Origin: Planctomycetaceae bacterium
Lineage (GTDB): Bacteria > Planctomycetota > Planctomycetia > Pirellulales > Pirellulaceae
Reading direction: 5' to 3'
DNA: 64,000 nt
NCBI GenBank assembly: GCA_007694185.1
Contig: RECD01000164.1
Span: 1 to 64,000 of the forward strand
Part shown: positions 1-64,000 of the stretch, piece after piece
How the letters are laid out: every line of letters begins with the position of its first letter
How positions within the stretch are numbered: the first letter of the stretch is position 1
Notes under the pieces: generated by a model
Databases searched by the model: none
What the model was told of the DNA's origin: nothing
The model's input: the letters and a program-made list of their open reading frames with translations, nothing else
Translations under genes and position numbers: made by a program

Positions 1-112
1 TTACGATCAGATCACCGAGCAGATGGCGGCGGTTGATAGTTGACCTCGGGTCCTCCAGATCGCGAAATTCAACGAGAATGGAATCGACGTCTTCAAACAG
101 AATATCGGGCAT
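1..112 (-). CDS. ISAs1-family transposase, N-terminal part (cut by window edge)
   Basis: Reading leftward from the ATG at 110-112, the frame stays open to the window edge. The visible 37 residues contain EFRDLEDPR followed by INRRHLLGDLIV. This is the pattern of the transposase-associated N-terminal domain of ISAs1/H-repeat elements (DDE_Tnp_1-associated), where an acidic DPR motif precedes an R-H/R-L/P-L stretch leading into a hydrophobic helix. In the family this domain precedes a DDE nuclease domain, which would lie outside the window. Whether the gene is intact cannot be judged. Its neighbourhood is full of other element remnants, which fits a hot spot for insertion. Confidence 0.6.
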   Translation of the reverse strand, partial: MPDILFEDVDSILVEFRDLEDPRSTINRRHLLGDLIV

Positions 113-645
113 GATTCGGTGTCCGGAGTAGCGAGCAGGATCGGGTTCGTCCGCCGCTAATCATCGCCGAAAATGGCGCCGTGCGCGCCCTCCCCCCCTG
201 GTTTCCCTAAATTGCCCAAATTGCGCGTTGGCCCTGGGGGGGCGTTACTTCCCGGCAGAGCCCTATCTTCCGACCAGATAAAATCACTGTAGTTCGCAAT
301 TGACGTTGTGGATTTGTAATCCCGAATTTTTCATTCAGGGGTTTTTCGGGTGGAGAAGGGGAGTGCGTCGTTCGGTTTTTGTGTCGACTGGGAATATTTG
401 GGGCCAACGGCTGACCTCAAGGCGCAATGCCCTCTACCCCCAGAACGCGTTTCTCGACGATGGATTCCCTTACCAGCGAAGCACTTCGCTCAGGTGAGCG
501 GCTCCTTCGGAAGGTGCCACACATTTTTCAGGCTGTTCGTAATCGCGCCAGGTGCGGACAGTGCTAGGCAAGTCGCTGGAGGGCCTTCTGGCGGATCGGC
601 ATGGCTGACGGTAAAAAGCGGGGGCCATGCCTACCGCTTGAACTG
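113..645. other. Gene-less stretch left of the IS21-like remnant
   Basis: Several ORFs of 60-130 codons cross this stretch on both strands, but none shows a recognisable domain, a ribosome-binding site or a plausible start. The only structure I can support is an inverted copy of the GTGGCACCTTCC repeat at 502-530. The rest looks like decayed insertion-sequence DNA. Confidence 0.5.
502..530 (-). repeat. REP-like GTGGCACCTTCC element, inverted copy
   Basis: The plus strand reads CTCCTTCGGAAGGTGCCAC and then ACATTTTTCA. Its reverse complement matches the AAAAAATGGGTGGCACCTTCCGAAG units at 4231-4310 with few differences. The core CCTTCGGAAGG is itself palindromic. It is one of three places in the first 4.4 kb that carry this repeat, all close to RAYT-derived sequence. 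Confidence 0.6.
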
Positions 646-673
646 TGTCAGGCTGCCGCCGACGAGGTATCAG

Positions 674-718
674 TTGGCGCCCAAACGGTACCACCGATTG
701 GCGCCTGAAACGGTACCA
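674..718 (+). repeat. Two direct terminal repeats, TTGGCGCC-NN-AAACGGTACCA
   Basis: Copy one spans 674-693 and copy two 698-718. They share TTGGCGCC and AAACGGTACCA, separated by CA in copy one and TG with one extra A in copy two, at a period of about 24 bp. They lie about 70 bp upstream of an IstA-like start. IS21 elements carry such repeats at their ends as transposase-binding sites. Confidence 0.6.
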
Positions 719-789
719 GTTGATCCCTCACCCTCGGCTCTCGTCTGATGAACGGCTTTCTTCCCTGAAAGCCTACCCACGAGTGCCCC

Positions 790-900
790 ATGGCGAGTCA
801 ACTGGCGACGGATAAGTCCTTTGCAATCAAAAACTTACGACCCGCCGGCTACTCCGAGCGGCGAATCGCTCGGAGTCTCACGCGGAGCCGTTCGACGCCC
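790..900 (+). pseudogene. istA: istA 5' fragment, frameshifted (IS21 family)
   Basis: From the ATG at 790 the frame gives MASQLATDKSFAIKN, then GYSERRIARSL. This is the N-terminal helix-turn-helix region I associate with planctomycete IS21 transposases. The expected continuation SLGVSRGAVRR lies in another frame from 867. The break coincides with CTCGGAGT at 869-876. An intact gene needs that 8-mer twice in tandem to read ARSLGVSRG, so loss of one copy by slippage explains the shift. After about residue 37 no resemblance remains. Confidence 0.5.
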
Positions 901-936
901 CGAGGCAAACGGCGCCGACGGCTCTCGTCGGTCAGT

Positions 937-975
937 CGCCAGCAGCCTCGCTAGCTTCGGCGGTACCTTCACGTT
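937..975 (-). pseudogene. RAYT 3'-end scrap
   Basis: Read on the minus strand this 39-bp segment encodes NVKVPPKLARLLA. It aligns without gaps to positions 3735-3773 of the intact RAYT gene, which encodes NAKLPPRLAKLLA; by my count about 33 of 39 bases agree. Neighbouring sequence on either side does not continue the match. It is a second, diverged RAYT relic joined directly to the IS21-like fragment. Confidence 0.5.
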
Positions 976-1204
976 GGACGGAGGCGAGAGCTTCCATGCG
1001 TCTGGGAATCCAGCCGAGTCCATTGTCGCTGCAGGGTAGGCGCATTAAAACAGACAGCTCACTTTGCCTGCGCATCGCAGCTTGCCAGGATTCCTTGTAG
1101 AAACCGCCGATTTTTCTAAAAGTTTAAGGCCGTCGAAGAGATTCAATCGCGTTAAATTGCCGTTTTTGCCGAGAAATTAGATGCGACTACCCTGATTGTC
1201 GCTG
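976..1204. other. Intergenic stretch, no feature seen
   Basis: I see no coding sequence, repeat or structured element that I can support here. The second half, 1100-1200, is somewhat richer in A and T than its surroundings. It lies just beyond the 3' end of the minus-strand secreted protein gene. Confidence 0.4.
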
Positions 1205-2338
1205 CTAGGGGATCTCATCAGCGATCGGTCCGATGTAGCTCTTGGAGATCACCAAGTTATCGAAGTACACGATGTACTCGTCGACCTCGCTATCACGGTA
1301 GCTGCGTTCGGAAAGAAACCATTGTAGCTGCGCGCGGTTGATTTTAAGACTTTCGTGCGTTCGCCAACTGAAACCTTCGAAGGGCTGGGGGTTAGCGAAG
1401 TTCTCGAAAAACTGCCCGCGGGTGAAGAAATTCTCACGGAGCCAGCGACCTTGAGGCGAACCGGGTTTCCAGTGCCCGTAGTTGATCCCATCAATCCAGA
1501 ACGCCATCTCGCCGTCGTGCTCACCGACTTGGTTGAGTTTTATCATGTACTCGACGCAGATCCACGAGTCGCGTTCAAGCCGCGGCGTCTTCTTGGGATA
1601 GCCGAAGTTGTTGCCATAGTAAGCGCTGGGGCGACCATCCGACTTGCCCTCGGGTGTCTGCCAACTGCGCATTTCATGCCAGTATGTGTAGAACTGCCAG
1701 TAGCCGTCGGGGTTCTTGGGCGGTTCCAGCGTCGTGCCGAACGAACCGTTTTCGTCGCCGGGCGGGCGACGACCGGCCCCGCCACCCCAACGAAATTCAT
1801 AGGTCGGCGTGTTGCCTCCGACGTTGATGAAATGGTGCGGCATAGCGGTGTTCTTGTCGAAACGGACATAGACACGAACAAAAATCTGCTCAGCGCCTTC
1901 ATCCCACTGAATGCTCAGGTCGCCGCCTTCGTCCGCGCCTTTGGTGGCGACGATCCTGGCCGCCGCCCCACCGGTTCGGGCTAGGTCCGAATCCTCAATC
2001 AGCGACACGCCACGGCGTCGCGGGCGCAGGGGTGCTTCGATGCCTTTGGTGAAATCGGTGGCGTAGATCACATCGGGGTGTTCAGCAATGCCCTTGTCGC
2101 CGGGATACTGCGCCGCGACGCCACGGCCTTCGGGTTGTCGATATCGGGCTTCCTCGGCCAATGACTGGCCGACGAGCAGGCATGCGGCGATGAGGATCCA
2201 CTCACGGCGGAAGGCGAAATCCTTGCCGGTGATGTGATCAACGCCAGCAAGAAACACCCGCCGGGCGTACCGCAGCACGGCATGCACAATGCCAATCTCG
2301 GCTGCATGAAACTGGTCAAAGCAAACAGGTCTACCCAT
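1205..2338 (-). CDS. Secreted jelly-roll (polysaccharide-lyase-like) protein with a RAYT-derived start
   Basis: Residues 1-48 match the start of the neighbouring RAYT transposase (31 of 48 identical by my count, from MGRP to FRREWI). Then comes a signal-peptide core, LIAACLLVG, with LAEE after it. The rest (about residues 75-377) is Trp/Tyr/Gly-rich with YATDFTKG near the start and VYFDNLVISKSYIG at the end. That is the pattern of concanavalin-like or polysaccharide-lyase-like jelly-roll domains, probably acting outside the cytoplasm. No catalytic residues can be assigned. I chose the Met at 2338 because GGGGGA sits six bases upstream and it aligns with the RAYT start; an in-frame ATG at 2356 is possible. 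No in-frame ATG lies near the signal peptide itself, so the transposase piece supplies the start. Confidence 0.6.
   Translation of the reverse strand: MGRPVCFDQFHAAEIGIVHAVLRYARRVFLAGVDHITGKDFAFRREWILIAACLLVGQSLAEEARYRQPEGRGVAAQYPGDKGIAEHPDVIYATDFTKGIEAPLRPRRRGVSLIEDSDLARTGGAAARIVATKGADEGGDLSIQWDEGAEQIFVRVYVRFDKNTAMPHHFINVGGNTPTYEFRWGGGAGRRPPGDENGSFGTTLEPPKNPDGYWQFYTYWHEMRSWQTPEGKSDGRPSAYYGNNFGYPKKTPRLERDSWICVEYMIKLNQVGEHDGEMAFWIDGINYGHWKPGSPQGRWLRENFFTRGQFFENFANPQPFEGFSWRTHESLKINRAQLQWFLSERSYRDSEVDEYIVYFDNLVISKSYIGPIADEIP
2195..2338 (-). mobile_element. Captured 5' end of a RAYT transposase gene
   Basis: This segment encodes the RAYT-like first 48 residues of the downstream secreted protein. 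Homology to the intact RAYT (2781 onward) begins at its start codon and stops abruptly after GTGAGTGGAT, at about 2195. The two copies differ at about a third of residues, so this is not a recent duplicate of the neighbour but a piece of a related RAYT. Repeat DNA of the GTGGCACCTTCC type lies just upstream at 2383-2455. Confidence 0.6.
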
Positions 2339-2382
2339 GCTAAATCCCCCATCCAAAGAAACGATCGTCGCAGTCTACATGA

Positions 2383-2455
2383 GGGCGGTACCTTCCGTCA
2401 AACCGGTAAGTGGGTGGCGCCTTCCAAGCCAGCAAAGTGGGTGTCATCTTCAGCT
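2383..2455 (+). repeat. Diverged GTGGCACCTTCC repeat cluster
   Basis: Three imperfect units are visible: GGCGGTACCTTCCGTC, then GTGGGTGGCGCCTTCCAAG, then GTGGGTGTCATCTTCAGC. They resemble the better preserved units at 4231-4310 and lie immediately upstream of the RAYT-derived gene start at 2338. They are degraded and their boundaries are approximate. Confidence 0.5.
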
Positions 2456-2486
2456 ATCCCCTTCCTGCGGCTTTTGAGTCAAGGCT

Positions 2487-2690
2487 TTACGGCATAACCG
2501 CCTCCACAGCATCAATACCAATAAGTTCCCGGGTATTCAGGCGAACAGACTGACAAAACGCAATTACACAATCTTTTAATTTGGACTCATCCACCACCTT
2601 TTTGTAGTCTAAAGGATGATCGATCGATCCAACTCGATATCCATCTGGATCCAATTGAAGTATAATTTGCGGTCCTTCGTCTGCTTCCAT
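2487..2690 (-). CDS. Small hypothetical protein, probably truncated by the RAYT unit
   Basis: The frame from the ATG at 2688-2690 encodes 67 residues beginning MEADEGPQIILQLD and ending GIDAVEAVMP. The composition is balanced, with Asp, Lys and Val, and the DNA is visibly AT-richer than its neighbours, unlike the surrounding shadow ORFs. The same frame stays open upstream into the antisense of the RAYT gene, where protein-like character is lost at about 2740. I infer that this is the 3' end of an older gene whose 5' part was replaced when the RAYT unit arrived. No family is recognised. Confidence 0.4.
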   Translation of the reverse strand: MEADEGPQIILQLDPDGYRVGSIDHPLDYKKVVDESKLKDCVIAFCQSVRLNTRELIGIDAVEAVMP

Positions 2691-2769
2691 GAGGCCGTGA
2701 GGTGACACCCACGTTTTTCTTGCGTTTGGTATAGCGGGCTGATCTAATTTGGCAATCTTCTCGTTTCCT

Positions 2770-2776
2770 GGAGGTG
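2770..2776 (+). promoter_or_regulatory. Shine-Dalgarno site GGAGGTG of the RAYT gene
   Basis: GGAGGTG ends four bases before the ATG at 2781 and fixes the RAYT start there. The related but diverged gene start at 2338 has GGGGGA at a comparable place. Confidence 0.6.
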
Positions 2777-2780
2777 TTTC

Positions 2781-3947
2781 ATGGGTAGGCCCGCTCGGTC
2801 TGATCAGTTCATCCCTGACGAAATCGCTGTCGTTCACGCCGTCCAACGCTGTGTCCGCCGGGCGTTTCTTGCCGGAGTCGATCCGGTCTCCGGCAAGGAC
2901 TATTCTTTCCGACGTGAGTGGATTCGCAGACGTATGGAAGCCCTCGCTTCCGTCTTCGGCGTCGATGTGCTGACCTACGCCGTGATGAGCAACCACCTCC
3001 ACCTGATCCTCCGCAACCGACCCGATGTCGTCGCCCAGTGGTCCGACGAGGAGGTCGCGATCCGGTGGCTGCGAGTTTTTCCCGGCCGCAGGCTCGAGGA
3101 ACACCTTGCCGAACCGACCCAGAACGACGTCCAAATGCTGGTCAACCAACCCGAAAGGTTGGCGCTGATCCGCCGGCGGTTGTCGGATATCTCCTGGTTC
3201 ATGCGGGCCCTTTCCGAACCGATCGCCCGGATGGCCAACCGGCAAGAGGAATGCACAGGGCGTTTTTGGGAAGGTCGATTCAAGGCGCTGCGGATCGTCG
3301 ACGAAGCGGGATTACTGGCCTGCGCCATGTACGTCGATCTGAACCCGGTGCGGGCCGCGATGGTGTCCAAGCCCGAAGCGGCAATCCACACTTCGGCGTA
3401 CGATCGGTACCGAGGGGAACGGGGCGAGATGATCGACTCTGCGGCGTTTGACTTGGTGCCGATCGATACAGCAGGGGCGGGGAAAGAGATCCGCGAGACG
3501 CCGGTAGCGGTGTTGAAGGCGAAACGGCGTGCGAAGAAGCGGACGCCAACGGGACGCCGCATTCGGCGTGACGAATGGCTGGCACCGCTGCAACTCGATC
3601 CGCAGATACTCTCGCATCAGCCCGAGGTACACACGTCGGGACTGCGGGCAAGCGACAAGGGGTTTTTGCGGCTCAGTTGGCGGGACTACTTCGAGTTGCT
3701 GCGATGGACGGCGCAGCAGGTTTTTGACGGGGTGAACGCGAAGTTGCCGCCGAGGCTGGCGAAGCTGCTGGCGTCGCAGGGAATCGACGCGTCGATGTGG
3801 CGTGAGCTGGTGTGGAATTTCAAGAAGTACTTTGGTCGTGGATCGTGTGCGGGATCGTCGCCGGCGATGGCCGAAGACGCGCAGCGTCACGGCCGAGGTT
3901 GGCACCGCGGTCAAAAGGCCGCACGGGCGTTTTTCGTCGCGGCGTAA
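2781..3947 (+). CDS. REP-associated tyrosine transposase (RAYT, Y1/IS200-like superfamily)
   Basis: This 388-residue protein belongs to the Y1 HUH nuclease superfamily. It has the metal-binding HUH motif as NHLHLIL (His72 and His74), then FWEGRFKA and YVDLNPVRA, whose Tyr184 is the likely nucleophile by family comparison. Enzymes of this group nick and rejoin single-stranded DNA at palindromic repeats and are usually single-copy domesticated transposases without terminal repeats of their own. The C-terminal third, with PPRLAKLLA and WNFKKYFGRG, is longer than in enterobacterial RAYTs. I know this tail from planctomycete relatives. Palindromic repeats lie at 2383-2455 and 4231-4310, a typical setting. 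It appears intact. Confidence 0.85.
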   Translation: MGRPARSDQFIPDEIAVVHAVQRCVRRAFLAGVDPVSGKDYSFRREWIRRRMEALASVFGVDVLTYAVMSNHLHLILRNRPDVVAQWSDEEVAIRWLRVFPGRRLEEHLAEPTQNDVQMLVNQPERLALIRRRLSDISWFMRALSEPIARMANRQEECTGRFWEGRFKALRIVDEAGLLACAMYVDLNPVRAAMVSKPEAAIHTSAYDRYRGERGEMIDSAAFDLVPIDTAGAGKEIRETPVAVLKAKRRAKKRTPTGRRIRRDEWLAPLQLDPQILSHQPEVHTSGLRASDKGFLRLSWRDYFELLRWTAQQVFDGVNAKLPPRLAKLLASQGIDASMWRELVWNFKKYFGRGSCAGSSPAMAEDAQRHGRGWHRGQKAARAFFVAA

Positions 3948-4230
3948 AGGTCGCAAAGCCTGCCTGCTCACCTCGTTCGCATCACCGCTAGTCCAGACCG
4001 CAAGCCTGAGTCGATCTTCAGGGCGGGATATGGTTGCGCCATCACCCGCCCCCGGACTCATTCACAGGTCGAGAGCCAATAAAACCGTTTCACCGGCGTC
4101 GGCCTGACACGCTGAAATCTGCTGGTTTAAGCGTTGCCCCCGGCTGATCGCTGTCAGCCACGCCGATACGCCTGAGGCCCATCCTGAGAAACGCCCTACG
4201 CTGTCCGCACCTCGTGCCCATGCAGAATTC
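3948..4230. other. Gene-less stretch downstream of the RAYT gene
   Basis: No convincing coding sequence or RNA gene is visible between the RAYT stop and the repeat cluster that begins at about 4231. The 101-codon ORF crossing it is a continuation in another frame of the RAYT end and has no recognisable domain. Confidence 0.4.
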
Positions 4231-4310
4231 CAAAAAATGGGTGGCACCTTCCGGGGCACGGGTGGCAGCTTCCGGGGCACGCAAAAAATGGGTGGCACCT
4301 TCCGAAGGGG
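4231..4310 (+). repeat. REP-like cluster, three GTGGCACCTTCCGGGGCAC units
   Basis: Units start at about 4239, 4260 and 4289. The first and third are preceded by CAAAAAATGG, and the middle one reads GTGGCAGCTTCCGGGGCAC. The third runs into CCTTCCGAAGGGG, where CCTTCCGAAGG can pair with itself. The cluster sits about 290 bp after the RAYT stop. By analogy with REP/RAYT pairs it could be the substrate of that enzyme, but nothing here proves it. Confidence 0.65.
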
Positions 4311-4516
4311 GGGAGGGACCTTCGTGGGTGGCGTCTGTTGTGAGTGCCGAACGGATAGGCTGACGCCGGACGCGATATCTGAAAAACAGGAGCTTTGTTC
4401 GTCAGTCGCTCATGCAAGTAGCTAGAATGGGGGGAGTGATGGGGAAGAGCTCTCTCCTGATTCAAGTTCGCCTCGTCAGCTATTCTTGCTCCTGATCCTC
4501 TCTCGAGGAAACCAAG

Positions 4517-4762
4517 ATGAGCGCGGATTGGTATTTCATGAAGCGTCGTTGGTTCGGCTGGTTTGGCCCGCCGAGGAAGGTCGGTCCGTTTTCGGACCAT
4601 GATCTGTTGGAACGGATCGACCGAGGTGAAGTCACGCCCGAGACGTTGCTGATGAATCGCGTCAAGACCAAACAGCGATGGGTAAAGATGTCGACGATCG
4701 GTCCGGCGTACAAGCATTGGCGTCACCGGCATCGCGAAGCGCCTATTGAACATAGCGGGTGA
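4517..4762 (+). CDS. Small GYF-2-like domain protein
   Basis: The 81-residue protein fits one GYF_2-type domain. It begins with WYFMKRR, has GPFSDHDLLERIDRGEVTPETLLMN in the middle and ends with a RWVKMSTI segment. The W-Y start, GPFS and the G-E-V-T-P-E-T-L strand are the hallmark positions of this planctomycete-abundant domain, thought to bind peptides or lipids. GAGGAA at 4505-4510 supports the start. The last 20 bp overlap the 3' end of the convergent kinase gene. The role is unknown. Confidence 0.6.
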   Translation: MSADWYFMKRRWFGWFGPPRKVGPFSDHDLLERIDRGEVTPETLLMNRVKTKQRWVKMSTIGPAYKHWRHRHREAPIEHSG

Positions 4763-6839
4763 TGTCGATCATCACGCCGTGGATTTCGACGACGTCGCCC
4801 TGTTCGTTTTGCACCGGTTGTCCCCGAGCCACGGCGGTGTTCCAGCCTCCTTCGGGGCGGCGGTGTCGCAATTTCAACTCATAGACCGTTTTGTAGCGGG
4901 TCGTGTTGTCGATCGCTTCACGCAGTCGTTGGCGGTCTTCGGGGTGGATCAGTTCGAGGTATTCATCCAATCCTGGTGTGCCGTGCTCTTGCGGGGTCGA
5001 CATGATTTGGAACGACTCTTCGCTCCAACGCACCTCGCCGCTGGCGATGTTGAGCTGCCAAGCACCCAATTGGGCCAAGCGTTGCATTTCCTTGAGCTGC
5101 TGACGGCTCTGGGCCAGTTCTCGTTGGGCGCGGACGCGAAGGCCGATGTCGCGAAGGGTGAACAGAAAAAAGTCTTCGCCATCGACCTGAACCTTGGCGG
5201 AGCAGACCGCGATCTCCAGCGGGGAGCCGTCGTGGCGGAGGATCCGTGTCTCGAAGTCGTTGGCCCCCTCGGGCGCCGCCATCACTTCGACGAACCGATC
5301 TCGCAGTTCGGGGGTGGCCCAAAAGTGAAGGTCGAGCAACTTACGGCCGACGACGGCGGCGGATTCGAATCCGGTCAGCCGCTCAAACCGCCGGTTCGCT
5401 TCGACGATCTCGCCATCGGCCCAGCGGATCATCAATCCGGCGTCGGGTGCCTGGGTAAAGAGTTGAGAAAACCGTGACTCCCGCACCGCCTGTTCGGCAC
5501 GTGTTTCCCGCTGGGCACGGATGCGGGCCGCCATTTCCGAGTCGGCCTGACCCGCTTGGGCCAACAGGTCGAGTGCCAGATCGAAATCGCCGCTGGCCGC
5601 CGCGGCTCGGGCGTGAGCGGTTTGCAAGTCGGCCAGAGATTCGGCCGCTTCACGGTTCCCTGGCCAGGCGTCGAGCGATTCGCGGATCAGTGCTGCGGCG
5701 ACGCCATAATCGTTGTGCTTCGCTGCGGGACCGACCTTGCGAATCAGCCGTTCGGCGCGGCGTAACAGGTCGGTGCTCCGCTCGTGCTCCTTCTCCCGAT
5801 AGATCGCTTCGACGAAGGTCGCGACGTCGGGAAACCGATCCTCGGGCCGGGTCGCCATGGCCCGCAAGGCGACATCCAGCCAGCCGCTTCGCAAGCCGGT
5901 CTCACGGATCTCATTCTTCGCAGCCCGGCGGATGCATTCGAGCAGGTTGTCGCCATGGTGCGGCGTTTGGCCGGTCAGGATCCGGTAGAGCAACCCGCCC
6001 AACAGGTAGATATCGGTACGGATCGATTGCGAACGGGTATCCCCCATGGCCAGTTCGGGGGCCATGTAGGCGGGGGTTCCGCCGATCGCCATCGGTTGGT
6101 GTTTTGCCAGGTCGGCCGGGTCGAGAGAGAGGGCCAAGCCCCAGTCGGCCAGCAGCACCTCACCGAACCGCCCCAGCATCACGTTTTCCGGTTTGATGTC
6201 GCGATGGATCAATTCCCGCGAGTGGGCGTAGCGGATCGCGTCACACAACCTCAACAGCGTGCTCAGGTTTTCCTCGAACGACATCGTGTCGAGCGACCGG
6301 TCCCAGCTCGTCCCGTCGATCCGTTTCATCGAATAGAACAGTTCGCCCTCGGGGCCGGTCCCGAGTTCGTGCAGCGCGATCACGTTGGGATGATCCAGGC
6401 TTCCGATGGTCCGGGCTTCCAGCAGAAAGCGGCTCCGCGCCACCGTGTCTTTGGCCAACTCGTCCCGCAGCACCTTGACGGCGACCTCACGGTTGATCGC
6501 CCGTTGGTGGGCCTGGTAGACGACACCCGTGCCGCCGCTCCCCAATTCGCCGACCAACCGGTACTCGGTTTGCGAGTCGGGACGCTTGCCGGGACCGACC
6601 ATCTGCCGAAACGGGACGAAGCCTTCATCCAGCGGTGCTCCCTGCGAACCGCCGGTCATCGACAGCGGATTCCGTCCGTCACGCCACTCGGGATGATCGA
6701 TGCGGCTACGGCCCTGTGGGTCGATTTCCAACGTGACCGTCAACGAGGTCGCTTTGGAAGCGGTCGCTTGTTGAAGCAAATCGGGGTCGGCCAACAGCGT
6801 TGCCAGCAAGCCTTGGGAGGTGGCGGGAAATGGGTTCAT
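4743..6839 (-). CDS. Ser/Thr protein kinase with TPR-like linker and two PAS domains
   Basis: I chose the ATG at 6839 (698 residues) because the 86 codons upstream are Arg/Pro-rich with no domain. The kinase domain covers about 93-370: a glycine loop GSGGTG, Lys122, Glu141, HRDIKPEN at 212-219, and GTPAYMAPE. The magnesium loop reads DWG (232-234) instead of DFG, a change tolerated in some active bacterial kinases. A helical, repeat-like stretch (about 380-450) links to two PAS domains (about 455-580 and 580-698). The second ends in the PAC signature IHGVMIDIT. No membrane segment is seen, so it should be a cytoplasmic sensor kinase that phosphorylates proteins on Ser/Thr. The ligand is unknown. 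Confidence 0.85.
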   Translation of the reverse strand: MNPFPATSQGLLATLLADPDLLQQATASKATSLTVTLEIDPQGRSRIDHPEWRDGRNPLSMTGGSQGAPLDEGFVPFRQMVGPGKRPDSQTEYRLVGELGSGGTGVVYQAHQRAINREVAVKVLRDELAKDTVARSRFLLEARTIGSLDHPNVIALHELGTGPEGELFYSMKRIDGTSWDRSLDTMSFEENLSTLLRLCDAIRYAHSRELIHRDIKPENVMLGRFGEVLLADWGLALSLDPADLAKHQPMAIGGTPAYMAPELAMGDTRSQSIRTDIYLLGGLLYRILTGQTPHHGDNLLECIRRAAKNEIRETGLRSGWLDVALRAMATRPEDRFPDVATFVEAIYREKEHERSTDLLRRAERLIRKVGPAAKHNDYGVAAALIRESLDAWPGNREAAESLADLQTAHARAAAASGDFDLALDLLAQAGQADSEMAARIRAQRETRAEQAVRESRFSQLFTQAPDAGLMIRWADGEIVEANRRFERLTGFESAAVVGRKLLDLHFWATPELRDRFVEVMAAPEGANDFETRILRHDGSPLEIAVCSAKVQVDGEDFFLFTLRDIGLRVRAQRELAQSRQQLKEMQRLAQLGAWQLNIASGEVRWSEESFQIMSTPQEHGTPGLDEYLELIHPEDRQRLREAIDNTTRYKTVYELKLRHRRPEGGWNTAVARGQPVQNEQGDVVEIHGVMIDITRYVQ

Positions 6840-7184
6840 AGAAAAAAGACAGTGGGGCCGTTGCTTCGTGACGGGGATCGCCGGCTGGCGAAAGGCGGGG
6901 CGAGTGATCGGTCGGCGGGAAGCGAGTGGGTGGGATGAATGAACGGGCTTCAGTTGCGATGGGCATCCGCTGGGGAGGTTGGCATCGGCAGATCGGGAGT
7001 GAACTCGCTCGAGAGCTGGGAGAAACCCCCCGTTTCGGTCTTGTTCGCGTTTCCCTCCGGATGCTACGGTCCCAAAATCTGCCGGATGTTCTCTCAAAAT
7101 GTCCCGAACGGGGCTAACCGACCCGGAGGGAAAGTGGACCCGGCTAGCGAACCAGCCCGTGCCCCGGATTCGGGAATACCGCCG

Positions 7185-8015
7185 ATGGCAACCCCAATAA
7201 CCCGCATTGAATCAACCGTTCAGCCAGCGGTCCCTCGCGCTCCGAGGCCGGTCGCCCACGCACGGTTTGTGGCACGAGGCAGTCACCAGCCCGGTAGTCG
7301 GCGGGTTATCGGCATTCTAGTTGCCGTGTTCTTAACGGTCGCGACCGGTTGCCACTTTGGCGCCAGTAGCCAGAACGCACAAGGCACCAAACTTTATCAG
7401 CAAGGCCAGTACACCGCCGCGATGCAGGAATTCCAGAAGGCGATCGCGACCGACCCGCAGAACGCCGACGGTTACTACAATCTCGCCGCGACCACTCACC
7501 GCATCGGCGTCCAGCGGCAGGATACGGCGCTGCTGACCCAGGCCGAAGCGTTGTACAACCAATGCCTCGATCACGCCCCCAATCATGTCGAATGCCACCG
7601 CGGACTGGCGGTGCTGCTGGTCGACACCGGGCGACCCGACCGGGCATTCGCGTTGCTGAAGAATTGGGCTGCCCAAAACCCGAATTATGCCGAGCCACGC
7701 ATTGAACTGGCGCGGCTGTATGAAGAGGCGAGCGAGATCCAAACGGCGCAAAAGTACCTCGAAAACGCCGTTCAGATCGACGCGAACAACGCCCGTGCTT
7801 GGTTGGCGTTGGGCCGTATCCGGGAACGCGATGGCGACTTGGTCCAGGCCTTGCAGAACTACCAACAAAGCCTCGTGATCAACCCGACCCAACCGATGGT
7901 TTCCGAGCGGGTTGCCGCCGTCAACCGTCAGATCTCGGCTCAACAAAACGCCAGCCTCTCGGCCGGCGGGACGCGGATGGCCCAGCCGTTGACGACCCAG
8001 CCTTCGCGGTATTGA
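7185..8015 (+). CDS. TPR-repeat lipoprotein
   Basis: From the ATG at 7185 the protein has 276 residues. A hydrophobic stretch, VIGILVAVFLTVATGC, ends in a lipobox (TGC), so the Cys is probably lipidated after export. The rest is a run of tetratricopeptide repeats: YQQGQYTAAMQEFQKAI, DTALLTQAEALYNQCL, and AWLALGRIRERDGDLVQALQ. They form a helical scaffold for protein interactions at the envelope. The frame is open to 6939, but the extra N-terminus has no signal character. It is transcribed away from the PAS kinase and stands 169 bp before argC. No partner can be named. Confidence 0.75.
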   Translation: MATPITRIESTVQPAVPRAPRPVAHARFVARGSHQPGSRRVIGILVAVFLTVATGCHFGASSQNAQGTKLYQQGQYTAAMQEFQKAIATDPQNADGYYNLAATTHRIGVQRQDTALLTQAEALYNQCLDHAPNHVECHRGLAVLLVDTGRPDRAFALLKNWAAQNPNYAEPRIELARLYEEASEIQTAQKYLENAVQIDANNARAWLALGRIRERDGDLVQALQNYQQSLVINPTQPMVSERVAAVNRQISAQQNASLSAGGTRMAQPLTTQPSRY

Positions 8016-8184
8016 TCAACCGACCGCCTCGGCTGCCGCCGCCGCGACAGCGGAATATTCGCGTGGAAGTCCGAGCGGCTCGTCCGGGTCGCTCCGCTTC
8101 GCGACACGCTGCCGACCGATTACACTCCGTTTGCGGGTCATCGGACCCGAATCGTGATCGGCTGTTCGGGTTCGGATTGACTAC

Positions 8185-9207
8185 ATGACCGTTCGAGTGG
8201 GCATCATCGGGGCGACGGGCTACACGGCGCTCGAGACGTTTCGCCTGTTGGCGCGGCATCCCGAGGTAGAAGTCACGTTGGCGACGAGCCGTGGCGAAGC
8301 GGGTCAGCCGATCGCGTCGGTCCACCCGTCGCTTGCCGGCCGGCTCGGCCTGGAAGTGACCGAGTTCGACGCGGCGGTGGCATCCCAAAGGTGCGACCTG
8401 GCGATGTGCTGCCTGCCCCATGGTGCGGCAGCCGAAACGGTGCGGCAACTGATCGAAGCCGGCGTCCGGGTGATCGATTTCAGCGCCGACTTCCGGCTCT
8501 CGGACCTCGACGTCTACACCCGCTACTACGGCATCGAGCACCCTTGGCCCGAGCGGATCGGGAAAACCGTCTATGGGTTGCCCGAGTGGTATGCCGAATC
8601 GATCGCCACTGCGGATCTTGTCGCCAATCCCGGCTGTTACCCGACCTCGGCGATCCTGCCGTTGGGGCCGTTGTTGGCCGCAGGGCTGATCCTGCCCGAC
8701 GACATCATCGTCGATTCCAAGAGCGGGATTAGCGGCGCGGGGCGGACCCCGAAACTCAATTTCATGTACTGCGAAGCGGCCGAGTCGTTCTCCGCGTACG
8801 GCGTCGGCAATCATCGGCACCAACCGGAAATGGCCGATCTGCTTGAGCGTTTCACCGGACAGCAGGCTGACCTGATCTTCACGCCGCATTTGGCGCCGAT
8901 GGACCGCGGGATCCTATCGACGATTTACGTTCGTCCCGCCCCGGGGGTATCGCTCGACGCGACCGATCGGGCGATCGAGGCGTGGCGGGAACACTATCAT
9001 GAGACCCCGTTCGTTCGCGCCGTCGACCACCTGCCGGCGACCAAGCACGTGGCTCACACGAACCATGTCCAACTTGCAATTCGCCGGTCCGGCGGTCGCT
9101 GGGTGTTGATCGCCGCGATCGATAACCTGGTCAAGGGCGCCAGCGGCGCGGCGGTGCAGAATCTCAACCTGATGTTCGGTTTGGAGCCGACGCTGGGGTT
9201 GACCTGA
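8185..9207 (+). CDS. argC: N-acetyl-gamma-glutamyl-phosphate reductase
   Basis: ArgC catalyses the NADPH-dependent reduction of N-acetylglutamyl phosphate to the semialdehyde, the third step of arginine synthesis. The 340-residue length is normal. The N-terminal Rossmann motif is GIIGATGYTALE, the catalytic Cys151 lies in NPGCYPT, and SKSGISGAGR and YGVGNHRHQPE (substrate-binding His) follow in the expected order. The end, VKGASGAAVQNLN, is also diagnostic. No other arginine genes are adjacent; argS at 54 kb is a tRNA synthetase and not part of this pathway. Confidence 0.95.
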   Translation: MTVRVGIIGATGYTALETFRLLARHPEVEVTLATSRGEAGQPIASVHPSLAGRLGLEVTEFDAAVASQRCDLAMCCLPHGAAAETVRQLIEAGVRVIDFSADFRLSDLDVYTRYYGIEHPWPERIGKTVYGLPEWYAESIATADLVANPGCYPTSAILPLGPLLAAGLILPDDIIVDSKSGISGAGRTPKLNFMYCEAAESFSAYGVGNHRHQPEMADLLERFTGQQADLIFTPHLAPMDRGILSTIYVRPAPGVSLDATDRAIEAWREHYHETPFVRAVDHLPATKHVAHTNHVQLAIRRSGGRWVLIAAIDNLVKGASGAAVQNLNLMFGLEPTLGLT

Positions 9208-9292
9208 AAATCGCGACAACCCGTTCACGATCCACCTGACTTGTTTCCCCTTTCCCCTTGCCCCTTTCCGCTTGGCGACCAGGCCGACGTTC

Positions 9293-10333
9293 ATGAGCAA
9301 CCTGCCATCGTCCGATTCGCTGCTGCCACTCGGGGGCGATCCGGAGGGGGATCCGGAGGGCCGCGACCGATTCGCTGATGCGGCCGTTTCGGGGCAGGGG
9401 GTGGGTAAATGGAGCCATCCGTTGCGGGTTTGGCATTTGCCGCTGGTGCTGATCGTTTGCGTGGTGGCCCACCAATTCGGTTCGCTCGTCGGGTTCGCAT
9501 TGGTCGGTGGGGTCGTCGCCTATCAAAACGGGCAAATGACCGAGCAATTGGGGATTTCTGACGACGAAGGCGGTTTGTCCGATCAGTTGGACCGGGCGAA
9601 CGACGCGGCGTTCGGGCAGATCATCATCATCGCCAGTGTCGTATTCGGCCAACTCGCCCTCGGGCTGGTAGCCTTGGGGGCCGCGTTCCTGTCGCCTTGG
9701 TCGCTGCCCCAGCGGCTCGGATTGACCCGCGGGCACTGGCCGCTGCGGTTGTGGTTCGTCGCCGGGCTGGCGGCCCCGAGCGTCGGCATGCTCTGGTCGC
9801 TGATCTTGCAGAATTTCGTCGACGACAGCGAATCGCTAAAAGAGATGTCGGAAGTCTTTGCCTCGATCGGTTCGGCCGGCTTCGCGGTCCCGTTGGCGGT
9901 GTTGGTCGGGTTGATGCCAGGTGTCTGTGAAGAACTGGTGTTTCGCGGGTACCTGCAGACGCGGCTGGTCAAGGCCTGGGGCCCGCTGGCGGGGCTCTGC
10001 GTCGCCTCCGTGTTGTTCGCGGGGTTCCATTTCGATCCGGTTCACGTTCTGGGGGTGCTGCCGCTGGGCTTTTATTTCGGTTGGCTTGCTTGGTCCAGCG
10101 GCTCGATCTTTCCCGCCATGTTCGCCCACTTTGTCAACAACCTGATCGGCGTCTTGGCGATCACGCTGCTGCCGCGGGGCGAAACGGGCGAATTGATCGA
10201 AAATACAGAGGATCTCCCCGTGGCGGTGGTGATGATCATTTTCTCGGTGGTGCTAACGAGTTTCGTTTGCCTGGTGGCTACTATCCGACAGGCCCGTCAA
10301 ATCGGCGTTGATTCGCGAAACGCAGTTCCCTAG
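9293..10333 (+). CDS. CPBP family intramembrane metalloprotease (CAAX protease/Abi)
   Basis: A 346-residue multi-pass membrane protein. The family signature is present: the glutamate pair and arginine of CEELVFRGYLQ (Glu213, Glu214, Arg218), then GFHFD (His246) and FAHFVNN (His279). In this family these residues bind zinc and activate water for peptide cleavage within the membrane. About seven hydrophobic segments are visible. I use the ATG at 9293; a TTG seven codons upstream is less likely. In bacteria such proteins serve bacteriocin immunity, prenyl-protein processing or anti-sigma cleavage, and nothing here decides between them. Confidence 0.85.
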   Translation: MSNLPSSDSLLPLGGDPEGDPEGRDRFADAAVSGQGVGKWSHPLRVWHLPLVLIVCVVAHQFGSLVGFALVGGVVAYQNGQMTEQLGISDDEGGLSDQLDRANDAAFGQIIIIASVVFGQLALGLVALGAAFLSPWSLPQRLGLTRGHWPLRLWFVAGLAAPSVGMLWSLILQNFVDDSESLKEMSEVFASIGSAGFAVPLAVLVGLMPGVCEELVFRGYLQTRLVKAWGPLAGLCVASVLFAGFHFDPVHVLGVLPLGFYFGWLAWSSGSIFPAMFAHFVNNLIGVLAITLLPRGETGELIENTEDLPVAVVMIIFSVVLTSFVCLVATIRQARQIGVDSRNAVP

Positions 10334-10594
10334 GATTGTCGAAATTGTCCGATTTCGGCCAACCGGTTCCTTTGGGCCGCCGTAGACTAGATTATAAGGT
10401 AGGCGGGACGTTTCCTGCCGTCCTACGCGTCCTGGCCTTGAAGGTAGGACACGGTGGACAGTTTGTGAGCGATCGGCTCGCAAGGCGGTGGTCAGTTCGA
10501 TGGGGCCGCCTACGACACCTCGCCGAGTGGCTTTGGCCGTTGAACGGCATTCCGACATCATTTTTCGTCACCCCTCCCAACGGAAGGCGTTCGC

Positions 10595-12712
10595 ATGCGA
10601 ATTTCAGGTTCTTGGTCAGCCCGCCGACGAGCCCCAGTTGGGATCGCCTTGGTCGCATTATTGACGGTCCCATTCGTCTGGACGGCAGGCGCGCAAGATC
10701 GCACGGTCGCGCCTCCGGCAGCGGCTCCTGCGGCCGGGTTGAAACAGGGTGATCAGGACAGTCTCGTTTCCCGGTTGGTGATGCAGCTGTTGCCGAAGCG
10801 TCACATTTCCGGCCGCAAGGTCGACGACGAGATCAGTGCGAGGGCCCTGAATAACTTCTTGAAGTCGCTCGACCCGATGAAGCTGTACTTCACGCAGGGG
10901 GACATCGACGAGTTCGCCAAGTACAAGGACCAGATCGACGACTTGACCCTGCGTGGCGATCTGTCACCCGCTTACGCGATCTTCACCCGGTATTTGGTCC
11001 GGGTGAACGAGCGTTTGCTGTTGGCCCAGTCGTTGCTGGAGGGGGATTTTGATTTCACCACCGCCGAGACGATCATTTCCGATCCCAAATCGACGACCTA
11101 CGTGCGATCGGACGACGAAGCTCTCGACCGTTGGCGGCGGCAACTCAAGTTCAACATCCTCGATCTGAAAGATGACGGAAAGACGATCGACGAGGCTCGC
11201 GATCAGTTGAAGCGGCGCTACGCGCGATACGCTCGTCGCTGGGCCCAGACCGACTCGGACGAGATCCTGGAGTTGTACCTGTCGTCCATCACGATGGCCT
11301 ATGACCCTCACACGACTTACATGTCGCCCAGTTCGCTGAACGATTTCAACATTCAGATGCGGCTGAACCTCGAAGGCATCGGGGCGGCCCTTCGTGAAAA
11401 GGACGGTTATACCGTCGTCAGCAACGTGATCCCTGGTGGCGCCGCCGCCCGCGACGGTCGGCTTGGTGAAGACGATCACATCGTCAGCGTCGGCCAGAGC
11501 CTGGATGGCGAAATGGTCGACATCGTCGAAATGCCGCTCAAGCAGGTCGTCAGCATGATCCGCGGCAAGGCGGGGACTGTCGTTCGCCTGGGTGTCAAAA
11601 AGGGTGGGGCGGGAGAAACCGAGGTCTATGAGATCACCCGCGCTCAAGTCCAACTCGAAGACAGTGCCGCTCGCGGGAAGGTGATCGAGCATCCGTCCCC
11701 GGATGGCGGCCCTGCCCTCAAGATCGGCTACATCAACCTGCCGAGTTTCTATCTCGACATGGAAGGGGCCCGTCGCAATACCGCCGACTTCCGCAGCAGC
11801 ACCCGTGACGTCCGCCGACTGCTAGACGGCTTCCGAGCCGACGGGGTCGATGGTGTGGTGCTCGATCTGAGCCGCAACGGCGGCGGCTCGCTGACCGAAT
11901 CGATCAACCTGACGGGGCTGTTCATCGACCGCGGGCCGGTCGTGCAAGTCAAGGACAGCAGCGGCGCGGTCCAAGATTACGCGGATGAGGAAGCCGGTGT
12001 CGCATGGGATGGCCCTTTGGTGGTGATGACCAGCAAATTGTCGGCGAGTGCCAGTGAGATTCTCGCCGGCGCGATCAAGGATTACCGTCGGGGGATTATC
12101 GTCGGTGACCCGACAACCCACGGCAAAGGTACCGTCCAAACGCTGATGGACCTCGGTCGGGAAATGTTCCGCCACGATCGGACCAATTTCGGCGCGTTGA
12201 AGGTCACTCTCCAGCAGTTTTACCTGCCCGGTGGTGACAGCACGCAATTGAATGGGGTGGCGGCTGACGTGATCCTCCCTTCGATCACCTCGGTAATGGA
12301 CATCAGCGAATCGGATCTCGATTTCGCCCTGCCGCACGATCGCGTCGCCGCGGTCCGACACCAGGACTACAACATGGTCCCCGCGAATCTGCTGGAAACG
12401 CTTCGCGACGCTTCCACCGATCGAGTGGGGGCTGACAAGGAATTCCTGGACCTGCTTCGCCGCAAGGACCTGTACGTTAGTCAAAAGCAGGAAAAGACGA
12501 TCTCGTTGCTCGAAGAGGACTTTGTGGCGAGACGCAAGCAGCTCGATGCCCAGAAAGAGGAAGAAAAAGAGGGCCTCGAAGAGGAATTGGGCAATGACAT
12601 CGTCTACCGCGACACGTATTATAATCGTGAAGTGATGAACATCGCTCACGATTATATCCGTGGCCTCCGCGATCAGAACCTCGCGACGGCAAGTGTCAAC
12701 GGGCGGCGTTGA
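10595..12712 (+). CDS. prc: Carboxyl-terminal processing protease, Prc/Tsp type (S41A)
   Basis: This 705-residue exported protease has a signal peptide (VGIALVALLTVPF, ending near AGA), an N-terminal helical region with LDPMKLYFTQ, a PDZ domain (about 265-350) and the S41 catalytic core. The catalytic dyad is Ser485 in SASASE and Lys511 in HGKGTVQ. The Ser-Lys spacing is one residue longer than in E. coli Prc because of an added His before GKG. The C-terminal part is a charged coiled coil rich in Lys and Glu. Such enzymes trim periplasmic proteins from the C-terminus. The 261-bp gap upstream holds no gene I can support. Confidence 0.9.
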   Translation: MRISGSWSARRRAPVGIALVALLTVPFVWTAGAQDRTVAPPAAAPAAGLKQGDQDSLVSRLVMQLLPKRHISGRKVDDEISARALNNFLKSLDPMKLYFTQGDIDEFAKYKDQIDDLTLRGDLSPAYAIFTRYLVRVNERLLLAQSLLEGDFDFTTAETIISDPKSTTYVRSDDEALDRWRRQLKFNILDLKDDGKTIDEARDQLKRRYARYARRWAQTDSDEILELYLSSITMAYDPHTTYMSPSSLNDFNIQMRLNLEGIGAALREKDGYTVVSNVIPGGAAARDGRLGEDDHIVSVGQSLDGEMVDIVEMPLKQVVSMIRGKAGTVVRLGVKKGGAGETEVYEITRAQVQLEDSAARGKVIEHPSPDGGPALKIGYINLPSFYLDMEGARRNTADFRSSTRDVRRLLDGFRADGVDGVVLDLSRNGGGSLTESINLTGLFIDRGPVVQVKDSSGAVQDYADEEAGVAWDGPLVVMTSKLSASASEILAGAIKDYRRGIIVGDPTTHGKGTVQTLMDLGREMFRHDRTNFGALKVTLQQFYLPGGDSTQLNGVAADVILPSITSVMDISESDLDFALPHDRVAAVRHQDYNMVPANLLETLRDASTDRVGADKEFLDLLRRKDLYVSQKQEKTISLLEEDFVARRKQLDAQKEEEKEGLEEELGNDIVYRDTYYNREVMNIAHDYIRGLRDQNLATASVNGRR

Positions 12713-12741
12713 GCCGTCGGTATTAACCCAGGCAACTGTCG

Positions 12742-13410
12742 ATGGCGAAGGCTGATCACCTTTACGTTTCCTATGGGTGTTTCACCCATCACGGGATCGA
12801 TCTCGGTGACGAGACGGTCGTGCATCTGAGCCGGGCGAAGGGCTGTGTCTGCCACGAGCCGCTGGAGCAGTTCGCCTCAGGACGCGTGGTCCGTGTACAC
12901 GCGTGGGCGTCCGCCGATGAGCCGGACATCGTTGTCCAACGAGCGATGAAGAGTGTCGGCGTCGTCGGCTACGACCTGGTGCGAGGCAACTGCGAACACT
13001 TCGCCTCTTGGTGCAAGACCGGCATGGCCGACAGTCGCCAGGTGACGAGGGTTGTCAATCGGCTAGCCGCACCGGGTGGCCGGTGGATGGCTCGCCCCGC
13101 CGCCGTCGGCGTCGCTCGGCTGACCGGCAAGTCGCTGTTCCGATCGGTCAGCCCCGCCTTATTGGCGGTTGATGCCGCCCAATTGGGAGTCGAGGTGTTG
13201 CTCAGCCATCGCGGCGTGCCCACCGACAAGGTCGAAGCTGCCGGCGCCGGCATCGGCTTCGTCGGTTCTTTGGCCGTCGGTTCGGCGATCGCCGGCCCGG
13301 TTGGCGCCGGCGTCAGCGTCGGGTTGTGGGCCATCGGTGAAATGGTCGGCCGCTGCGTCTCGCGACCGCCGGCCCGATGCTGGAATTCGGTGCTGGCGGG
13401 AAGCTCGTGA
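12742..13410 (+). CDS. LRAT-like (NlpC/P60 superfamily) protein
   Basis: The 222-residue protein opens with an LRAT domain: HLYVSYGCFTHHGI (His17), VVHLS (His28) and the catalytic-type RGNCEHFASWCKTG (Cys84). This His-His-Cys set is that of lecithin:retinol acyltransferase-like thiol enzymes, which transfer or cleave acyl groups on lipids. The second half has glycine-rich helices, GAGIGFVGSLAVGSAIAGPVGAGV, that could insert in a membrane. It follows the Prc gene by 29 bp on the same strand and may be co-transcribed with it. The substrate is unknown. Confidence 0.7.
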   Translation: MAKADHLYVSYGCFTHHGIDLGDETVVHLSRAKGCVCHEPLEQFASGRVVRVHAWASADEPDIVVQRAMKSVGVVGYDLVRGNCEHFASWCKTGMADSRQVTRVVNRLAAPGGRWMARPAAVGVARLTGKSLFRSVSPALLAVDAAQLGVEVLLSHRGVPTDKVEAAGAGIGFVGSLAVGSAIAGPVGAGVSVGLWAIGEMVGRCVSRPPARCWNSVLAGSS

Positions 13411-13604
13411 TTTGATCGTGTCCGGCGCCTTCCGCGAGTGCCAATCTTCGAATCGCGGGCTCAGTGCCGTTCCGGCGTCGAGAAGCCGCGAAGTTCTGCT
13501 GAGCGACGATGCCGCTTCCTTTGACATGCTGTAACTCAGCACGTCGAAAGCAAGGGTAACCTGGCTTCGAGAACGGTGCGGCGGACTTTGGTTAAGCCGA
13601 CCGA

Positions 13605-16600
13605 TCAGGGTCGGCGCAGTCCCTGACGGAAGGCTTCAAAGGCGTCGCGGTGCAGGTTGGGGGCGGGTCGACGTCCGCCGGCGTCCCGCAGCCCGCGAAG
13701 GTCGTCCGCCTGTTCTCGTGACGCCCCGATCGGCCCTTCCCCGGGCGGTCGGATTCCCAGACTTTTGAGCGCTTCCTCGACCTGACGCGGGTCGGCAGCC
13801 GCCGCATCGCTGCCGGGCTGCTTGAGCTGTCGGTTCCATCGTTGGGTGAATTCCTGCAATTCCTCCGGCGTCCAATTGAGCCGATCGAGCAATTCGGGAT
13901 CGGGGGTATCACGGTTCTGGTTCAAGTAGTCCAAAACCAGATCGGTGGCTTGCTTTGCGTAGTCAAGATCGACCGGATCGGGGGGGCGGGTGTCGGCGGC
14001 AGCGGATTCGCCGGAACCTCCCGAGTCGGAGCCCGCCGCCCCGTCGCCGGAATTTTCCCCACTACCCGGCTTCGATTCCCCTGCGGACCGTTCGTCCCCG
14101 GAACGCTCACCCGCGGCAGCATCTTGTTCCCCGCCCGCCGGCATGCCGCCATCTGCTGGCTGACCTTGGTCGGCCGGCTGGCCCTCACCAGCAGGAGGTT
14201 GGCCATTGCGGGCCGGTGGTTGAGACAGCGGGTCGTCCGCTGCGGCGCCGGGTGCTGATGGCGACGGAGAATCGGAATCCGCACCTTCGCCGGCGGCCGC
14301 TTCACCGGATTCGGCAGGTGTTTCACTCGCTTCGGAGGCTCCGCCCGGTTTGCCAGACTCGCCCGCCTGGTCGGTTGCCTGGTCGGTTGCACTCGGACCC
14401 TTCGTCGCGTCGGAATCCCCGCGGGCTTCGTCTGAGGAATCCGCTGCGGCCTCGGCGTCGGGCGAGCCCGGCTGGGGCGAAGGCGAATCGGCGGAACCGG
14501 CTTCGTCGCCCGGTTGGCCAGGCGGTTGCTGGGGGGGCTGTCCCGCAGATCGGTCCCGTTGGTTTTCGAGGTAATCGCGAATCCGCTCGAAAGCGTCTCC
14601 GTCGTGTTGGGGCGGCTGTTCGCTTACGCGATCATCCGCTTTCCCCTCACCGCTGCTATCTCCCTCGCCGGCGACACCTTCGCTGGGTGAACCATCGGTA
14701 GGTGAACCGTCGTCAGGAGCCTGGCCGCGCTCGCCGGGCTGATCGAGCGGGTCAGCGGTCTCGCCTGATTTCGGGTCGGCGGAGGCTGCCGATTCGCCAT
14801 CACCGGGTGATTTGGAACCTGACTGGTCGTCCATCGTCTCGTCGGTCGCGTCGGGCTGCGGTCGGTCCTCGCCGCCCGGCTCTCCGCCCTGGGACGCCGT
14901 GTCTTGCGCAGGGGATTCGGCGGGCGAGTCTTCACCCGGTTGATCGCCGTCGCCCGGTTTGCCGTCCGCTCCGGCTCCGTCGCGAGGCTTGTCATCACCC
15001 GATTTCTGTGAATCGCCTGATTCCTGACCGTCCGTGCGGCTCGCATCGGAGGGGTCGTCGCCGTTTTCGGACTTCCCCTCACCCGCTTTCCCTTCACCCA
15101 TGGACTTGTCGTCCGCCGGATCGGACTCGCCCGTTTGTCCTTCGTCGGATTGCCCAGAGCCATCTTGAGGATCGCTACCCGTCGCCGCACCGTCTGTCGC
15201 TGTACCTGATTCCTGATCGCCGGTTGCCGATTCGTCTTCCGGTTCACTCAGCCCATTTTCGGGGGCGGACGGAGGAGGCAGTTCGCGAGCGGCGACGATT
15301 TGCAATTCGATGGCGTCCGTTTCGGTGCGGTTCGGCTCCGGATTACCCTCCCAATCCTCGCGATTGTCTTCCGCGATGGCCGAAACCGAGATGCGATCAC
15401 CGACCCGGAAACCCATCCGTTCGGGCTGGAATTTCAGGTCGATGAACTGATTTTCCGTGACACCGTTCTCGGCCGACCAGACGGTTTGAATTTTGGCAGG
15501 GTCGGCGCCGCGGCGGAGCGACCAATCGACCCGACGCAAACCGTAGTCCGGATCGACGGCCGCCAGTTCCATCAGCAGTTGCCCGTTGACCGGGACTTCG
15601 CGGACCGTCTCACGAGGGCTGGCGAAGCGGATTTCGGGGGCCAGGTCGGGAATGATCTGGACCCGATAGATGATCGGTTCGGGGTTTTCGTTTCCGTCGG
15701 TATCCCATATCCGAATCCGGTAGCTGTCGATCTTGACCGGATCGTTCGGCCCTCGCGGCAAACGGAGTGGGAAGCCGACGGAAGCCGACCGGCCGTCCTC
15801 GGCAATGACCATATCGAGGAAACCGGCGGTCGCGGCACCTCGGGAAGCCCCGTTCGTGGCCCCGCGGGTTACGGGAGCAGCCGCAGTAGCAGAGCCGCCC
15901 GAATCGCGGGGGTTGAATTCGACTCGGGCACGAACCATCGGCCGATTCATGGTGGCAGCCATGGTCACCCGGGAATTCTCTTCAGCCGAAATCGCACCGC
16001 CAGTGGAGGTTCGCGGGGGCAATCGCGTGTAGGTCGGTGGGACGATATGGACTGAACCGATCGATACAACCGGGACATCCCGAACGGCGATTCGGAACGG
16101 TCCCGCGACGGCATCACCGGCAACGATCTGGTACGAGGTCGAGCGGGCCACCGAAATCGTTGCCCGGTAGTCGCCGCGGGACTCGTCAAAAAGCAACGGC
16201 TCGGCTTGTCGGAAATCGGACCCGAAGCGGACAGCCGGTTGATCACGGGCACCGAGGCCGTCGATCGAGGCGATGATCTCCAGCGGCCTCATGGTCAGCG
16301 TTTCGCCATCCCCCGGCTCGACACTGACAATCGTCACCCGCGTCGGCGGTTCGATGTTGGCAAGCGGCATCAACAACCGCTGCGCCGAACGCAACGTATT
16401 CTTCGGGCTGAAGAGCCCATACGCGGCGACCACCGCCAGGGTTGCGGCCAAACCGATCCACCAGGGAAACGTGCCGGTGGCTTCCGAGGGTGATTCGAGC
16501 CGTTGACGTTGGAGTTGCCCTGCTGCCCGGGTCCCGATCGACCGCAAGACCGCTGCGCGAACGCCGCCGGACCCGAAGTCGTCACGCAAGGCGACGTAAC

Positions 16601-16973
16601 TGGTCAATGAATGCCGCATCTCCGGGAGGTCGGCTTCCAGACTTTGGGCGGCGTACTCAGCCCGAACCCGGCTACGAAGCAGCGGCAGGATCCGGGTGAC
16701 GGCCCACCACCCGAAAACGCCCAGGGCACCCGCGAGAGCTAGCGACCGGCCGCCGCGCCCGGGCGACCACAGCCACTGGTCCAAGACAAACCAAAAGACC
16801 AAGCCGAGCAGTCCGACGATCACACCACGCAACAAGCGTCGAGACAATTCAGCTCGCCACAGCGACGTTTGGGCATCCGCGATCGTTTTCGAAATCAACT
16901 CATCCCCCAGCGAGCGGCCGTTGGCGGGCCGATCGGGGGGCAGGGAGATCGAAGGGGGAAATGCGGTAGCCAT
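13605..16973 (-). CDS. Giant membrane-anchored protein with acidic low-complexity region (DUF4175-like)
   Basis: The start at 16973 gives 1122 residues. Two transmembrane helices lie near the N-terminus: GVIVGLLGLVFWFVLDQWL and a second one at LALAGALGVFGWWAV. A folded part follows (about 100-575) with beta-rich segments such as VSVEPGDGETL and PEIRFASPRETVREVP. From about 575 to 1000 the sequence is almost only Gly, Asp, Ser, Glu, Pro, Ala, Gln and Lys, so probably disordered. The C-terminus returns to a folded helical part with LDYLNQNRDTPDPELLDRLNWTPEELQEF. The plan resembles planctomycete and proteobacterial DUF4175 proteins, whose role is unknown. A further upstream ATG at 17138 would add 55 unconvincing residues. 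Confidence 0.7.
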   Translation of the reverse strand: MATAFPPSISLPPDRPANGRSLGDELISKTIADAQTSLWRAELSRRLLRGVIVGLLGLVFWFVLDQWLWSPGRGGRSLALAGALGVFGWWAVTRILPLLRSRVRAEYAAQSLEADLPEMRHSLTSYVALRDDFGSGGVRAAVLRSIGTRAAGQLQRQRLESPSEATGTFPWWIGLAATLAVVAAYGLFSPKNTLRSAQRLLMPLANIEPPTRVTIVSVEPGDGETLTMRPLEIIASIDGLGARDQPAVRFGSDFRQAEPLLFDESRGDYRATISVARSTSYQIVAGDAVAGPFRIAVRDVPVVSIGSVHIVPPTYTRLPPRTSTGGAISAEENSRVTMAATMNRPMVRARVEFNPRDSGGSATAAAPVTRGATNGASRGAATAGFLDMVIAEDGRSASVGFPLRLPRGPNDPVKIDSYRIRIWDTDGNENPEPIIYRVQIIPDLAPEIRFASPRETVREVPVNGQLLMELAAVDPDYGLRRVDWSLRRGADPAKIQTVWSAENGVTENQFIDLKFQPERMGFRVGDRISVSAIAEDNREDWEGNPEPNRTETDAIELQIVAARELPPPSAPENGLSEPEDESATGDQESGTATDGAATGSDPQDGSGQSDEGQTGESDPADDKSMGEGKAGEGKSENGDDPSDASRTDGQESGDSQKSGDDKPRDGAGADGKPGDGDQPGEDSPAESPAQDTASQGGEPGGEDRPQPDATDETMDDQSGSKSPGDGESAASADPKSGETADPLDQPGERGQAPDDGSPTDGSPSEGVAGEGDSSGEGKADDRVSEQPPQHDGDAFERIRDYLENQRDRSAGQPPQQPPGQPGDEAGSADSPSPQPGSPDAEAAADSSDEARGDSDATKGPSATDQATDQAGESGKPGGASEASETPAESGEAAAGEGADSDSPSPSAPGAAADDPLSQPPARNGQPPAGEGQPADQGQPADGGMPAGGEQDAAAGERSGDERSAGESKPGSGENSGDGAAGSDSGGSGESAAADTRPPDPVDLDYAKQATDLVLDYLNQNRDTPDPELLDRLNWTPEELQEFTQRWNRQLKQPGSDAAAADPRQVEEALKSLGIRPPGEGPIGASREQADDLRGLRDAGGRRPAPNLHRDAFEAFRQGLRRP

Positions 16974-17178
16974 GCAGGGTGTTTGTCGACTCGGAGGCGA
17001 CTTGAGGGAGCAGGAACGGAGCGGTCCGATGAACGGGCCGCGAAAACAAGGCTCTACCGGTCCATTATACGCCTCGGAAATGGCGGTCGATGGACAGCCC
17101 ATCCGTTTTTCGTAAACTGCGCAGAGTCGTACCCCCAATTCGTCCGGCTGCGGATGACCCTTTGCAAGTCCAGAAGCG

Positions 17179-18093
17179 ATGTTTCATTTTGACCCCGGCG
17201 GGGCCCTGCTGCGGACCAACCTGCCCTACCCCAAACGCAGCGGCAAGGTTCGTGACGTCTACGACCTGGGTGCCGAATTGCTGATCATCAGCACCGATCG
17301 GATCAGCGCCTTCGACCATGTGCTGCCCAACGGCATCCCGGACAAAGGCCGTGTGTTGACGGCCACCAGCGAGTTCTGGTTCGGGCAACTCCGAGACATC
17401 CGGCACCACTGGATCTCGGGCGACCTTCCCGCCGGGTTGCTGCCCGATTTCATCGATCCCGCCCCTTTGGTTGGCCGCTCGATGTTGGTCCGCAAGGCTG
17501 CCGTGATCCCGTTCGAATGCGTCGTCCGCAGCTACTTGGAGGGGAGCGGCCTGCGGGAGTACCAGGAGACCGGGAAAATCTGTGAGATCTCCCTGCCGGA
17601 CGGCTTGCGGCAGTGCGACCGTTTGCCCGAACCGATCTTCACCCCGGCGACGAAGGCGTCAGAGGGGCACGACATGAACGTCTCGTGGGATCGAATGGCC
17701 GATGATATCGGCGAAACGCTGGCCGGACGTTTACGGGAATTGAGCCTGACGATCTTTGATCAGGCCAGTCGTTACGCCGAGCCCCGCGGGATCTTGATCG
17801 CCGATACCAAGTTCGAATTCGGCCTGATCGACGGCGACGTGATCCTGGTCGATGAGGTGTTGACGCCTGACAGTTCCCGTTTTTGGCCGGCCAATCACTA
17901 CCAGCCCGGTCACCCGCAACCGTCATTTGACAAACAGTTCGTCCGCGAATGGCTGATGGATAGCGATTGGGATCGCGAAAGTTCACCCCCTGTCCTGCCG
18001 ATCGATGTGGTCCTGCGAACGCGGGAAAAGTACCTGGAGGCCTACCAATTGCTCACCGGCCACTCCGTCTCTTCGATTCCGGTCGAGGGGTGA
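17179..18093 (+). CDS. purC: Phosphoribosylaminoimidazole-succinocarboxamide synthase (SAICAR synthetase)
   Basis: PurC joins aspartate to CAIR with ATP in purine synthesis. The 304-residue protein has the expected GKVRDVYD nucleotide-binding start, STDRISAFDHVLPNGIPDKG, ECVVRSYLEGSG, the signature LIADTKFEFG and VDEVLTPDSSRFW. This is the longer SAICAR synthetase form, as in yeast Ade1 and many planctomycetes. It is divergent from the giant acidic membrane protein. No other pur genes are nearby. Confidence 0.95.
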   Translation: MFHFDPGGALLRTNLPYPKRSGKVRDVYDLGAELLIISTDRISAFDHVLPNGIPDKGRVLTATSEFWFGQLRDIRHHWISGDLPAGLLPDFIDPAPLVGRSMLVRKAAVIPFECVVRSYLEGSGLREYQETGKICEISLPDGLRQCDRLPEPIFTPATKASEGHDMNVSWDRMADDIGETLAGRLRELSLTIFDQASRYAEPRGILIADTKFEFGLIDGDVILVDEVLTPDSSRFWPANHYQPGHPQPSFDKQFVREWLMDSDWDRESSPPVLPIDVVLRTREKYLEAYQLLTGHSVSSIPVEG

Positions 18094-18367
18094 TCGCCGG
18101 CTGCCGAAGCCCGCGGCTGAACTCCGGCCGGCCGCAAACCGCTTTGGTTCTCCGCACACGGCTCGGATTCGCCGTTCAAGGAGTCGCTTGCCGGATTCTG
18201 ATTCCGGCCGGCCTGATTTTGGTCTCTCCGCGACCGTGCCGTTGAGGGATCGGAACGGGGGTAGCAATTACAATGGCGGCGGCTGGCACCAGGCCGTCCC
18301 ACTTGGCGGCGGAGTTGGCAGACTCTTTGCCGCCAGCGACGCATTTCGTTTTTCCCCGAGTGTTCTG

Positions 18368-21085
18368 ATGATCGGTCCCAAGCCGTGGTTGGTGATCTGC
18401 TGTTTTCTCGTCTGCTACGGCGGATCATTAGCGCAGCCGTCGGCGATGGCGGCCGGCCCCTTGAGTGTTCTGCCGGACGATTTGCGGATCGCCGGCCTCG
18501 AGTCGCCGGACGATTTTTTTGGCTTCCCGGTCGGTTCTCGGCATCTGCGGCACGACCAGATCGTCAGCTACTTGAAGTATCTCGCTGACCACAGCGACCG
18601 GGTCAGCTTGATCCCCTACGGGAAGACCCATGGCGGACGGCCGTTGATGGTCGCCGCGATCACCTCGGCCGAAAACCACGAGCAACTCGACGCGATCCGA
18701 GGCGCGCATCGGCGGTTGTCATCCGGCCGAACCCGGACCGTGCCAAAGGACGCGCACCTAGTGATGTACTTGGGTTACAACGTTCACGGTGACGAGGCGA
18801 GTGCGGCCAACGCGGCCCCGATCGTCGCCTATCACCTGGCGTCGTCCCGGAGCGAAGAGTTGGTCGGTTGGCTTTGCGATAGCGTCTTTTTGCTCGACCC
18901 GGTGCTCAACCCCGATGGGTTGGATCGGTTCACCAATTGGGTGAACGAAAACCGCGGTCGGTACGCGAACGATGCCGCCGACGATCGCGAGCACAACCAA
19001 CCTTGGCCAGGCGGGCGGACCAATTATTACTGGTTCGATCTCAATCGCGACTGGTTGCCGCTGGTCCACCCCGAGAGCCGCGGGCGAGTCCGGCTGTTCC
19101 ATCAGTGGAAGCCGAACGTGGTGTTGGATTACCACGAGATGTCCGGCAACTCGTCCTACTTTTTCCAACCCGGCGTGCCGGCTCGCAACAACCCGTTGTC
19201 GCCGCCAGAGAACCTTCGCTTGACTCGCGCGTTCGCGGCCGAGCATTCTGCGGCGATGGATGCCGCGGGGGAGCTGTTTTTCACCGAAGAACGCTTCGAC
19301 GATTTCTACATCGGCAAGGGGAGCACCTACCCGGACGTCCATGGTGCGATCGGCATCTTGTTCGAACAGGGCAGCACCCGCGCCTTGCGGCTGACCAACC
19401 AGCGAACCCGCCGCCATTTCCGCGATACGGTCGCGAATCAGGTTCGCACCAGCCTGTCGAGCTTGCGGGCGGCCGCGGCCCATCGCGACGACTTGTTGCG
19501 GCATCAGGTGAACTTTCACGCCGACGCGCTCCAAGCCGGCAAAGACGCCCCCTTGAAAGCCTACGTGCTCGCCGGGACACCGGAACGGATCGCCGCGGCC
19601 CAGGACCTGCTCGCCCGCCATTCGATCCGCTCCCACGCCCCCGCCGGCGAGATCCGGGTCGACGGCGAAACGATTCCCGCCGGCGGTGCTTTGGTCATCC
19701 CGACCGCCCAGCCGGAATACACCTTCATCCGATCGCTGTTCGAGACGCCGCAATCGTTCCCCGAGAACATCTTTTACGACGTCTCGACCTGGCACTTGCC
19801 CTCGGCATTCGGCCTGCGGACCTTGACCTACGAATCGGACATCCCCGACCGCTGGCTGCTCGACGCCACCTGGGCGCGCGGCGCTTCGCCTCCCGACGCC
19901 GTCGAATCGCCAGGTGAGGCGTTCGTGCGCGGCTCCGAAGTCGCCGGATACCTGATCGATCCGACCGAATTGTCCGCCCCGCGGGTAGTTGTGGAACTGC
20001 TGAACCTCGGCGCCGACGTGCGGGTCGCGACCAAGCCGCTGTCGGTCGCGGCATCCCCGCAGTCGCCCGACGAAGACGCGGGACAGCAAGATTTCCCGGT
20101 CGGCACGTTTGTTGTGCCTCGTCAACCGAACGCCGGCCGCTGGGACAGGGTGCTCGATCTGTTGACAGCCGCCGCGGCTCGCGGGGACGTCATCGCGGCG
20201 GCGGCCGAATCGAGCCATACGTTGGCCGGCCCGGACCTCGGCAGCGATTCGCTGACCCGCCTCTCACCGAGCTACCCGCTGTTGATCGTCGGGGAGGGGA
20301 CCACCGCCTTGTCCGCCGGGTCTTTGTGGCATTTTTTGGATGTCCGGATGCGTCATCGGGTGACCTTGGTCGATACCCAGCGACTGAACCGGGTCGTCCT
20401 GTCGGACTACAGCTGCGTCATCCTGCCGGCGGGCGGCTACGGCGGTTGGGGATCAACCGAAGTCGAAACGCTGAAAAACTATGTCCGTGGGGGTGGGACG
20501 GTCATCGCCACGTCCTCCGCGATCCGTTGGTTGTCCCGACAGAAGCTGATCAGCCTGGCGGACGGCGTTACCGACCAGGAATCGCATTCGGCTGGCGACG
20601 AGCCTGCTGATGACTCAGACGCCGACGGCGGACCGACCGAGCGGGGTGACGCTTGGCGGCGGCCGTTCGGTGATGCGGCGGATGCCGCTGCCCTGGAAAC
20701 GATCGCGGGGGCATTCCTGATGACCCAAATCGATCCGACCCACCCATTGACCTACGGATTCCCCGCTGACCAAGTCGCCGTCTTCCGAGATCACACGCGG
20801 CGGTATCCGCTGCCGGCCAACGGTTACCAATTGGCGGCCCGGTACGGCGAAGTGATCTCGGGTTACGTCAGCGACCGCAATCGCAATCGCCTGCGGGGAA
20901 CCGCCGCGGCTTGGGTCGAACCGAGCGGCAACGGACGGTTCATCCTGCTGGTCGATGAGCCGGTTTTTCGAGGCTACGTCCGTTCCTCGGAACGATTCCT
21001 GACCAACGCGATCCTGCTCGGCCCGGGTCTCAAAATCCCTGTCGCGAGCGGCGACGCTCCGGACGCTTCCGACGAAGCGGATTGA
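18368..21085 (+). CDS. Exported M14 family zinc carboxypeptidase-like protein
   Basis: A 905-residue protein whose signal peptide, VICCFLVCYGGSLAQPS, supports the ATG at 18368 over earlier in-frame starts. The M14 domain has the zinc ligands His140 and Glu143 in VHGDEAS and His256 in LDYHEMSG, the substrate-binding FDLNRDW, and the catalytic Glu333 in ILFEQGST. So it should hydrolyse peptides or amidated substrates outside the cytoplasm. The C-terminal half has a class I glutamine amidotransferase-like segment (VVLSDYSCVILPAGGYGGWG, then LKNYVRGGGTVIAT), a common partner of M14 in this group. The 275 bp before the start holds no gene I can support. Confidence 0.85.
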   Translation: MIGPKPWLVICCFLVCYGGSLAQPSAMAAGPLSVLPDDLRIAGLESPDDFFGFPVGSRHLRHDQIVSYLKYLADHSDRVSLIPYGKTHGGRPLMVAAITSAENHEQLDAIRGAHRRLSSGRTRTVPKDAHLVMYLGYNVHGDEASAANAAPIVAYHLASSRSEELVGWLCDSVFLLDPVLNPDGLDRFTNWVNENRGRYANDAADDREHNQPWPGGRTNYYWFDLNRDWLPLVHPESRGRVRLFHQWKPNVVLDYHEMSGNSSYFFQPGVPARNNPLSPPENLRLTRAFAAEHSAAMDAAGELFFTEERFDDFYIGKGSTYPDVHGAIGILFEQGSTRALRLTNQRTRRHFRDTVANQVRTSLSSLRAAAAHRDDLLRHQVNFHADALQAGKDAPLKAYVLAGTPERIAAAQDLLARHSIRSHAPAGEIRVDGETIPAGGALVIPTAQPEYTFIRSLFETPQSFPENIFYDVSTWHLPSAFGLRTLTYESDIPDRWLLDATWARGASPPDAVESPGEAFVRGSEVAGYLIDPTELSAPRVVVELLNLGADVRVATKPLSVAASPQSPDEDAGQQDFPVGTFVVPRQPNAGRWDRVLDLLTAAAARGDVIAAAAESSHTLAGPDLGSDSLTRLSPSYPLLIVGEGTTALSAGSLWHFLDVRMRHRVTLVDTQRLNRVVLSDYSCVILPAGGYGGWGSTEVETLKNYVRGGGTVIATSSAIRWLSRQKLISLADGVTDQESHSAGDEPADDSDADGGPTERGDAWRRPFGDAADAAALETIAGAFLMTQIDPTHPLTYGFPADQVAVFRDHTRRYPLPANGYQLAARYGEVISGYVSDRNRNRLRGTAAAWVEPSGNGRFILLVDEPVFRGYVRSSERFLTNAILLGPGLKIPVASGDAPDASDEAD

Positions 21086-21094
21086 CGATCCGGC

Positions 21095-22435
21095 TCAATC
21101 ACCCGCGCGACGGAGTGACGCGAAAAACGCCTCTGTGTCGTCGATGGCCTCGATCCGGTCTTCGTCGAGTCTCGTCTTGCCGATTCCCATCTTCTGCCGG
21201 TCCGTTCCGCTGATGTATGACATCACCAAAAGCTGCTTTTCCGATAGCGGAAAAATCTCGAACGTCGCCAGCATCGGGTTGAACGTCGCTTTGCCTTTCA
21301 CGTGCAGCCCCTTCAATCCAGCCCGCTCGACTGCGCGGTCTTCCCGGATATCGGTCATCTGGGATTTAAGCAGTTGCAAAAACTGATCGGCCCCCACCGC
21401 CATCGCGCCAGGCGGCAGGTCGACCGTGCCGAGCGAGAACTCCGAGTTCGTCCGCGGATTGATGACGAACTTGGAGAGAGTTTGGCCCTTTTTTTGATCC
21501 GGCACCGTCCTGCCGGGGGCGGTGGCAGTCCATCCGGCCAACTCCATCGACTTCCTCGACTGCGGGAATTGCGTTGCGACGAAGCCGATCATTAGGATCA
21601 CTGCCACGAGTCCGACGCCGGCTCCGAGCAACAAGCCGAGACCGATCAGGATCTTCAGCGGGGCGCCTTTCAGCTTCCCGCCCGATCCGCCTGCTGCTCT
21701 TCCGCCTCCGGCCAAACCAACCGCAGGTTGCGGGAAACTGCCGAAGCCGCCGGCGGCCGGGGCGGGTGCAAAGGCGGCGTTGCCACCGGGGGAAGCGGCG
21801 AAGGGGTCGGGAAATCCGTCCGGCGACGAGCCGCCCTGGCCGGACGACGTCGGCAGATCGTTCCAATCGAACGGGTCGTTCGAGCCGCCTGATGTGGCGG
21901 TCGGTGTGGCGACCGGTTGAGCGGAAGCGGGTGTCCGGGCTGGCGACCGCACGGGGGACGGACGCGCTGCGGCCGAACGCGCGGGCACCCGATTAGCAGC
22001 CGCTGGCGCTGCCGTACCGGCTGGCGGTTTTTGGGTCGGAGCGCCCGGGGAGGCGGAAGATCTCGGTACACCGGCAGCGCTCGGCGCGCCGGCTACGGGG
22101 CGTTGCGGCGGTCGGGCTGCCGGTCCCGCCGCCGGACGGGTTGTCGGAATCGAGCCGCGAGTGGGCTGCGACGTGGCCGGGCGGCCGGCAGGGGCTGGCA
22201 ACGAATTTGCACGAGGGCTGGGTGTTGACGATCTTGCCGCGGGAGAATTAGCCGCGGGGGCCGCCGCTCGCCCCGATTCAATCGGTCCCGTTTGGGCGGG
22301 GGCATCGTTCCAACTGGGTGTTTTGACTCGCATCCGACGTTGGCAATTCGGGCAACGAATCTCTGATTCAGCCGCCTTGGGCGTGAACCGCATCGCGGTT
22401 CCACAATCCGGACACTTGACTTGTAGGACCGGCAT
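21095..22435 (-). CDS. Zinc-ribbon, Pro/Ala-rich single-pass membrane protein
   Basis: The 446-residue protein begins with a zinc ribbon, KCPDCG and RCPNCQ (Cys8, Cys11, Cys28, Cys31). A long Pro/Ala/Ser-rich linker (about 45-250) follows, then one transmembrane helix, LKILIGLGLLLGAGVGLVAVILMIGF, and a compact C-terminal domain of about 150 residues containing NSEFSLGTVDLPPGAMAV. Zinc ribbon plus disordered linker plus membrane helix is a recurring planctomycete layout with no assigned job. Its 3' end is nine bases from that of the M14 gene. Confidence 0.65.
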   Translation of the reverse strand: MPVLQVKCPDCGTAMRFTPKAAESEIRCPNCQRRMRVKTPSWNDAPAQTGPIESGRAAAPAANSPAARSSTPSPRANSLPAPAGRPATSQPTRGSIPTTRPAAGPAARPPQRPVAGAPSAAGVPRSSASPGAPTQKPPAGTAAPAAANRVPARSAAARPSPVRSPARTPASAQPVATPTATSGGSNDPFDWNDLPTSSGQGGSSPDGFPDPFAASPGGNAAFAPAPAAGGFGSFPQPAVGLAGGGRAAGGSGGKLKGAPLKILIGLGLLLGAGVGLVAVILMIGFVATQFPQSRKSMELAGWTATAPGRTVPDQKKGQTLSKFVINPRTNSEFSLGTVDLPPGAMAVGADQFLQLLKSQMTDIREDRAVERAGLKGLHVKGKATFNPMLATFEIFPLSEKQLLVMSYISGTDRQKMGIGKTRLDEDRIEAIDDTEAFFASLRRAGD

Positions 22436-22856
22436 CGGAAGTTACCATCTGACAAGGTGTAGGAGCGATGGTGAGCCTGGCACGCCCGTTCTCTCCCTGG
22501 CTCGGTATTTTAGGGGAAAATGCGGGCATTCGCGTCGACTCGCGTAGTCTATCGACTGATCGCGCGATTTCTAGCGACGTGGTCGAAATTTGAGCCAATT
22601 TGTCAAACAAAGGCCGGCGGGTCCGTTCAGCCCTCACGGGCCGAGTGACGGGTCGGCGGTCTAAATGAACCGTCCGTCGCGGTCAGTCGGCCGCCCGATC
22701 CGATTGTGGTTGTGGTTCGGTTCGCATTCGCCTTGCGATCGCTGCCGATCAGCGGCTATGAACAAAGTTTCTAGTTAGCCCCGGTTGACCGCGAGCTGGT
22801 TCGCGGGTCGCGGTGGAGGGCCGTTGGCGAGGGTGCACAGAGGATTGCGGGTTCAA
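22436..22856. other. Divergent intergenic region, 421 bp
   Basis: It lies between two genes transcribed away from each other, so it should hold promoters for both. I cannot point to convincing -35/-10 pairs or operators. A TTG-started extension of the PPIase frame to 22785 lacks signal-peptide character and was not accepted. Confidence 0.4.
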
Positions 22857-24074
22857 ATGCGTCAATTCAGTCGATCGATCTCGCTGGGCGTCTTGATCGG
22901 GCTGTCCGTCTGGGCGGTAACCGTTTTCGATCGGGCGGACGCGCAGGGGCCGGGCGGTCGTCCCGGCCGAATGGCTCCCGGCAGTAGTGGTCCGGGGCCA
23001 TCCCCCGAGATGTTGGCGGAACTGCTGAGGGTGCAGATTCCTGACGATCCGGCGGCGGTGGTGGCAGTGATCGGTAGCTCGTTCGTGCTGGTCGGTGACC
23101 TGATGCCCCGTGTTGAAGCTCGGGTCAATGAGTTGGTTTCGAAAGCCCCCACCCCCCCGTCCGAGGAGGAATTGCAATACATCCGGGCGAGCATCTTTCG
23201 CAGCCTGTTGAACCAATCGATCCAACTCAAGGTGCTGCGGGAATCCTTTCTGTTGTCTCAGGTCGGCACGCAAGCCGCAGACAAGCGGCAGGAAGCCGAA
23301 CGGAAGATGCGCGCCAAAGCGATTCAGATTTTTCAGGAGCAAGAACTGCCGACACTCTACAAGCGATTCGGGGTCTACACGGCATCGGAGGTCGACGAAA
23401 AATTGCGAGAACAAGGGAGTTCTTTCGAATCGAATCGGCTCGACTTCATCGACCAGGTTCTGGCACACCTCTATCGCAGCGACGTGATCCCGAAAGATCC
23501 GCCGATCCCGATGGTCGAGATCCGGAACTACTACGAGGATCACCTGGACGACTACCGGTACCCTGAGCAAGCGAAATGGGAGCAGTTGACCGCCAGTTTC
23601 AGCCGCTGTGGAAGTCGCGACGCGGCGATGCAATTGATCACGGAAATGGGCCGCGAGGCCTACTTCGGAGGCAGCATGCAGGCGGTCGCTCGGGCGAAAT
23701 CGCAAGAGCCGCTCGCCGCCAAAGGTGGCGTCCGAGACTGGACCGCCCGCGGGTCGCTGTCATCAACCATTTTGGAGAACCAGGTATTCGGTCTGCCGGT
23801 CGGTTTGATGAGCGAGGTGATCGAGGATCAGGTCGGGCTGCACATCGTGCGGGTGTTGGATCGTCGAGCCGCGGGTGCCCGCTCGATCAGCGAAGTGCAG
23901 GAAGACATCCGCAGCGTTCTGAAGGAGCAGAAAATCGAAGAGGCGATTCGGAGAGAAACGGCCCTGATGACCCGGCGGGTCGCGGTTTGGTCGGTCTTCC
24001 CCGATGACACACCGGGCGCCAAGCCCTTGTCGGTCACTCAAGTCGCCGGCAACCTACCGGCCGACGTCAGATAA
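22857..24074 (+). CDS. Exported peptidylprolyl isomerase, SurA/PpiC-like
   Basis: The ATG at 22857 gives 405 residues starting with a signal peptide, [18 protein letters not shown], cleaved near ADAQ. A Pro/Gly-rich stretch follows, then a SurA-like helical chaperone domain (about 50-250) and a parvulin domain near 230-360: [39 protein letters not shown]. The signature VGLHIVRV replaces the usual GYHIIKV. It should help fold exported proteins. The last 37 bp overlap the convergent cysC. Confidence 0.75.
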
Positions 24075-24712
24075 CTCACAATCCGATCGACGGCGGCCTC
24101 CACCGGCAGCGAATCGTCGTTCGGCAAATGGATCTCGGGGGATCGGGGGGGCTCATAGGGGTCGCTGATCCCGGTGAAGTGTTTGATCTCACCCGCCCGA
24201 GCCTTCTTGTAAAGCCCCTTCGAGTCACGGCGTTCACAAACTTCTAACGGCGTGTCGACAAAGACTTCGACGAAGTCGCCGACGGTTCCAGCCCGTTCGA
24301 TCAGGCCCCGTGCCCGCCGACGGTCATCCCGATAAGGGCTGACGAAGGCGGTGACCGTGATGATTCCGGCCGAGACGAACAATTGGCCCACGGCGGCGAT
24401 CCGCCGGATGTTTTCTTGACGATCGTCGGCGGAAAAACCGAGCCCGAAGCGGTTGGCGGAAGCCTCGCCCTGTTCGGTCATCAGCCGTTCGGGAGGCGCG
24501 CACAAGCCGTGCCGCACGTTGTCCCCGTCCAGGACCATGGTGGCGCGGCCGCTGTCGTGCAATCGCTTTTCCAATTCGTTCGCGATCGTGCTTTTCCCGC
24601 AACCGCTGAGCCCGGTCAACCAGACGACCGTACCGCGCTGGCCCAACAACGCCTCCCGCTCCTCGCGGGTCACGCTGCTGGGATGCCAAACGATGTTTTG
24701 CGACAGGCTCAT
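24038..24712 (-). CDS. cysC: Adenylyl-sulfate (APS) kinase
   Basis: CysC phosphorylates APS to PAPS, the activated sulfate used for sulfation or assimilation. The 224 residues contain the P-loop GLSGCGKST, the APS-binding [46 protein letters not shown] and [17 protein letters not shown], all in order. It stands alone: there is no sulfurylase (cysD/N/sat) next to it. The 3' end overlaps the PPIase gene on the other strand. Confidence 0.95.
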
Positions 24713-24938
24713 GCTAGGATCGTGAGTGACGAGGGGACGGGCCGCGCGGCCGGGCCGGCGAAACGCCCGAAGTTTAGGCTATCGGCGACCGCAAAAAAAC
24801 AGCCCCCGACTCTTCGGACCTGCGTATCTGGGTTAAGATGTCGCGTCCCGTGGGATTCCGCCCGCAGCCACACCGATTTCCATCCCGTTCCCGTTTACCC
24901 GTCTCCTCGGATCCTCGAGAGCGGCTGAAGGCCTGTTG

Positions 24939-26756
24939 GTGACGTACCTGCTGGTTCGATCCGGTCCCGATTTGGGACGCCAGTTTCCCCTCGACCCTTC
25001 ACGGCCGCTGCACGTCGGCCGTGGGGATAGTTGTGAAATCAAGCTGACCGATCCGATCAGCAGTCGGTTCCATGCCGTCATCTATTTCGAGGGCGAGCAT
25101 TGGCAGTTGCGTGATACGGGAAGTCGCAACGGGACGCTCGTCAACAACCAACGCACCGACCACGCCATGCTGATCGACCAGACCTTGATCCAGGTCGGCG
25201 GCACCGAGTTGCAATTGGTCGAAGTTCCGGCGGATGAGGGGCCGCCGGCCAACACGGCGACAATCATCCTCGACCGCCCGATCGACTCCCCGCTCGATTT
25301 GGCAAATCATTTCCAAGCCCTGGAAGCGCTGCGCAGCAATGCCTTCGTCGGCCGCTTACTCGACCTGTACCAGCTCAGCATCAACCTGCTGCGGTCTCAC
25401 CGCGTGGGCGACGTCTACCAGTTGGCGATCGAGTTGCTGCAAAAGCGGACCGATGCGGATGTCGTGGGGTTTTCGGTCGATGCCGGCAACGGTCGGCTGA
25501 CTCCCCAACGCTTCGTGCCGGAGTCCGGCGCGGGGACGATGAAGGTCGGCCAGCGGATCGCTCGACGCGTGCTCCGCGAAGGGGAGGCGGTCTGGTTCAG
25601 TGTCTCGGAGGAATCCGCCGACGTCGACAATGCCTGGTCGGATGCGATCTGGGTGCCGTTGACCAACGGCGAGCAGGTGGTCGGGGTGTTGCAGTTGTAC
25701 CACTGTCACGCCCGGTTCAAGCCGGATGACTTCGAGTTGGCGGCGGCCATCGGGCGGTTGTTGGGAGCGGCCATCGATCGTGCCCAGCAGACGGGTAACC
25801 TCGAAGCGGCCCATCGCCGCTTCGCGGATCGGCATGCCGATTCCGGAGCGATCGTAGGCGAAAGCGCCCCGATCCGCAGGCTCAAGGAAAAGATCGTCCG
25901 CATCGGGGGGGCCCAAGGCTCCGTCTTGATCCGTGGCGAAAGCGGGGTCGGCAAAGAATTGGTCGCCCGGGCGTTGCATCAGGCGAGTTCACGTCGTGAC
26001 CGACCGATGCTGGCGGTCAATTGCGCCGCGATCTCACGCGACTTGGTCGAGAGTCAGTTGTTCGGCCACAAGAAAGGTTCCTTTACGGGGGCGGATGCCG
26101 ACCACACCGGTTGGTTCCAACAGGCGCATACCGGGACCCTTTTCCTGGATGAGGTCGGTGAGCTGACGATGGAAGCTCAAGCGAAGCTGTTGCGGATCCT
26201 GGAAGGCCATCCCTTTTTGCCCGTCGGCGGCACCCAACAAATCTTGGTCGACGTTCGCGTGATCGCCGCTACCAACCGGGATCTGGCCGAGTTCGTTCGG
26301 GAACGTCGATTCCGAGAAGACCTGTTCTACCGGCTGAGCGTTTTCGAGTTGCTCGTCCCGCCCCTGCGCGATCGCGAGGAGGATCTGGACCGACTGATCG
26401 ACCACTTTTTCGAGCACTTTCGAGTCGAACACCATCGCACGGGGCTGAGTCTTTCGGAGACGGCCCGGGAGCGTTTGCGACGCTACCCCTGGCCCGGGAA
26501 CGTTCGGCAATTGAGGAACGTGATCGACAGCGCCGTCGTGATGGCCGACGGCCCCGAAATCGTCCCCGCCGACCTGGCCCTTCACGACGCCTCGGCCGAC
26601 GAAATGGAATCGTTGAGGATCGACCACTGGGAACGCCGCCTGATCACGCTCGCGCTCGATCGCACCGACGGCAACGTGCCGGAAGCGGCCGAGTTGTTGG
26701 GGATCAGCCGTGCGACCGCTTATCGCAAGATCGCGGAATATGGCATCCAAAAATGA
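24939..26756 (+). CDS. FHA-GAF-AAA+ sigma54-type transcriptional regulator
   Basis: About 605 residues. An FHA domain (1-95) has GRGDSCEIKL, SRFHA and GSRNGTLVNN, so it should bind phosphothreonine peptides made by Ser/Thr kinases. A GAF-like sensor follows (about 150-285). The AAA+ domain (about 305-530) has Walker A GESGVGKE, Walker B LFLDEVGE and arginine-rich sensor parts, as in sigma54 activators. The sigma54-contact loop reads GSFTGA rather than GAFTGA. A Fis-type helix-turn-helix, NVPEAAELLGISRATAYRKI, ends the protein. I take the GTG at 24939; TTG at 24936 is equally possible. Its stop overlaps the next gene by 17 bp. Confidence 0.9.
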   Translation: MTYLLVRSGPDLGRQFPLDPSRPLHVGRGDSCEIKLTDPISSRFHAVIYFEGEHWQLRDTGSRNGTLVNNQRTDHAMLIDQTLIQVGGTELQLVEVPADEGPPANTATIILDRPIDSPLDLANHFQALEALRSNAFVGRLLDLYQLSINLLRSHRVGDVYQLAIELLQKRTDADVVGFSVDAGNGRLTPQRFVPESGAGTMKVGQRIARRVLREGEAVWFSVSEESADVDNAWSDAIWVPLTNGEQVVGVLQLYHCHARFKPDDFELAAAIGRLLGAAIDRAQQTGNLEAAHRRFADRHADSGAIVGESAPIRRLKEKIVRIGGAQGSVLIRGESGVGKELVARALHQASSRRDRPMLAVNCAAISRDLVESQLFGHKKGSFTGADADHTGWFQQAHTGTLFLDEVGELTMEAQAKLLRILEGHPFLPVGGTQQILVDVRVIAATNRDLAEFVRERRFREDLFYRLSVFELLVPPLRDREEDLDRLIDHFFEHFRVEHHRTGLSLSETARERLRRYPWPGNVRQLRNVIDSAVVMADGPEIVPADLALHDASADEMESLRIDHWERRLITLALDRTDGNVPEAAELLGISRATAYRKIAEYGIQK

Positions 26757-28083
26757 TCCGGCTGCCGAGCGGCCGTTGGCGATTCTGTCTGCCCCAGGTA
26801 GCCGGGGCGATGTCAACCCGATGGTCGCGATCGGTCGACGTCTGAAGGATCAAGGTTTCGATTGCGTGATCTCGCTCGCCGAACCTTACGCGCCGCTGGC
26901 CGCCGCGCAAGGTTTGATCCCAATGAGTCTGATCAGCCACGCCCGGTTCGACGAATTGCTCGGGACGCCGCAGGTCTGGAAGCCGTTGACCGGCCTGCGA
27001 TTGATCCTGGAAGGAGCGGCAGGCGAGTTCCTGCAACCGCACCTCGACGTGATCCAGAAATGGAAGCGACCCGGTCGCACCGTACTGGTTTCTCATCCGC
27101 TCGATTTCGCTTCCCGCATCCACCGCGATCTCGACCCGGAGACGCCATTGATCGACGTCTTCCTGTCGCCGGCGATGATTCGCGATCCCCGCTCACCGCC
27201 GCGGTTGTCCCCTTGGTGGTTCGAACCACGCCGTCCGGCTTGGTTGGTCGATTGGGGGTATCGCCTTGGCGACCGCTGGCTGCTGGATCGCTATCTGGGG
27301 CCCAGCGTCAATCGAGCCCGTCAGCGTTTGGGTCTGGAGCCGGTCAGGCGGATCCTCGATCGTTGGTGGCTGTCGCCCGATCGGATTCTGTCGCTCTATC
27401 CGGAGTGGTTTGGGCCGATACCCCCTCTGGGCGGAGGCGATTGGCACGCTTGCGGGTTTCCTTTGGCGGTCAATTTGCCGCCCGCCTCGGACGAGCCGCC
27501 GTCCGGATGGTTGCCGGAGCCTGATCAGAATGAGCAACGAATTTCCGCTCACCTGGCTCGACAGGCGGGCTCTTCCCGAGCGCCGATTTTCTTCACTCCT
27601 GGTACCGCACACCGTCACGCCAGACGGTTTTTTGAACTCGCGGTCGCGGTTTGTCGCCGCTTGGACCGGCCGGCGATCTTCGCGACCTCGCACGCGGAAC
27701 ACCTGCCGCCCGGCCTTCCCGATTCGATCTTGTCAGTCGGCTACGTTTCGCTCGACCGGGTGCTCCCTCGCTGCGCGGCGATCGTTCACCATGGCGGGAT
27801 CGGCACGACGGCACAAGGGCTGGCGGCGGCTTGCCCGCAGGTCGTGTTGCCGATGGCGTTCGACCAGTTCCACAACGGCCAACGGCTGAAAGAACTGGGG
27901 GTCGGCCGCTCCCTGCCGCGGCCTACCTTGAGCCGCTTGACCGGAGCCTTAACGGAATTGCTCCGAGATCCCGAGGTCACGGCAGCATGCCGTCAGCATG
28001 CCGATCGGATGACCGGGCCGGACGGGGCCGAAACCGCCGTCCGGCAAATACTGGAGTGGATCAGGCGTACTCGCGGTCCTTGA
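26740..28083 (+). CDS. Glycosyltransferase, GT1/UGT-like
   Basis: The ATG at 26740 lies inside the end of the FHA regulator (17-bp overlap), so the pair is likely translationally coupled. The 447-residue protein has the N-terminal APGSRGDVNPMVAIGRRL of MurG/UGT-like GT-B enzymes. The C-terminal donor-binding signature is IVHHGGIGTTAQGLAAACPQVVLPMAFDQFHNGQRL, with HHGG and DQ. Such enzymes transfer a sugar from a nucleotide donor to sterols, hopanoids, glycopeptides or lipids; the acceptor is unknown. The 3' end overlaps the convergent Gfo/Idh/MocA gene by 23 bp. Confidence 0.8.
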   Translation: MASKNDPAAERPLAILSAPGSRGDVNPMVAIGRRLKDQGFDCVISLAEPYAPLAAAQGLIPMSLISHARFDELLGTPQVWKPLTGLRLILEGAAGEFLQPHLDVIQKWKRPGRTVLVSHPLDFASRIHRDLDPETPLIDVFLSPAMIRDPRSPPRLSPWWFEPRRPAWLVDWGYRLGDRWLLDRYLGPSVNRARQRLGLEPVRRILDRWWLSPDRILSLYPEWFGPIPPLGGGDWHACGFPLAVNLPPASDEPPSGWLPEPDQNEQRISAHLARQAGSSRAPIFFTPGTAHRHARRFFELAVAVCRRLDRPAIFATSHAEHLPPGLPDSILSVGYVSLDRVLPRCAAIVHHGGIGTTAQGLAAACPQVVLPMAFDQFHNGQRLKELGVGRSLPRPTLSRLTGALTELLRDPEVTAACRQHADRMTGPDGAETAVRQILEWIRRTRGP

Positions 28084-29464
28084 CCAATCCGGGCATCGGG
28101 ACCGGGTACTTTCCGTCGGCGTTGATCGGCAACGGGCTGGGGGAATCGAAAGTCAGCTTGTCGATCCCCGGGGCGAACTCATGGGGATGGTTGAGCATCT
28201 GCTTGAGCGTGATCCGTTGGCCGGTGTGAGCCGCCATGCGACCCATCGACGTAACGGCGCTGGCCATCACGCCACGCTCGACCTCGTTGTAAGCTTGGTC
28301 TTGGCGGATGGCGGCGATCAGGTCGTTCCATTCGAGCTGATACGGGTTCGGCTCGGGTTGTGGGAAAGCCCACATCAGTTTTTCTTTGTCCTGGTTGTGC
28401 CCCTGATAGATCCGTGACTTAGCGGGGGTGTGAGATGCCGTCGAAACCACCGCCAACCCCTTGCTGCCGTGAGCGAAGGTCGCGAACTCGGTCTTGCAGC
28501 CCGGCATCGTCCGGCCGTCGACATACAACTTGGTACCGTCCTCGAAGGTGTATTCCATCGAATAGGTGTCGAAGTTCTGGTCGACATTCGAACCGCGGTA
28601 ATGACGCCCGCCGCTTGCGATCGCCTCGACCGGCCAAGCGTCCTTCATCCAGCAAGCCTCGTCGATATTGTGGATCAAAAAGTCGCTGACCGCTCCGCCG
28701 CTGAGCCACAAGAACGCGTGGAAGTTGGAGATCTGATACAGCAATTCGTTCTCGCCGGGGGAAGGTGGCCCGCAAGCTGCCGACCCGGTCGGTCCTGCCA
28801 TGCGGTAAGCCCGCAGCAGGTTCACGTCACCGATCTCGCCGTTCTGAATCCGATCAAACAATTCTTGGCGCCCCTTGCAGTGGCGGCACATCAGTCCGAC
28901 GCCGACCTTCAAGTTCTTGGCCAAAGCGGCCTGATTCAATTCCAGGAAGCGGGTGGAGGTCGGCCCATCGACCGTGATCGGTTTCTCCATGAAAACGTTC
29001 AGGCCTTTTTCGATCGCGTAACCGTAATGCACCCAACGGAACGCAGGGGGCGTGGCCAGGATCACGACGTCGCCCGGACGCAGGCAATCCATCGCTTGCT
29101 TGTACGCGTCAAAACCGACGAACCGGCGATCTTTGGGGACATCGACCTTGTCGTTGATTTGGGCCAGTCCGGCGAGCGTCTCGGCCTTATTGTCGACCTG
29201 CTTTTCGAACACGTCGGCCATCGCCACCAATCGGATCGCTTCATCGGGCACCGACAGCGCGTTGACGGCCGCACCTGTCCCCCGTCCGCCGCAACCGACC
29301 AAGGCGACACGAATCGTGTTGTCTTCGGCCGCATGCACCTTCGGAACGGCCAATGCACCGGTCATGCCGGTCACCGCGGCAATCGTACCGGAAGTCTTCA
29401 AAAATTGACGCCGTGAGGGGGCGGCGGATTCCACGTTCGGAAGGTCGGTTTCGGGACGGTTCAT
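28061..29464 (-). CDS. Gfo/Idh/MocA family oxidoreductase, TAT-exported
   Basis: The 467-residue protein has a twin-arginine signal, PSRRQFLKTSG, then AAVTGMTGALAVPKVHA, so it should be exported folded with its cofactor. The Rossmann motif is VALVGCGGRGTGA, and EKPITVDGPT carries the family Glu-Lys-Pro. The C-terminal half is the substrate-binding domain. It probably oxidises or isomerises a sugar or inositol derivative with NAD(P). Exported members of this family are very common in planctomycetes. It follows the SUMF1 protein gene (29588-30712) by 123 bp on the same strand. Confidence 0.85.
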   Translation of the reverse strand: MNRPETDLPNVESAAPSRRQFLKTSGTIAAVTGMTGALAVPKVHAAEDNTIRVALVGCGGRGTGAAVNALSVPDEAIRLVAMADVFEKQVDNKAETLAGLAQINDKVDVPKDRRFVGFDAYKQAMDCLRPGDVVILATPPAFRWVHYGYAIEKGLNVFMEKPITVDGPTSTRFLELNQAALAKNLKVGVGLMCRHCKGRQELFDRIQNGEIGDVNLLRAYRMAGPTGSAACGPPSPGENELLYQISNFHAFLWLSGGAVSDFLIHNIDEACWMKDAWPVEAIASGGRHYRGSNVDQNFDTYSMEYTFEDGTKLYVDGRTMPGCKTEFATFAHGSKGLAVVSTASHTPAKSRIYQGHNQDKEKLMWAFPQPEPNPYQLEWNDLIAAIRQDQAYNEVERGVMASAVTSMGRMAAHTGQRITLKQMLNHPHEFAPGIDKLTFDSPSPLPINADGKYPVPMPGLVKDREYA

Positions 29465-29587
29465 CAGATGAATCCTGAGTGAAAAAGGAAATGAGGTTGC
29501 GGGGCAGGAGGGGGGAGAGGGGAAGGGAACGGAACGAGACGGACAGGTTCGGTGAGGAGGCCGTTTTGAGAAAGCGCCCCAGATCGC

Positions 29588-30712
<1,125 letters not shown>

Positions 30713-30844
30713 GTCGGTTGTTCAAACGAAGGGCAGGAGAAAATCGGCTGAGAGAGTCTCCTCGCAGTTTAATCGATCACCCTTCCCCGATCCAAGGTTG
30801 TCCAGGGCAACTTTCGAGAACAGCAAGGGAAAACCGGAGTCCGT

Positions 30845-32911
30845 TCACTCGCCCCGATCGTCGGCGAACGAGTACATCCGGTAGCCCTTCTGCGAACTGA
30901 TTTCGTCCATCACCCGCAAGCCCCCGTTGGCGTCATACAACAGCATCCAAGAGGGTGCCGTTTGGCCTTCACCGGCGGATATTTCCAGCGGCTGCCCGCC
31001 ACCCAAGTCAACGACGACCGACTCCAAGTTCACCTCGGCGTCGGGTAGCTTCTTGACGTTAAGCGTCAACGGATCGGGAATGTTGATCTCACCCTTTTGC
31101 GCTAACACCGTGCCGCGCCCCACTTCCATGACCAGCGGCAACGGGACTTGGAATTCAGGGTCCCACTTCGTCCCGACTACTTTGCCGGTCGCGGGCTTTG
31201 TAATGACATCGATGTCGCGTCCGCCGACCGAAATCCTGCGGACGGTTGGGGGCACGACGGGACCGACGAAGGCTTCTGTCAGTGGCGGCAACGAAGCGAC
31301 GGGACTCGGTTCGCTGAACTCGGTCCAACGCAACGTGCTACCGCGGTTACCCTTGGCACGCTCTTGTTCGACTCGGCGAAAGACTTCGGCCGACAAGGTG
31401 CTGTTGCTCGGACGCAACGCCTGGGCCTTGGGGAAGTTCGGGTCCTCGATCGCGACGCGGATTCGGTAGACGTACTTGCGGCCGACTTGCGGGGCTGCCC
31501 GGTCACGACCGCTGATGTCGCCGAAATCGTAGAACCGGATCAGCTTGTAATCGGGCTGGCTTTCGATGGTGGCACCGGCCATCCCACCAAAGCCGCCCAT
31601 CATGCCGGGCATGCCCATGTCCATCCCCGGCATCCCCATCCCGGGCATCCCCATTCCCATCCCGGGCATTTCCATCCCCATTCCCGGCATACCGCCACCC
31701 ATCTCCGGCATACCTCCACCCATTCCCGGACGAGTGGTCCGACGACCGAACAGGTCAGCCGGGTCTTCCTCCGCATCGGGAACGATCGGGCCAACCGGGC
31801 CATCGAGCGCCCGATCCCGCTGTTGAAAACGAGCTCGCGGGTCTTCGTCACCGAGCGGGATCTTGGGATGACTCGCGAAATGGGCGTAATGCTTCAGCAG
31901 CACCGGGGGGATCGGTGTGGTCAATTCTGGGTCTCGATACTTGCCCGAGACGATTTCCTTCGCAAACCCGGCCCACAATCGGAGCAGCAATTGTCGGTAG
32001 AAGGTCGAATTGAGGCGCAATTGCCAGTCCGCATCTGTCAACTCATCGACGGACTTGTCCGTCACGTCGGCACGCTGCAATTGGAACCCGAGATACACGG
32101 GTTGGTCTCGCCGCGGGTCGTGACCGTCCCGTCCACGAAGGGCCGCGTCGAAGGCGGCAAAGATTTCTTTATGCGGCATCACGGCCACACCGGCGATGAA
32201 GTGCCCCATGGCCGGCACCAACGTGCTGTTCGCCGTCACGGTCGGCCGATAGCCCTGGTCGAACTTCTTGGCATCCAATCGGCGCGCGGCCGCCATGGTG
32301 CCGCCTCCCATGCCCTCCATGCCCGGCATTTCCATCGCCATCCCAGACATATCCATTTCCATCTGCATCATTTCTTCTTCGCTCCCCATGCCCTCCATGC
32401 CTTCCATCATTCCCGCCCCCCGACGGCCCCCACGACGGCGTTCCGTCCTGCGTGGTTCGGGTGCCTTCTCGATCGGTTCCGCGTTATCCAGATCGAGCAA
32501 CGCGTAATCACCGTCTTGGGACTTCAGGGCCAGGTTCGCGACTACGCCCGTGACCCGCAAGTCGATCGGTGCCAACAATTGCGGATCGTCACGACGGAGG
32601 CTCGAGTCGATCAATTTGCCTTCCCAGGGATGCAGCAACTGGTAAGTCTGCGCGCTCACCGGACGGATCGACTCGTTCGTCCGCGCGACGACATCGACCG
32701 CGGTGACGCGATCTTCGGTCTCCAGGATTTGGGCCCAATGATCCTCATCGATCGATTGCTTGACCTGATTCGCCCCCTGCTCCATCGCGTCCGGCTTCTG
32801 CTTATCCAAGTAGTTGGGCATCTTCAGGCCGCTGTAGACGAGCAGACCCGAAACCGCGACGAGTAAGGCGAAAATACCCTTCTCAAAGTGTCGAAAGAGG
32901 AGTTCTTGCAT
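30845..32911 (-). CDS. Single-pass protein with Met/Gly/Pro-rich region, third gene of the PilM-like operon
   Basis: 688 residues with one N-terminal transmembrane helix, GIFALLVAVSGLLVYSGL, and a long periplasmic part. Two tracts are made almost only of Met, Gly, Pro and Glu: about 165-205 (GMEGMG, EMMQMEMDMSGMAMEMPGM) and about 395-450 (repeated MPGMGM). Between and after them are folded segments, for example VGRKYVYRIRVAIEDPNFP and GEINIPDPLTLNVKKLPDAEVNLESVVVDLGGG. The position and plan recall PilP or GspC, the inner-membrane connector of pilus/secretion systems, but no sequence signature proves it. It is 57 bp downstream of the second operon gene. Confidence 0.55.
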   Translation of the reverse strand: MQELLFRHFEKGIFALLVAVSGLLVYSGLKMPNYLDKQKPDAMEQGANQVKQSIDEDHWAQILETEDRVTAVDVVARTNESIRPVSAQTYQLLHPWEGKLIDSSLRRDDPQLLAPIDLRVTGVVANLALKSQDGDYALLDLDNAEPIEKAPEPRRTERRRGGRRGAGMMEGMEGMGSEEEMMQMEMDMSGMAMEMPGMEGMGGGTMAAARRLDAKKFDQGYRPTVTANSTLVPAMGHFIAGVAVMPHKEIFAAFDAALRGRDGHDPRRDQPVYLGFQLQRADVTDKSVDELTDADWQLRLNSTFYRQLLLRLWAGFAKEIVSGKYRDPELTTPIPPVLLKHYAHFASHPKIPLGDEDPRARFQQRDRALDGPVGPIVPDAEEDPADLFGRRTTRPGMGGGMPEMGGGMPGMGMEMPGMGMGMPGMGMPGMDMGMPGMMGGFGGMAGATIESQPDYKLIRFYDFGDISGRDRAAPQVGRKYVYRIRVAIEDPNFPKAQALRPSNSTLSAEVFRRVEQERAKGNRGSTLRWTEFSEPSPVASLPPLTEAFVGPVVPPTVRRISVGGRDIDVITKPATGKVVGTKWDPEFQVPLPLVMEVGRGTVLAQKGEINIPDPLTLNVKKLPDAEVNLESVVVDLGGGQPLEISAGEGQTAPSWMLLYDANGGLRVMDEISSQKGYRMYSFADDRGE

Positions 32912-32968
32912 GGTCGTCAGCCTTCGGGGCGATCAGGAAAGGGGTGTCGGGGAGACGGGCTCGGAATT

Positions 32969-34804
32969 TCAAACCAACGCAAGGAAACTTCGGGAACGCA
33001 TCGCACCCGCCTCGGGCGCGACTGCTTCTTCGGTCGGCCCACCTGGCGGGCCGGCTGGGGCAACGGCCGGGTCTTCTACCGCCGAATCGGGTGCTGTCAC
33101 CGGCGGTTCGCTTTCGGGCGCAGGCTCGATTGCGGCAGGCGGTTGCGGTGCGGCGGGCTCGGTCGCCGAGGGTGTCTCGTCGTCGCCATTGGTCGGCGAG
33201 GGTGGCGGACTGTCCGAGCCCATCGAACTGCCGTCGATGACGGTGCTTTCATCGACCTGCTCGATGCCGAGCGCTTCGCTGTTCGGCGGGTTGTAAATGT
33301 AGATGATCCCGTAGACCTCGACCGTCATGTCCATCGGGAAAGAGCTGGCCTGGCCGCGGCCGCCAACCATGCCTCCCATGCCGCCCATTCCACCCATGCC
33401 GCCCATGCCGCCCCCGTACATGTCTTCCTCACCACCAGACATGTCGTCGCCACCACCGTACATGTCGCCACCGGGCATATCCATTCCCATGCCCCCCATG
33501 CCCATGCCGCCACCGCCACCGCCAGCCGGCGCGACACTCGAGCCTCCCGGTGGCAAGACACGGACATGCTTCACTTCCACCATCAGCGGGACGCTGCCGC
33601 AGACGGCCAAAAGTTCGGGGATCGAACGCTGATCGATCTTCAATTGCATCATCACGGGCACTCGTTTGGCCACCGCCATGAAAGCGTCGGTCGGCGAGTT
33701 ACTGGACAAGGCGGCACGCAGTTGGTCGGCGGCCAGAGGTTCGCCCATGGTGTCGACGTAACGGTTGTCACCCGGATCGCGGGCGACAGGCTCGGCACCT
33801 TCGCCGCCCATCCCTGCCCCGCCCCCTTCGCCCATCATCATCTCTTCCATGCCACTCATTTCCATCATGCCGTCCATCCCTTCCATCCCCATTCCCCCGC
33901 GGGCGGCTTGGGTGCTGCCAGGCTCGGAGATCGCGCCGGCCGATTTGGGTACGGAACTGCCGATGGCGATCCGATCGATTTCGCGAATCTTGGCCTGGAA
34001 CCGTTGGCCGACATCACCGTTGACGATCGCGACGATCTGCATCAATTGGCGAAGGATCCACAGGTTTTCTTGGCTGTAAAGCACGTCCAGGGTGGTCGGC
34101 CGCCCGCCTCGCCAAGGGAACAAGTCGGACAAGAGCTGTTCCTGGCTTTGGGCGCTCCAACTGACCAGCGGCCCGTCGTCTTTCGTGGCCGCAGGCCCCA
34201 TCCCGGGCATCCCCATTCCCGGCATGCCAGCTCCCATCATTTCACCACCGAAGTCACCGCCGCCCATCATGCCGGGCATGCCCATGTCGCCCATGCCCCC
34301 GCGGCGGGCGTTAAAATCGGCGGTCCATTTCGTCTTGGCGATCTCCGCAATGCTCGGCAAGACTGAACCGATGTAGTTCTGATAACGGGTTCGCAGCGCC
34401 GGTAACTTCTCTTCTTCCTCCGGCGTCGGGAACGGCACCTTCAGTTCGATCGGGATCAGGTCGGCGAACTCGTCGACGAAGTCCTGTTTCAGTTCTTGTG
34501 TGGGCCAGACGAGGATGTCCTGTTGCCGTTCGAAGACGCTGGTCCAGGCCTGCATCACCGAATCGGTTCGCGCGTCCACCAACCGTTGCATCTCCGCATG
34601 GGAGATCGCGTTGGGGTGGGTACTGAGGGAATTCCGAACACTTGTGATTTTGGAGGCATCCGAGTCGAGTTGGCTGGCCGCCTGCTCGTACTCCTCGAGC
34701 AGCTTTCCGCTGCTGACCCACCACATGCCGACCGATACCAGCCCGACCAGGCCGGTCGCGATCCAGAACCAGTGCTGCAGCACACCGCCGAATTTCTCTT
34801 TCAT
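32969..34804 (-). CDS. Single-pass PilO-like protein with Met/Gly-rich tracts
   Basis: 611 residues. A transmembrane helix (WFWIATGLVGLVSVGMWWV) is followed by a coiled coil (LEEYEQAASQLDSDASKITSVRNSL), the layout of PilO/GspM. The periplasmic part carries three Met/Gly-rich tracts: about 165-200 (GMGDMGMPGMMGGG), 300-330 (GMGMEGMDGMMEMSGMEEMMMGE) and 415-480 (GMGGMGMDMPGGD, GGMGGMGGMGGMGGM). Folded segments between them include VMMQLKIDQRSIPELLAVCGSVPLMVEVKHVRV, which has the character of a ferredoxin-like strand-helix unit. The C-terminus is Pro/Ala/Glu-rich. The PilO assignment rests on layout and operon position. Confidence 0.55.
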   Translation of the reverse strand: MKEKFGGVLQHWFWIATGLVGLVSVGMWWVSSGKLLEEYEQAASQLDSDASKITSVRNSLSTHPNAISHAEMQRLVDARTDSVMQAWTSVFERQQDILVWPTQELKQDFVDEFADLIPIELKVPFPTPEEEEKLPALRTRYQNYIGSVLPSIAEIAKTKWTADFNARRGGMGDMGMPGMMGGGDFGGEMMGAGMPGMGMPGMGPAATKDDGPLVSWSAQSQEQLLSDLFPWRGGRPTTLDVLYSQENLWILRQLMQIVAIVNGDVGQRFQAKIREIDRIAIGSSVPKSAGAISEPGSTQAARGGMGMEGMDGMMEMSGMEEMMMGEGGGAGMGGEGAEPVARDPGDNRYVDTMGEPLAADQLRAALSSNSPTDAFMAVAKRVPVMMQLKIDQRSIPELLAVCGSVPLMVEVKHVRVLPPGGSSVAPAGGGGGGMGMGGMGMDMPGGDMYGGGDDMSGGEEDMYGGGMGGMGGMGGMGGMVGGRGQASSFPMDMTVEVYGIIYIYNPPNSEALGIEQVDESTVIDGSSMGSDSPPPSPTNGDDETPSATEPAAPQPPAAIEPAPESEPPVTAPDSAVEDPAVAPAGPPGGPTEEAVAPEAGAMRSRSFLALV

Positions 34805-34903
34805 GGGATCCCTGATTGCTTCCGTGGACTGCTACGAACGGGCGGTTGAAAGGGGGGTGATGGTTCGTGCCACAGAGAGGTCATCCCGTGCGGCATGGTC
34901 GTT

Positions 34904-37123
34904 TCAGCGTGCGGCGACCGAATCGGCGTCTTCGACCATTTCGCCTTCGCCGCCTTCTTGATCTTCTAACGCTTTCTCGGCTTCCAATTTTTCAGCTCGG
35001 ATCTGCATCCGTTCGCTCATCGTGTTCGGCTGCCAGACGACCTGGACGATGAAATCGTGGCGGAGCACATCCAGTTCGGGCGGTTCGAGTTTCTTGCCGT
35101 CTGGGCCAACGCCTCTGGTCCGCCCCGCGGCAGGGCCCCCGGCCGGTCCGCCGGCGAAGCCTTCATCCTCTCCAGCATCGAACTCGCCCGGCATCCCGCC
35201 ACCACCGCCACCCGGTCGACGCATCGTTTCCGGATCGAAGTCGGGATTGGGGATCTTGACCGATTTGGGTTTGTCGTCGTTCAGTAGCAGCGGGAAGCTG
35301 AGCCCCAACTCATCCGGCAAGAAATCGATGATCTCGCCATCGGGTCCCGGCAGCGGGATCGGCTTGCTCATCAGGTTCGTGATCAGGTATTTGCGGACGT
35401 GGTTGCTGCCTTCACTGCCCAATCGCTTGGGACTGTTGTAATAGTGGTACCCACGCAGTTCGAAGACCCAACCCGGGCCGGTGGGACCGGTCGTGGTGGC
35501 CAGATCCTCCGGGACAGGATTGCCGGTGACCCGTGCCCAGTTCCGGACCTCTTCTCGATACCGGACGGCCCGCTTTTCGCTGAACCATTCCGCCAAGTCC
35601 TCGAATCGCTTCGATTCGATCTCGGTGATGTGGATGTCCATGCGGTCTTCGAACGGCAACTCCTTGGGGCTGGGGGGTTTGCCGTCGGGATAAGCCGTAC
35701 GGGGGACCGCGGCATTCAATCCGCGGAGGATTTCCAGCCATTGCAACCGGCGTTCCGAGTTGCTGGAAACCTCATGCCCGAGCACGTCGAGGTACTTCAG
35801 CTTGCTCTTGAGCTTGTCATCCTCGCTGACTTGTTGGCTACTGTAACTGCTCATGGTCGACACCGCGCTGCTGGCTCGGCCCCACAAATCGGGATGAGTT
35901 TTCGCCCAAGTCCGCTGAGCAGACCAATAATGGGCTGACATCCCGATCATCAGCGTCGCCAGCGTAACAACCGCCCACGGCTTCTTGGCTCGGATGATCC
36001 GCTTGACGACGATTTCGCGAGGGACGAGCGAATTCCGCAGTTGGCTGACCCCCAAGCCCTGCAAACACAGCCCGTAACAGACCGCATAAGTTGGGGCGTT
36101 GTCACGGAAACTGGGGATGCTCAAGACATCCTCGCCCCCCAACCGGTTGAACCGGTCGAGCACATGGACTTCCAGATCGAGATTTTTGCCGATGTAGGCC
36201 GCCAAGCCGGGCATCTTGACGGTGTTCCCCGAGATCAACAATTCCGAGATCTCGGCCTTGCGATTGAGACTCCGGTAAAACCCGATCGACCGCTGGATTT
36301 CGGTAACCAAGTCATTGAAAACCGGCCGCATCGTCTGAAAAATCAGCTTCGGGTCGGCCGCGTCACGGGCATTCCGTTTCAAATGTTCCGCTTGGGCGAA
36401 GGTCAGCTTCAAGTCCTTCGTCAACTGGCGGGTGAAGTGGTTCCCCCCGATCGGCATGCTCCGTTGCCAGATGCGAAACCCGTTGCTGACGATCAGGTCG
36501 GAAGAGTCGGTCCCGATCGACAGCAGGACGGTCGACGACGGCGGCGCGTCGGCGACGAACGCATTTTCCTCGATCCGATCGTGCATGCGGTCGAACGCGA
36601 GCATGTTGTAGAGCGCGATCGGGGCCAACTGGATCAAGTCGATCTCGACACCGGCCCGGTCGAGCGGTTGCAACTGCCGGTAGACCATTTCCCGCTTCAT
36701 CGCGAAGAGGCCGACCTCGCTCTCCAACGCGTAACCCTCCTCGATCGTGCTGCCGGGCATCATTTGGTAGTCCCAAACGACGTCCTCCAGGTCGAACGGG
36801 ATCTGCTGCTTCGCCTCGTACTTCACCAAATCCGGCAGTTTCTTCAGCTCGACCGGCGGTGGCGAGAAGAACTTGGACAAGCCGGTTTGTCCGGGGACGC
36901 TCATGCAGATCTGGTGGCCGCGAGCGTCGTCACGTTCACGAAACTTGGCGAGTGCCTCGGCCACCAATTCGGTCGGGTCGGCCTCAGGCTGGCTCAGCAA
37001 CTTCGGGTATTCGATGTAATCAAACGCGTCCGCGACGATATCATCCCCTTCGCGGTGGCACCGCAGGGCTTTCAGAGCCGCCTGCCCGATCTCGATTCCC
37101 CAGACGCTACCGTTGCTCGCCAT
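34904..37123 (-). CDS. pilM: PilM-like actin-fold protein fused to a PilN-like membrane domain
   Basis: The first 360 residues are a PilM-type actin-like ATPase: VWGIEIGQAALKAL, SVPGQTGLSKFFSPPP, VLLSIGTDSSDLIV, GGNHFTRQLTKDL, and ELLISGNTVKMPGLAAYI. PilM is cytoplasmic and binds the tail of PilN. Here the chain continues without a stop through a basic stretch (VVKRIIRAKKPW) into a transmembrane helix at about 378-398. A long periplasmic part follows with a coiled coil and GYHYYNSP-type strands, where a separate PilN would be. So PilM and PilN appear fused. A Gly/Pro-rich tract is near 640-680. It heads the operon with the two downstream single-pass proteins. Confidence 0.75.
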   Translation of the reverse strand: MASNGSVWGIEIGQAALKALRCHREGDDIVADAFDYIEYPKLLSQPEADPTELVAEALAKFRERDDARGHQICMSVPGQTGLSKFFSPPPVELKKLPDLVKYEAKQQIPFDLEDVVWDYQMMPGSTIEEGYALESEVGLFAMKREMVYRQLQPLDRAGVEIDLIQLAPIALYNMLAFDRMHDRIEENAFVADAPPSSTVLLSIGTDSSDLIVSNGFRIWQRSMPIGGNHFTRQLTKDLKLTFAQAEHLKRNARDAADPKLIFQTMRPVFNDLVTEIQRSIGFYRSLNRKAEISELLISGNTVKMPGLAAYIGKNLDLEVHVLDRFNRLGGEDVLSIPSFRDNAPTYAVCYGLCLQGLGVSQLRNSLVPREIVVKRIIRAKKPWAVVTLATLMIGMSAHYWSAQRTWAKTHPDLWGRASSAVSTMSSYSSQQVSEDDKLKSKLKYLDVLGHEVSSNSERRLQWLEILRGLNAAVPRTAYPDGKPPSPKELPFEDRMDIHITEIESKRFEDLAEWFSEKRAVRYREEVRNWARVTGNPVPEDLATTTGPTGPGWVFELRGYHYYNSPKRLGSEGSNHVRKYLITNLMSKPIPLPGPDGEIIDFLPDELGLSFPLLLNDDKPKSVKIPNPDFDPETMRRPGGGGGGMPGEFDAGEDEGFAGGPAGGPAAGRTRGVGPDGKKLEPPELDVLRHDFIVQVVWQPNTMSERMQIRAEKLEAEKALEDQEGGEGEMVEDADSVAAR

Positions 37124-37405
37124 GAATCTGCCGCTTGTGAATGTGTGAGCAGGAACGAAGAGAAGTTGGACAAGTCGGCACCGTTGCCAACCGCCTCAAG
37201 ATGCCAACCACCCCGAGAACGGCGAGCCGCACGACGGATCGCCACCGTGCCGATACCACCGTCACCCACCCAGAGGCGGAATCCGCCAATTCAGGGCTGC
37301 CGACGTTCCCCATCCCTGCGGGTCAGTATAGTTTATTCCGGAACGAGATGTGCCGTCAAATTTGTCTCCACCTGCCGATTGTCGGCCTAGCCCGGCCCGC
37401 TTGAA

Positions 37406-40279
37406 ATGTTTGATGAATGCCTGATTTTGATCCCCTGCACGACGCTGGAGGATTTCCCGACCCAGACGAGCGAGTCGCATGCCCGCGGACTGTTGGGCGC
37501 TTGGACCGCGCCGTGGCACCCCCGTTGTCTGGCTCGGCTTGGCAAGTTGCCGCAGTGGTTTCGGGCCGACACGGTCCCACCGAAGCTCGACCGCAGCCTG
37601 TTGCTGGTTCCGGAAGCGTCCGAGAAGCGATTGCCGAGTCGGTTGGCGGCGGAGGTTTCCGCGGCGGCCGACTGCCGGTTGCTTCGGGGCGGTTGTCGGG
37701 ACGATTTTCTGAAGCTGTTGGCGGACAGTTTGGGGGAGGATCTTGCCGAGTGCCCGCCGCGGCTCCCAACGCCCGACCCTGGGAGCGACGCCGAGTCTCG
37801 TCCGATCGAACCCGCCGATTTTTTTGCGTTGGGCTATGCGTGGTTGCAGGTGCAGTTGATGACGCGACGGTTGCGGTACACCAGCAACCTCGACGAGATC
37901 CATTTTTCCTCCCGGACGATCGCCGCCGCACGGGCCTGGGTGGAGGGGCGTGTCCCAGAAGCCATCGCCGCCTTGCACGAGGCGTTTGACGGCTTGGCGG
38001 AAGAACGGGATCACTACTTTTCGTCCGACCCGAGCCTGATCGACCTGACCCTGCTCGCCCCGACCACGCTCGGCAAATCGCTCCGACGGTCGCTCGACAC
38101 GGCCGCGACGCCGCTTGCTTCCCCGATCAACGTTTTGGTCGATGCCGGGTTGGCCGAGCGGATCGCGGGGCAAGCCGAGACGGCGGATTCTCCTTGCGCG
38201 GAATTGGTGCGACGGCTCCAAGCCGGTGCGGTCGGGCTGGCGGGCGGTGGGCCTGGTCCAGAGATCAACCTGCACCACCAGACCCTGGCCGGGGCCCGCG
38301 AGGCGATCATCGACGCCCGGCAGGCGGTCATGGAACGTCTCGGGACGGACTGCATCGTCTATGCCCGCACCGCCGGCGAAACGCCCGGAGATCTCGGGCC
38401 GGCATTGGTGGAAGCCGGATTTCGAGGGGCGTTGCCGATCGATCTGGAGGCCGGTAGCGGCTGGCAGGAGGAGTCCAAATTGATCTGGCAGTCGGGGGGC
38501 GGTGACCTGGACGCCCTCGTCTGCCGCCCGATCGATGCGTCGGGGTCGGTCGACTTTTTGGGGCTGGCGCCGAAACTGGGTCAGTCGATCGACAGCGGCG
38601 AGATCGCCACGGCGTTGTTGGTCCATTGGCCGGACTCCGAAAGCGAGGCCTATCGCGACCTTCGGCGGGCAGCCTCTTGGGGTTTGGCGTTGGGCCGATT
38701 TTGGAAGATCGACGCGTTCTTCCGAGACGGCGAACGGCCGTTTCACCACTTTCGCGGCCGGGCGGACGAGGGGGCCGGCAATTGGTTGGTTCGCAGTGTC
38801 GCTCAAAATTCCCCCGACCCGCTGTCCGGTGCCGCCACCGCGTATGTCGATCGGGTGATTTCCGAAACCGCTCAATCGATCGAAACGTTCGCACAGTTGG
38901 TGCGGGGTCGCTCGGCAGGGTCGCAGACGCCCGCCAAAGACGTTCACGAATCGCTCACCCGCGCCGCCTCTCGGCTGGCCGTCGCCCTGGGGGGGACGCC
39001 GTCGGCGCCTGGAACCACCCCCGCGAACGCCCGTGGCTTGCTGGTGATCAACCCACATCCGATCGGCCAGCGGTTGGCGACCCGGTTGGCCGGCGGTCCC
39101 CGCGTCGGGATGGCATCCGCCTCCTCGCAGGACGCGGTGCCTTCCGGCGCCCGGCCGATCTTCGCCTCCTCACGCAGTCCCGAGGGGGGGTGTGACGTGA
39201 CCGCCGACGTCGCCGCCGGCGGTTTTCTGGTTTTGGCTGGTTCCCGACCGGTGCCGGGCAGTTCGTGGTTTCGTCGGGCCAAGCGGTTGGCTCAAGGGAC
39301 CCGCTTGACCAACGAGTTCATGGAGGTCGAGATCTCGCCGCTTTCCGGCGGCGTCCAGGGCCTTTACAGCGGCTCGCAACGCGGCAACCGCTATTCGTTG
39401 CGGCTGGTGCCTCAGGGTGTCGGCGACGACCTGTCCGAATCCGAATCGGGTCAGGAACCGATGGTCGCCGAGTCGGTTCGCTGTGTCCGTGGTGATCAGG
39501 CGATCGGTGAGATCGTCGCCAAAGGTCAACTCCAGGTTGGCGAACGCCGGGTCGCGCGGTTCGAGACCCGCTATCGTTTGCCTCGCGGCTCACGTTGGCT
39601 CGACATTCACACCCGGCTCGATCTGGAGCCCGACGTGGCTTTCGGCGACGACCCGTGGGCGTCTTACATCGGCTGGCGATCGGCGGTCGCCGGGGATGCC
39701 TTGTCGTTGACCGCGCCTCTTCGCGACATGCTGCAGCGGGTCGGTAACAGCAAGCGGATCGATGCCCCCGGTGGGCTGATGATCGACGAGGTCGAACGGC
39801 ACACGTTGCTCTACACGGCCGGTCGCCCCGCGCACCTGCGGGTCGGTGATCGTTTTGTCGACTCGTTGTTGATCGTTCGCGGCGAAACCCGCCGAGAGTT
39901 TTCGATGCGAGTCGGGATCGACGTTCCCGAACCGGCGAACTCGCTGCGGGCCGCGGCCTGCCCGCCTTCGCTGGTGCCGCTGGCATCGTACTCGGCAGCC
40001 CCCTTGGGTTGGCTGGTGACGTCCTCGGCCGCTGACATCTCGCTGGTCGATCTGCGGGTCGAGTCGACCGAACCGCTGGAGTTGTCGCTGGATGTGATCA
40101 CGACCACCCCCGAATCGGCCAAGGTTCGGTTGCGATTCTGCCGCGATTGCCTCCATGCCCGACGAGCGACGGGGAACCCGGCCTCGCCGTGGCAGGACGT
40201 GCCGCATGAGCGGGATCAGGTCGAACTGGCCATGGCGGGGCATGAGTCGGTTCGGTTGCGAGTCGGGTTGGCCGACTGA
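37406..40279 (+). CDS. GH38-like (alpha-mannosidase-related) protein
   Basis: 957 residues without signal peptide. The C-terminal 400 residues have the beta-sandwich pattern of glycoside hydrolase family 38: LLVINPHPIGQRL, then LTNEFMEVEISPLSGGVQGLYSG, SRWLDIHTRLDLEPD, and the closing strands LELSLDVITTTPESAKVRLRF. The N-terminal region, where GH38 enzymes have an H-x-D zinc site, does not show it clearly, so catalytic activity is uncertain. The gene starts 282 bp from the PilM-like gene on the other strand. A kinase gene follows after 42 bp on the same strand. Confidence 0.55.
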   Translation: MFDECLILIPCTTLEDFPTQTSESHARGLLGAWTAPWHPRCLARLGKLPQWFRADTVPPKLDRSLLLVPEASEKRLPSRLAAEVSAAADCRLLRGGCRDDFLKLLADSLGEDLAECPPRLPTPDPGSDAESRPIEPADFFALGYAWLQVQLMTRRLRYTSNLDEIHFSSRTIAAARAWVEGRVPEAIAALHEAFDGLAEERDHYFSSDPSLIDLTLLAPTTLGKSLRRSLDTAATPLASPINVLVDAGLAERIAGQAETADSPCAELVRRLQAGAVGLAGGGPGPEINLHHQTLAGAREAIIDARQAVMERLGTDCIVYARTAGETPGDLGPALVEAGFRGALPIDLEAGSGWQEESKLIWQSGGGDLDALVCRPIDASGSVDFLGLAPKLGQSIDSGEIATALLVHWPDSESEAYRDLRRAASWGLALGRFWKIDAFFRDGERPFHHFRGRADEGAGNWLVRSVAQNSPDPLSGAATAYVDRVISETAQSIETFAQLVRGRSAGSQTPAKDVHESLTRAASRLAVALGGTPSAPGTTPANARGLLVINPHPIGQRLATRLAGGPRVGMASASSQDAVPSGARPIFASSRSPEGGCDVTADVAAGGFLVLAGSRPVPGSSWFRRAKRLAQGTRLTNEFMEVEISPLSGGVQGLYSGSQRGNRYSLRLVPQGVGDDLSESESGQEPMVAESVRCVRGDQAIGEIVAKGQLQVGERRVARFETRYRLPRGSRWLDIHTRLDLEPDVAFGDDPWASYIGWRSAVAGDALSLTAPLRDMLQRVGNSKRIDAPGGLMIDEVERHTLLYTAGRPAHLRVGDRFVDSLLIVRGETRREFSMRVGIDVPEPANSLRAAACPPSLVPLASYSAAPLGWLVTSSAADISLVDLRVESTEPLELSLDVITTTPESAKVRLRFCRDCLHARRATGNPASPWQDVPHERDQVELAMAGHESVRLRVGLAD

Positions 40280-40321
40280 TCGAGCCCCTGCCCTGCGGCC
40301 GGCCTTGGAAGTGTCATCATC

Positions 40322-41686
40322 GTGGATTCCGTCAACTCCCTGCCGACTTTTCGAAACGCCGCGCTCCGCAGCGGGCTGGTCAGCATTGAACTTTGGGAAG
40401 CCACCGTTCATGAGGTGGGGTCGGACGCGGGGCGGATCGCCCAGCGATTGGTCGCTCAGGGTGCGGTGACGCCTTACCAGGCCCAGCAACTGCGTTTCGG
40501 CCGGGGGAAATTGAACCTGGGCCCCTACCTGATCACCGACTGGATCGGGCAGGGCGGGATGGGGCAGGTCTTCAAGGCGGTGCATACCGTGATGGGCCGG
40601 CCTTCGGCGGTGAAGGTGTTGCCGTTGGAGAAGTCGACGCCCCAGTCCCGCGAGAGTTTTCTGCGGGAAATTCGCCTGCAAGCCGGGTTGGATTGCCCGT
40701 TCTTGGTCCGGGCGTACGATGCCGGGCATGACGGCAACGTCCATTACCTGGTCACCGAATACGTCCCCGGCACCGACCTGAGGCGGTTGGTTCGTCAACG
40801 TGGTCCGCTGCCACCAAGTATCGCCGCCGGCGTGATCCGACAGGCCGCCTTGGGATTGAACTACGCTCACGGGTTGGGGCTGATCCACCGCGACGTCAAG
40901 CCCGGCAACATCCTGGTGACGCCGGAAGGCCTTGCGAAAGTCTCTGATGTCGGCTTGGCCGCATGGATGGGAGCGAGTGACGATCTGCGGGTCGGCAAGA
41001 TTGTCGGGACGGCCGACTACCTGTCGCCGGAGCAGATCCGCACGCCTGATGACATCGGGCCGGTGAGCGACTTGTATTCGTTGGGCTGTACCCTGTACTA
41101 CGCGGTCACCGGAAAGGTGCCCTTCCCCGGGGGCGATGCTCGCGAGAAATGCCGTCGTCACCTCGAGGAAACGCCCTGGCATCCTCGCCGCTTCGCACCG
41201 GAATTGTCCGAAGAATTGGTCGAATTGATCGGCGAAATGATGGACAAGGATCCTCGCAAGCGGATCGCTTCGGCGGCATCGGTTGCCGAACGGTTGGCGC
41301 CATGGTGCGACGAGCAGCCCGCGGGGTTTCCGGCTGTGTTGAGGAGCAGTCCGTGGATGCCCGCGCCGCCACCGGCCGAACCGGCGCCCGAACCGGTTCC
41401 GGAATCGGCCGGGGGGTCGACCGAACGCGAGGCGATTTCGAGGACGGCGTTGGAGGACCCGCGAAGCGATGCGATTCGGCCCAATCCGCTGCCCGGCGGG
41501 TTCGGTTCCGGCGCGTCCGTCTTGTCCCCGCCCCTGCCGCCCCCCGTCCCGACCTGGGCCGAACCGGAACGTCCCCAATCGATCGATCAGTCGTTGCGGC
41601 TGGCGCAGTTCCTGGTCATTGTCAGCCTGATCAGCCTACTGTTGGGGGCCGTGATCGGCTTCGTCATCGGGCGGAACTTGGAGTGA
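40322..41686 (+). CDS. Membrane-anchored Ser/Thr protein kinase with DVG loop
   Basis: 454 residues from a GTG start. A helical N-terminal domain (about 10-62) ends in AQRLVAQGAVTPYQAQQLRFGR. The same pattern is seen in the kinase at 57.3 kb and in many planctomycete kinases. The kinase domain (about 68-330) has GQGGMGQVF, Lys98, HRDVKPGN (189-196) and GTADYLSPEQ. The DFG motif reads DVG (209-211). A Pro-rich linker leads to one C-terminal transmembrane helix, FLVIVSLISLLLGAVIGFVIG, so the kinase faces the cytoplasm. Its 3' 51 bp overlap the convergent gene. It should phosphorylate Ser/Thr; the altered Phe does not by itself abolish activity. Confidence 0.85.
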   Translation: MDSVNSLPTFRNAALRSGLVSIELWEATVHEVGSDAGRIAQRLVAQGAVTPYQAQQLRFGRGKLNLGPYLITDWIGQGGMGQVFKAVHTVMGRPSAVKVLPLEKSTPQSRESFLREIRLQAGLDCPFLVRAYDAGHDGNVHYLVTEYVPGTDLRRLVRQRGPLPPSIAAGVIRQAALGLNYAHGLGLIHRDVKPGNILVTPEGLAKVSDVGLAAWMGASDDLRVGKIVGTADYLSPEQIRTPDDIGPVSDLYSLGCTLYYAVTGKVPFPGGDAREKCRRHLEETPWHPRRFAPELSEELVELIGEMMDKDPRKRIASAASVAERLAPWCDEQPAGFPAVLRSSPWMPAPPPAEPAPEPVPESAGGSTEREAISRTALEDPRSDAIRPNPLPGGFGSGASVLSPPLPPPVPTWAEPERPQSIDQSLRLAQFLVIVSLISLLLGAVIGFVIGRNLE

Positions 41687-42205
41687 CGGGTCGATCGGTA
41701 CCTCGCCGTCACCGCCGTCGAGGTTCGGTGGCGTGCGGACGAAGGTGTCCGCCGGCCGAAGTTCCGTCTTGTCCGTGAGCAGTCGCAATTGGTCGCAGGT
41801 GTAGAGCCGATCGCTGACGGGATGGCTGGCTAACTGATATTGGATACGACGTTCGTGAAGCGAATAGAACATCCCCACCACTTCGGACACGAACAATTCG
41901 ACTTGCATCCCGACGCCGATCGTCTCGACCTGATCACCGATCTCGATCCCTTCGCTGACGACCGGCAGCCACAGGCAGGGACGCAAGCGGAATCGGAGGT
42001 CGCCGTAGCGGAAGTGATAATAGACCGAATCGAATCGGTAGCGGCAAAACACGCGGTTGCTGGGGATCATCCCCCGGATCCGCTCGGCATCTTCGGGGTG
42101 GAACCAATCCTGCCCGTCGGCGGGGGTTCGCAGGAAGACTCCGTAATCGGGCAGGGGTGGCAGGATCGCCGGCAATTCGTTCGGCAGGTCTTTCGATTCG
42201 CTCAT
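41636..42205 (-). CDS. Conserved hypothetical protein, third gene of the mqnBD operon
   Basis: The start at 42205 overlaps the mqnD stop (ATGA), which favours it over the earlier in-frame start at 42412. The 189-residue product has YGVFLRTPADGQDWFHPEDAERIRGMIPSNRVFCRYRFD and a hydrophilic acidic tail. There is no signal peptide, membrane helix or family I can name. Coupling to mqnD suggests co-expression with menaquinone synthesis, but a role there is only a guess. The last 51 bp lie antisense to the kinase membrane anchor. Confidence 0.55.
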   Translation of the reverse strand: MSESKDLPNELPAILPPLPDYGVFLRTPADGQDWFHPEDAERIRGMIPSNRVFCRYRFDSVYYHFRYGDLRFRLRPCLWLPVVSEGIEIGDQVETIGVGMQVELFVSEVVGMFYSLHERRIQYQLASHPVSDRLYTCDQLRLLTDKTELRPADTFVRTPPNLDGGDGEVPIDPSLQVPPDDEADHGPQQ

Positions 42206-43149
42206 CCGTTGTCCTTCGTGGGGGCATCGTACGGGGTTGTCTGAGGGCCGTGCGATGACGACGCCCGCGGTTGGCCGGTTTGGGCGGTGGTGACCGGCGG
42301 TTGGCCGAATACCTCCAGATGCACATCCTCCGGAATCACCCCGGCTCGGGCGGCCATGGTGGAGAGTTCCGTTAACGCGGCGGTGCCGACCGACCCGAGG
42401 TCGCGTGTCCATTGGTTGACGTACAGTTCTACGTGCCGCATCAGCACCTGGTCATCGAATTCCTGTGCGTGCCGCCGCATCATCGGGAGCGGCGAGTCGG
42501 GATCGGCGAGGGCCGATTCGAGCGATTCGCGGATCACGTCCTGGACGCCTCCGATCACTTCGGGGCCCAACCGTTTGGCGGCTAAGATCCCGCCCAGTGG
42601 CAGCGGGCAACTGGTCGTTTTCTCCCAACGGGTGCCCAGGTCCTCAACCAAGTGGAGGCCCTGGTTCTGCCAGGTGAAGCGGCCCTCGTGAATGCAGACG
42701 CCGAAGTCGGCTTGCCCGGTCGCCAAGGCCGGCATGATCTCCGAAAAGACGACCTGATCGATGCGGGTGGTGTGGGGGTAAAACAGCCGAAACAGCAGGG
42801 TCGCGGTCGTGTCGTCGCCGGGACAGAGCGTCCGCTGTTTTGCGTCCCGAGGCGACTCTTTTGCCCGCGCGGCCAACAACAGCGGGCCGACGCCGAACCC
42901 CAACGCCGAGCCGCTGGGAAGCACGATGTAATCGTTAGCCATCCGCAGCGCGGCATGAAAGCTGGCCTTGGCGATGTCGAGGTCACCGATGACCAAACGT
43001 CGGTTCAGTTGTTGAATGTCCAGCAATTCGATCTGGAAATCGAACCCACGCCAATCGACCCGACGATCGATCAACGCCGCAAACGCGAAGGTGTCGTTAG
43101 GGCAAGTCGAAATGCCCAGTCGGATCGGGGTCGCGCGGCCGGAACTCAT
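42202..43149 (-). CDS. mqnD: 1,4-dihydroxy-6-naphthoate synthase (futalosine pathway)
   Basis: MqnD converts cyclic dehypoxanthine futalosine to dihydroxynaphthoate in menaquinone synthesis. The start at 43149 gives 315 residues with the diagnostic opening RLGISTCPNDTFAFAALI, then DIAKASFHAA, YIVLPSGSALGFGVGPLLLA, DFGVCIHEGRFT and CPLPLGGI. The fold is a periplasmic-binding-protein-like one. It overlaps mqnB upstream and the hypothetical gene downstream by four bases each. Its C-terminus has a short Pro/Ser/Thr tail not typical of the family. MqnA, MqnC and MqnE are not in the window. Confidence 0.93.
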   Translation of the reverse strand: MSSGRATPIRLGISTCPNDTFAFAALIDRRVDWRGFDFQIELLDIQQLNRRLVIGDLDIAKASFHAALRMANDYIVLPSGSALGFGVGPLLLAARAKESPRDAKQRTLCPGDDTTATLLFRLFYPHTTRIDQVVFSEIMPALATGQADFGVCIHEGRFTWQNQGLHLVEDLGTRWEKTTSCPLPLGGILAAKRLGPEVIGGVQDVIRESLESALADPDSPLPMMRRHAQEFDDQVLMRHVELYVNQWTRDLGSVGTAALTELSTMAARAGVIPEDVHLEVFGQPPVTTAQTGQPRASSSHGPQTTPYDAPTKDNG

Positions 43150-43952
43150 GCTCGCCTCGCCCCATCCGGTTCTGAACCTGGCAAACTCTGAGATGTCGGT
43201 CCCGTGACAGCGGCGAAGGGCATCCGGGCATTCAACAACCGGGCGACCGATTCGAGGGCGGTCACCGTCTGCCAATGGCTCAAATCCCGGTCGCCGGCAC
43301 GATTCGAAATGCCCCTCACGATCCGCAGTGGGATACCGGCCAGGCGGCAGGCCGCCGCCACGCCGAAGCCTTCCATGTCCTCCGCCGCCAGCGTCGGGTA
43401 ACGCTGGCGACGACCCTCCGCTTGGGCGGCATCCGCCGAGGCGGCGCAAACGCTGAGCAAACCGAGCCCTTGATAGTCCGCGTCGCCAGCGTCCGGTGCG
43501 GGCATTCCCGATCCGCGGCTCGGCCGCAAAGAGATCGCATCGCCGATCACAGGCGAATCGTCGGAGCCCGGCCAGTGTGTCCAGCCGATCTCCGCGGCGC
43601 TGCGATAGGTCGATCGGCAGGCTGGCTGGGCCCCGAAATCACAACCCGGCGGGATCGCGACTCCGACCCCCACTCCATCGACTTCGACCCGATCGAACTC
43701 GTACGCATTGCCGATCGTCAGCCGCGGGTCGAGCGCGCCGGCGATCCCCGCCAGGATCAATGACTTTGGCTGGTACCGAGCGATCAGCATCACGGCGCGA
43801 GCGGCGGAAATGATCTGGCCGAAACCGCAGAGCGCCACGTTCCCGTTCCCCGATTCACTCCCCGCACAACCGCTATCGGCGGCAAAACCGCGCAGTTGGG
43901 GGAGCAGAATTTGCATTTCGGGCTCGGTGGGGACCAGCAGCAGTTGGTTCAT
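43146..43952 (-). CDS. mqnB: Futalosine hydrolase
   Basis: MqnB cleaves futalosine to hypoxanthine and dehypoxanthine futalosine. The 268 residues have a nucleoside phosphorylase-like fold: LLLVPTEPEMQIL, GFGQIISAARAV, LAGIAGALDP, AAEDMEGFGVAAAC with the Met-Glu ribose-binding pair, and GISNRAGDRDLSHWQ. The length is slightly above the family norm because of an acidic insert and a tail of about 20 residues. It is the first gene of an operon with mqnD, with an ATGA overlap. Confidence 0.92.
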   Translation of the reverse strand: MNQLLLVPTEPEMQILLPQLRGFAADSGCAGSESGNGNVALCGFGQIISAARAVMLIARYQPKSLILAGIAGALDPRLTIGNAYEFDRVEVDGVGVGVAIPPGCDFGAQPACRSTYRSAAEIGWTHWPGSDDSPVIGDAISLRPSRGSGMPAPDAGDADYQGLGLLSVCAASADAAQAEGRRQRYPTLAAEDMEGFGVAAACRLAGIPLRIVRGISNRAGDRDLSHWQTVTALESVARLLNARMPFAAVTGPTSQSLPGSEPDGARRA

Positions 43953-44079
43953 GTTGGATCATTCCTGATACGGTAGGCTAACCTTACGAAGCGGCGGGAG
44001 AAAGTCGCGATGGAGCCTTGGCAACTGCCGAATCGGCCGCGGCCGCACCCGATCGAGCCTCGAAGACTCGGGCGATTTC

Positions 44080-44859
44080 ATGAACCGATCCACCACCGAT
44101 TCTTTCGGATTTCTCAAGACGACCGCGATCGGCGGGCTCTTTTTTTTGTTGCCGTTGGCGGTCGTGTTGTTCTTGGTGGGCCAGGTCGCTCGAGCCGTCT
44201 GGGTCGTCGCGCGGGAATTGGCCGATTACCTCCCCGCGCTCGCCTTCTGGGGTTACCCGCTGCTGCTGCTGATCGCGCTGGGACTGATCGTGCTGGGCTG
44301 TTTTGTTTCCGGAATCATCGCGCGGCGACAATTCGGCCAGCGGCTCAGTCAGACGGTCGAGACTTACGTCGCCTCGATTTTTCCGCAGTACACGATCCTC
44401 AAGCAGCGGCTTTCCGGCAACCTCGGGCCCAACTCCGCGACGGGTTCATTTCGCCCGGTCGTCGTGCGGTTGCCGGGACACACCCGTTTGGGTTTCGAGA
44501 TCGAGCGGTATGGTGATCACGCGGACGCCGCCGGTGTGGTCCGAGAGTCGGTAACGGTCTACTTGCCCGGTTCGCCTGATCCCTGGATGGGCCAGGTGAT
44601 CATCGTCCCGGCACACTCGGTGGAGCCGTTGGCGAGCCCATTCGGCGAGACGACCGCGACCATGGAACATCTCGGTCGCGGGCTGCAAACGCTGATCGAA
44701 CGGCACCGGGTCAGCCAGTTGGAATCGGGAGGTCCGGTAGCGTCTGAACATGGGCAGCCTGTCGCGACCGAGGCGACCGCAGCGGCTTCATCCGGCGCCC
44801 CCGCGGCGTCACGCGGAACGGCCGAAGCCGCGTCCCAAGCGGACCGGGCCGGCATCTGA
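44080..44859 (+). CDS. DUF502 family membrane protein
   Basis: 259 residues with two transmembrane helices, GLFFLLPLAVVLFLVGQV and YPLLLLIALGLIVLGCFV. The DUF502 motif follows: a conserved proline before the second helix, then IFPQYTILKQ and the beta-rich domain with ESVTVYLPGSPDPWMGQVIIVPAHSVEPL. A Ser/Ala/Gly-rich C-terminal tail of about 40 residues is extra. Function unknown; relatives are widespread in bacteria and plants (COV-like proteins). It converges on the radical SAM gene with a 26-bp gap. Confidence 0.8.
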   Translation: MNRSTTDSFGFLKTTAIGGLFFLLPLAVVLFLVGQVARAVWVVARELADYLPALAFWGYPLLLLIALGLIVLGCFVSGIIARRQFGQRLSQTVETYVASIFPQYTILKQRLSGNLGPNSATGSFRPVVVRLPGHTRLGFEIERYGDHADAAGVVRESVTVYLPGSPDPWMGQVIIVPAHSVEPLASPFGETTATMEHLGRGLQTLIERHRVSQLESGGPVASEHGQPVATEATAAASSGAPAASRGTAEAASQADRAGI

Positions 44860-44885
44860 AGCTGGCTCGCTCGACCGCGACCGCC

Positions 44886-46721
44886 TCACTCGGCTTGGGC
44901 CATCGCGGTCAATTGGACGGTCGAGCGGGTTTGTTCTTTTTCCAAGTAGGCTCGACCGAACTTCACGTTGACGTGATCCCACGGCAGGCGATCGAGCAAC
45001 TCGTAGGGCTCGTGTACCTGCTTTTGGACGTCGATCCCGGCGTCTTCCAGGGCGTCCCACCACCGCTGGGGATCGAGGTGTTCGGTCCACCCGTCCATCC
45101 TGGCCCCCCGCTCCCAAGCCAACCGGATCGCCCGACCCGTGCGGCGATCACCACGACTCAGCACGCCTTCCAGCATGCTCGTTTCGACGTCGTGACACTT
45201 GACGCTGACGCTGCGGATGCGACACCGCTTCCGCATGTATTGGTGAGCCCAGCGGAAATACTCACGGCTTTGCATCCCGTTCCACTGGTAAGGGGTGTGG
45301 GGCTTGGGGACGAAGTTCGAAACGCTCGCGGTCACCTTGGCGAACCGCCCGCGCACCTCCTTGCCGACCGTGGCGATTTGTTCGGCCAGGTCGACGATCC
45401 CGTCCAGATCGACCTCCCGTTCGCCAGGCAGGCCGCACATGAAATACAGCTTGACGCTTTCGAAGCCGTTCTGGAACGCGACCCGGCAGCCTTCGATCAG
45501 GTCGCTGTTTTTGATCTTCTTGCGGATCTGTTCCCGCATGTCATCTCGGGCGACCTCCGGAGCCAGCGTCATCGAGCTGCGGCGATCGTTGCCCAGCAGG
45601 AGCGGGAGGGTGCGGAGCTGTTCGTTGACCCGCAGGCTCGGCACGCCGATGTTGACCCCCAGCGGCTTGAACACCTCGTGCAGCCGCTTGATCAGCGGCT
45701 CGAAGTGGGGATAGTCGCTGCTGGAGAGCGACAGGATGCTGATTTCGTTCAGCCCCGTGTTGCGGTAGCTCTCCCGTGCCGCTTCGACGATCGTTTCGAC
45801 TTCGCGAACCCGCAGCGGCCGTTTGATCACGGTACTCTGACAAAACCGGCAGAGGTGGGGACAGCCCCGCATGATCTCCAAGGCGATCCGGTCGTGGACG
45901 CATTCGACATAGGGGACGATCGGGCGGGTCGGCAGCGGCATCGCGTCCAGGTCATCGATGACCGAGGGGGCGATCGTCGCGGGGACGTCCGGGCGGGTGC
46001 GGTGCAGGTCGACCACCCGGCCGTCCGCGTATTCGGGCTGATAGAACCGCGGGACGTAGGCGTAAGCCGTCCGGGAGGCGATGTTGGCGAGCGCTTCCTC
46101 TCGTTGCCGCCGGCCCGCGGCGGCATCGAACAGTTCGCCGTCGCGAACGATCGCTTGACGTTTCTCTTCGATCCAAGCGTCGCACAGGGCGGGCAATGCC
46201 GGCTCGCCATCGCCGATGATCATCACATCGAAAAAATCGGCCACCGGTTCCGGGTTCTGACAACAGGGGCCGCCCGCGACGACCAACGGATCGGCGAGCG
46301 TTCGGTCCACCGACTCCAGCGGGATGCCTCCCAAGTCGAGCATCGTCAGCACGTTGGCGGCGCTGATCTCGTACTGCAAAGACAGCCCCAGGACGTCGAA
46401 GTCGCTGAGCGCCGTGAAGGTTTCCAAGCTGTACAGCGGGATGCCTTTTTCTCGCAGCAGTCGCTCCATGTCGGGCCAGGGGGTGAAGACCCGTTCGGCG
46501 CACCAATCCTCGCGGCGATTCATGAGCGAGTAGAGCACTTGCAGCCCATGATGGCTCATGCCGATCGTGTAGGCGTCAGGAAACCCCAGACACAGCTTCC
46601 CGCGAACTTGGGAATGGTCCTTGACGGTGATGTTCCGTTCGCCACCGACGTACTGACCGGGGGTCTGAACGTGCGGCCAAATCTGGGTCTCGAGCAGGCG
46701 TCGGCGGTCGTGTCGGATCAT
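44886..46721 (-). CDS. Radical SAM protein, TIGR03960-like
   Basis: The ATG at 46721 gives 611 residues opening RHDRRRLLETQIWPHVQTPGQYVGGERN, the usual start of this family. A B12-binding-like part (VLGLSLQYEISAANVLTMLDLGGIPL, VAGGPCCQNPEPVADFFDVMIIGDGE) precedes the radical SAM domain with its 4Fe-4S cluster motif RGCPHLCRFCQ (CxxxCxxC). Later parts include TLAPEVARDDMREQIRKKI and FVPKPHTPYQWNG. The family is defined but its reaction is unknown to me. The opposite strand is open for 776 codons, which is a GC shadow, not a gene. Confidence 0.85.
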   Translation of the reverse strand: MIRHDRRRLLETQIWPHVQTPGQYVGGERNITVKDHSQVRGKLCLGFPDAYTIGMSHHGLQVLYSLMNRREDWCAERVFTPWPDMERLLREKGIPLYSLETFTALSDFDVLGLSLQYEISAANVLTMLDLGGIPLESVDRTLADPLVVAGGPCCQNPEPVADFFDVMIIGDGEPALPALCDAWIEEKRQAIVRDGELFDAAAGRRQREEALANIASRTAYAYVPRFYQPEYADGRVVDLHRTRPDVPATIAPSVIDDLDAMPLPTRPIVPYVECVHDRIALEIMRGCPHLCRFCQSTVIKRPLRVREVETIVEAARESYRNTGLNEISILSLSSSDYPHFEPLIKRLHEVFKPLGVNIGVPSLRVNEQLRTLPLLLGNDRRSSMTLAPEVARDDMREQIRKKIKNSDLIEGCRVAFQNGFESVKLYFMCGLPGEREVDLDGIVDLAEQIATVGKEVRGRFAKVTASVSNFVPKPHTPYQWNGMQSREYFRWAHQYMRKRCRIRSVSVKCHDVETSMLEGVLSRGDRRTGRAIRLAWERGARMDGWTEHLDPQRWWDALEDAGIDVQKQVHEPYELLDRLPWDHVNVKFGRAYLEKEQTRSTVQLTAMAQAE

Positions 46722-46898
46722 CGAGGCGGTCTCGGCAGCAGAGGAAAGTGGGCTTCGAGCCACGCAAGTGGGCGTCGCGGCTGTGGCTTTTTCTGTCGGC
46801 GGCGGACAGGTCAGCAAAACGCACGGCGTCTGGCCAGGATCGACCGCTCGGTTAAAGTTTGTCCTATCCATGGGGTGCGGGACAAGGGAAGGAAGGGC

Positions 46899-47225
46899 AT
46901 GAGCGACTATCAGACCGTTGGCAAAGTGGACGATTTCGATGAAGGGGTAGGCCGCGCCTTCGCCGTGAACGAGCGGATGGTCGCGGTCTTTCGCCGCGGC
47001 GATCGGTTTTATGCGATCGACGACATCTGCCCTCACATGGGGGCATCGCTGGCCGCCGGTTGCCTGGAGGGAAACTCCGTCTCCTGTCCCTGGCACGCCT
47101 GGCGATTCTCGATCGTCGACGGCACTTGGGAGGACAACCCGCGGGTCAAGATCGATGCTTTCGCGGTCCGTGTCGTCGAGGACGAGGTGCAAGTCTTGGT
47201 CGAACCCCGCCGCGCGGCGAATTGA
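46899..47225 (+). CDS. Rieske 2Fe-2S ferredoxin-like protein
   Basis: The 108-residue protein has the Rieske cluster ligands CPHMGASL (Cys44, His46) and CPWHAWRF (Cys63, His66). It is NirD-like in size, starting with a short strand-rich domain (YQTVGKVDDFDEG). GGGAAGGAAGGG-type purine DNA directly precedes the ATG at 46899. Such proteins are electron carriers for oxygenases or reductases. Here no partner enzyme adjoins, unless it is the sugar isomerase-like gene 73 bp downstream. Confidence 0.9.
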   Translation: MSDYQTVGKVDDFDEGVGRAFAVNERMVAVFRRGDRFYAIDDICPHMGASLAAGCLEGNSVSCPWHAWRFSIVDGTWEDNPRVKIDAFAVRVVEDEVQVLVEPRRAAN

Positions 47226-47297
47226 TTCGGCCGTTCGCTGCGTAAGGATCCTCCGCCTCCCGTTTCATCCCCTGCCCGCTTAGCCGGAGCCCCACTC

Positions 47298-48152
47298 GTG
47301 TCAGGCACTTCTTCCACCAAGCCCGCTCCCCAGAGTCGGTTGGCGATTCATACCATCACGACCAAGCCGTGGGGCTTGGCGGAAGCGGTCGGCCATTACG
47401 CGGCCCAGGGCATCGGTGGCGTGAGCGTCTGGGTGGAGGCGATCGAGGGGATGTCGGCTGGCGAGGCCCATCGGATCATCGACGACGCGGGCCTGCGGGT
47501 CCCGGCGCTCGTACGCGGCGGCTTTTTTTGCGACGCGGCGGCGAGTCAACGGCAAGCCCGCGTCGATCACAACCTGGGGCTGATCGAGACGGCCGCGGAA
47601 CTCCGAGCCGAGATGATCGTGCTGGTGGTCGGAGCCGTCCCCGGCGAGCCGCTCGACCGACAACGCGGGTGGGTCGCCGACGCGATCGACCGGCTCCGCG
47701 GCCCCGCCGCGGCCGCGGGGGTTCGTTTGGCGATCGAGCCGTTGCACCCGATGTACGCCGCCGAGCGGAGTTGCATCAATCGGATCGCCGAGGCGAGGCG
47801 AATCTGTGAGCGGCTGGATGACCCGATCGTCGGGGTGGCCGTCGACGTCTACCACGTTTGGTGGGACCCTGACCTGTCGACCGAGATCGAACGGCTCGGC
47901 CGCGACGGCAGCCTATTCGCTTTCCACCTTTGCGATTGGCGAGTTCCCACGCGAGATCTGCTGAATGACCGCGCGCTGATGGGAGACGGCTGCATCGATC
48001 TGGTCGGATTGACCCGCCAGGTGCGAGCCGCCGGCTTCACCGGGTGGGACGAGGTCGAGATTTTCTCGGACGAACATTGGCAGGAAGACCAAGCGGAGTT
48101 CCTGGAGCGGATCGTGCGTCGTTACGCCGCGATCGACCAGCAAGCGGGCTGA
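47298..48152 (+). CDS. Sugar phosphate isomerase/epimerase-like TIM-barrel protein
   Basis: 284 residues from a GTG start. The AP-endonuclease-2/xylose-isomerase-like barrel has LAIHTITTKPWGLAEAVGHY, VRLAIEPLHPMYAAERS with the metal-binding Glu, GVAVDVYHVWWDP, FAFHLCDWRVPTRDLLNDRALMGDG and DEVEIFSDEHW. Metal-ligand Glu, Asp, His and Glu positions of the family are present. It probably isomerises a sugar or a related hydroxy-acid. The last four codons, including the stop, form the first unit of the 20-bp tandem repeat that follows. Confidence 0.8.
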   Translation: MSGTSSTKPAPQSRLAIHTITTKPWGLAEAVGHYAAQGIGGVSVWVEAIEGMSAGEAHRIIDDAGLRVPALVRGGFFCDAAASQRQARVDHNLGLIETAAELRAEMIVLVVGAVPGEPLDRQRGWVADAIDRLRGPAAAAGVRLAIEPLHPMYAAERSCINRIAEARRICERLDDPIVGVAVDVYHVWWDPDLSTEIERLGRDGSLFAFHLCDWRVPTRDLLNDRALMGDGCIDLVGLTRQVRAAGFTGWDEVEIFSDEHWQEDQAEFLERIVRRYAAIDQQAG

Positions 48153-48255
48153 GCGTCTGACAAGCGGGCTGAGCGTCTGACAAGCGGGCTGAGCGTCTGA
48201 CAAGCGGGCTACGCGTCTGACAAGCGGGCTACGCGTCTGACAAGCGGGCTACGCG
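48141..48255 (+). repeat. 20-bp tandem repeat, about 5.8 copies
   Basis: The unit is CAAGCGGGCTGAGCGTCTGA. Three copies read GGCTGAGCG and the next three GGCTACGCG; the last is incomplete. It begins inside the end of the sugar isomerase-like gene, whose stop TGA is part of the first unit, and fills the whole space to the convergent PLP-enzyme gene, ending two bases before it. The two-base difference between the halves suggests expansion in two steps. A terminator role is possible, but no hairpin with a T-run is seen. Confidence 0.9.
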
Positions 48256-48256
48256 G

Positions 48257-49429
48257 TCACAGTCCGGCCGCGGTGAACGCGGCCTGCAGGTCGTTTCGCA
48301 AGTCGTCGAACGATTCCAACCCGACGCTGAGCCGGATCAGCCCATCGGTGATCCCGAACCTCGCCCGGTCGGCAGCGCCATAGCTCGCGTGCGACATCGT
48401 CGCGGGTTGCTCGATCAACGATTCGACCGCACCCAGGCTGACCGCGAGGTGAAACAGCCGCGTCGCTTCGCATACCTTCGCGGTTTGCGCCAGATCGCCC
48501 GCGATCTGGAAGGTGACCATGCCGCCATAATGGCCGCCCATCAGTTGGGTCGCCATCGCGTGCCCGGGATGGTCGCTCAGCCCCGGGTACATCACCCGCT
48601 CCACCCGCGGGTGTTCCTGCAGCCACAGCGCCAGCGCGAGAGCCGTCTGCGATTGGGCGCGGACACGGAGGTCGAGTGTTTTCAGTCCCCGGGAGACGAG
48701 AAAGCAGGAGAACGGGTCGAGGATCGCGCCGGTCGCGTTCTGGATGAAGTAGAGCCGGCGGTAGAGTTCCGGGTCGGCGACGGCCAAAGTCCCGCCGACC
48801 AAGTCGCTGTGTCCGCCCAAGTACTTGGTGGCCGAGTGCATCACGATGTCGACGCCCAGTTCGAGCGGGCGGATCAGGGCGGGCGTCCCGAAGGTGTTGT
48901 CGACGCCCAACCAAGCGCCGCACTGGCCCGCGAGCCGAGCAAGCTCCGGCAGGTTGGGGATGCTCAACCGCGGGTTGCCGATCGATTCGGCCCAGATCAG
49001 CTTCGTTTCGGGACGGATCGCCGCCGCGACCGCGTCCAGGTCGGTCATGTCGACGAGGGAAACGCCCAGGCCCGCACGGTCACAAATCTGGTGAAAGAGT
49101 CGGTAAGCGCCGCCATACAGGTCGCTGCCGGCGAGCAGGTGGTCCCCGGTCTGGAGCAGCATCGTGACGGCATGGATCGCCGCCATTCCCGAACCGAATG
49201 CCAAGGCACCACAGCCCCCTTCGATCGACGCCAACGTCGTCTGCAAGGCGGTCCGCGTCGGGTTGCCGCTGCGGGAGTAATCGTATTCGCCCCATTCGCC
49301 GGCCCGCTGCTGGCGAAAGGTGCTGGCGAGGTGGATCGGCGGCACGACCGCCCCGGTAGCCGGATCGATCTCGTTGCCGACGTGGATGCAGCGGGTTCGC
49401 AACGACCAATCGGAGGAGGGTTCAGCCAT
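48257..49429 (-). CDS. Cystathionine gamma-synthase/lyase-like PLP enzyme
   Basis: 390 residues of the Cys/Met metabolism PLP family. The PLP lysine is in MHSATKYLGGHSD, the cofactor/partner-subunit motif is YSRSGNPTR, and GSGMAAIHAV, VDNTFGTPALIRPLELG and SLGAVESLIEQPATMSH are in place. These enzymes make or break cystathionine and related gamma-substituted amino acids. Substrate choice between synthase and lyase cannot be read from the sequence. Its start overlaps the end of a paralogous gene by eight bases, so the two are likely translated together. Confidence 0.88.
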   Translation of the reverse strand: MAEPSSDWSLRTRCIHVGNEIDPATGAVVPPIHLASTFRQQRAGEWGEYDYSRSGNPTRTALQTTLASIEGGCGALAFGSGMAAIHAVTMLLQTGDHLLAGSDLYGGAYRLFHQICDRAGLGVSLVDMTDLDAVAAAIRPETKLIWAESIGNPRLSIPNLPELARLAGQCGAWLGVDNTFGTPALIRPLELGVDIVMHSATKYLGGHSDLVGGTLAVADPELYRRLYFIQNATGAILDPFSCFLVSRGLKTLDLRVRAQSQTALALALWLQEHPRVERVMYPGLSDHPGHAMATQLMGGHYGGMVTFQIAGDLAQTAKVCEATRLFHLAVSLGAVESLIEQPATMSHASYGAADRARFGITDGLIRLSVGLESFDDLRNDLQAAFTAAGL

Positions 49430-50708
49430 CCGTATCGGCCTCCAACGCCTGACGCAAGTCTTCGATCAGGTCCGCCGCGTCCTCGATGCCGCACGACATC
49501 CGGATCATGTTGTCCGCGATTCCGAACCGCTCGCGGTCTTCCGCCGTGTAATGGAAGTAGCTCATCACCAGCGGCTGTTCGATCAACGACTCGACCCCGC
49601 CCAAGCTCGGTGCGATCCGGGGAATCTTGACCGCGTCGACGATCCGGGAGGTTTGCCGCCAATCGGCATCGCGGATCAGGAATGTGATCAGCCCCCCGAA
49701 GCCCTTCATCTGGGACGCCGCGACCGTATGGGTAGGGTGGGATTCCAAGCCGGGGTAGTAGACCCGTTGGACACGCGGGTGTCTTTCGAGGAACCGGGCG
49801 ACTGCCAACCCGTTTTCGTTGTGCCGCTGCATCCGCAAAGCCAGCGTTTTCAGCCCCCGCTCCAGCAGGTAGAGGTTGTGGGGTGAATTGACACTGCCCA
49901 GGGTGCCACGGAGTTGTCGCACCGACTCCAGTTTGTCAGCCGCGCCACAGATCACGCCCGCCAGCAAGTCATTGTGTCCCCCCAGGTACTTGGTCGCCGA
50001 GTGGAGCACGTAGTCGACGCCGCCCTCGATCGGACGGAGGTTGAACGGCGTGGCCAAGGTGGCGTCGATCAGCGTTTCCACCTCGTTCGCCTTGCCGAGC
50101 GCCGCGAACTGTTCGATGTCGATCGCCGTCAGGTGCGGGTTGGTCGGCGACTCGCTGATCAGCATCTTGGTCTGCGAGTTGATCAGCCGTTCCATCGCGG
50201 CGAAGTCGCCGGTCTTGACCTGATGCGTGATCACCCCGAATCGCGACAGGTGCTTGACGCAGAATTCGCGGGAGCGGTGGTAGCACTGGTCGAAGAAGAT
50301 CACCTCGTCGCCGGCGTTCAACTTGGTCATCAGCAGGCCGACGATCGCCGCCATGCCACTGCTGTACAGCACCGCCGCCTCGGCCCGTTCGAGCGACGCG
50401 AGTTTCCGCTCAACCGATTGTTCGTTCGGGCTGCCGTACCGGCCATATTCTTGTCGCGCGTGGCTGCCGTCTACGAACCGCAACAACTCATCGGTCGATT
50501 CGAAGGTATAGGTCGACGCGGTGTAGACGGGGGTGCTGATCGCCCCTTCGTCCTTTTGTCGCGGTTCGCCCGCATGGACCGATTGGGTCGATAGCCCCCA
50601 CGCATCGGACCGATCGAGCGGGCCCGCTGCGGTCTGTTGTGCGGGCACCGAATCCTGCCGGGCGGTACGCGGTTGCTGAGCGGAAGGGGGAGGGGTGTCA
50701 ATCGCCAT
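49422..50708 (-). CDS. Second Cys/Met metabolism PLP enzyme (paralogue)
   Basis: The ATG at 50708 gives 428 residues with an N-terminal Pro/Gln-rich extension of about 40. The core has the same motifs as the gene after it: YGRYGSPNEQSVE, VLYSSGMAAIVGL, LHSATKYLGGHNDLLAG, and SLGGVESLIEQPLVMSYFHYT. The similarity to the downstream gene is clear but moderate, so the duplication is old. One of the two may make cystathionine and the other cleave it, which would complete transsulfuration; this is inference. An in-frame start at 50822 adds nothing recognisable. Confidence 0.88.
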   Translation of the reverse strand: MAIDTPPPSAQQPRTARQDSVPAQQTAAGPLDRSDAWGLSTQSVHAGEPRQKDEGAISTPVYTASTYTFESTDELLRFVDGSHARQEYGRYGSPNEQSVERKLASLERAEAAVLYSSGMAAIVGLLMTKLNAGDEVIFFDQCYHRSREFCVKHLSRFGVITHQVKTGDFAAMERLINSQTKMLISESPTNPHLTAIDIEQFAALGKANEVETLIDATLATPFNLRPIEGGVDYVLHSATKYLGGHNDLLAGVICGAADKLESVRQLRGTLGSVNSPHNLYLLERGLKTLALRMQRHNENGLAVARFLERHPRVQRVYYPGLESHPTHTVAASQMKGFGGLITFLIRDADWRQTSRIVDAVKIPRIAPSLGGVESLIEQPLVMSYFHYTAEDRERFGIADNMIRMSCGIEDAADLIEDLRQALEADTDG

Positions 50709-51171
50709 CGGTAGAAATGCCCCGAGCCAAAAAACGGATGGGAGTCGATTCGGAAACCAGACGGCATCGGTCCAATCGGCCCGGAGGCCGATAGGGAATC
50801 GTTCCGCGGCCGGGCCGACCACAGGGCCGAATACCGGACACGAAGGGCGATCACAGGAAAGCCGTTGGCGGGAATCGCGGCCGGCTCGTTCAAAGAAGTC
50901 TACACCGTATTGAACGCCGTCGCCGACGCTTGGACGCGGTCGGACCAGGCACCGATGGATGGCTCTTTAGCAGTGGAGGCTGCAAGCGGCCGCAAATCCC
51001 TACAGTCGACGATCATAGCTATCGTCGCTCACGCGGGCAACCGAATTGCCCGTTCGGTCGTGCGGGTTACCCGCTGGACGCTAGAATGGGGCACCAGGCC
51101 AGTCGTGTCGGACCGACCTTTGGTTCGTCGCCAAAATGGTCAGCACCCCTTTCGTCCCCGCTTAGTATCGT
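50709..51171. other. Gene-less stretch before the first palindrome
   Basis: The frame of the HEAT-like gene is open from 50865 through this stretch and through the palindrome, but the implied sequence has no domain or signal character and I do not count it as coding. It should contain the promoter of the PLP-enzyme pair. I see no clear operator or riboswitch. Confidence 0.4.
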
Positions 51172-51256
51172 GCGGTAAAAAAATGTCCGGAACCTTTTGT
51201 GCAAAGCACCCGAAGGGCGAGTTCCTCGCAAAAGGTTCCGGACACTTTTTTACCGC
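51172..51256 (+). repeat. Palindromic element, copy A (85 bp)
   Basis: Arms GCGGTAAAAAAATGTCCGG and, inverted, CCGGACACTTTTTTACCGC enclose a 30- to 40-bp loop beginning TTTTGTGCAAAGCACCC. The arms extend through AACCTTTT. An almost identical copy B lies at 52676-52759. It is not related in sequence to the GTGGCACCTTCC repeats at the left end. The orientation of its flanks is mirrored in copy B. Confidence 0.9.
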
Positions 51257-51305
51257 TCATTGCTTAGCCGGCCTGCCCGCCGATTCATCCCGGAGCACCC
51301 TGTCG

Positions 51306-52682
51306 ATGTTCGTCGCCCCGTTTCACTCGCCGGTCAATTCCCTGCTGGTCGACCAACCGGGCCGATTACGAACCGACCCGTCGCGGGGTCCCCGGTGTGC
51401 CGACCCGAGTGATCAAGGCACGGTGACGTGCTGTCGTCGAGCCGTCGTCATGTCGTTGGTGACCTTGCTGCTGATCGGTTCCTTCCCCACGGCGAGCGGC
51501 GATGAACCGCCGACCGCTGATCCGCCCGCCGCCGCGGTGACCGAGGCGGTGCCTACGGAAGTTGCCGTCGCGACGGACGAAGATGCCGCTTGGGATTTGG
51601 TCCTCCGGCTCGGTGCGCCGACCTTTGCCCAGCGGGAACAGGCGTTGGGAGAAATCCTGCGAGAGGGCATCTCATTGGCCCCCCAACTGAGGCAAGTGAT
51701 CGCGGACAGCAAGGACCCGGAACTGATCAAACGGGCCGAGTTCGCCCTGTCGCAAATGACGGTCGATGATCTGGAGGCACGGGTCGCGGCCTTTCTGGCG
51801 GGTGGTGAAGCGACGAGCGACGAGGCGCGTCAGTGGTTTCCGGGCTGGTTGGTCGCCCGCGAGTGGCTAGGCGATTCGGTCGCGGTGCGGGAACTGTTTG
51901 TGGAGGTCATGAAGGCGCATCCGGCGGTGACCCAAAGCCTGTTGGAGGGGACGGCCGAGCGGGAGGCTGCTGCGGAGCAGGCCGTGCTCACGGTCCAGGT
52001 CGGCATGCGGCAACGTGGTCAGGCCCCGACGTTGGCCGATGGGGTGGCGTTGTTGCTGCCGCTGACCGACCGGGCGGTCCAGGTCGGCGTGATCTACGAG
52101 CGGATGATCCTGTCGGTATTCAATCGCCAATACGGCTCGGTAAGCCGGGATTCCCAACTGTGGGGGCCGGTCACCAACCTGCTTGAGATCTGGATGGACC
52201 GCAGCCGACCGGAAAATCGTGTCGACGTGCTTTGGTACTCGATGCAGTGGGACCTGAAGGGCGGGAGGAAATTGGCGCTACGAACGATCGAGGAAACCAA
52301 AGACATCGAAATGCTTCAGACGGCATTGCAGACGCTTTCCCGTTTCGGCCAACGCGAGGATTCGGAAAAGTTAGGGCCGCTGCTGCGTGACCAACGCCCC
52401 GCGGTCGTGCAAATGCCCGTGGTGGTCGACAACCAACCTTTGCAGGTCACCGTGGCCGACGTGGCCTTGACCACGCTGGCCATTCTGAATCGGGTCCCGC
52501 CCCAAGACATCGGTTTACGGATGACGGAATTGCATCCCCGGGTCGGCTTCTCGATCGAGAACGCCGGCTTCACAGCGGCTCAGTCCGCGGATCGAGAAGC
52601 CGCCGTGCGGCTTGCCGAACGGTGGTGTGCGGGCGAGCCCGCCGTGCCGGCAGAGGTCAAGCCGGTTGGCAATGAGCGGTAA
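51306..52682 (+). CDS. Exported HEAT-like repeat protein between two palindromes
   Basis: The first ATG after palindrome A, at 51306, gives 458 residues. A signal peptide core (VVMSLVTLLLIGSFPTASG) suggests that the true start may be GTG 51423 or ATG 51450. The mature part has HEAT-like helical pairs, for example WDLVLRLGAPTFAQREQALGEIL and APQLRQVIADSKDPELIKRAEFALSQM, so it is probably a periplasmic scaffold. The last codons and the stop, GAG CGG TAA, are made by the left arm of palindrome B, so the element forms the end of the gene. No enzymatic motif is seen. Confidence 0.65.
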   Translation: MFVAPFHSPVNSLLVDQPGRLRTDPSRGPRCADPSDQGTVTCCRRAVVMSLVTLLLIGSFPTASGDEPPTADPPAAAVTEAVPTEVAVATDEDAAWDLVLRLGAPTFAQREQALGEILREGISLAPQLRQVIADSKDPELIKRAEFALSQMTVDDLEARVAAFLAGGEATSDEARQWFPGWLVAREWLGDSVAVRELFVEVMKAHPAVTQSLLEGTAEREAAAEQAVLTVQVGMRQRGQAPTLADGVALLLPLTDRAVQVGVIYERMILSVFNRQYGSVSRDSQLWGPVTNLLEIWMDRSRPENRVDVLWYSMQWDLKGGRKLALRTIEETKDIEMLQTALQTLSRFGQREDSEKLGPLLRDQRPAVVQMPVVVDNQPLQVTVADVALTTLAILNRVPPQDIGLRMTELHPRVGFSIENAGFTAAQSADREAAVRLAERWCAGEPAVPAEVKPVGNER

Positions 52683-52759
52683 AAAGTGTCCGGAACCTTT
52701 TGTGCAAAGCACCCGCAGGGCGAATTCCTCGCCAAAGGTTCCGGACACTTTTTTACCGC
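52676..52759 (+). repeat. Palindromic element, copy B (84 bp)
   Basis: Left arm GCGGTAAAAAGTGTCCGG and right arm CCGGACACTTTTTTACCGC enclose a loop nearly identical to that of copy A and in the same direction. Its left arm holds the stop codon of the HEAT-like gene (52680-52682). Its flanks, GCAATGAGCGGTA on the left and TACCGCACGAT on the right, are the reverse complements of copy A's right and left flanks respectively. Confidence 0.9.
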
Positions 52760-52989
52760 ACGATCCTTGGTGACGCGGGACGCCTTGATGCGACGCCCCC
52801 CGCACCGCGGGCGCCTGAACCGCCTCCCGCCGAACGCCCCCGCCGAACGCCCTTGAGCGGTTCGGTCGATCTCTGACCCGTAGGCCTTCGGTCGCCACAC
52901 CTGACGTCTTGGCACGCAGATCGATTGGCCTTTTTTTGGAAACTCAAGGCGCGGTCCGATTGCCACTCAAGGTGGACCTGCCGGTGCCG

Positions 52990-53469
52990 TCAGCTCTCTG
53001 TCAATTTGCGGAGTGCCTCGAGCACTTGATCGGCATGGCCGTCGACCTGGACCCGTTTCCAAACCTTCGCCACCTTGCCCTTCGCGTCGATCAGAAACGT
53101 TGACCGCTGTATCCCCAGCGACTTTTTTCCGTACATGTTTTTTTCTCGCCAGGCCCCGAATTTTTCGGCCACCACGTGATCGATGTCACAGAGCAACGGG
53201 AAGTTGAGTGAGTATTTGTCACGAAACTTCACATGGCTGGCGGGCGCGTCGCAACTGATCCCGACGACGGCGGCACCGAGTTGTCGAAGCGGGGCTTCGG
53301 CGTCTCGAAATGCACAAGCTTGCTTCGTGCACCCCGGGGTGTCGTCCTTGGGGTAAAAGTAAATTACCAGCGGGGCGCCGGCCCATTGGGACGATTTGAC
53401 CTTGGTGCCGGTGTCGTCCGCCAGTGCGAACGCCGGCATCTTCGCGCCCTCTTCTAACCACTCGGTCAT
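52990..53469 (-). CDS. bcp: Peroxiredoxin, bacterioferritin comigratory protein type
   Basis: A 159-residue thiol peroxidase. The peroxidatic Cys47 is in DDTPGCTKQ and the resolving Cys52 five residues on in ACAFRD, as in the two-cysteine BCP/PrxQ subfamily. VIYFYPKDDTPG, GISCDAPASHVKFRDKY, FPLLCDIDH and IQRSTFLID complete the fold. It reduces hydrogen peroxide and organic peroxides with thioredoxin in the cytoplasm. It is divergent from rsfS. The 230 bp between palindrome B and its 3' end contain no gene I can support. Confidence 0.93.
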   Translation of the reverse strand: MTEWLEEGAKMPAFALADDTGTKVKSSQWAGAPLVIYFYPKDDTPGCTKQACAFRDAEAPLRQLGAAVVGISCDAPASHVKFRDKYSLNFPLLCDIDHVVAEKFGAWREKNMYGKKSLGIQRSTFLIDAKGKVAKVWKRVQVDGHADQVLEALRKLTES

Positions 53470-53627
53470 CGCGATTCGCCTTTCTGAATAAGGGAGTTTG
53501 GACTTGCTTCATCGCCGTGTCCGATGTCTTCTAGGCGGCGTCCGATCGGCAAACTTTGTCAATCCGATGGCGTCCGACAAGATGTGGGCGTGACACGGTT
53601 AAGGAAGACGGTAGACTAACAAAACTC

Positions 53628-54095
53628 ATGAATCATTCGCAGCCGACAAGTGATCCGAATCCGCGCGGGGAAACCGCGAAGCCCGAACGTGCGCCCGCGG
53701 TGCTCGACCACAGTCGAAAGTTGGCCGCTGCGGCCGCTGCGGCCGCGATCGCCAACAAGGCGGTCGACGTGCTGGTGTTGGACGTTTGCGAACAGACCGC
53801 CCTGTTCGACTACTTCGTCATCGCGACCGGGGCGAGCCGTCGCCAACTCCACGCGATCAGTTCGGAAATCGACGATGAGCTCCAAAAGCGGCTGGGTGAT
53901 TCCAGAATGGGGATCGAGGGGTACGAAGACAGCCATTGGATCGTGCTCGACTACGGCAGCATCGTGATCCATCTCTTCGACGAGGAGACACGAGGTTATT
54001 ACGACCTCGAATCGTTGTGGGCCGACGCCAGGGTTGTCCCGCTCGCCGAACTCGGGCTGAACGAAACCGGGATTTCTTCCAACCCCCCATCCTGA
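53628..54095 (+). CDS. rsfS: Ribosomal silencing factor RsfS
   Basis: RsfS binds ribosomal protein uL14 and blocks joining of the subunits when nutrients are scarce. The 155-residue protein has a Pro-rich N-terminal tail of about 30, then the RsfS/Iojap fold: AIANKAVDVLVLDVCEQTALFDYFVIATGASRRQLHAI, GYEDSHWIVLDYGSIVIHLFDEETRGYYDLESLW. The stop overlaps the argS start (TGATG), implying translational coupling. Confidence 0.92.
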   Translation: MNHSQPTSDPNPRGETAKPERAPAVLDHSRKLAAAAAAAAIANKAVDVLVLDVCEQTALFDYFVIATGASRRQLHAISSEIDDELQKRLGDSRMGIEGYEDSHWIVLDYGSIVIHLFDEETRGYYDLESLWADARVVPLAELGLNETGISSNPPS

Positions 54096-56143
54096 TGATG
54101 CTCGTTGATCGTTTGAAGCGTCGGTTCGCCGACGCCTTGGCGGTGCTGCTCGACCCGCAGGCCGACAACCGCTGGCTGACCGAGGCCGGTGGCGCGGGAA
54201 TGGCTGGCAAGGTGCTATCGGCAGCCGATCGGGATGCGTTCGCGGGGATGGTCCGTCCGACAGCCGACCCGCGATTTGGCGATTATCAATCCAACTGTGC
54301 GATGCCGATCGCCAAGCTTTGTGGCAAGCCTCCTCGGCAGGTCGCTCAGGCGATCATCGATGTGCTCGATTGGGAGGGGCTCTGTCACCCCCCGGAGATC
54401 GCCGGGCCCGGCTTCATCAATCTGCGGTTGCGTGACGACTTCCTCGCCACGGTCATGGCGGAGATGTTGGGAGACGATTCTTTGGGGGTCGAACCGGCGG
54501 ACGAGCCTCGGACGATCCTGATCGATTATTCTTCGCCCAACGTCGCCAAGCCGATGCACGTCGGTCACATCCGCAGCACCGTGATCGGCGACGCCTTGGC
54601 GCGAACCTTTCGGTATCTCGGGCACCGGGTGATTACCGACAATCACCTTGGCGACTGGGGGACCCAGTTCGGCATGGTGATCTACGGCTTCAAGCACTTC
54701 GGAGACGAAGTGGCCCTGGCCGCCGGTCCGGTCGACGAGTTGTCCCGGCTCTATCGTTTGGTGAATCGGCTGATCGCCTACCACGCCGCCGTAGCGGACC
54801 ATCCCGGTGCCGTGACCGCGACCGCGGCCGCTACCGAGGTGGTCGCCCGGGCTGAAGCGGCCGTCTCCGCCGCGACCGACGCGAAGGCCAAACGGTCTGC
54901 CGAGAAAGAATTGGCTGCGGCGGTTCGTAAACAAGCCGCGGCTCGGCAGCGTGCGGAAGCCTTGCAGGCCACCGTCGCAGCGGCTCAAGCGGATCCGGAT
55001 TTCTTGCGGCAAGCCGTCGCGCATCCCGGCATCGCCGACGCGGTGCTGCTGGAAACCGCTAAATTGCACTCACATGATCCCGAGAATCGTGCCTTGTGGG
55101 AGCGGTTTTTGCCTCATTGCCGTGACGAGATCGACCGAGTCTATCGGCGGTTGGACATCCGGTTCGACCACACGCTGGGTGAAAGTTTTTATCACGATAG
55201 GTTAGGCGATGTCGTGCAGCGGTTGCGGGACGCCGGGCTGGCCACCGACAGCGAGGGGGCGGTGTGTGTGTTTCTGCCCGAGTTCGATTCGCCGATGATC
55301 GTCCAAAAGAAGGACGGCGCTTACCTGTACGCGACGACCGATCTGGCCACCTTGTTCTATCGCCGTGAGGAGTTCCGGCCGGACGAGATTTTGTATGTGG
55401 TCGATTCGCGACAAGGGGAGCACTTCCAAAAGCTGTTCGCGGCCGCCGCCCGTTTGGGCTTTCAGGGGTTGCGGTTGGAGCACGTCCAGTTTGGCACGGT
55501 GTTGGGCGAGGACGGCCGTCCGTTCAAGACACGTAGCGGCACGTCCGTGGGGCTCGAGTCGTTGCTCGACGAGGCGGTCGCGAAGGCGTTGGAGATCGTT
55601 TGTGATCCTCAGCGGGTCGCCAGGTCGGACGGCGGCATGGACGAGGCGGAGCGGCAACAGGTCGCTCATGCGGTCGGTCATGGCGCCATCAAGTACGCGG
55701 ATCTGGCCCATCATCGCACCAGCGACTACCGGTTCGAGCTCGACAAGATGGTCGCGCTGGAGGGGAACACCAGCGCCTACGTCCAATACGCTTACGCCCG
55801 CGCCCGAGGCATCATGCTTAAGGGTGGCATGGCACCCGAAGCGATCGCGGCGTCCGCCCAGCCTCCCGTGCTCGGCGTGCCCGCCGAACGGTCCTTGGCA
55901 TTAACCCTGGCGCGGTTCGGCGAAAGCCTGCAACAGGTTCGAGCCGATAACGCGCCCAATTTTCTCGTCGACTACTTGTACGACGCGGCCAAGGCGTATG
56001 CGGTATTCAATGACCAGTGCCCTGTGCTGAAGGCCGACTCGCCCGAAATCGCCGCGTCGCGAATGGTGCTCGTGGCCCTGACCGCCCGGGTACTCGAAAC
56101 GGGGCTCGGGTTGTTGGGCATTCGGGTCGTGCCCCGGATGTGA
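54095..56143 (+). CDS. argS: Arginyl-tRNA synthetase with Ala-rich insertion
   Basis: ArgS charges tRNA-Arg. From the ATG at 54095, which overlaps the rsfS stop, it has 682 residues, longer than most bacterial ArgRS. The class I motif is HVGH (155-158) in AKPMHVGHIRST, with GDWGTQFGM and FKTRSGTSVGLESLLDE in the usual place; the classical KMSK is absent, as is normal for ArgRS. DALR-type anticodon-binding helices are at the C-terminus. About residues 235-300 are a very Ala/Lys/Glu-rich helical insertion (AAATEVVARAEAAVSAAT and following) between the catalytic halves. The insertion accounts for the extra length. Confidence 0.93.
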   Translation: MMLVDRLKRRFADALAVLLDPQADNRWLTEAGGAGMAGKVLSAADRDAFAGMVRPTADPRFGDYQSNCAMPIAKLCGKPPRQVAQAIIDVLDWEGLCHPPEIAGPGFINLRLRDDFLATVMAEMLGDDSLGVEPADEPRTILIDYSSPNVAKPMHVGHIRSTVIGDALARTFRYLGHRVITDNHLGDWGTQFGMVIYGFKHFGDEVALAAGPVDELSRLYRLVNRLIAYHAAVADHPGAVTATAAATEVVARAEAAVSAATDAKAKRSAEKELAAAVRKQAAARQRAEALQATVAAAQADPDFLRQAVAHPGIADAVLLETAKLHSHDPENRALWERFLPHCRDEIDRVYRRLDIRFDHTLGESFYHDRLGDVVQRLRDAGLATDSEGAVCVFLPEFDSPMIVQKKDGAYLYATTDLATLFYRREEFRPDEILYVVDSRQGEHFQKLFAAAARLGFQGLRLEHVQFGTVLGEDGRPFKTRSGTSVGLESLLDEAVAKALEIVCDPQRVARSDGGMDEAERQQVAHAVGHGAIKYADLAHHRTSDYRFELDKMVALEGNTSAYVQYAYARARGIMLKGGMAPEAIAASAQPPVLGVPAERSLALTLARFGESLQQVRADNAPNFLVDYLYDAAKAYAVFNDQCPVLKADSPEIAASRMVLVALTARVLETGLGLLGIRVVPRM

Positions 56144-56431
56144 CTGGGGCGCCCGGCGGCCAACGTTCGTCGGCCGTCCCTGCGAGCACCTCTCCGGGTG
56201 GCGTGTGCGTCCGGGTTGAGTGGGCGTCGCGTGCTTTCCCGATCGTGGGTCAAAAACCCATCGTTTCCTGGGTGTGACTAATTTGTTGAATTTATGCTTT
56301 TGCCCCCTGGATATTGCTTGCAAAAAGCATATAACATTTTAACCAGTTACGATTCTGCGTCGTTGATCCATGCGGCGCACCTATCAGTTCAAAATCTTGG
56401 TTGTTGAAAAACCAGAAGGGGAAACTATCCG
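56144..56431. other. Intergenic region with AT-rich segment upstream of a small basic protein
   Basis: Positions 56270-56350 are the most AT-rich part of this half of the window, with TTGAATTTATG, GATATTGC and AGCATATAACATTTTAACC. This suggests a promoter for the gene at 56432. I cannot fix -35 and -10 boxes with proper spacing. AGAAGGGGAAA just before the ATG is a good ribosome-binding site. Confidence 0.45.
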
Positions 56432-56803
56432 ATGGCAAAGAAAAGCGGCGGTCCGAGCAAGTCACAAGAAATTCGTGATTACTATGCCGAGAACCCGGAC
56501 TCCAAGCCGAAGCAGGTGGTTGAGGCGCTCGCGTTGAAAGGTGTCGTGGTCACCCCGGCTTTCGTCAGCACGATCAAGTCGACCAGCATCAACAAGCCGG
56601 GTCGTGGTGCTAAGCGGGCCGCGAAGTCGGTGAAGGCTGCCCCCGTTCGTCGTGCTACCACCACCAAGGCGGTCACGAAGAAGGCGGCCGGTGGCGAATT
56701 GACGGTCGATAGCCTGATGCAGGCCAAGGGTTTGGCGGACAAGATGGGTGGTGTCGACAAGCTGATGGCGGCCCTCGACGCCCTGAAGCAACTCGGCCAA
56801 TAA
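56432..56803 (+). CDS. Small basic DNA-binding-like protein
   Basis: 123 residues. The N-terminal part, SKSQEIRDYYAENPDSKPKQVVEALALKGVVVTPAFVSTIKS, looks like a winged or simple helix-turn-helix with two helices before a turn. A Lys/Ala/Arg/Thr-rich linker with histone H1-like character follows, then a helical C-terminus, SLMQAKGLADKMGGVDKLMAALDALKQL. Small proteins of this type recur in planctomycetes and have been compared to nucleoid proteins; I cannot name a family. The AT-rich upstream region and strong ribosome-binding site suggest high expression. Confidence 0.75.
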   Translation: MAKKSGGPSKSQEIRDYYAENPDSKPKQVVEALALKGVVVTPAFVSTIKSTSINKPGRGAKRAAKSVKAAPVRRATTTKAVTKKAAGGELTVDSLMQAKGLADKMGGVDKLMAALDALKQLGQ

Positions 56804-56827
56804 GTCGAAGCGGTCGTCCGGTTAACT

Positions 56828-56844
56828 CCCCGATCGGTTCGGGG
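56828..56844 (+). terminator. Short hairpin after the small basic protein gene
   Basis: CCCCGA and TCGGGG can pair around the 5-base loop TCGGT, 24 bases after the stop codon. No T-run follows, so it is a weak terminator candidate only. Confidence 0.3.
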
Positions 56845-57270
56845 TGCGCCGGAAATGGCTCTGATCCTTGCTCGCATCGTCGGCTTGTTCCCTGAAGGGC
56901 TTGCCGGCGATGGCATTCTTACGGACGGCTATCTGGTCGTCCCGTTTGCGTTTCCTCCGCGCTCGCTAACGGCATCCTGTCGCGGCATTTTGTCCGCGTT
57001 CGTGGGGCGAACGGCGGAGGAGTAGCGTTTTTTGCTCGCCCGGTCGTCGGTTTGAGCATTTTTTGGGTATCGCCTGGCAGGCGTGATCTGGCACGAAGTC
57101 CGGCCTTGTTCGCGGCAAGGCGGACGGAAACGTTGCCGGAATTCCGTCACGGACTGCGTTTTTTGCTTGGGTCGTGCTAAAATCGGGGTGAGCGAGCCGG
57201 GGCCTTGAGACAGTCTGGTTGTCGGCATGTCGCACCGCGCGCCTTCCAACTCCAGCAGTCCCAGTGAACC
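56845..57270. other. Gene-less stretch before the pseudo-receiver kinase
   Basis: ORFs here on the minus strand lack start signals and domains. A TAAAAT hexamer at about 57177 could be part of a promoter for the kinase at 57271, but no well-placed partner box is seen. Confidence 0.35.
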
Positions 57271-58767
57271 ATGGCCGAGACCTTATCGCCTGACCAATTC
57301 ATCAACCGGATCGTCGGAGCCGGGTTGGCGGAACCGCATACGGTCGAACAGGCGCGGTCGGACCTCGGCAGCCAGCAGGTGTCGTTGCAGGATGTGGTCC
57401 GTGTCATGCAGCGGCATGGCGTGCTGACGACCCTGCAAACCGAAAAACTGTTGCGCGGCGACCGCACCGGTTTTTTTTACGGCCCCTACAAGGTGCTGTA
57501 TTTGATCGGTGCCGGGACGTTCGCGCGGGTGTACCGTGCCGCGAAGGACGACGTCGAGGCATTCGCGATCAAGGTCCTTCGCAAACGGTTCCGCGACGAA
57601 ACGGACCAATTGGAGCAATTCCTGCGGGAAGCCCAAATGGGCTTGAAATTACGCCATCCTAACATCGTCAGCGTTTACGACGTCGATGCGGACATCCGTA
57701 ATCCGTACATGGTGATGGAGTTTGTCGAAGGTCAAAACCTGCGGGAACTGGTCCGGGTCCGGGGTCAAATCGATCCGTTGACCTCGCTGAAGTTGATGCA
57801 GGATATCTGCTCGGGCTTGGCGCATGCGGCTTCATTGGGAATTTCGCACCGTGACATGAAGTTGTCAAACGTGTTGGTCAGCGGAGAGGGCCGTGCGAAA
57901 CTGGTCGACTTCGGTTTGGCCGCGTTGGCCGATCGCAACAACCCGGAGCGCGTAGCCGACTGTCCCAACGCGCGGGCGATCGATTATGCGGCGTTGGAAC
58001 GTGGCACCAATGTGCGGAAAGACGATCCCCGCAGCGACATTTTTTTCGCGGGCAGCATGCTTTATCATATGGTTTCCGGCCAAGCCGCATTGACGGAGAC
58101 CCGCGACCGGTTGGCTCGGCTGAACGTCAGCCGGTTTCATCAGGTCAAATCGGTGTACGAGATCTTTCCCGAATTGCCTCCCGCGGTCGGTCAAATCATC
58201 AGCAAAGCGATGGAGGTCAATCCCGAGAATCGCTACCAAACGGCGGGCGCGATGCAGGCGGAAATCAAGAAGGCCATCGAGCGGTTGACGCAGGGCGATA
58301 CCGGGCGACGGAGCGATTCGGCGTCTGATGGCCAGGCGGCGGAAGAGGAAGAAGACCGATCGGAGGAGGGTCTCGGCCGGGTGGTGATGTTGGTGGAAAG
58401 TCAGGCGGGGCTGCAAAACGCGGTACGGGATCGTTTGAAGTCTCGCGGTTATCGCGTGCTGATCATTTCGAACCCCAACCGTGCGCTCGACCGGTTCACG
58501 GCGGAAGACCATCCGCCCGCCGACTTGGTCATTTTTTCGGCGGCCGAATTGGGCAACTTAGCCCTGGAGGCTCACAACCTGTTCGCCACGCAAGAACACA
58601 CGCGCGAGATCCCGACCGTCTTGTTAGCCGATCGGCGGCAGACGAAAATCATCGAGGCGGCTATCCGAGGCCCGAACCGTGAACTGTTGTCTCTGCCGTT
58701 GAAAGTCCGTGAACTGCGTTCCGCGATCAGTACCCTGTTGGCGGATAAGCCGCGACGGGCCAGCTGA
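57271..58767 (+). CDS. Ser/Thr protein kinase fused to a degenerate receiver-like domain
   Basis: 498 residues. A helical N-terminal domain (about 5-65, with LQDVVRVMQRHGVLTTLQTEKLLRGDR) precedes the kinase domain (about 73-345): GAGTFARVY, Lys101, HRDMKLSN (193-200) and VDFGLA (213-215 DFG). An acidic Glu/Ser linker leads to about 372-498, which has the beta-alpha pattern of a response-regulator receiver (VVMLVESQAGLQNAVRDRLKSRGYRVLIISNP, DLVIFSAAELG). The acidic pair of strand 1 is Glu-Ser, and the phosphoacceptor Asp of strand 3 is Ser. So the domain cannot be phosphorylated in the usual way and may only bind partners. Confidence 0.85.
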   Translation: MAETLSPDQFINRIVGAGLAEPHTVEQARSDLGSQQVSLQDVVRVMQRHGVLTTLQTEKLLRGDRTGFFYGPYKVLYLIGAGTFARVYRAAKDDVEAFAIKVLRKRFRDETDQLEQFLREAQMGLKLRHPNIVSVYDVDADIRNPYMVMEFVEGQNLRELVRVRGQIDPLTSLKLMQDICSGLAHAASLGISHRDMKLSNVLVSGEGRAKLVDFGLAALADRNNPERVADCPNARAIDYAALERGTNVRKDDPRSDIFFAGSMLYHMVSGQAALTETRDRLARLNVSRFHQVKSVYEIFPELPPAVGQIISKAMEVNPENRYQTAGAMQAEIKKAIERLTQGDTGRRSDSASDGQAAEEEEDRSEEGLGRVVMLVESQAGLQNAVRDRLKSRGYRVLIISNPNRALDRFTAEDHPPADLVIFSAAELGNLALEAHNLFATQEHTREIPTVLLADRRQTKIIEAAIRGPNRELLSLPLKVRELRSAISTLLADKPRRAS

Positions 58768-58850
58768 ATCGCGCCGGTTGCGGCACCGTCCCTGCCGGAT
58801 TCCCCTTTTCCCACCTCGTTTGCCCCGCCTCCTTCCGACTTCTCTCCCCG

Positions 58851-61800
58851 ATGGATATTCCCATGTCAATGCTGACCAGCTTTCGATCCCGCGTCGTGCG
58901 ATCGGGGATCGCCAAGTTTCGTCTCACGCTTTCGGATTCGTTTAGCCGCTGGCTGATCGTCTCGGCGACCTTGCTCGGGATTGTCACGGTGTCGCTGGGC
59001 CGTGCGGGCAAGGTGTCCGCGCAAGACAGCCCAGCCAAGAACGTGCTGATGATCGCGGGCAAGCCGAGTCATGGTTTCGGCGCGCACGAGCATTATGCGG
59101 GGTTGAGGGTGTTGGCAGAGACATTGTCAGACTCCGAATTGAAACTGAATGTTCGCGTCCTGCGGGAATGGCCGGAGGACTCGGAACTGATCGAATCGGC
59201 CGACTCGATCGTCGTCTTCTCCGATGGTGGCGGTCGGCATCCCGCTTTGCCTCATCTGGCATCACTCACCAAACGGCTCGACGAAGGCTGCGGCTTCGTC
59301 TGCATCCACTACGCGGTCGAAGTCCCGAAGGGGGAACCCGGCCAGGCATGGCTCCGTTACCTTGGCGGTTATTTCGAAACGGATTGGTCGGTGAACCCGC
59401 ACTGGATGGCCGAATTTAAACAGTTCCCGGATCATCCGATCACCCGCGGGGTTGAACCGTTTGCGGTGCAGGACGAATGGTATTTCCACATGCGGTTTCC
59501 CGAGCCGCCGACGGGCGTCACGCCGATTTTGCAAGCGGTCGCTCCCGAGTCGACGATGCGGCGGCCGGATGGCCCGCACAGCGGCAACCCCGCGGTCCGA
59601 AAGTCGGTCGCCCAAGGTGATCCCCAGACGTTGGCTTGGGCATTTGATCGTCCCGATGGGGGACGCTCGTTCGGGTTCACCGGGGGGCACTTTCATTGGA
59701 ATTGGGGAATTCCGTCTTTCCGAAAACTGGTATGCAACGCGATCGTCTGGTCAGCCGGTGGCGAAATCCCGGCGTCCGGTGTGGGGGCACAACCGCTCGG
59801 CGTCGAGCGTTTGTTGCGGGATCAGGATTTCCCCAAACCTGATGGGTTTGATGCCGAAGCCACCGCGCGGCAGTATCAATTGGGCGCGGCGACCCGGCGG
59901 GCTGGTGATCGCCGCCGGGGCGACGCGCTGGTGACCCAACTCGCGAAAGCGGGTGTCGACGAATCGAAAGCGAAACCCAAACGGTTGTGGGGTTCGCCGT
60001 TGGTCACGACCGCGACACCCGGCCACGCGGTTGACGCTCGCGTGGATATCCGCGGCACCCGAGACTTGTTCTTGGTCGTCACCGACGGCGGCAACGGGTA
60101 TGCCTGCGATTGGGCCAACTGGATCGACCCGGTGTTGGTCGGCGATGACGGCGAGTTGTCGCTATTGGACGTCCCCTGGAAGCGGGCCGAAGCGGGGTTT
60201 GGGAAAGTTCACCGCAACGCTAACGCGGGCGGCGAACCGCTGTCGGTCGCAAACCGTCCGGTCGAACTCCCGGGGATCGGCACTCATGCCAACAGCCTGA
60301 TTCACTACGAATTGCCGACTGGGTACCACACCTTGCGGGTCACCGGGGCGCTGGACAGTGGCGGGACGAATCAGAACGGGGGTGCCAGCAGCAGCGTGCG
60401 GTTCGTCGTCTTCGCCGATGCCGCGCCGGTCCTAGCGGACCAGGAAGCGGTCGTCGCTGAGGATCAGCGTCGCCCCGAGTCGGCGGTGGCCGCGCTCGAC
60501 GTGCCCACAGATCTGGAAGTCACCTTATCGGCCAGCGAACCGGTGGTCAGGAATTTGACGAACCTCGACATCGACGATCGCGGGCGGGTTTGGGTATGCG
60601 AGGTGATGAATTATCGCCAGCACGCCGGGTCACGTCCGGAGGGGGATCGGATTTTGATCATGGAGGACACCACCGGCGACGGGGTGATGGATTTGGTGAA
60701 GACGTTCTATCAGGGGCCGGATATCGATTCGGCGATGGGATTGTGCGTCCTCGGGAACGAGGTGATCGTTTCGGCTGCCCCCTACATCTTGCGTTTGATC
60801 GATGACAACGGGGACGACGTGGCCGATCGAAAGGAGGTGATGTTCAGCCAGACCGGACAGCCTCAACATGACCACTCGAATCACTCGTTCGTCTTCGGGC
60901 CCGACGGGAAGTTGTATTGGAATTTTGGCAACACCGGCTTGCACGTCAAAGACGCCGCAGGGGAAACGGTCGTCGACATCCATGGCCGTCCGATCGTCGA
61001 TAACGGCAAGCCGTTTTGGGGTGGGATGGTGTTTCGCTGCGAACTCGACGGCAGCCGGATGGAGGTGCTTGCTCACAATTTTCGCAACAACTGGGAGACC
61101 GCCGTCGACTCCTATGGCGCCTTGTGGCAGAGCGATAACGATGACGACGGACATCGGGGCACCCGGATCAATTTCGTGATGGAGCACGGCAATTATGGCT
61201 ATCGCGATGAGTTGACCGGCGCGGGCTGGCAAGCCGAGCGGATCGGCTGGGAAAGCGAAGTGCCGCTGCGGCACTGGCACCTCCACGACCCCGGTGTCGT
61301 CCCCAACCTGCTGCAAACCGGAGCCGGTTCTCCTACCGGGATCATGGTCTACGAGGGTGACCTGTTGCCGGACCGTTTTCACGGTCAGGTCATCCACTGC
61401 GACCCGGGGCCGAACGTCGTCCGGGCTTATCCGGTGACACCGGACGGGGCAGGCTATCGGGCCACGATCGAGCCGCTGGTTACCGGCACACGCGACCCTT
61501 GGTTTCGGCCGGTGGATGTCTGTGCGGCGCCGGACGGTTCGCTGTTCGTGACCGATTGGTACGACCCGGGGGTCGGTGGTCACCGCCAAGGAGACACCGA
61601 GCGCGGACGCCTGTTTCGCATCGCCCCTCCCGGCATGAAGTACGTCGTCCCCAAGTTCGACTACTCGACGCCTGAAGGGGCGGTCGCCGCGCTCCGCAGC
61701 CCGACCATGGCCGTTCGCTACAAGGCTTGGATGGCGCTGCACGCGATGGGCGCGGACGCCGAACCGTGGTTGGTTGTGCTGTATACCGACGCCGATCCGC

Positions 61801-63431
61801 GGATGCGGGCCCGAGCGTTGTGGCTGTTGGGCAAGATCGCGGGGCGTGGTGAGCCTTACGTGAGGTTGGCGTTGGATGACAAGGACGAAAACATCCGCAT
61901 GACGGCGATCCGCTTGCTCCGACAACTGGAATTGGTCCCTACCCAGTTGCTCGCACGGATCGACGAAGACCCCTCGCCGGCGGTTCGTCGTGAAGCGCTG
62001 GTGGCGCTGCGTTACGATCGCGACCCCGGCATGCCGGAATTGTGGGCGCGGCTGGCCGCGCTCCATGACGGACAGGACCGCTGGTACTTGGAGGCCTTGG
62101 GCATTGCGTCCGACGTTCGTTCGCAGGAATGCTTCCGAGCCCTCGACCGGTCGGTCGGTGGCAAATGGGATACGCCCGCACTGGCTGACATCGTTTGGCG
62201 GTTGCGAACGCCCGAGGCGTCCGAGCATTTGGTTGCCCTGATCGCCGATCCCGATACGGACTTGTCGGCGACTGACCGCTACTTTCGATCGCTCGACTTT
62301 CATCCCCCAGAAGATCGTGCGAAGCCGTTGCGAGCGACGTTCTTGACAGAGAAGTTCGCGGACTCTGGCACGAACGAGGCCGCCAGCGCCCGCAACGATG
62401 CGATCATCGTCCGATCACTCGAACGCGTCCCTGACAAGTTGACCGATTATCCCGAAGCGGTTCAGCGGGCCGTGACCCGCCACATCCAAAGCTTGCGGGG
62501 AACGCCGGCGTTCCTGAAGCTGGTCGCACGCTTGCGGCCCGCTGGGGTTACTGAAGGGCTGATCGAACTCGCCATCGGGCAGGACGACTCGGCGGGGGTG
62601 GAAGCGGTCCGTTGGTTGCTTGGCGAAGACGACGGCCGGACGCGGGTGGTGGCCACCGCGACCGGGGAAGACGAGATCCCTGCCGTACGGTTGGCGACGC
62701 GGTTGGGATTGCTCGGCAATCCCCCGGCGGTCGCGTTGCTCGCGGATTGGGCCGCCCAGGAATCGGTTCCCTACCCTGTCCGATCGGCCGCGGTCCGAGG
62801 GCTGGCGGCTTCCAAATTGGGGGGCGAGCGATTGCTCCAGACAGCTCAAGCCGGCACGTTGGTTCCGGATACCCGCCTGCTGGCCGGCGGGTTGCTCGCG
62901 CGGAGTGATCAGAAAGAGGTGCGTGAGCTGGCCGCTCAAGTCCTGCCCCTGCCCGTTCAGGCGGATGCCCGCCCCTTGCCCACCGTCGACGAATTGACGG
63001 CGATGAAGGGGGATCCCCAGCACGGTGAGACGTTGTTCCGAACCAAGGCGACCTGCGCGAATTGCCATGTCGTCAACGGGTTCGGAAAACAGGTCGGACC
63101 CGATTTGTCGGAAATCGGCAGCAAGCTTTCCGCGGAGGCGATGTACACGTCGATTCTCGACCCCAGCGCCGGCATCAGCCACAATTACGAAACCTACCTC
63201 GCGTTGCTCGATTCGGGGCAGGTGGTCACCGGCATGTTGATCAACCAGACCGACGACGCGGTCACGATCCGGACCGCTGAGGCGATCGATCGGACGATCC
63301 CCCGCGAGGAACTGGTCGAACTCAAGAAGAGCGACAAGTCGATCATGCCGGATGAGCTGCATCAAACCGTCGATCCTCAAGGGCTGGTCGACATCGTTCA
63401 CTACATGTTGCAGCTCAAACGACCGGAGTGA
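58851..63431 (+). CDS. Giant exported ThuA/NPCBM/PVC-dehydrogenase/HEAT/cytochrome c protein
   Basis: 1526 residues with a signal peptide (RWLIVSATLLGIVTVSLG, then KVSAQ). Order of domains: a ThuA-like domain at about 60-310 (GKPSHGFGAHEHYAGLRVL, GHFHWNWGIPSFRKLVCNAIVW); an NPCBM carbohydrate-binding domain at about 365-505 (ELPGIGTHANSLIHYELP); a PVC-type membrane-bound dehydrogenase beta-propeller at about 530-960 (VCEVMNYRQH, DHSNHSFVFGPDGKLYW); HEAT repeats at about 970-1380; and a C-terminal cytochrome c with heme motif CANCH (Cys1402-His1406). It should oxidise a sugar-like substrate and pass electrons to the heme. Such fusions are a hallmark of Planctomycetes and relatives. Confidence 0.92.
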   Translation: MDIPMSMLTSFRSRVVRSGIAKFRLTLSDSFSRWLIVSATLLGIVTVSLGRAGKVSAQDSPAKNVLMIAGKPSHGFGAHEHYAGLRVLAETLSDSELKLNVRVLREWPEDSELIESADSIVVFSDGGGRHPALPHLASLTKRLDEGCGFVCIHYAVEVPKGEPGQAWLRYLGGYFETDWSVNPHWMAEFKQFPDHPITRGVEPFAVQDEWYFHMRFPEPPTGVTPILQAVAPESTMRRPDGPHSGNPAVRKSVAQGDPQTLAWAFDRPDGGRSFGFTGGHFHWNWGIPSFRKLVCNAIVWSAGGEIPASGVGAQPLGVERLLRDQDFPKPDGFDAEATARQYQLGAATRRAGDRRRGDALVTQLAKAGVDESKAKPKRLWGSPLVTTATPGHAVDARVDIRGTRDLFLVVTDGGNGYACDWANWIDPVLVGDDGELSLLDVPWKRAEAGFGKVHRNANAGGEPLSVANRPVELPGIGTHANSLIHYELPTGYHTLRVTGALDSGGTNQNGGASSSVRFVVFADAAPVLADQEAVVAEDQRRPESAVAALDVPTDLEVTLSASEPVVRNLTNLDIDDRGRVWVCEVMNYRQHAGSRPEGDRILIMEDTTGDGVMDLVKTFYQGPDIDSAMGLCVLGNEVIVSAAPYILRLIDDNGDDVADRKEVMFSQTGQPQHDHSNHSFVFGPDGKLYWNFGNTGLHVKDAAGETVVDIHGRPIVDNGKPFWGGMVFRCELDGSRMEVLAHNFRNNWETAVDSYGALWQSDNDDDGHRGTRINFVMEHGNYGYRDELTGAGWQAERIGWESEVPLRHWHLHDPGVVPNLLQTGAGSPTGIMVYEGDLLPDRFHGQVIHCDPGPNVVRAYPVTPDGAGYRATIEPLVTGTRDPWFRPVDVCAAPDGSLFVTDWYDPGVGGHRQGDTERGRLFRIAPPGMKYVVPKFDYSTPEGAVAALRSPTMAVRYKAWMALHAMGADAEPWLVVLYTDADPRMRARALWLLGKIAGRGEPYVRLALDDKDENIRMTAIRLLRQLELVPTQLLARIDEDPSPAVRREALVALRYDRDPGMPELWARLAALHDGQDRWYLEALGIASDVRSQECFRALDRSVGGKWDTPALADIVWRLRTPEASEHLVALIADPDTDLSATDRYFRSLDFHPPEDRAKPLRATFLTEKFADSGTNEAASARNDAIIVRSLERVPDKLTDYPEAVQRAVTRHIQSLRGTPAFLKLVARLRPAGVTEGLIELAIGQDDSAGVEAVRWLLGEDDGRTRVVATATGEDEIPAVRLATRLGLLGNPPAVALLADWAAQESVPYPVRSAAVRGLAASKLGGERLLQTAQAGTLVPDTRLLAGGLLARSDQKEVRELAAQVLPLPVQADARPLPTVDELTAMKGDPQHGETLFRTKATCANCHVVNGFGKQVGPDLSEIGSKLSAEAMYTSILDPSAGISHNYETYLALLDSGQVVTGMLINQTDDAVTIRTAEAIDRTIPREELVELKKSDKSIMPDELHQTVDPQGLVDIVHYMLQLKRPE

Positions 63432-63641
63432 ACCGCCGGCGCATGGTCTCCGGCGAACTTGCGTCAGTGCTCATCGATCGCCGGGCCGTCAGGACCGGAG
63501 CGAGGGGACGAAGGTGGCTCGTTCGCTTCGTGGGGGCCGTTGTCGGTTCGGCCAAGTCCTTCCTACAATGGCGGGTCCGAGGATAGACCGGTGGTTTCCT
63601 GTCGGCGTGCATCTTCAACCTAACCCAAACGAGCAGCGGTC

Positions 63642-64000
63642 ATGGCCGTCGAGATGCAGTTGGCCCGGATCATCATTTCCGAGATCAGCGACAGCCAAGT
63701 GATCTACCTGAAAGAGGTTGGCGGGGATCGCCAATTTCCGATCCTGATCGGGATTTTTGAGGCGACCAACATCAACCGGCGGGTCAAGGAGAATTTCCAA
63801 CCCCCACGGCCGCTGACCCATGACCTGATCGTGAAGGTGGCTCAATCGCTGGGGGCTACCATCGAGGGCGTCGTGATCAGCGAGCTGAGCGATCAGACCT
63901 ATTTCGCTGCCCTGCAATTGCGTAAAGACGGCGAGTTGATCGAAATCGATGCCCGTCCTAGCGACGCGATCGCGGTGGCCGTCACGTTCCAACCGCCGTT
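63642..64000 (+). CDS. Bifunctional nuclease (BFN/DUF151) family protein, 5' part
   Basis: The gene runs off the right edge after 119 codons. The start MAVEMQLARIIISEISDSQVIYLKEVGGDRQFPILIGIFEATNI, then RPLTHDLIVKVAQSLGATIEGVVISEL, and IDARPSDAIAVAV are the DUF151/bifunctional nuclease signature. The family is present in bacteria and plants; the plant member has RNase and DNase activity. Here the function is inferred from that family only. Confidence 0.9.
   Translation, partial: MAVEMQLARIIISEISDSQVIYLKEVGGDRQFPILIGIFEATNINRRVKENFQPPRPLTHDLIVKVAQSLGATIEGVVISELSDQTYFAALQLRKDGELIEIDARPSDAIAVAVTFQPP

Follow-up and report, generated by a model that had tools for sequence, protein, structure and literature searches.

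A predicted secreted, lyase-like protein whose gene begins with the start of a RAYT transposase

Introduction

How does a gene for a secreted protein come to begin with the first codons of a transposase? The question is raised by a locus of a planctomycete-like bacterium, located in a window of 64,000 nucleotides (the whole stretch of DNA that was analysed). Here an open reading frame combines, from its N- to its C-terminus, residues 1-48 of a RAYT transposase, a signal-peptide-like stretch and a jelly-roll domain, with a product that is predicted to be secreted and sugar-polymer-lyase-like. The original prediction, made from the DNA letters, considered this the capture of a transposase gene start by a host gene.

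The RAYT-derived start

The features of the chimeric gene and of the neighboring transposase are as follows.

1205..2338, minus strand: chimeric open reading frame, 377 amino acids, ATG start, 0 internal stops
2195..2338, minus strand: RAYT codons 1-48, ending at W47-I48, from the sequence match to RAYT N-termini
2156..2194, minus strand: hydrophobic stretch LIAACLLVGQSLA with EE directly behind it, read as a signal peptide h/c region by eye and hydropathy; the position fits the start region of relatives
1220..2080, minus strand: predicted beta jelly-roll domain with the PL14/PL36 alginate-lyase fold, residues 87-373, from the predicted structure and a weak match to Pfam PF21294
2781..3947, plus strand: intact RAYT of 388 amino acids, in head-to-head arrangement with the chimera; NF047646 E 3.9e-10, below the curated cut-off

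Congruent with the about 65% identity originally reported for residues 1-48 and the nearby RAYT, our recount yielded 31 of 48 shared residues (65% at the amino acid and 69% at the nucleotide level, E ~2e-13), and the best match anywhere, a RAYT copy in a congeneric genome, reaches 73%. Identity of 65-73% across the 48 residues places the segment among RAYT family N-termini, and upholds the proposal that start codon, Shine-Dalgarno position and first 48 codons come from RAYT. The homology ends as sharply after FRREWI as had been described. This end, codon 48, precedes the SNHLH and YVDLNP stretches of RAYT; the chimera lacks the HUH and catalytic Tyr motifs, and RAYT profile models do not match the chimeric protein.

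The 48 codons have diverged in a protein-like manner, with 41, 37 and 21 of 48 identities to the window RAYT at first, second and third codon positions, respectively. As 20,000 runs of random mutation at equal nucleotide divergence preserved on average 21 identical residues and at most 31, the number observed, the divergence appears largely protein-constrained rather than a product of chance. Seven residues occur in the chimera only, including R6, Q22, C24, V25 and S42 at positions that are near-invariant among the 63 RAYT N-termini compared. This is expected where transposase function is no longer selected, and suggests that the constraint on the transposase was lifted. Contigs of this draft genome break at RAYT copies elsewhere, raising the question of whether a repeat-driven misassembly produced the chimera. 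However, the longest stretch shared exactly with a RAYT copy seen in the genome measures 13 nt, and the reading frame continues through the junction, making such an artefact highly improbable.

RAYT N-termini are present in 122 of the 241 family genomes. Most of the best ~155 N-terminus matches were traced, one of the searches covering matches down to E ~1e-25, and no second RAYT-start fusion was found among those traced: all continue as RAYT, except for RAYT copies ended by contig ends or frame breaks. Several equal-scoring copies per genome were observed in G006 (four), G208 (five), G017, G162 and other family genomes, in contrast to the description of RAYTs as single-copy (PMC3116915). In G017 and G210 the RAYT matches end at residues 313-319 within open frames of at least 460 residues, hinting at variable C-termini. 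In two genomes, moreover, a full RAYT is preceded, some 600 bp upstream, by an equally oriented RAYT that breaks off at about residue 160:

G152:C1:5523429 and 5524018 (L055/L092): truncated and full RAYT
G162:C1:2964590 and 2965263 (L148): truncated and full RAYT

The putatively secreted, lyase-like part

Around the end of the RAYT segment, RREW, LIAACLLVGQSLA and EE form a signal-peptide-like layout, as judged by eye and hydropathy, with the hydropathy peak (2.67) at WILIAACLLVG. Inspection by eye also suggested a lipobox (IAAC), which was rejected because its hydrophobic stretch is too short. The remainder was modeled with AlphaFold from a six-sequence input (mean pLDDT 61.5), and the closest folds of the jelly-roll model are 5gmt (Z 18.5), 3gne (Z 17.9) and 6kcw (Z 17.3). 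The match to the PL14 structure 5gmt agrees with the jelly-roll domain that had been proposed, while PF21294 yields a weak hit below its cut-off (E 0.0064, 16.7 bits, cut-off 27) and a search of solved structures by sequence returned nothing. The domain is predicted to be a beta jelly-roll closest to PL14/PL36 alginate lyases, with a putative lyase activity. In the domain tree it occupies a long branch of uncertain placement.

Relatives of the domain were surveyed in 241 family and 396 order genomes, and were recovered from 66 of the 241. None of the ~100 relatives listed in these surveys carries a RAYT part; in the order-wide search no jelly-roll match extends upstream of residue 37, and the matches over residues 1-49 are RAYT starts. 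The original prediction had proposed to examine the usual N-terminus of such relatives, and those that were fetched possess an ordinary Met and signal peptide, never a RAYT piece, beginning at or slightly before the point where the RAYT part of the chimera stops. As relatives start in this manner at this position, the native start of the gene is gone, with the RAYT start in its place.

Expression signals and the start codon

Upstream of the chimeric gene, the following elements were found.

2345..2352, minus strand: Shine-Dalgarno-like ATGGGGGA, 6 nt from the ATG, by pairing energy
2372..2401, minus strand: TTGACG-18-TAGACT, resembling a sigma-70 promoter, ahead of the start; chance alone would give about one such site
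2384..2451, minus strand: degenerate REP copies of the GGAAGGCGCCACCCACTT and GGAAGGTACCGCC types, placed as upstream of intact RAYTs

The exact REP pattern occurs 29 times in this genome vs 0 for a reversed control, and REP copies are present on both flanks of the chimeric gene, as befits a REP-associated locus. The ATG is preceded by the Shine-Dalgarno-like GGGGGA with a duplex energy of -8.4 kcal/mol and 6 nt spacing, while the corresponding value of the intact RAYT is -13.1. It had been stated that no in-frame ATG lies near the signal peptide. Indeed, none exists from codon 1 to the hydrophobic stretch, but in-frame GTGs at codons 18, 21 and 28 went unmentioned. These permit a different scenario, where most of the RAYT part is an untranslated leader and translation begins at GTG28 (or GTG18/21), which from GTG28 would give a signal peptide of more usual length with a 21-residue n-region. 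We regard this as unlikely, because the strongest pairing is found, properly spaced, at the ATG (-3.0 at GTG18, and at best -4.4 at GTG28, without spacing), and because codons 1-27 are open with protein-like divergence, though much of the latter may predate the joining. Translation is hence likely to start at the RAYT ATG, as judged from these signals.

RAYT relics downstream of the gene

Comparison of the minus-strand DNA with RAYT copies uncovered three further RAYT pieces 3' of the chimera stop, collinear and on the same strand, and a repeat among them.

977..1012, minus strand: RAYT relic, codons 47-58, matching other RAYT copies of the genome at 34/36 nt
916..975, minus strand: RAYT relic, codons 319-338, 73-75% identical
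497..667, minus strand: relic of the RAYT 3' flank with REP at its end, 78-80% identical to flanks of RAYT copies in this genome and G222
655-915, plus strand reading MASQLATDKSFAIKNLRPAGYSERRIARSL...: dispersed repeat resembling the 5' end of an IS21-type transposase gene, copies of 84-85% on C173 and C28

The first relic reads WIPRRMEALASV, compared to WIRRRMEALASV in the RAYT copies of the genome, and starts at W47, the very break point of the upstream piece; RAYT codons 59-318 are missing between it and the second. Alignment scores of 28 (codons 47-58), 28 (codons 319-338) and 45 (3' flank) exceed the maximum of 20 from 300 dinucleotide shuffles of the region. The IS21-like repeat splits the RAYT relic.

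TGGATC closes the upstream RAYT piece and TGGATT opens the downstream one, both at codon 47/48 of RAYT. The two halves overlap by 6-7 bp, TGGATY(C), and enclose a gene segment of 1.18 kb. Such a short overlap would remain after insertion with duplication of a short target site, or after joining at microhomology; no convincing terminal inverted repeats were detected at either end of the enclosed segment. Capture of a transposase start, as first proposed, therefore holds for the RAYT-derived start, but is incomplete, as RAYT pieces in the same orientation are also found downstream of the stop.

Origin of the chimera

As RAYT pieces on both sides meet at codon 47/48, the gene is most likely embedded in a broken RAYT rather than placed behind a stray 5' fragment. 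Our leading interpretation, to which we attach about even confidence, is that the host gene is placed in a broken RAYT copy and appears to use the start of that copy. The process would begin with a gene that encodes a secreted PL14/PL36-like protein but has no start codon of its own, and this gene would be joined into a RAYT copy at codon 47/48, in shared orientation and frame. The remainder of the RAYT would then decay downstream, leaving codons 47-58, codons 319-338 and the 3' flank with REP, while transcription and translation would begin at the 5' end of the RAYT, with its REP region, weak Shine-Dalgarno and ATG. In the protein the 48-residue piece would act as an unusually long n-region before the hydrophobic stretch, probably being lost by cleavage of the signal peptide upon export. 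That it was the gene that entered the RAYT we infer from the arrangement of the pieces. The flanking RAYT pieces are collinear, on one strand and share a break point with a 6-7 bp overlap, and the RAYT part is frame-intact with divergence biased to third positions, which argues for a single element.

The ages of the pieces argue in the opposite direction. In the tree the 48-codon piece branches outside the clade formed by the RAYTs of this genome, in another lineage, and its divergence exceeds that of the downstream relics taken together (45/144 vs 17/96, P 0.024), particularly at third positions (27/48 vs 17/96 in the pooled relics, P 6e-6). One copy of one age should lack such a gap, which counts against insertion into a single RAYT, as does the shortness of the relics (36 and 60 nt). 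A hybrid RAYT or partial gene conversion would reconcile the gap with one element.

Two independent RAYT insertions, an older one of the other lineage upstream and a younger one downstream, would explain the differences in lineage and age directly. Here the upstream RAYT would have lost everything past codon 48 through a gene-fusing deletion, equivalent to capture, and the downstream RAYT codons 1-46. The locus is full of RAYT, REP and IS debris, and in G225 a homologue of the domain divergently adjoins the same single-copy small gene as in the window, hinting at an old gene site, although the close orthologue of the G225 gene in G222 does not adjoin it. This history would also require that both RAYTs share one orientation and broke independently within ~10 nt of one RAYT point (~1% by length alone). 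We consider this history plausible though less probable, and rank insertion into one broken RAYT above it, without certainty.

The small gene is GYF-like (window 4517-4762) and divergent from the jelly-roll gene across the RAYT. It likewise adjoins the homologue in G225 (L128, G225:C211), while in G222 and G223 it is next to the kinase gene instead. No syntenic empty site was found; the wider gene order is not conserved, with only the small gene at 4517 adjoining a domain homologue (G225).

A further scenario, that a REP-bounded RAYT element took up the host gene at codon 47/48 as cargo, with RAYT/REP elements moving and expressing passengers, seems very improbable to us.

On balance we favor insertion of the gene into one RAYT copy, and the locus then offers a readable case of a start-less bacterial gene rescued by the expression signals of a transposase gene. 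Thanks to the relic pieces, related strains can be used to test in which order the events took place, and, if the gene truly landed in the RAYT, the case bears on RAYT/REP loci as landing sites for other genes.

Comparison with known systems

Chimeric genes with transposase coding sequence are a known general class. The gene described here shares with them a transposase segment in frame with a host gene, but differs in that the segment is a non-catalytic start only. While chimeric genes built with mobile elements are thus a known kind of event in general, the present form, and any bacterial RAYT case of such a gene, was not found in the literature searched.

With the RAYT / TnpA-REP family (NCBIfam NF047646; REPIN-RAYT, PMC3116915; class 2, PMC6006769) the locus has in common the first 48 codons, the REP-bearing 5' region and the relics. 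The chimera in contrast lacks the transposase core, with its HUH and Tyr motifs past residue 48, and its C-terminal 329 residues are unrelated. Towards PL14/PL36 (AkAly PL14, 5gmt; vAL-1, 3gne; Aly36B, 6kcw) the likeness is the predicted beta jelly-roll, with Z of 17-18.5 over 213-222 residues, but identities are 15-17% and PF21294 is under its cut-off.

Extended Sec signal peptides are represented by EspP, with 55 residues, and signal sequences exceeding 40 residues occur in autotransporters (PMC2805444). If translated, the chimera resembles these in having an N-terminal extension before the usual hydrophobic stretch, except that its extension is transposase-derived and the protein is not an autotransporter. 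By analogy with such long signal sequences, an extension of 48 residues would not be unheard of.
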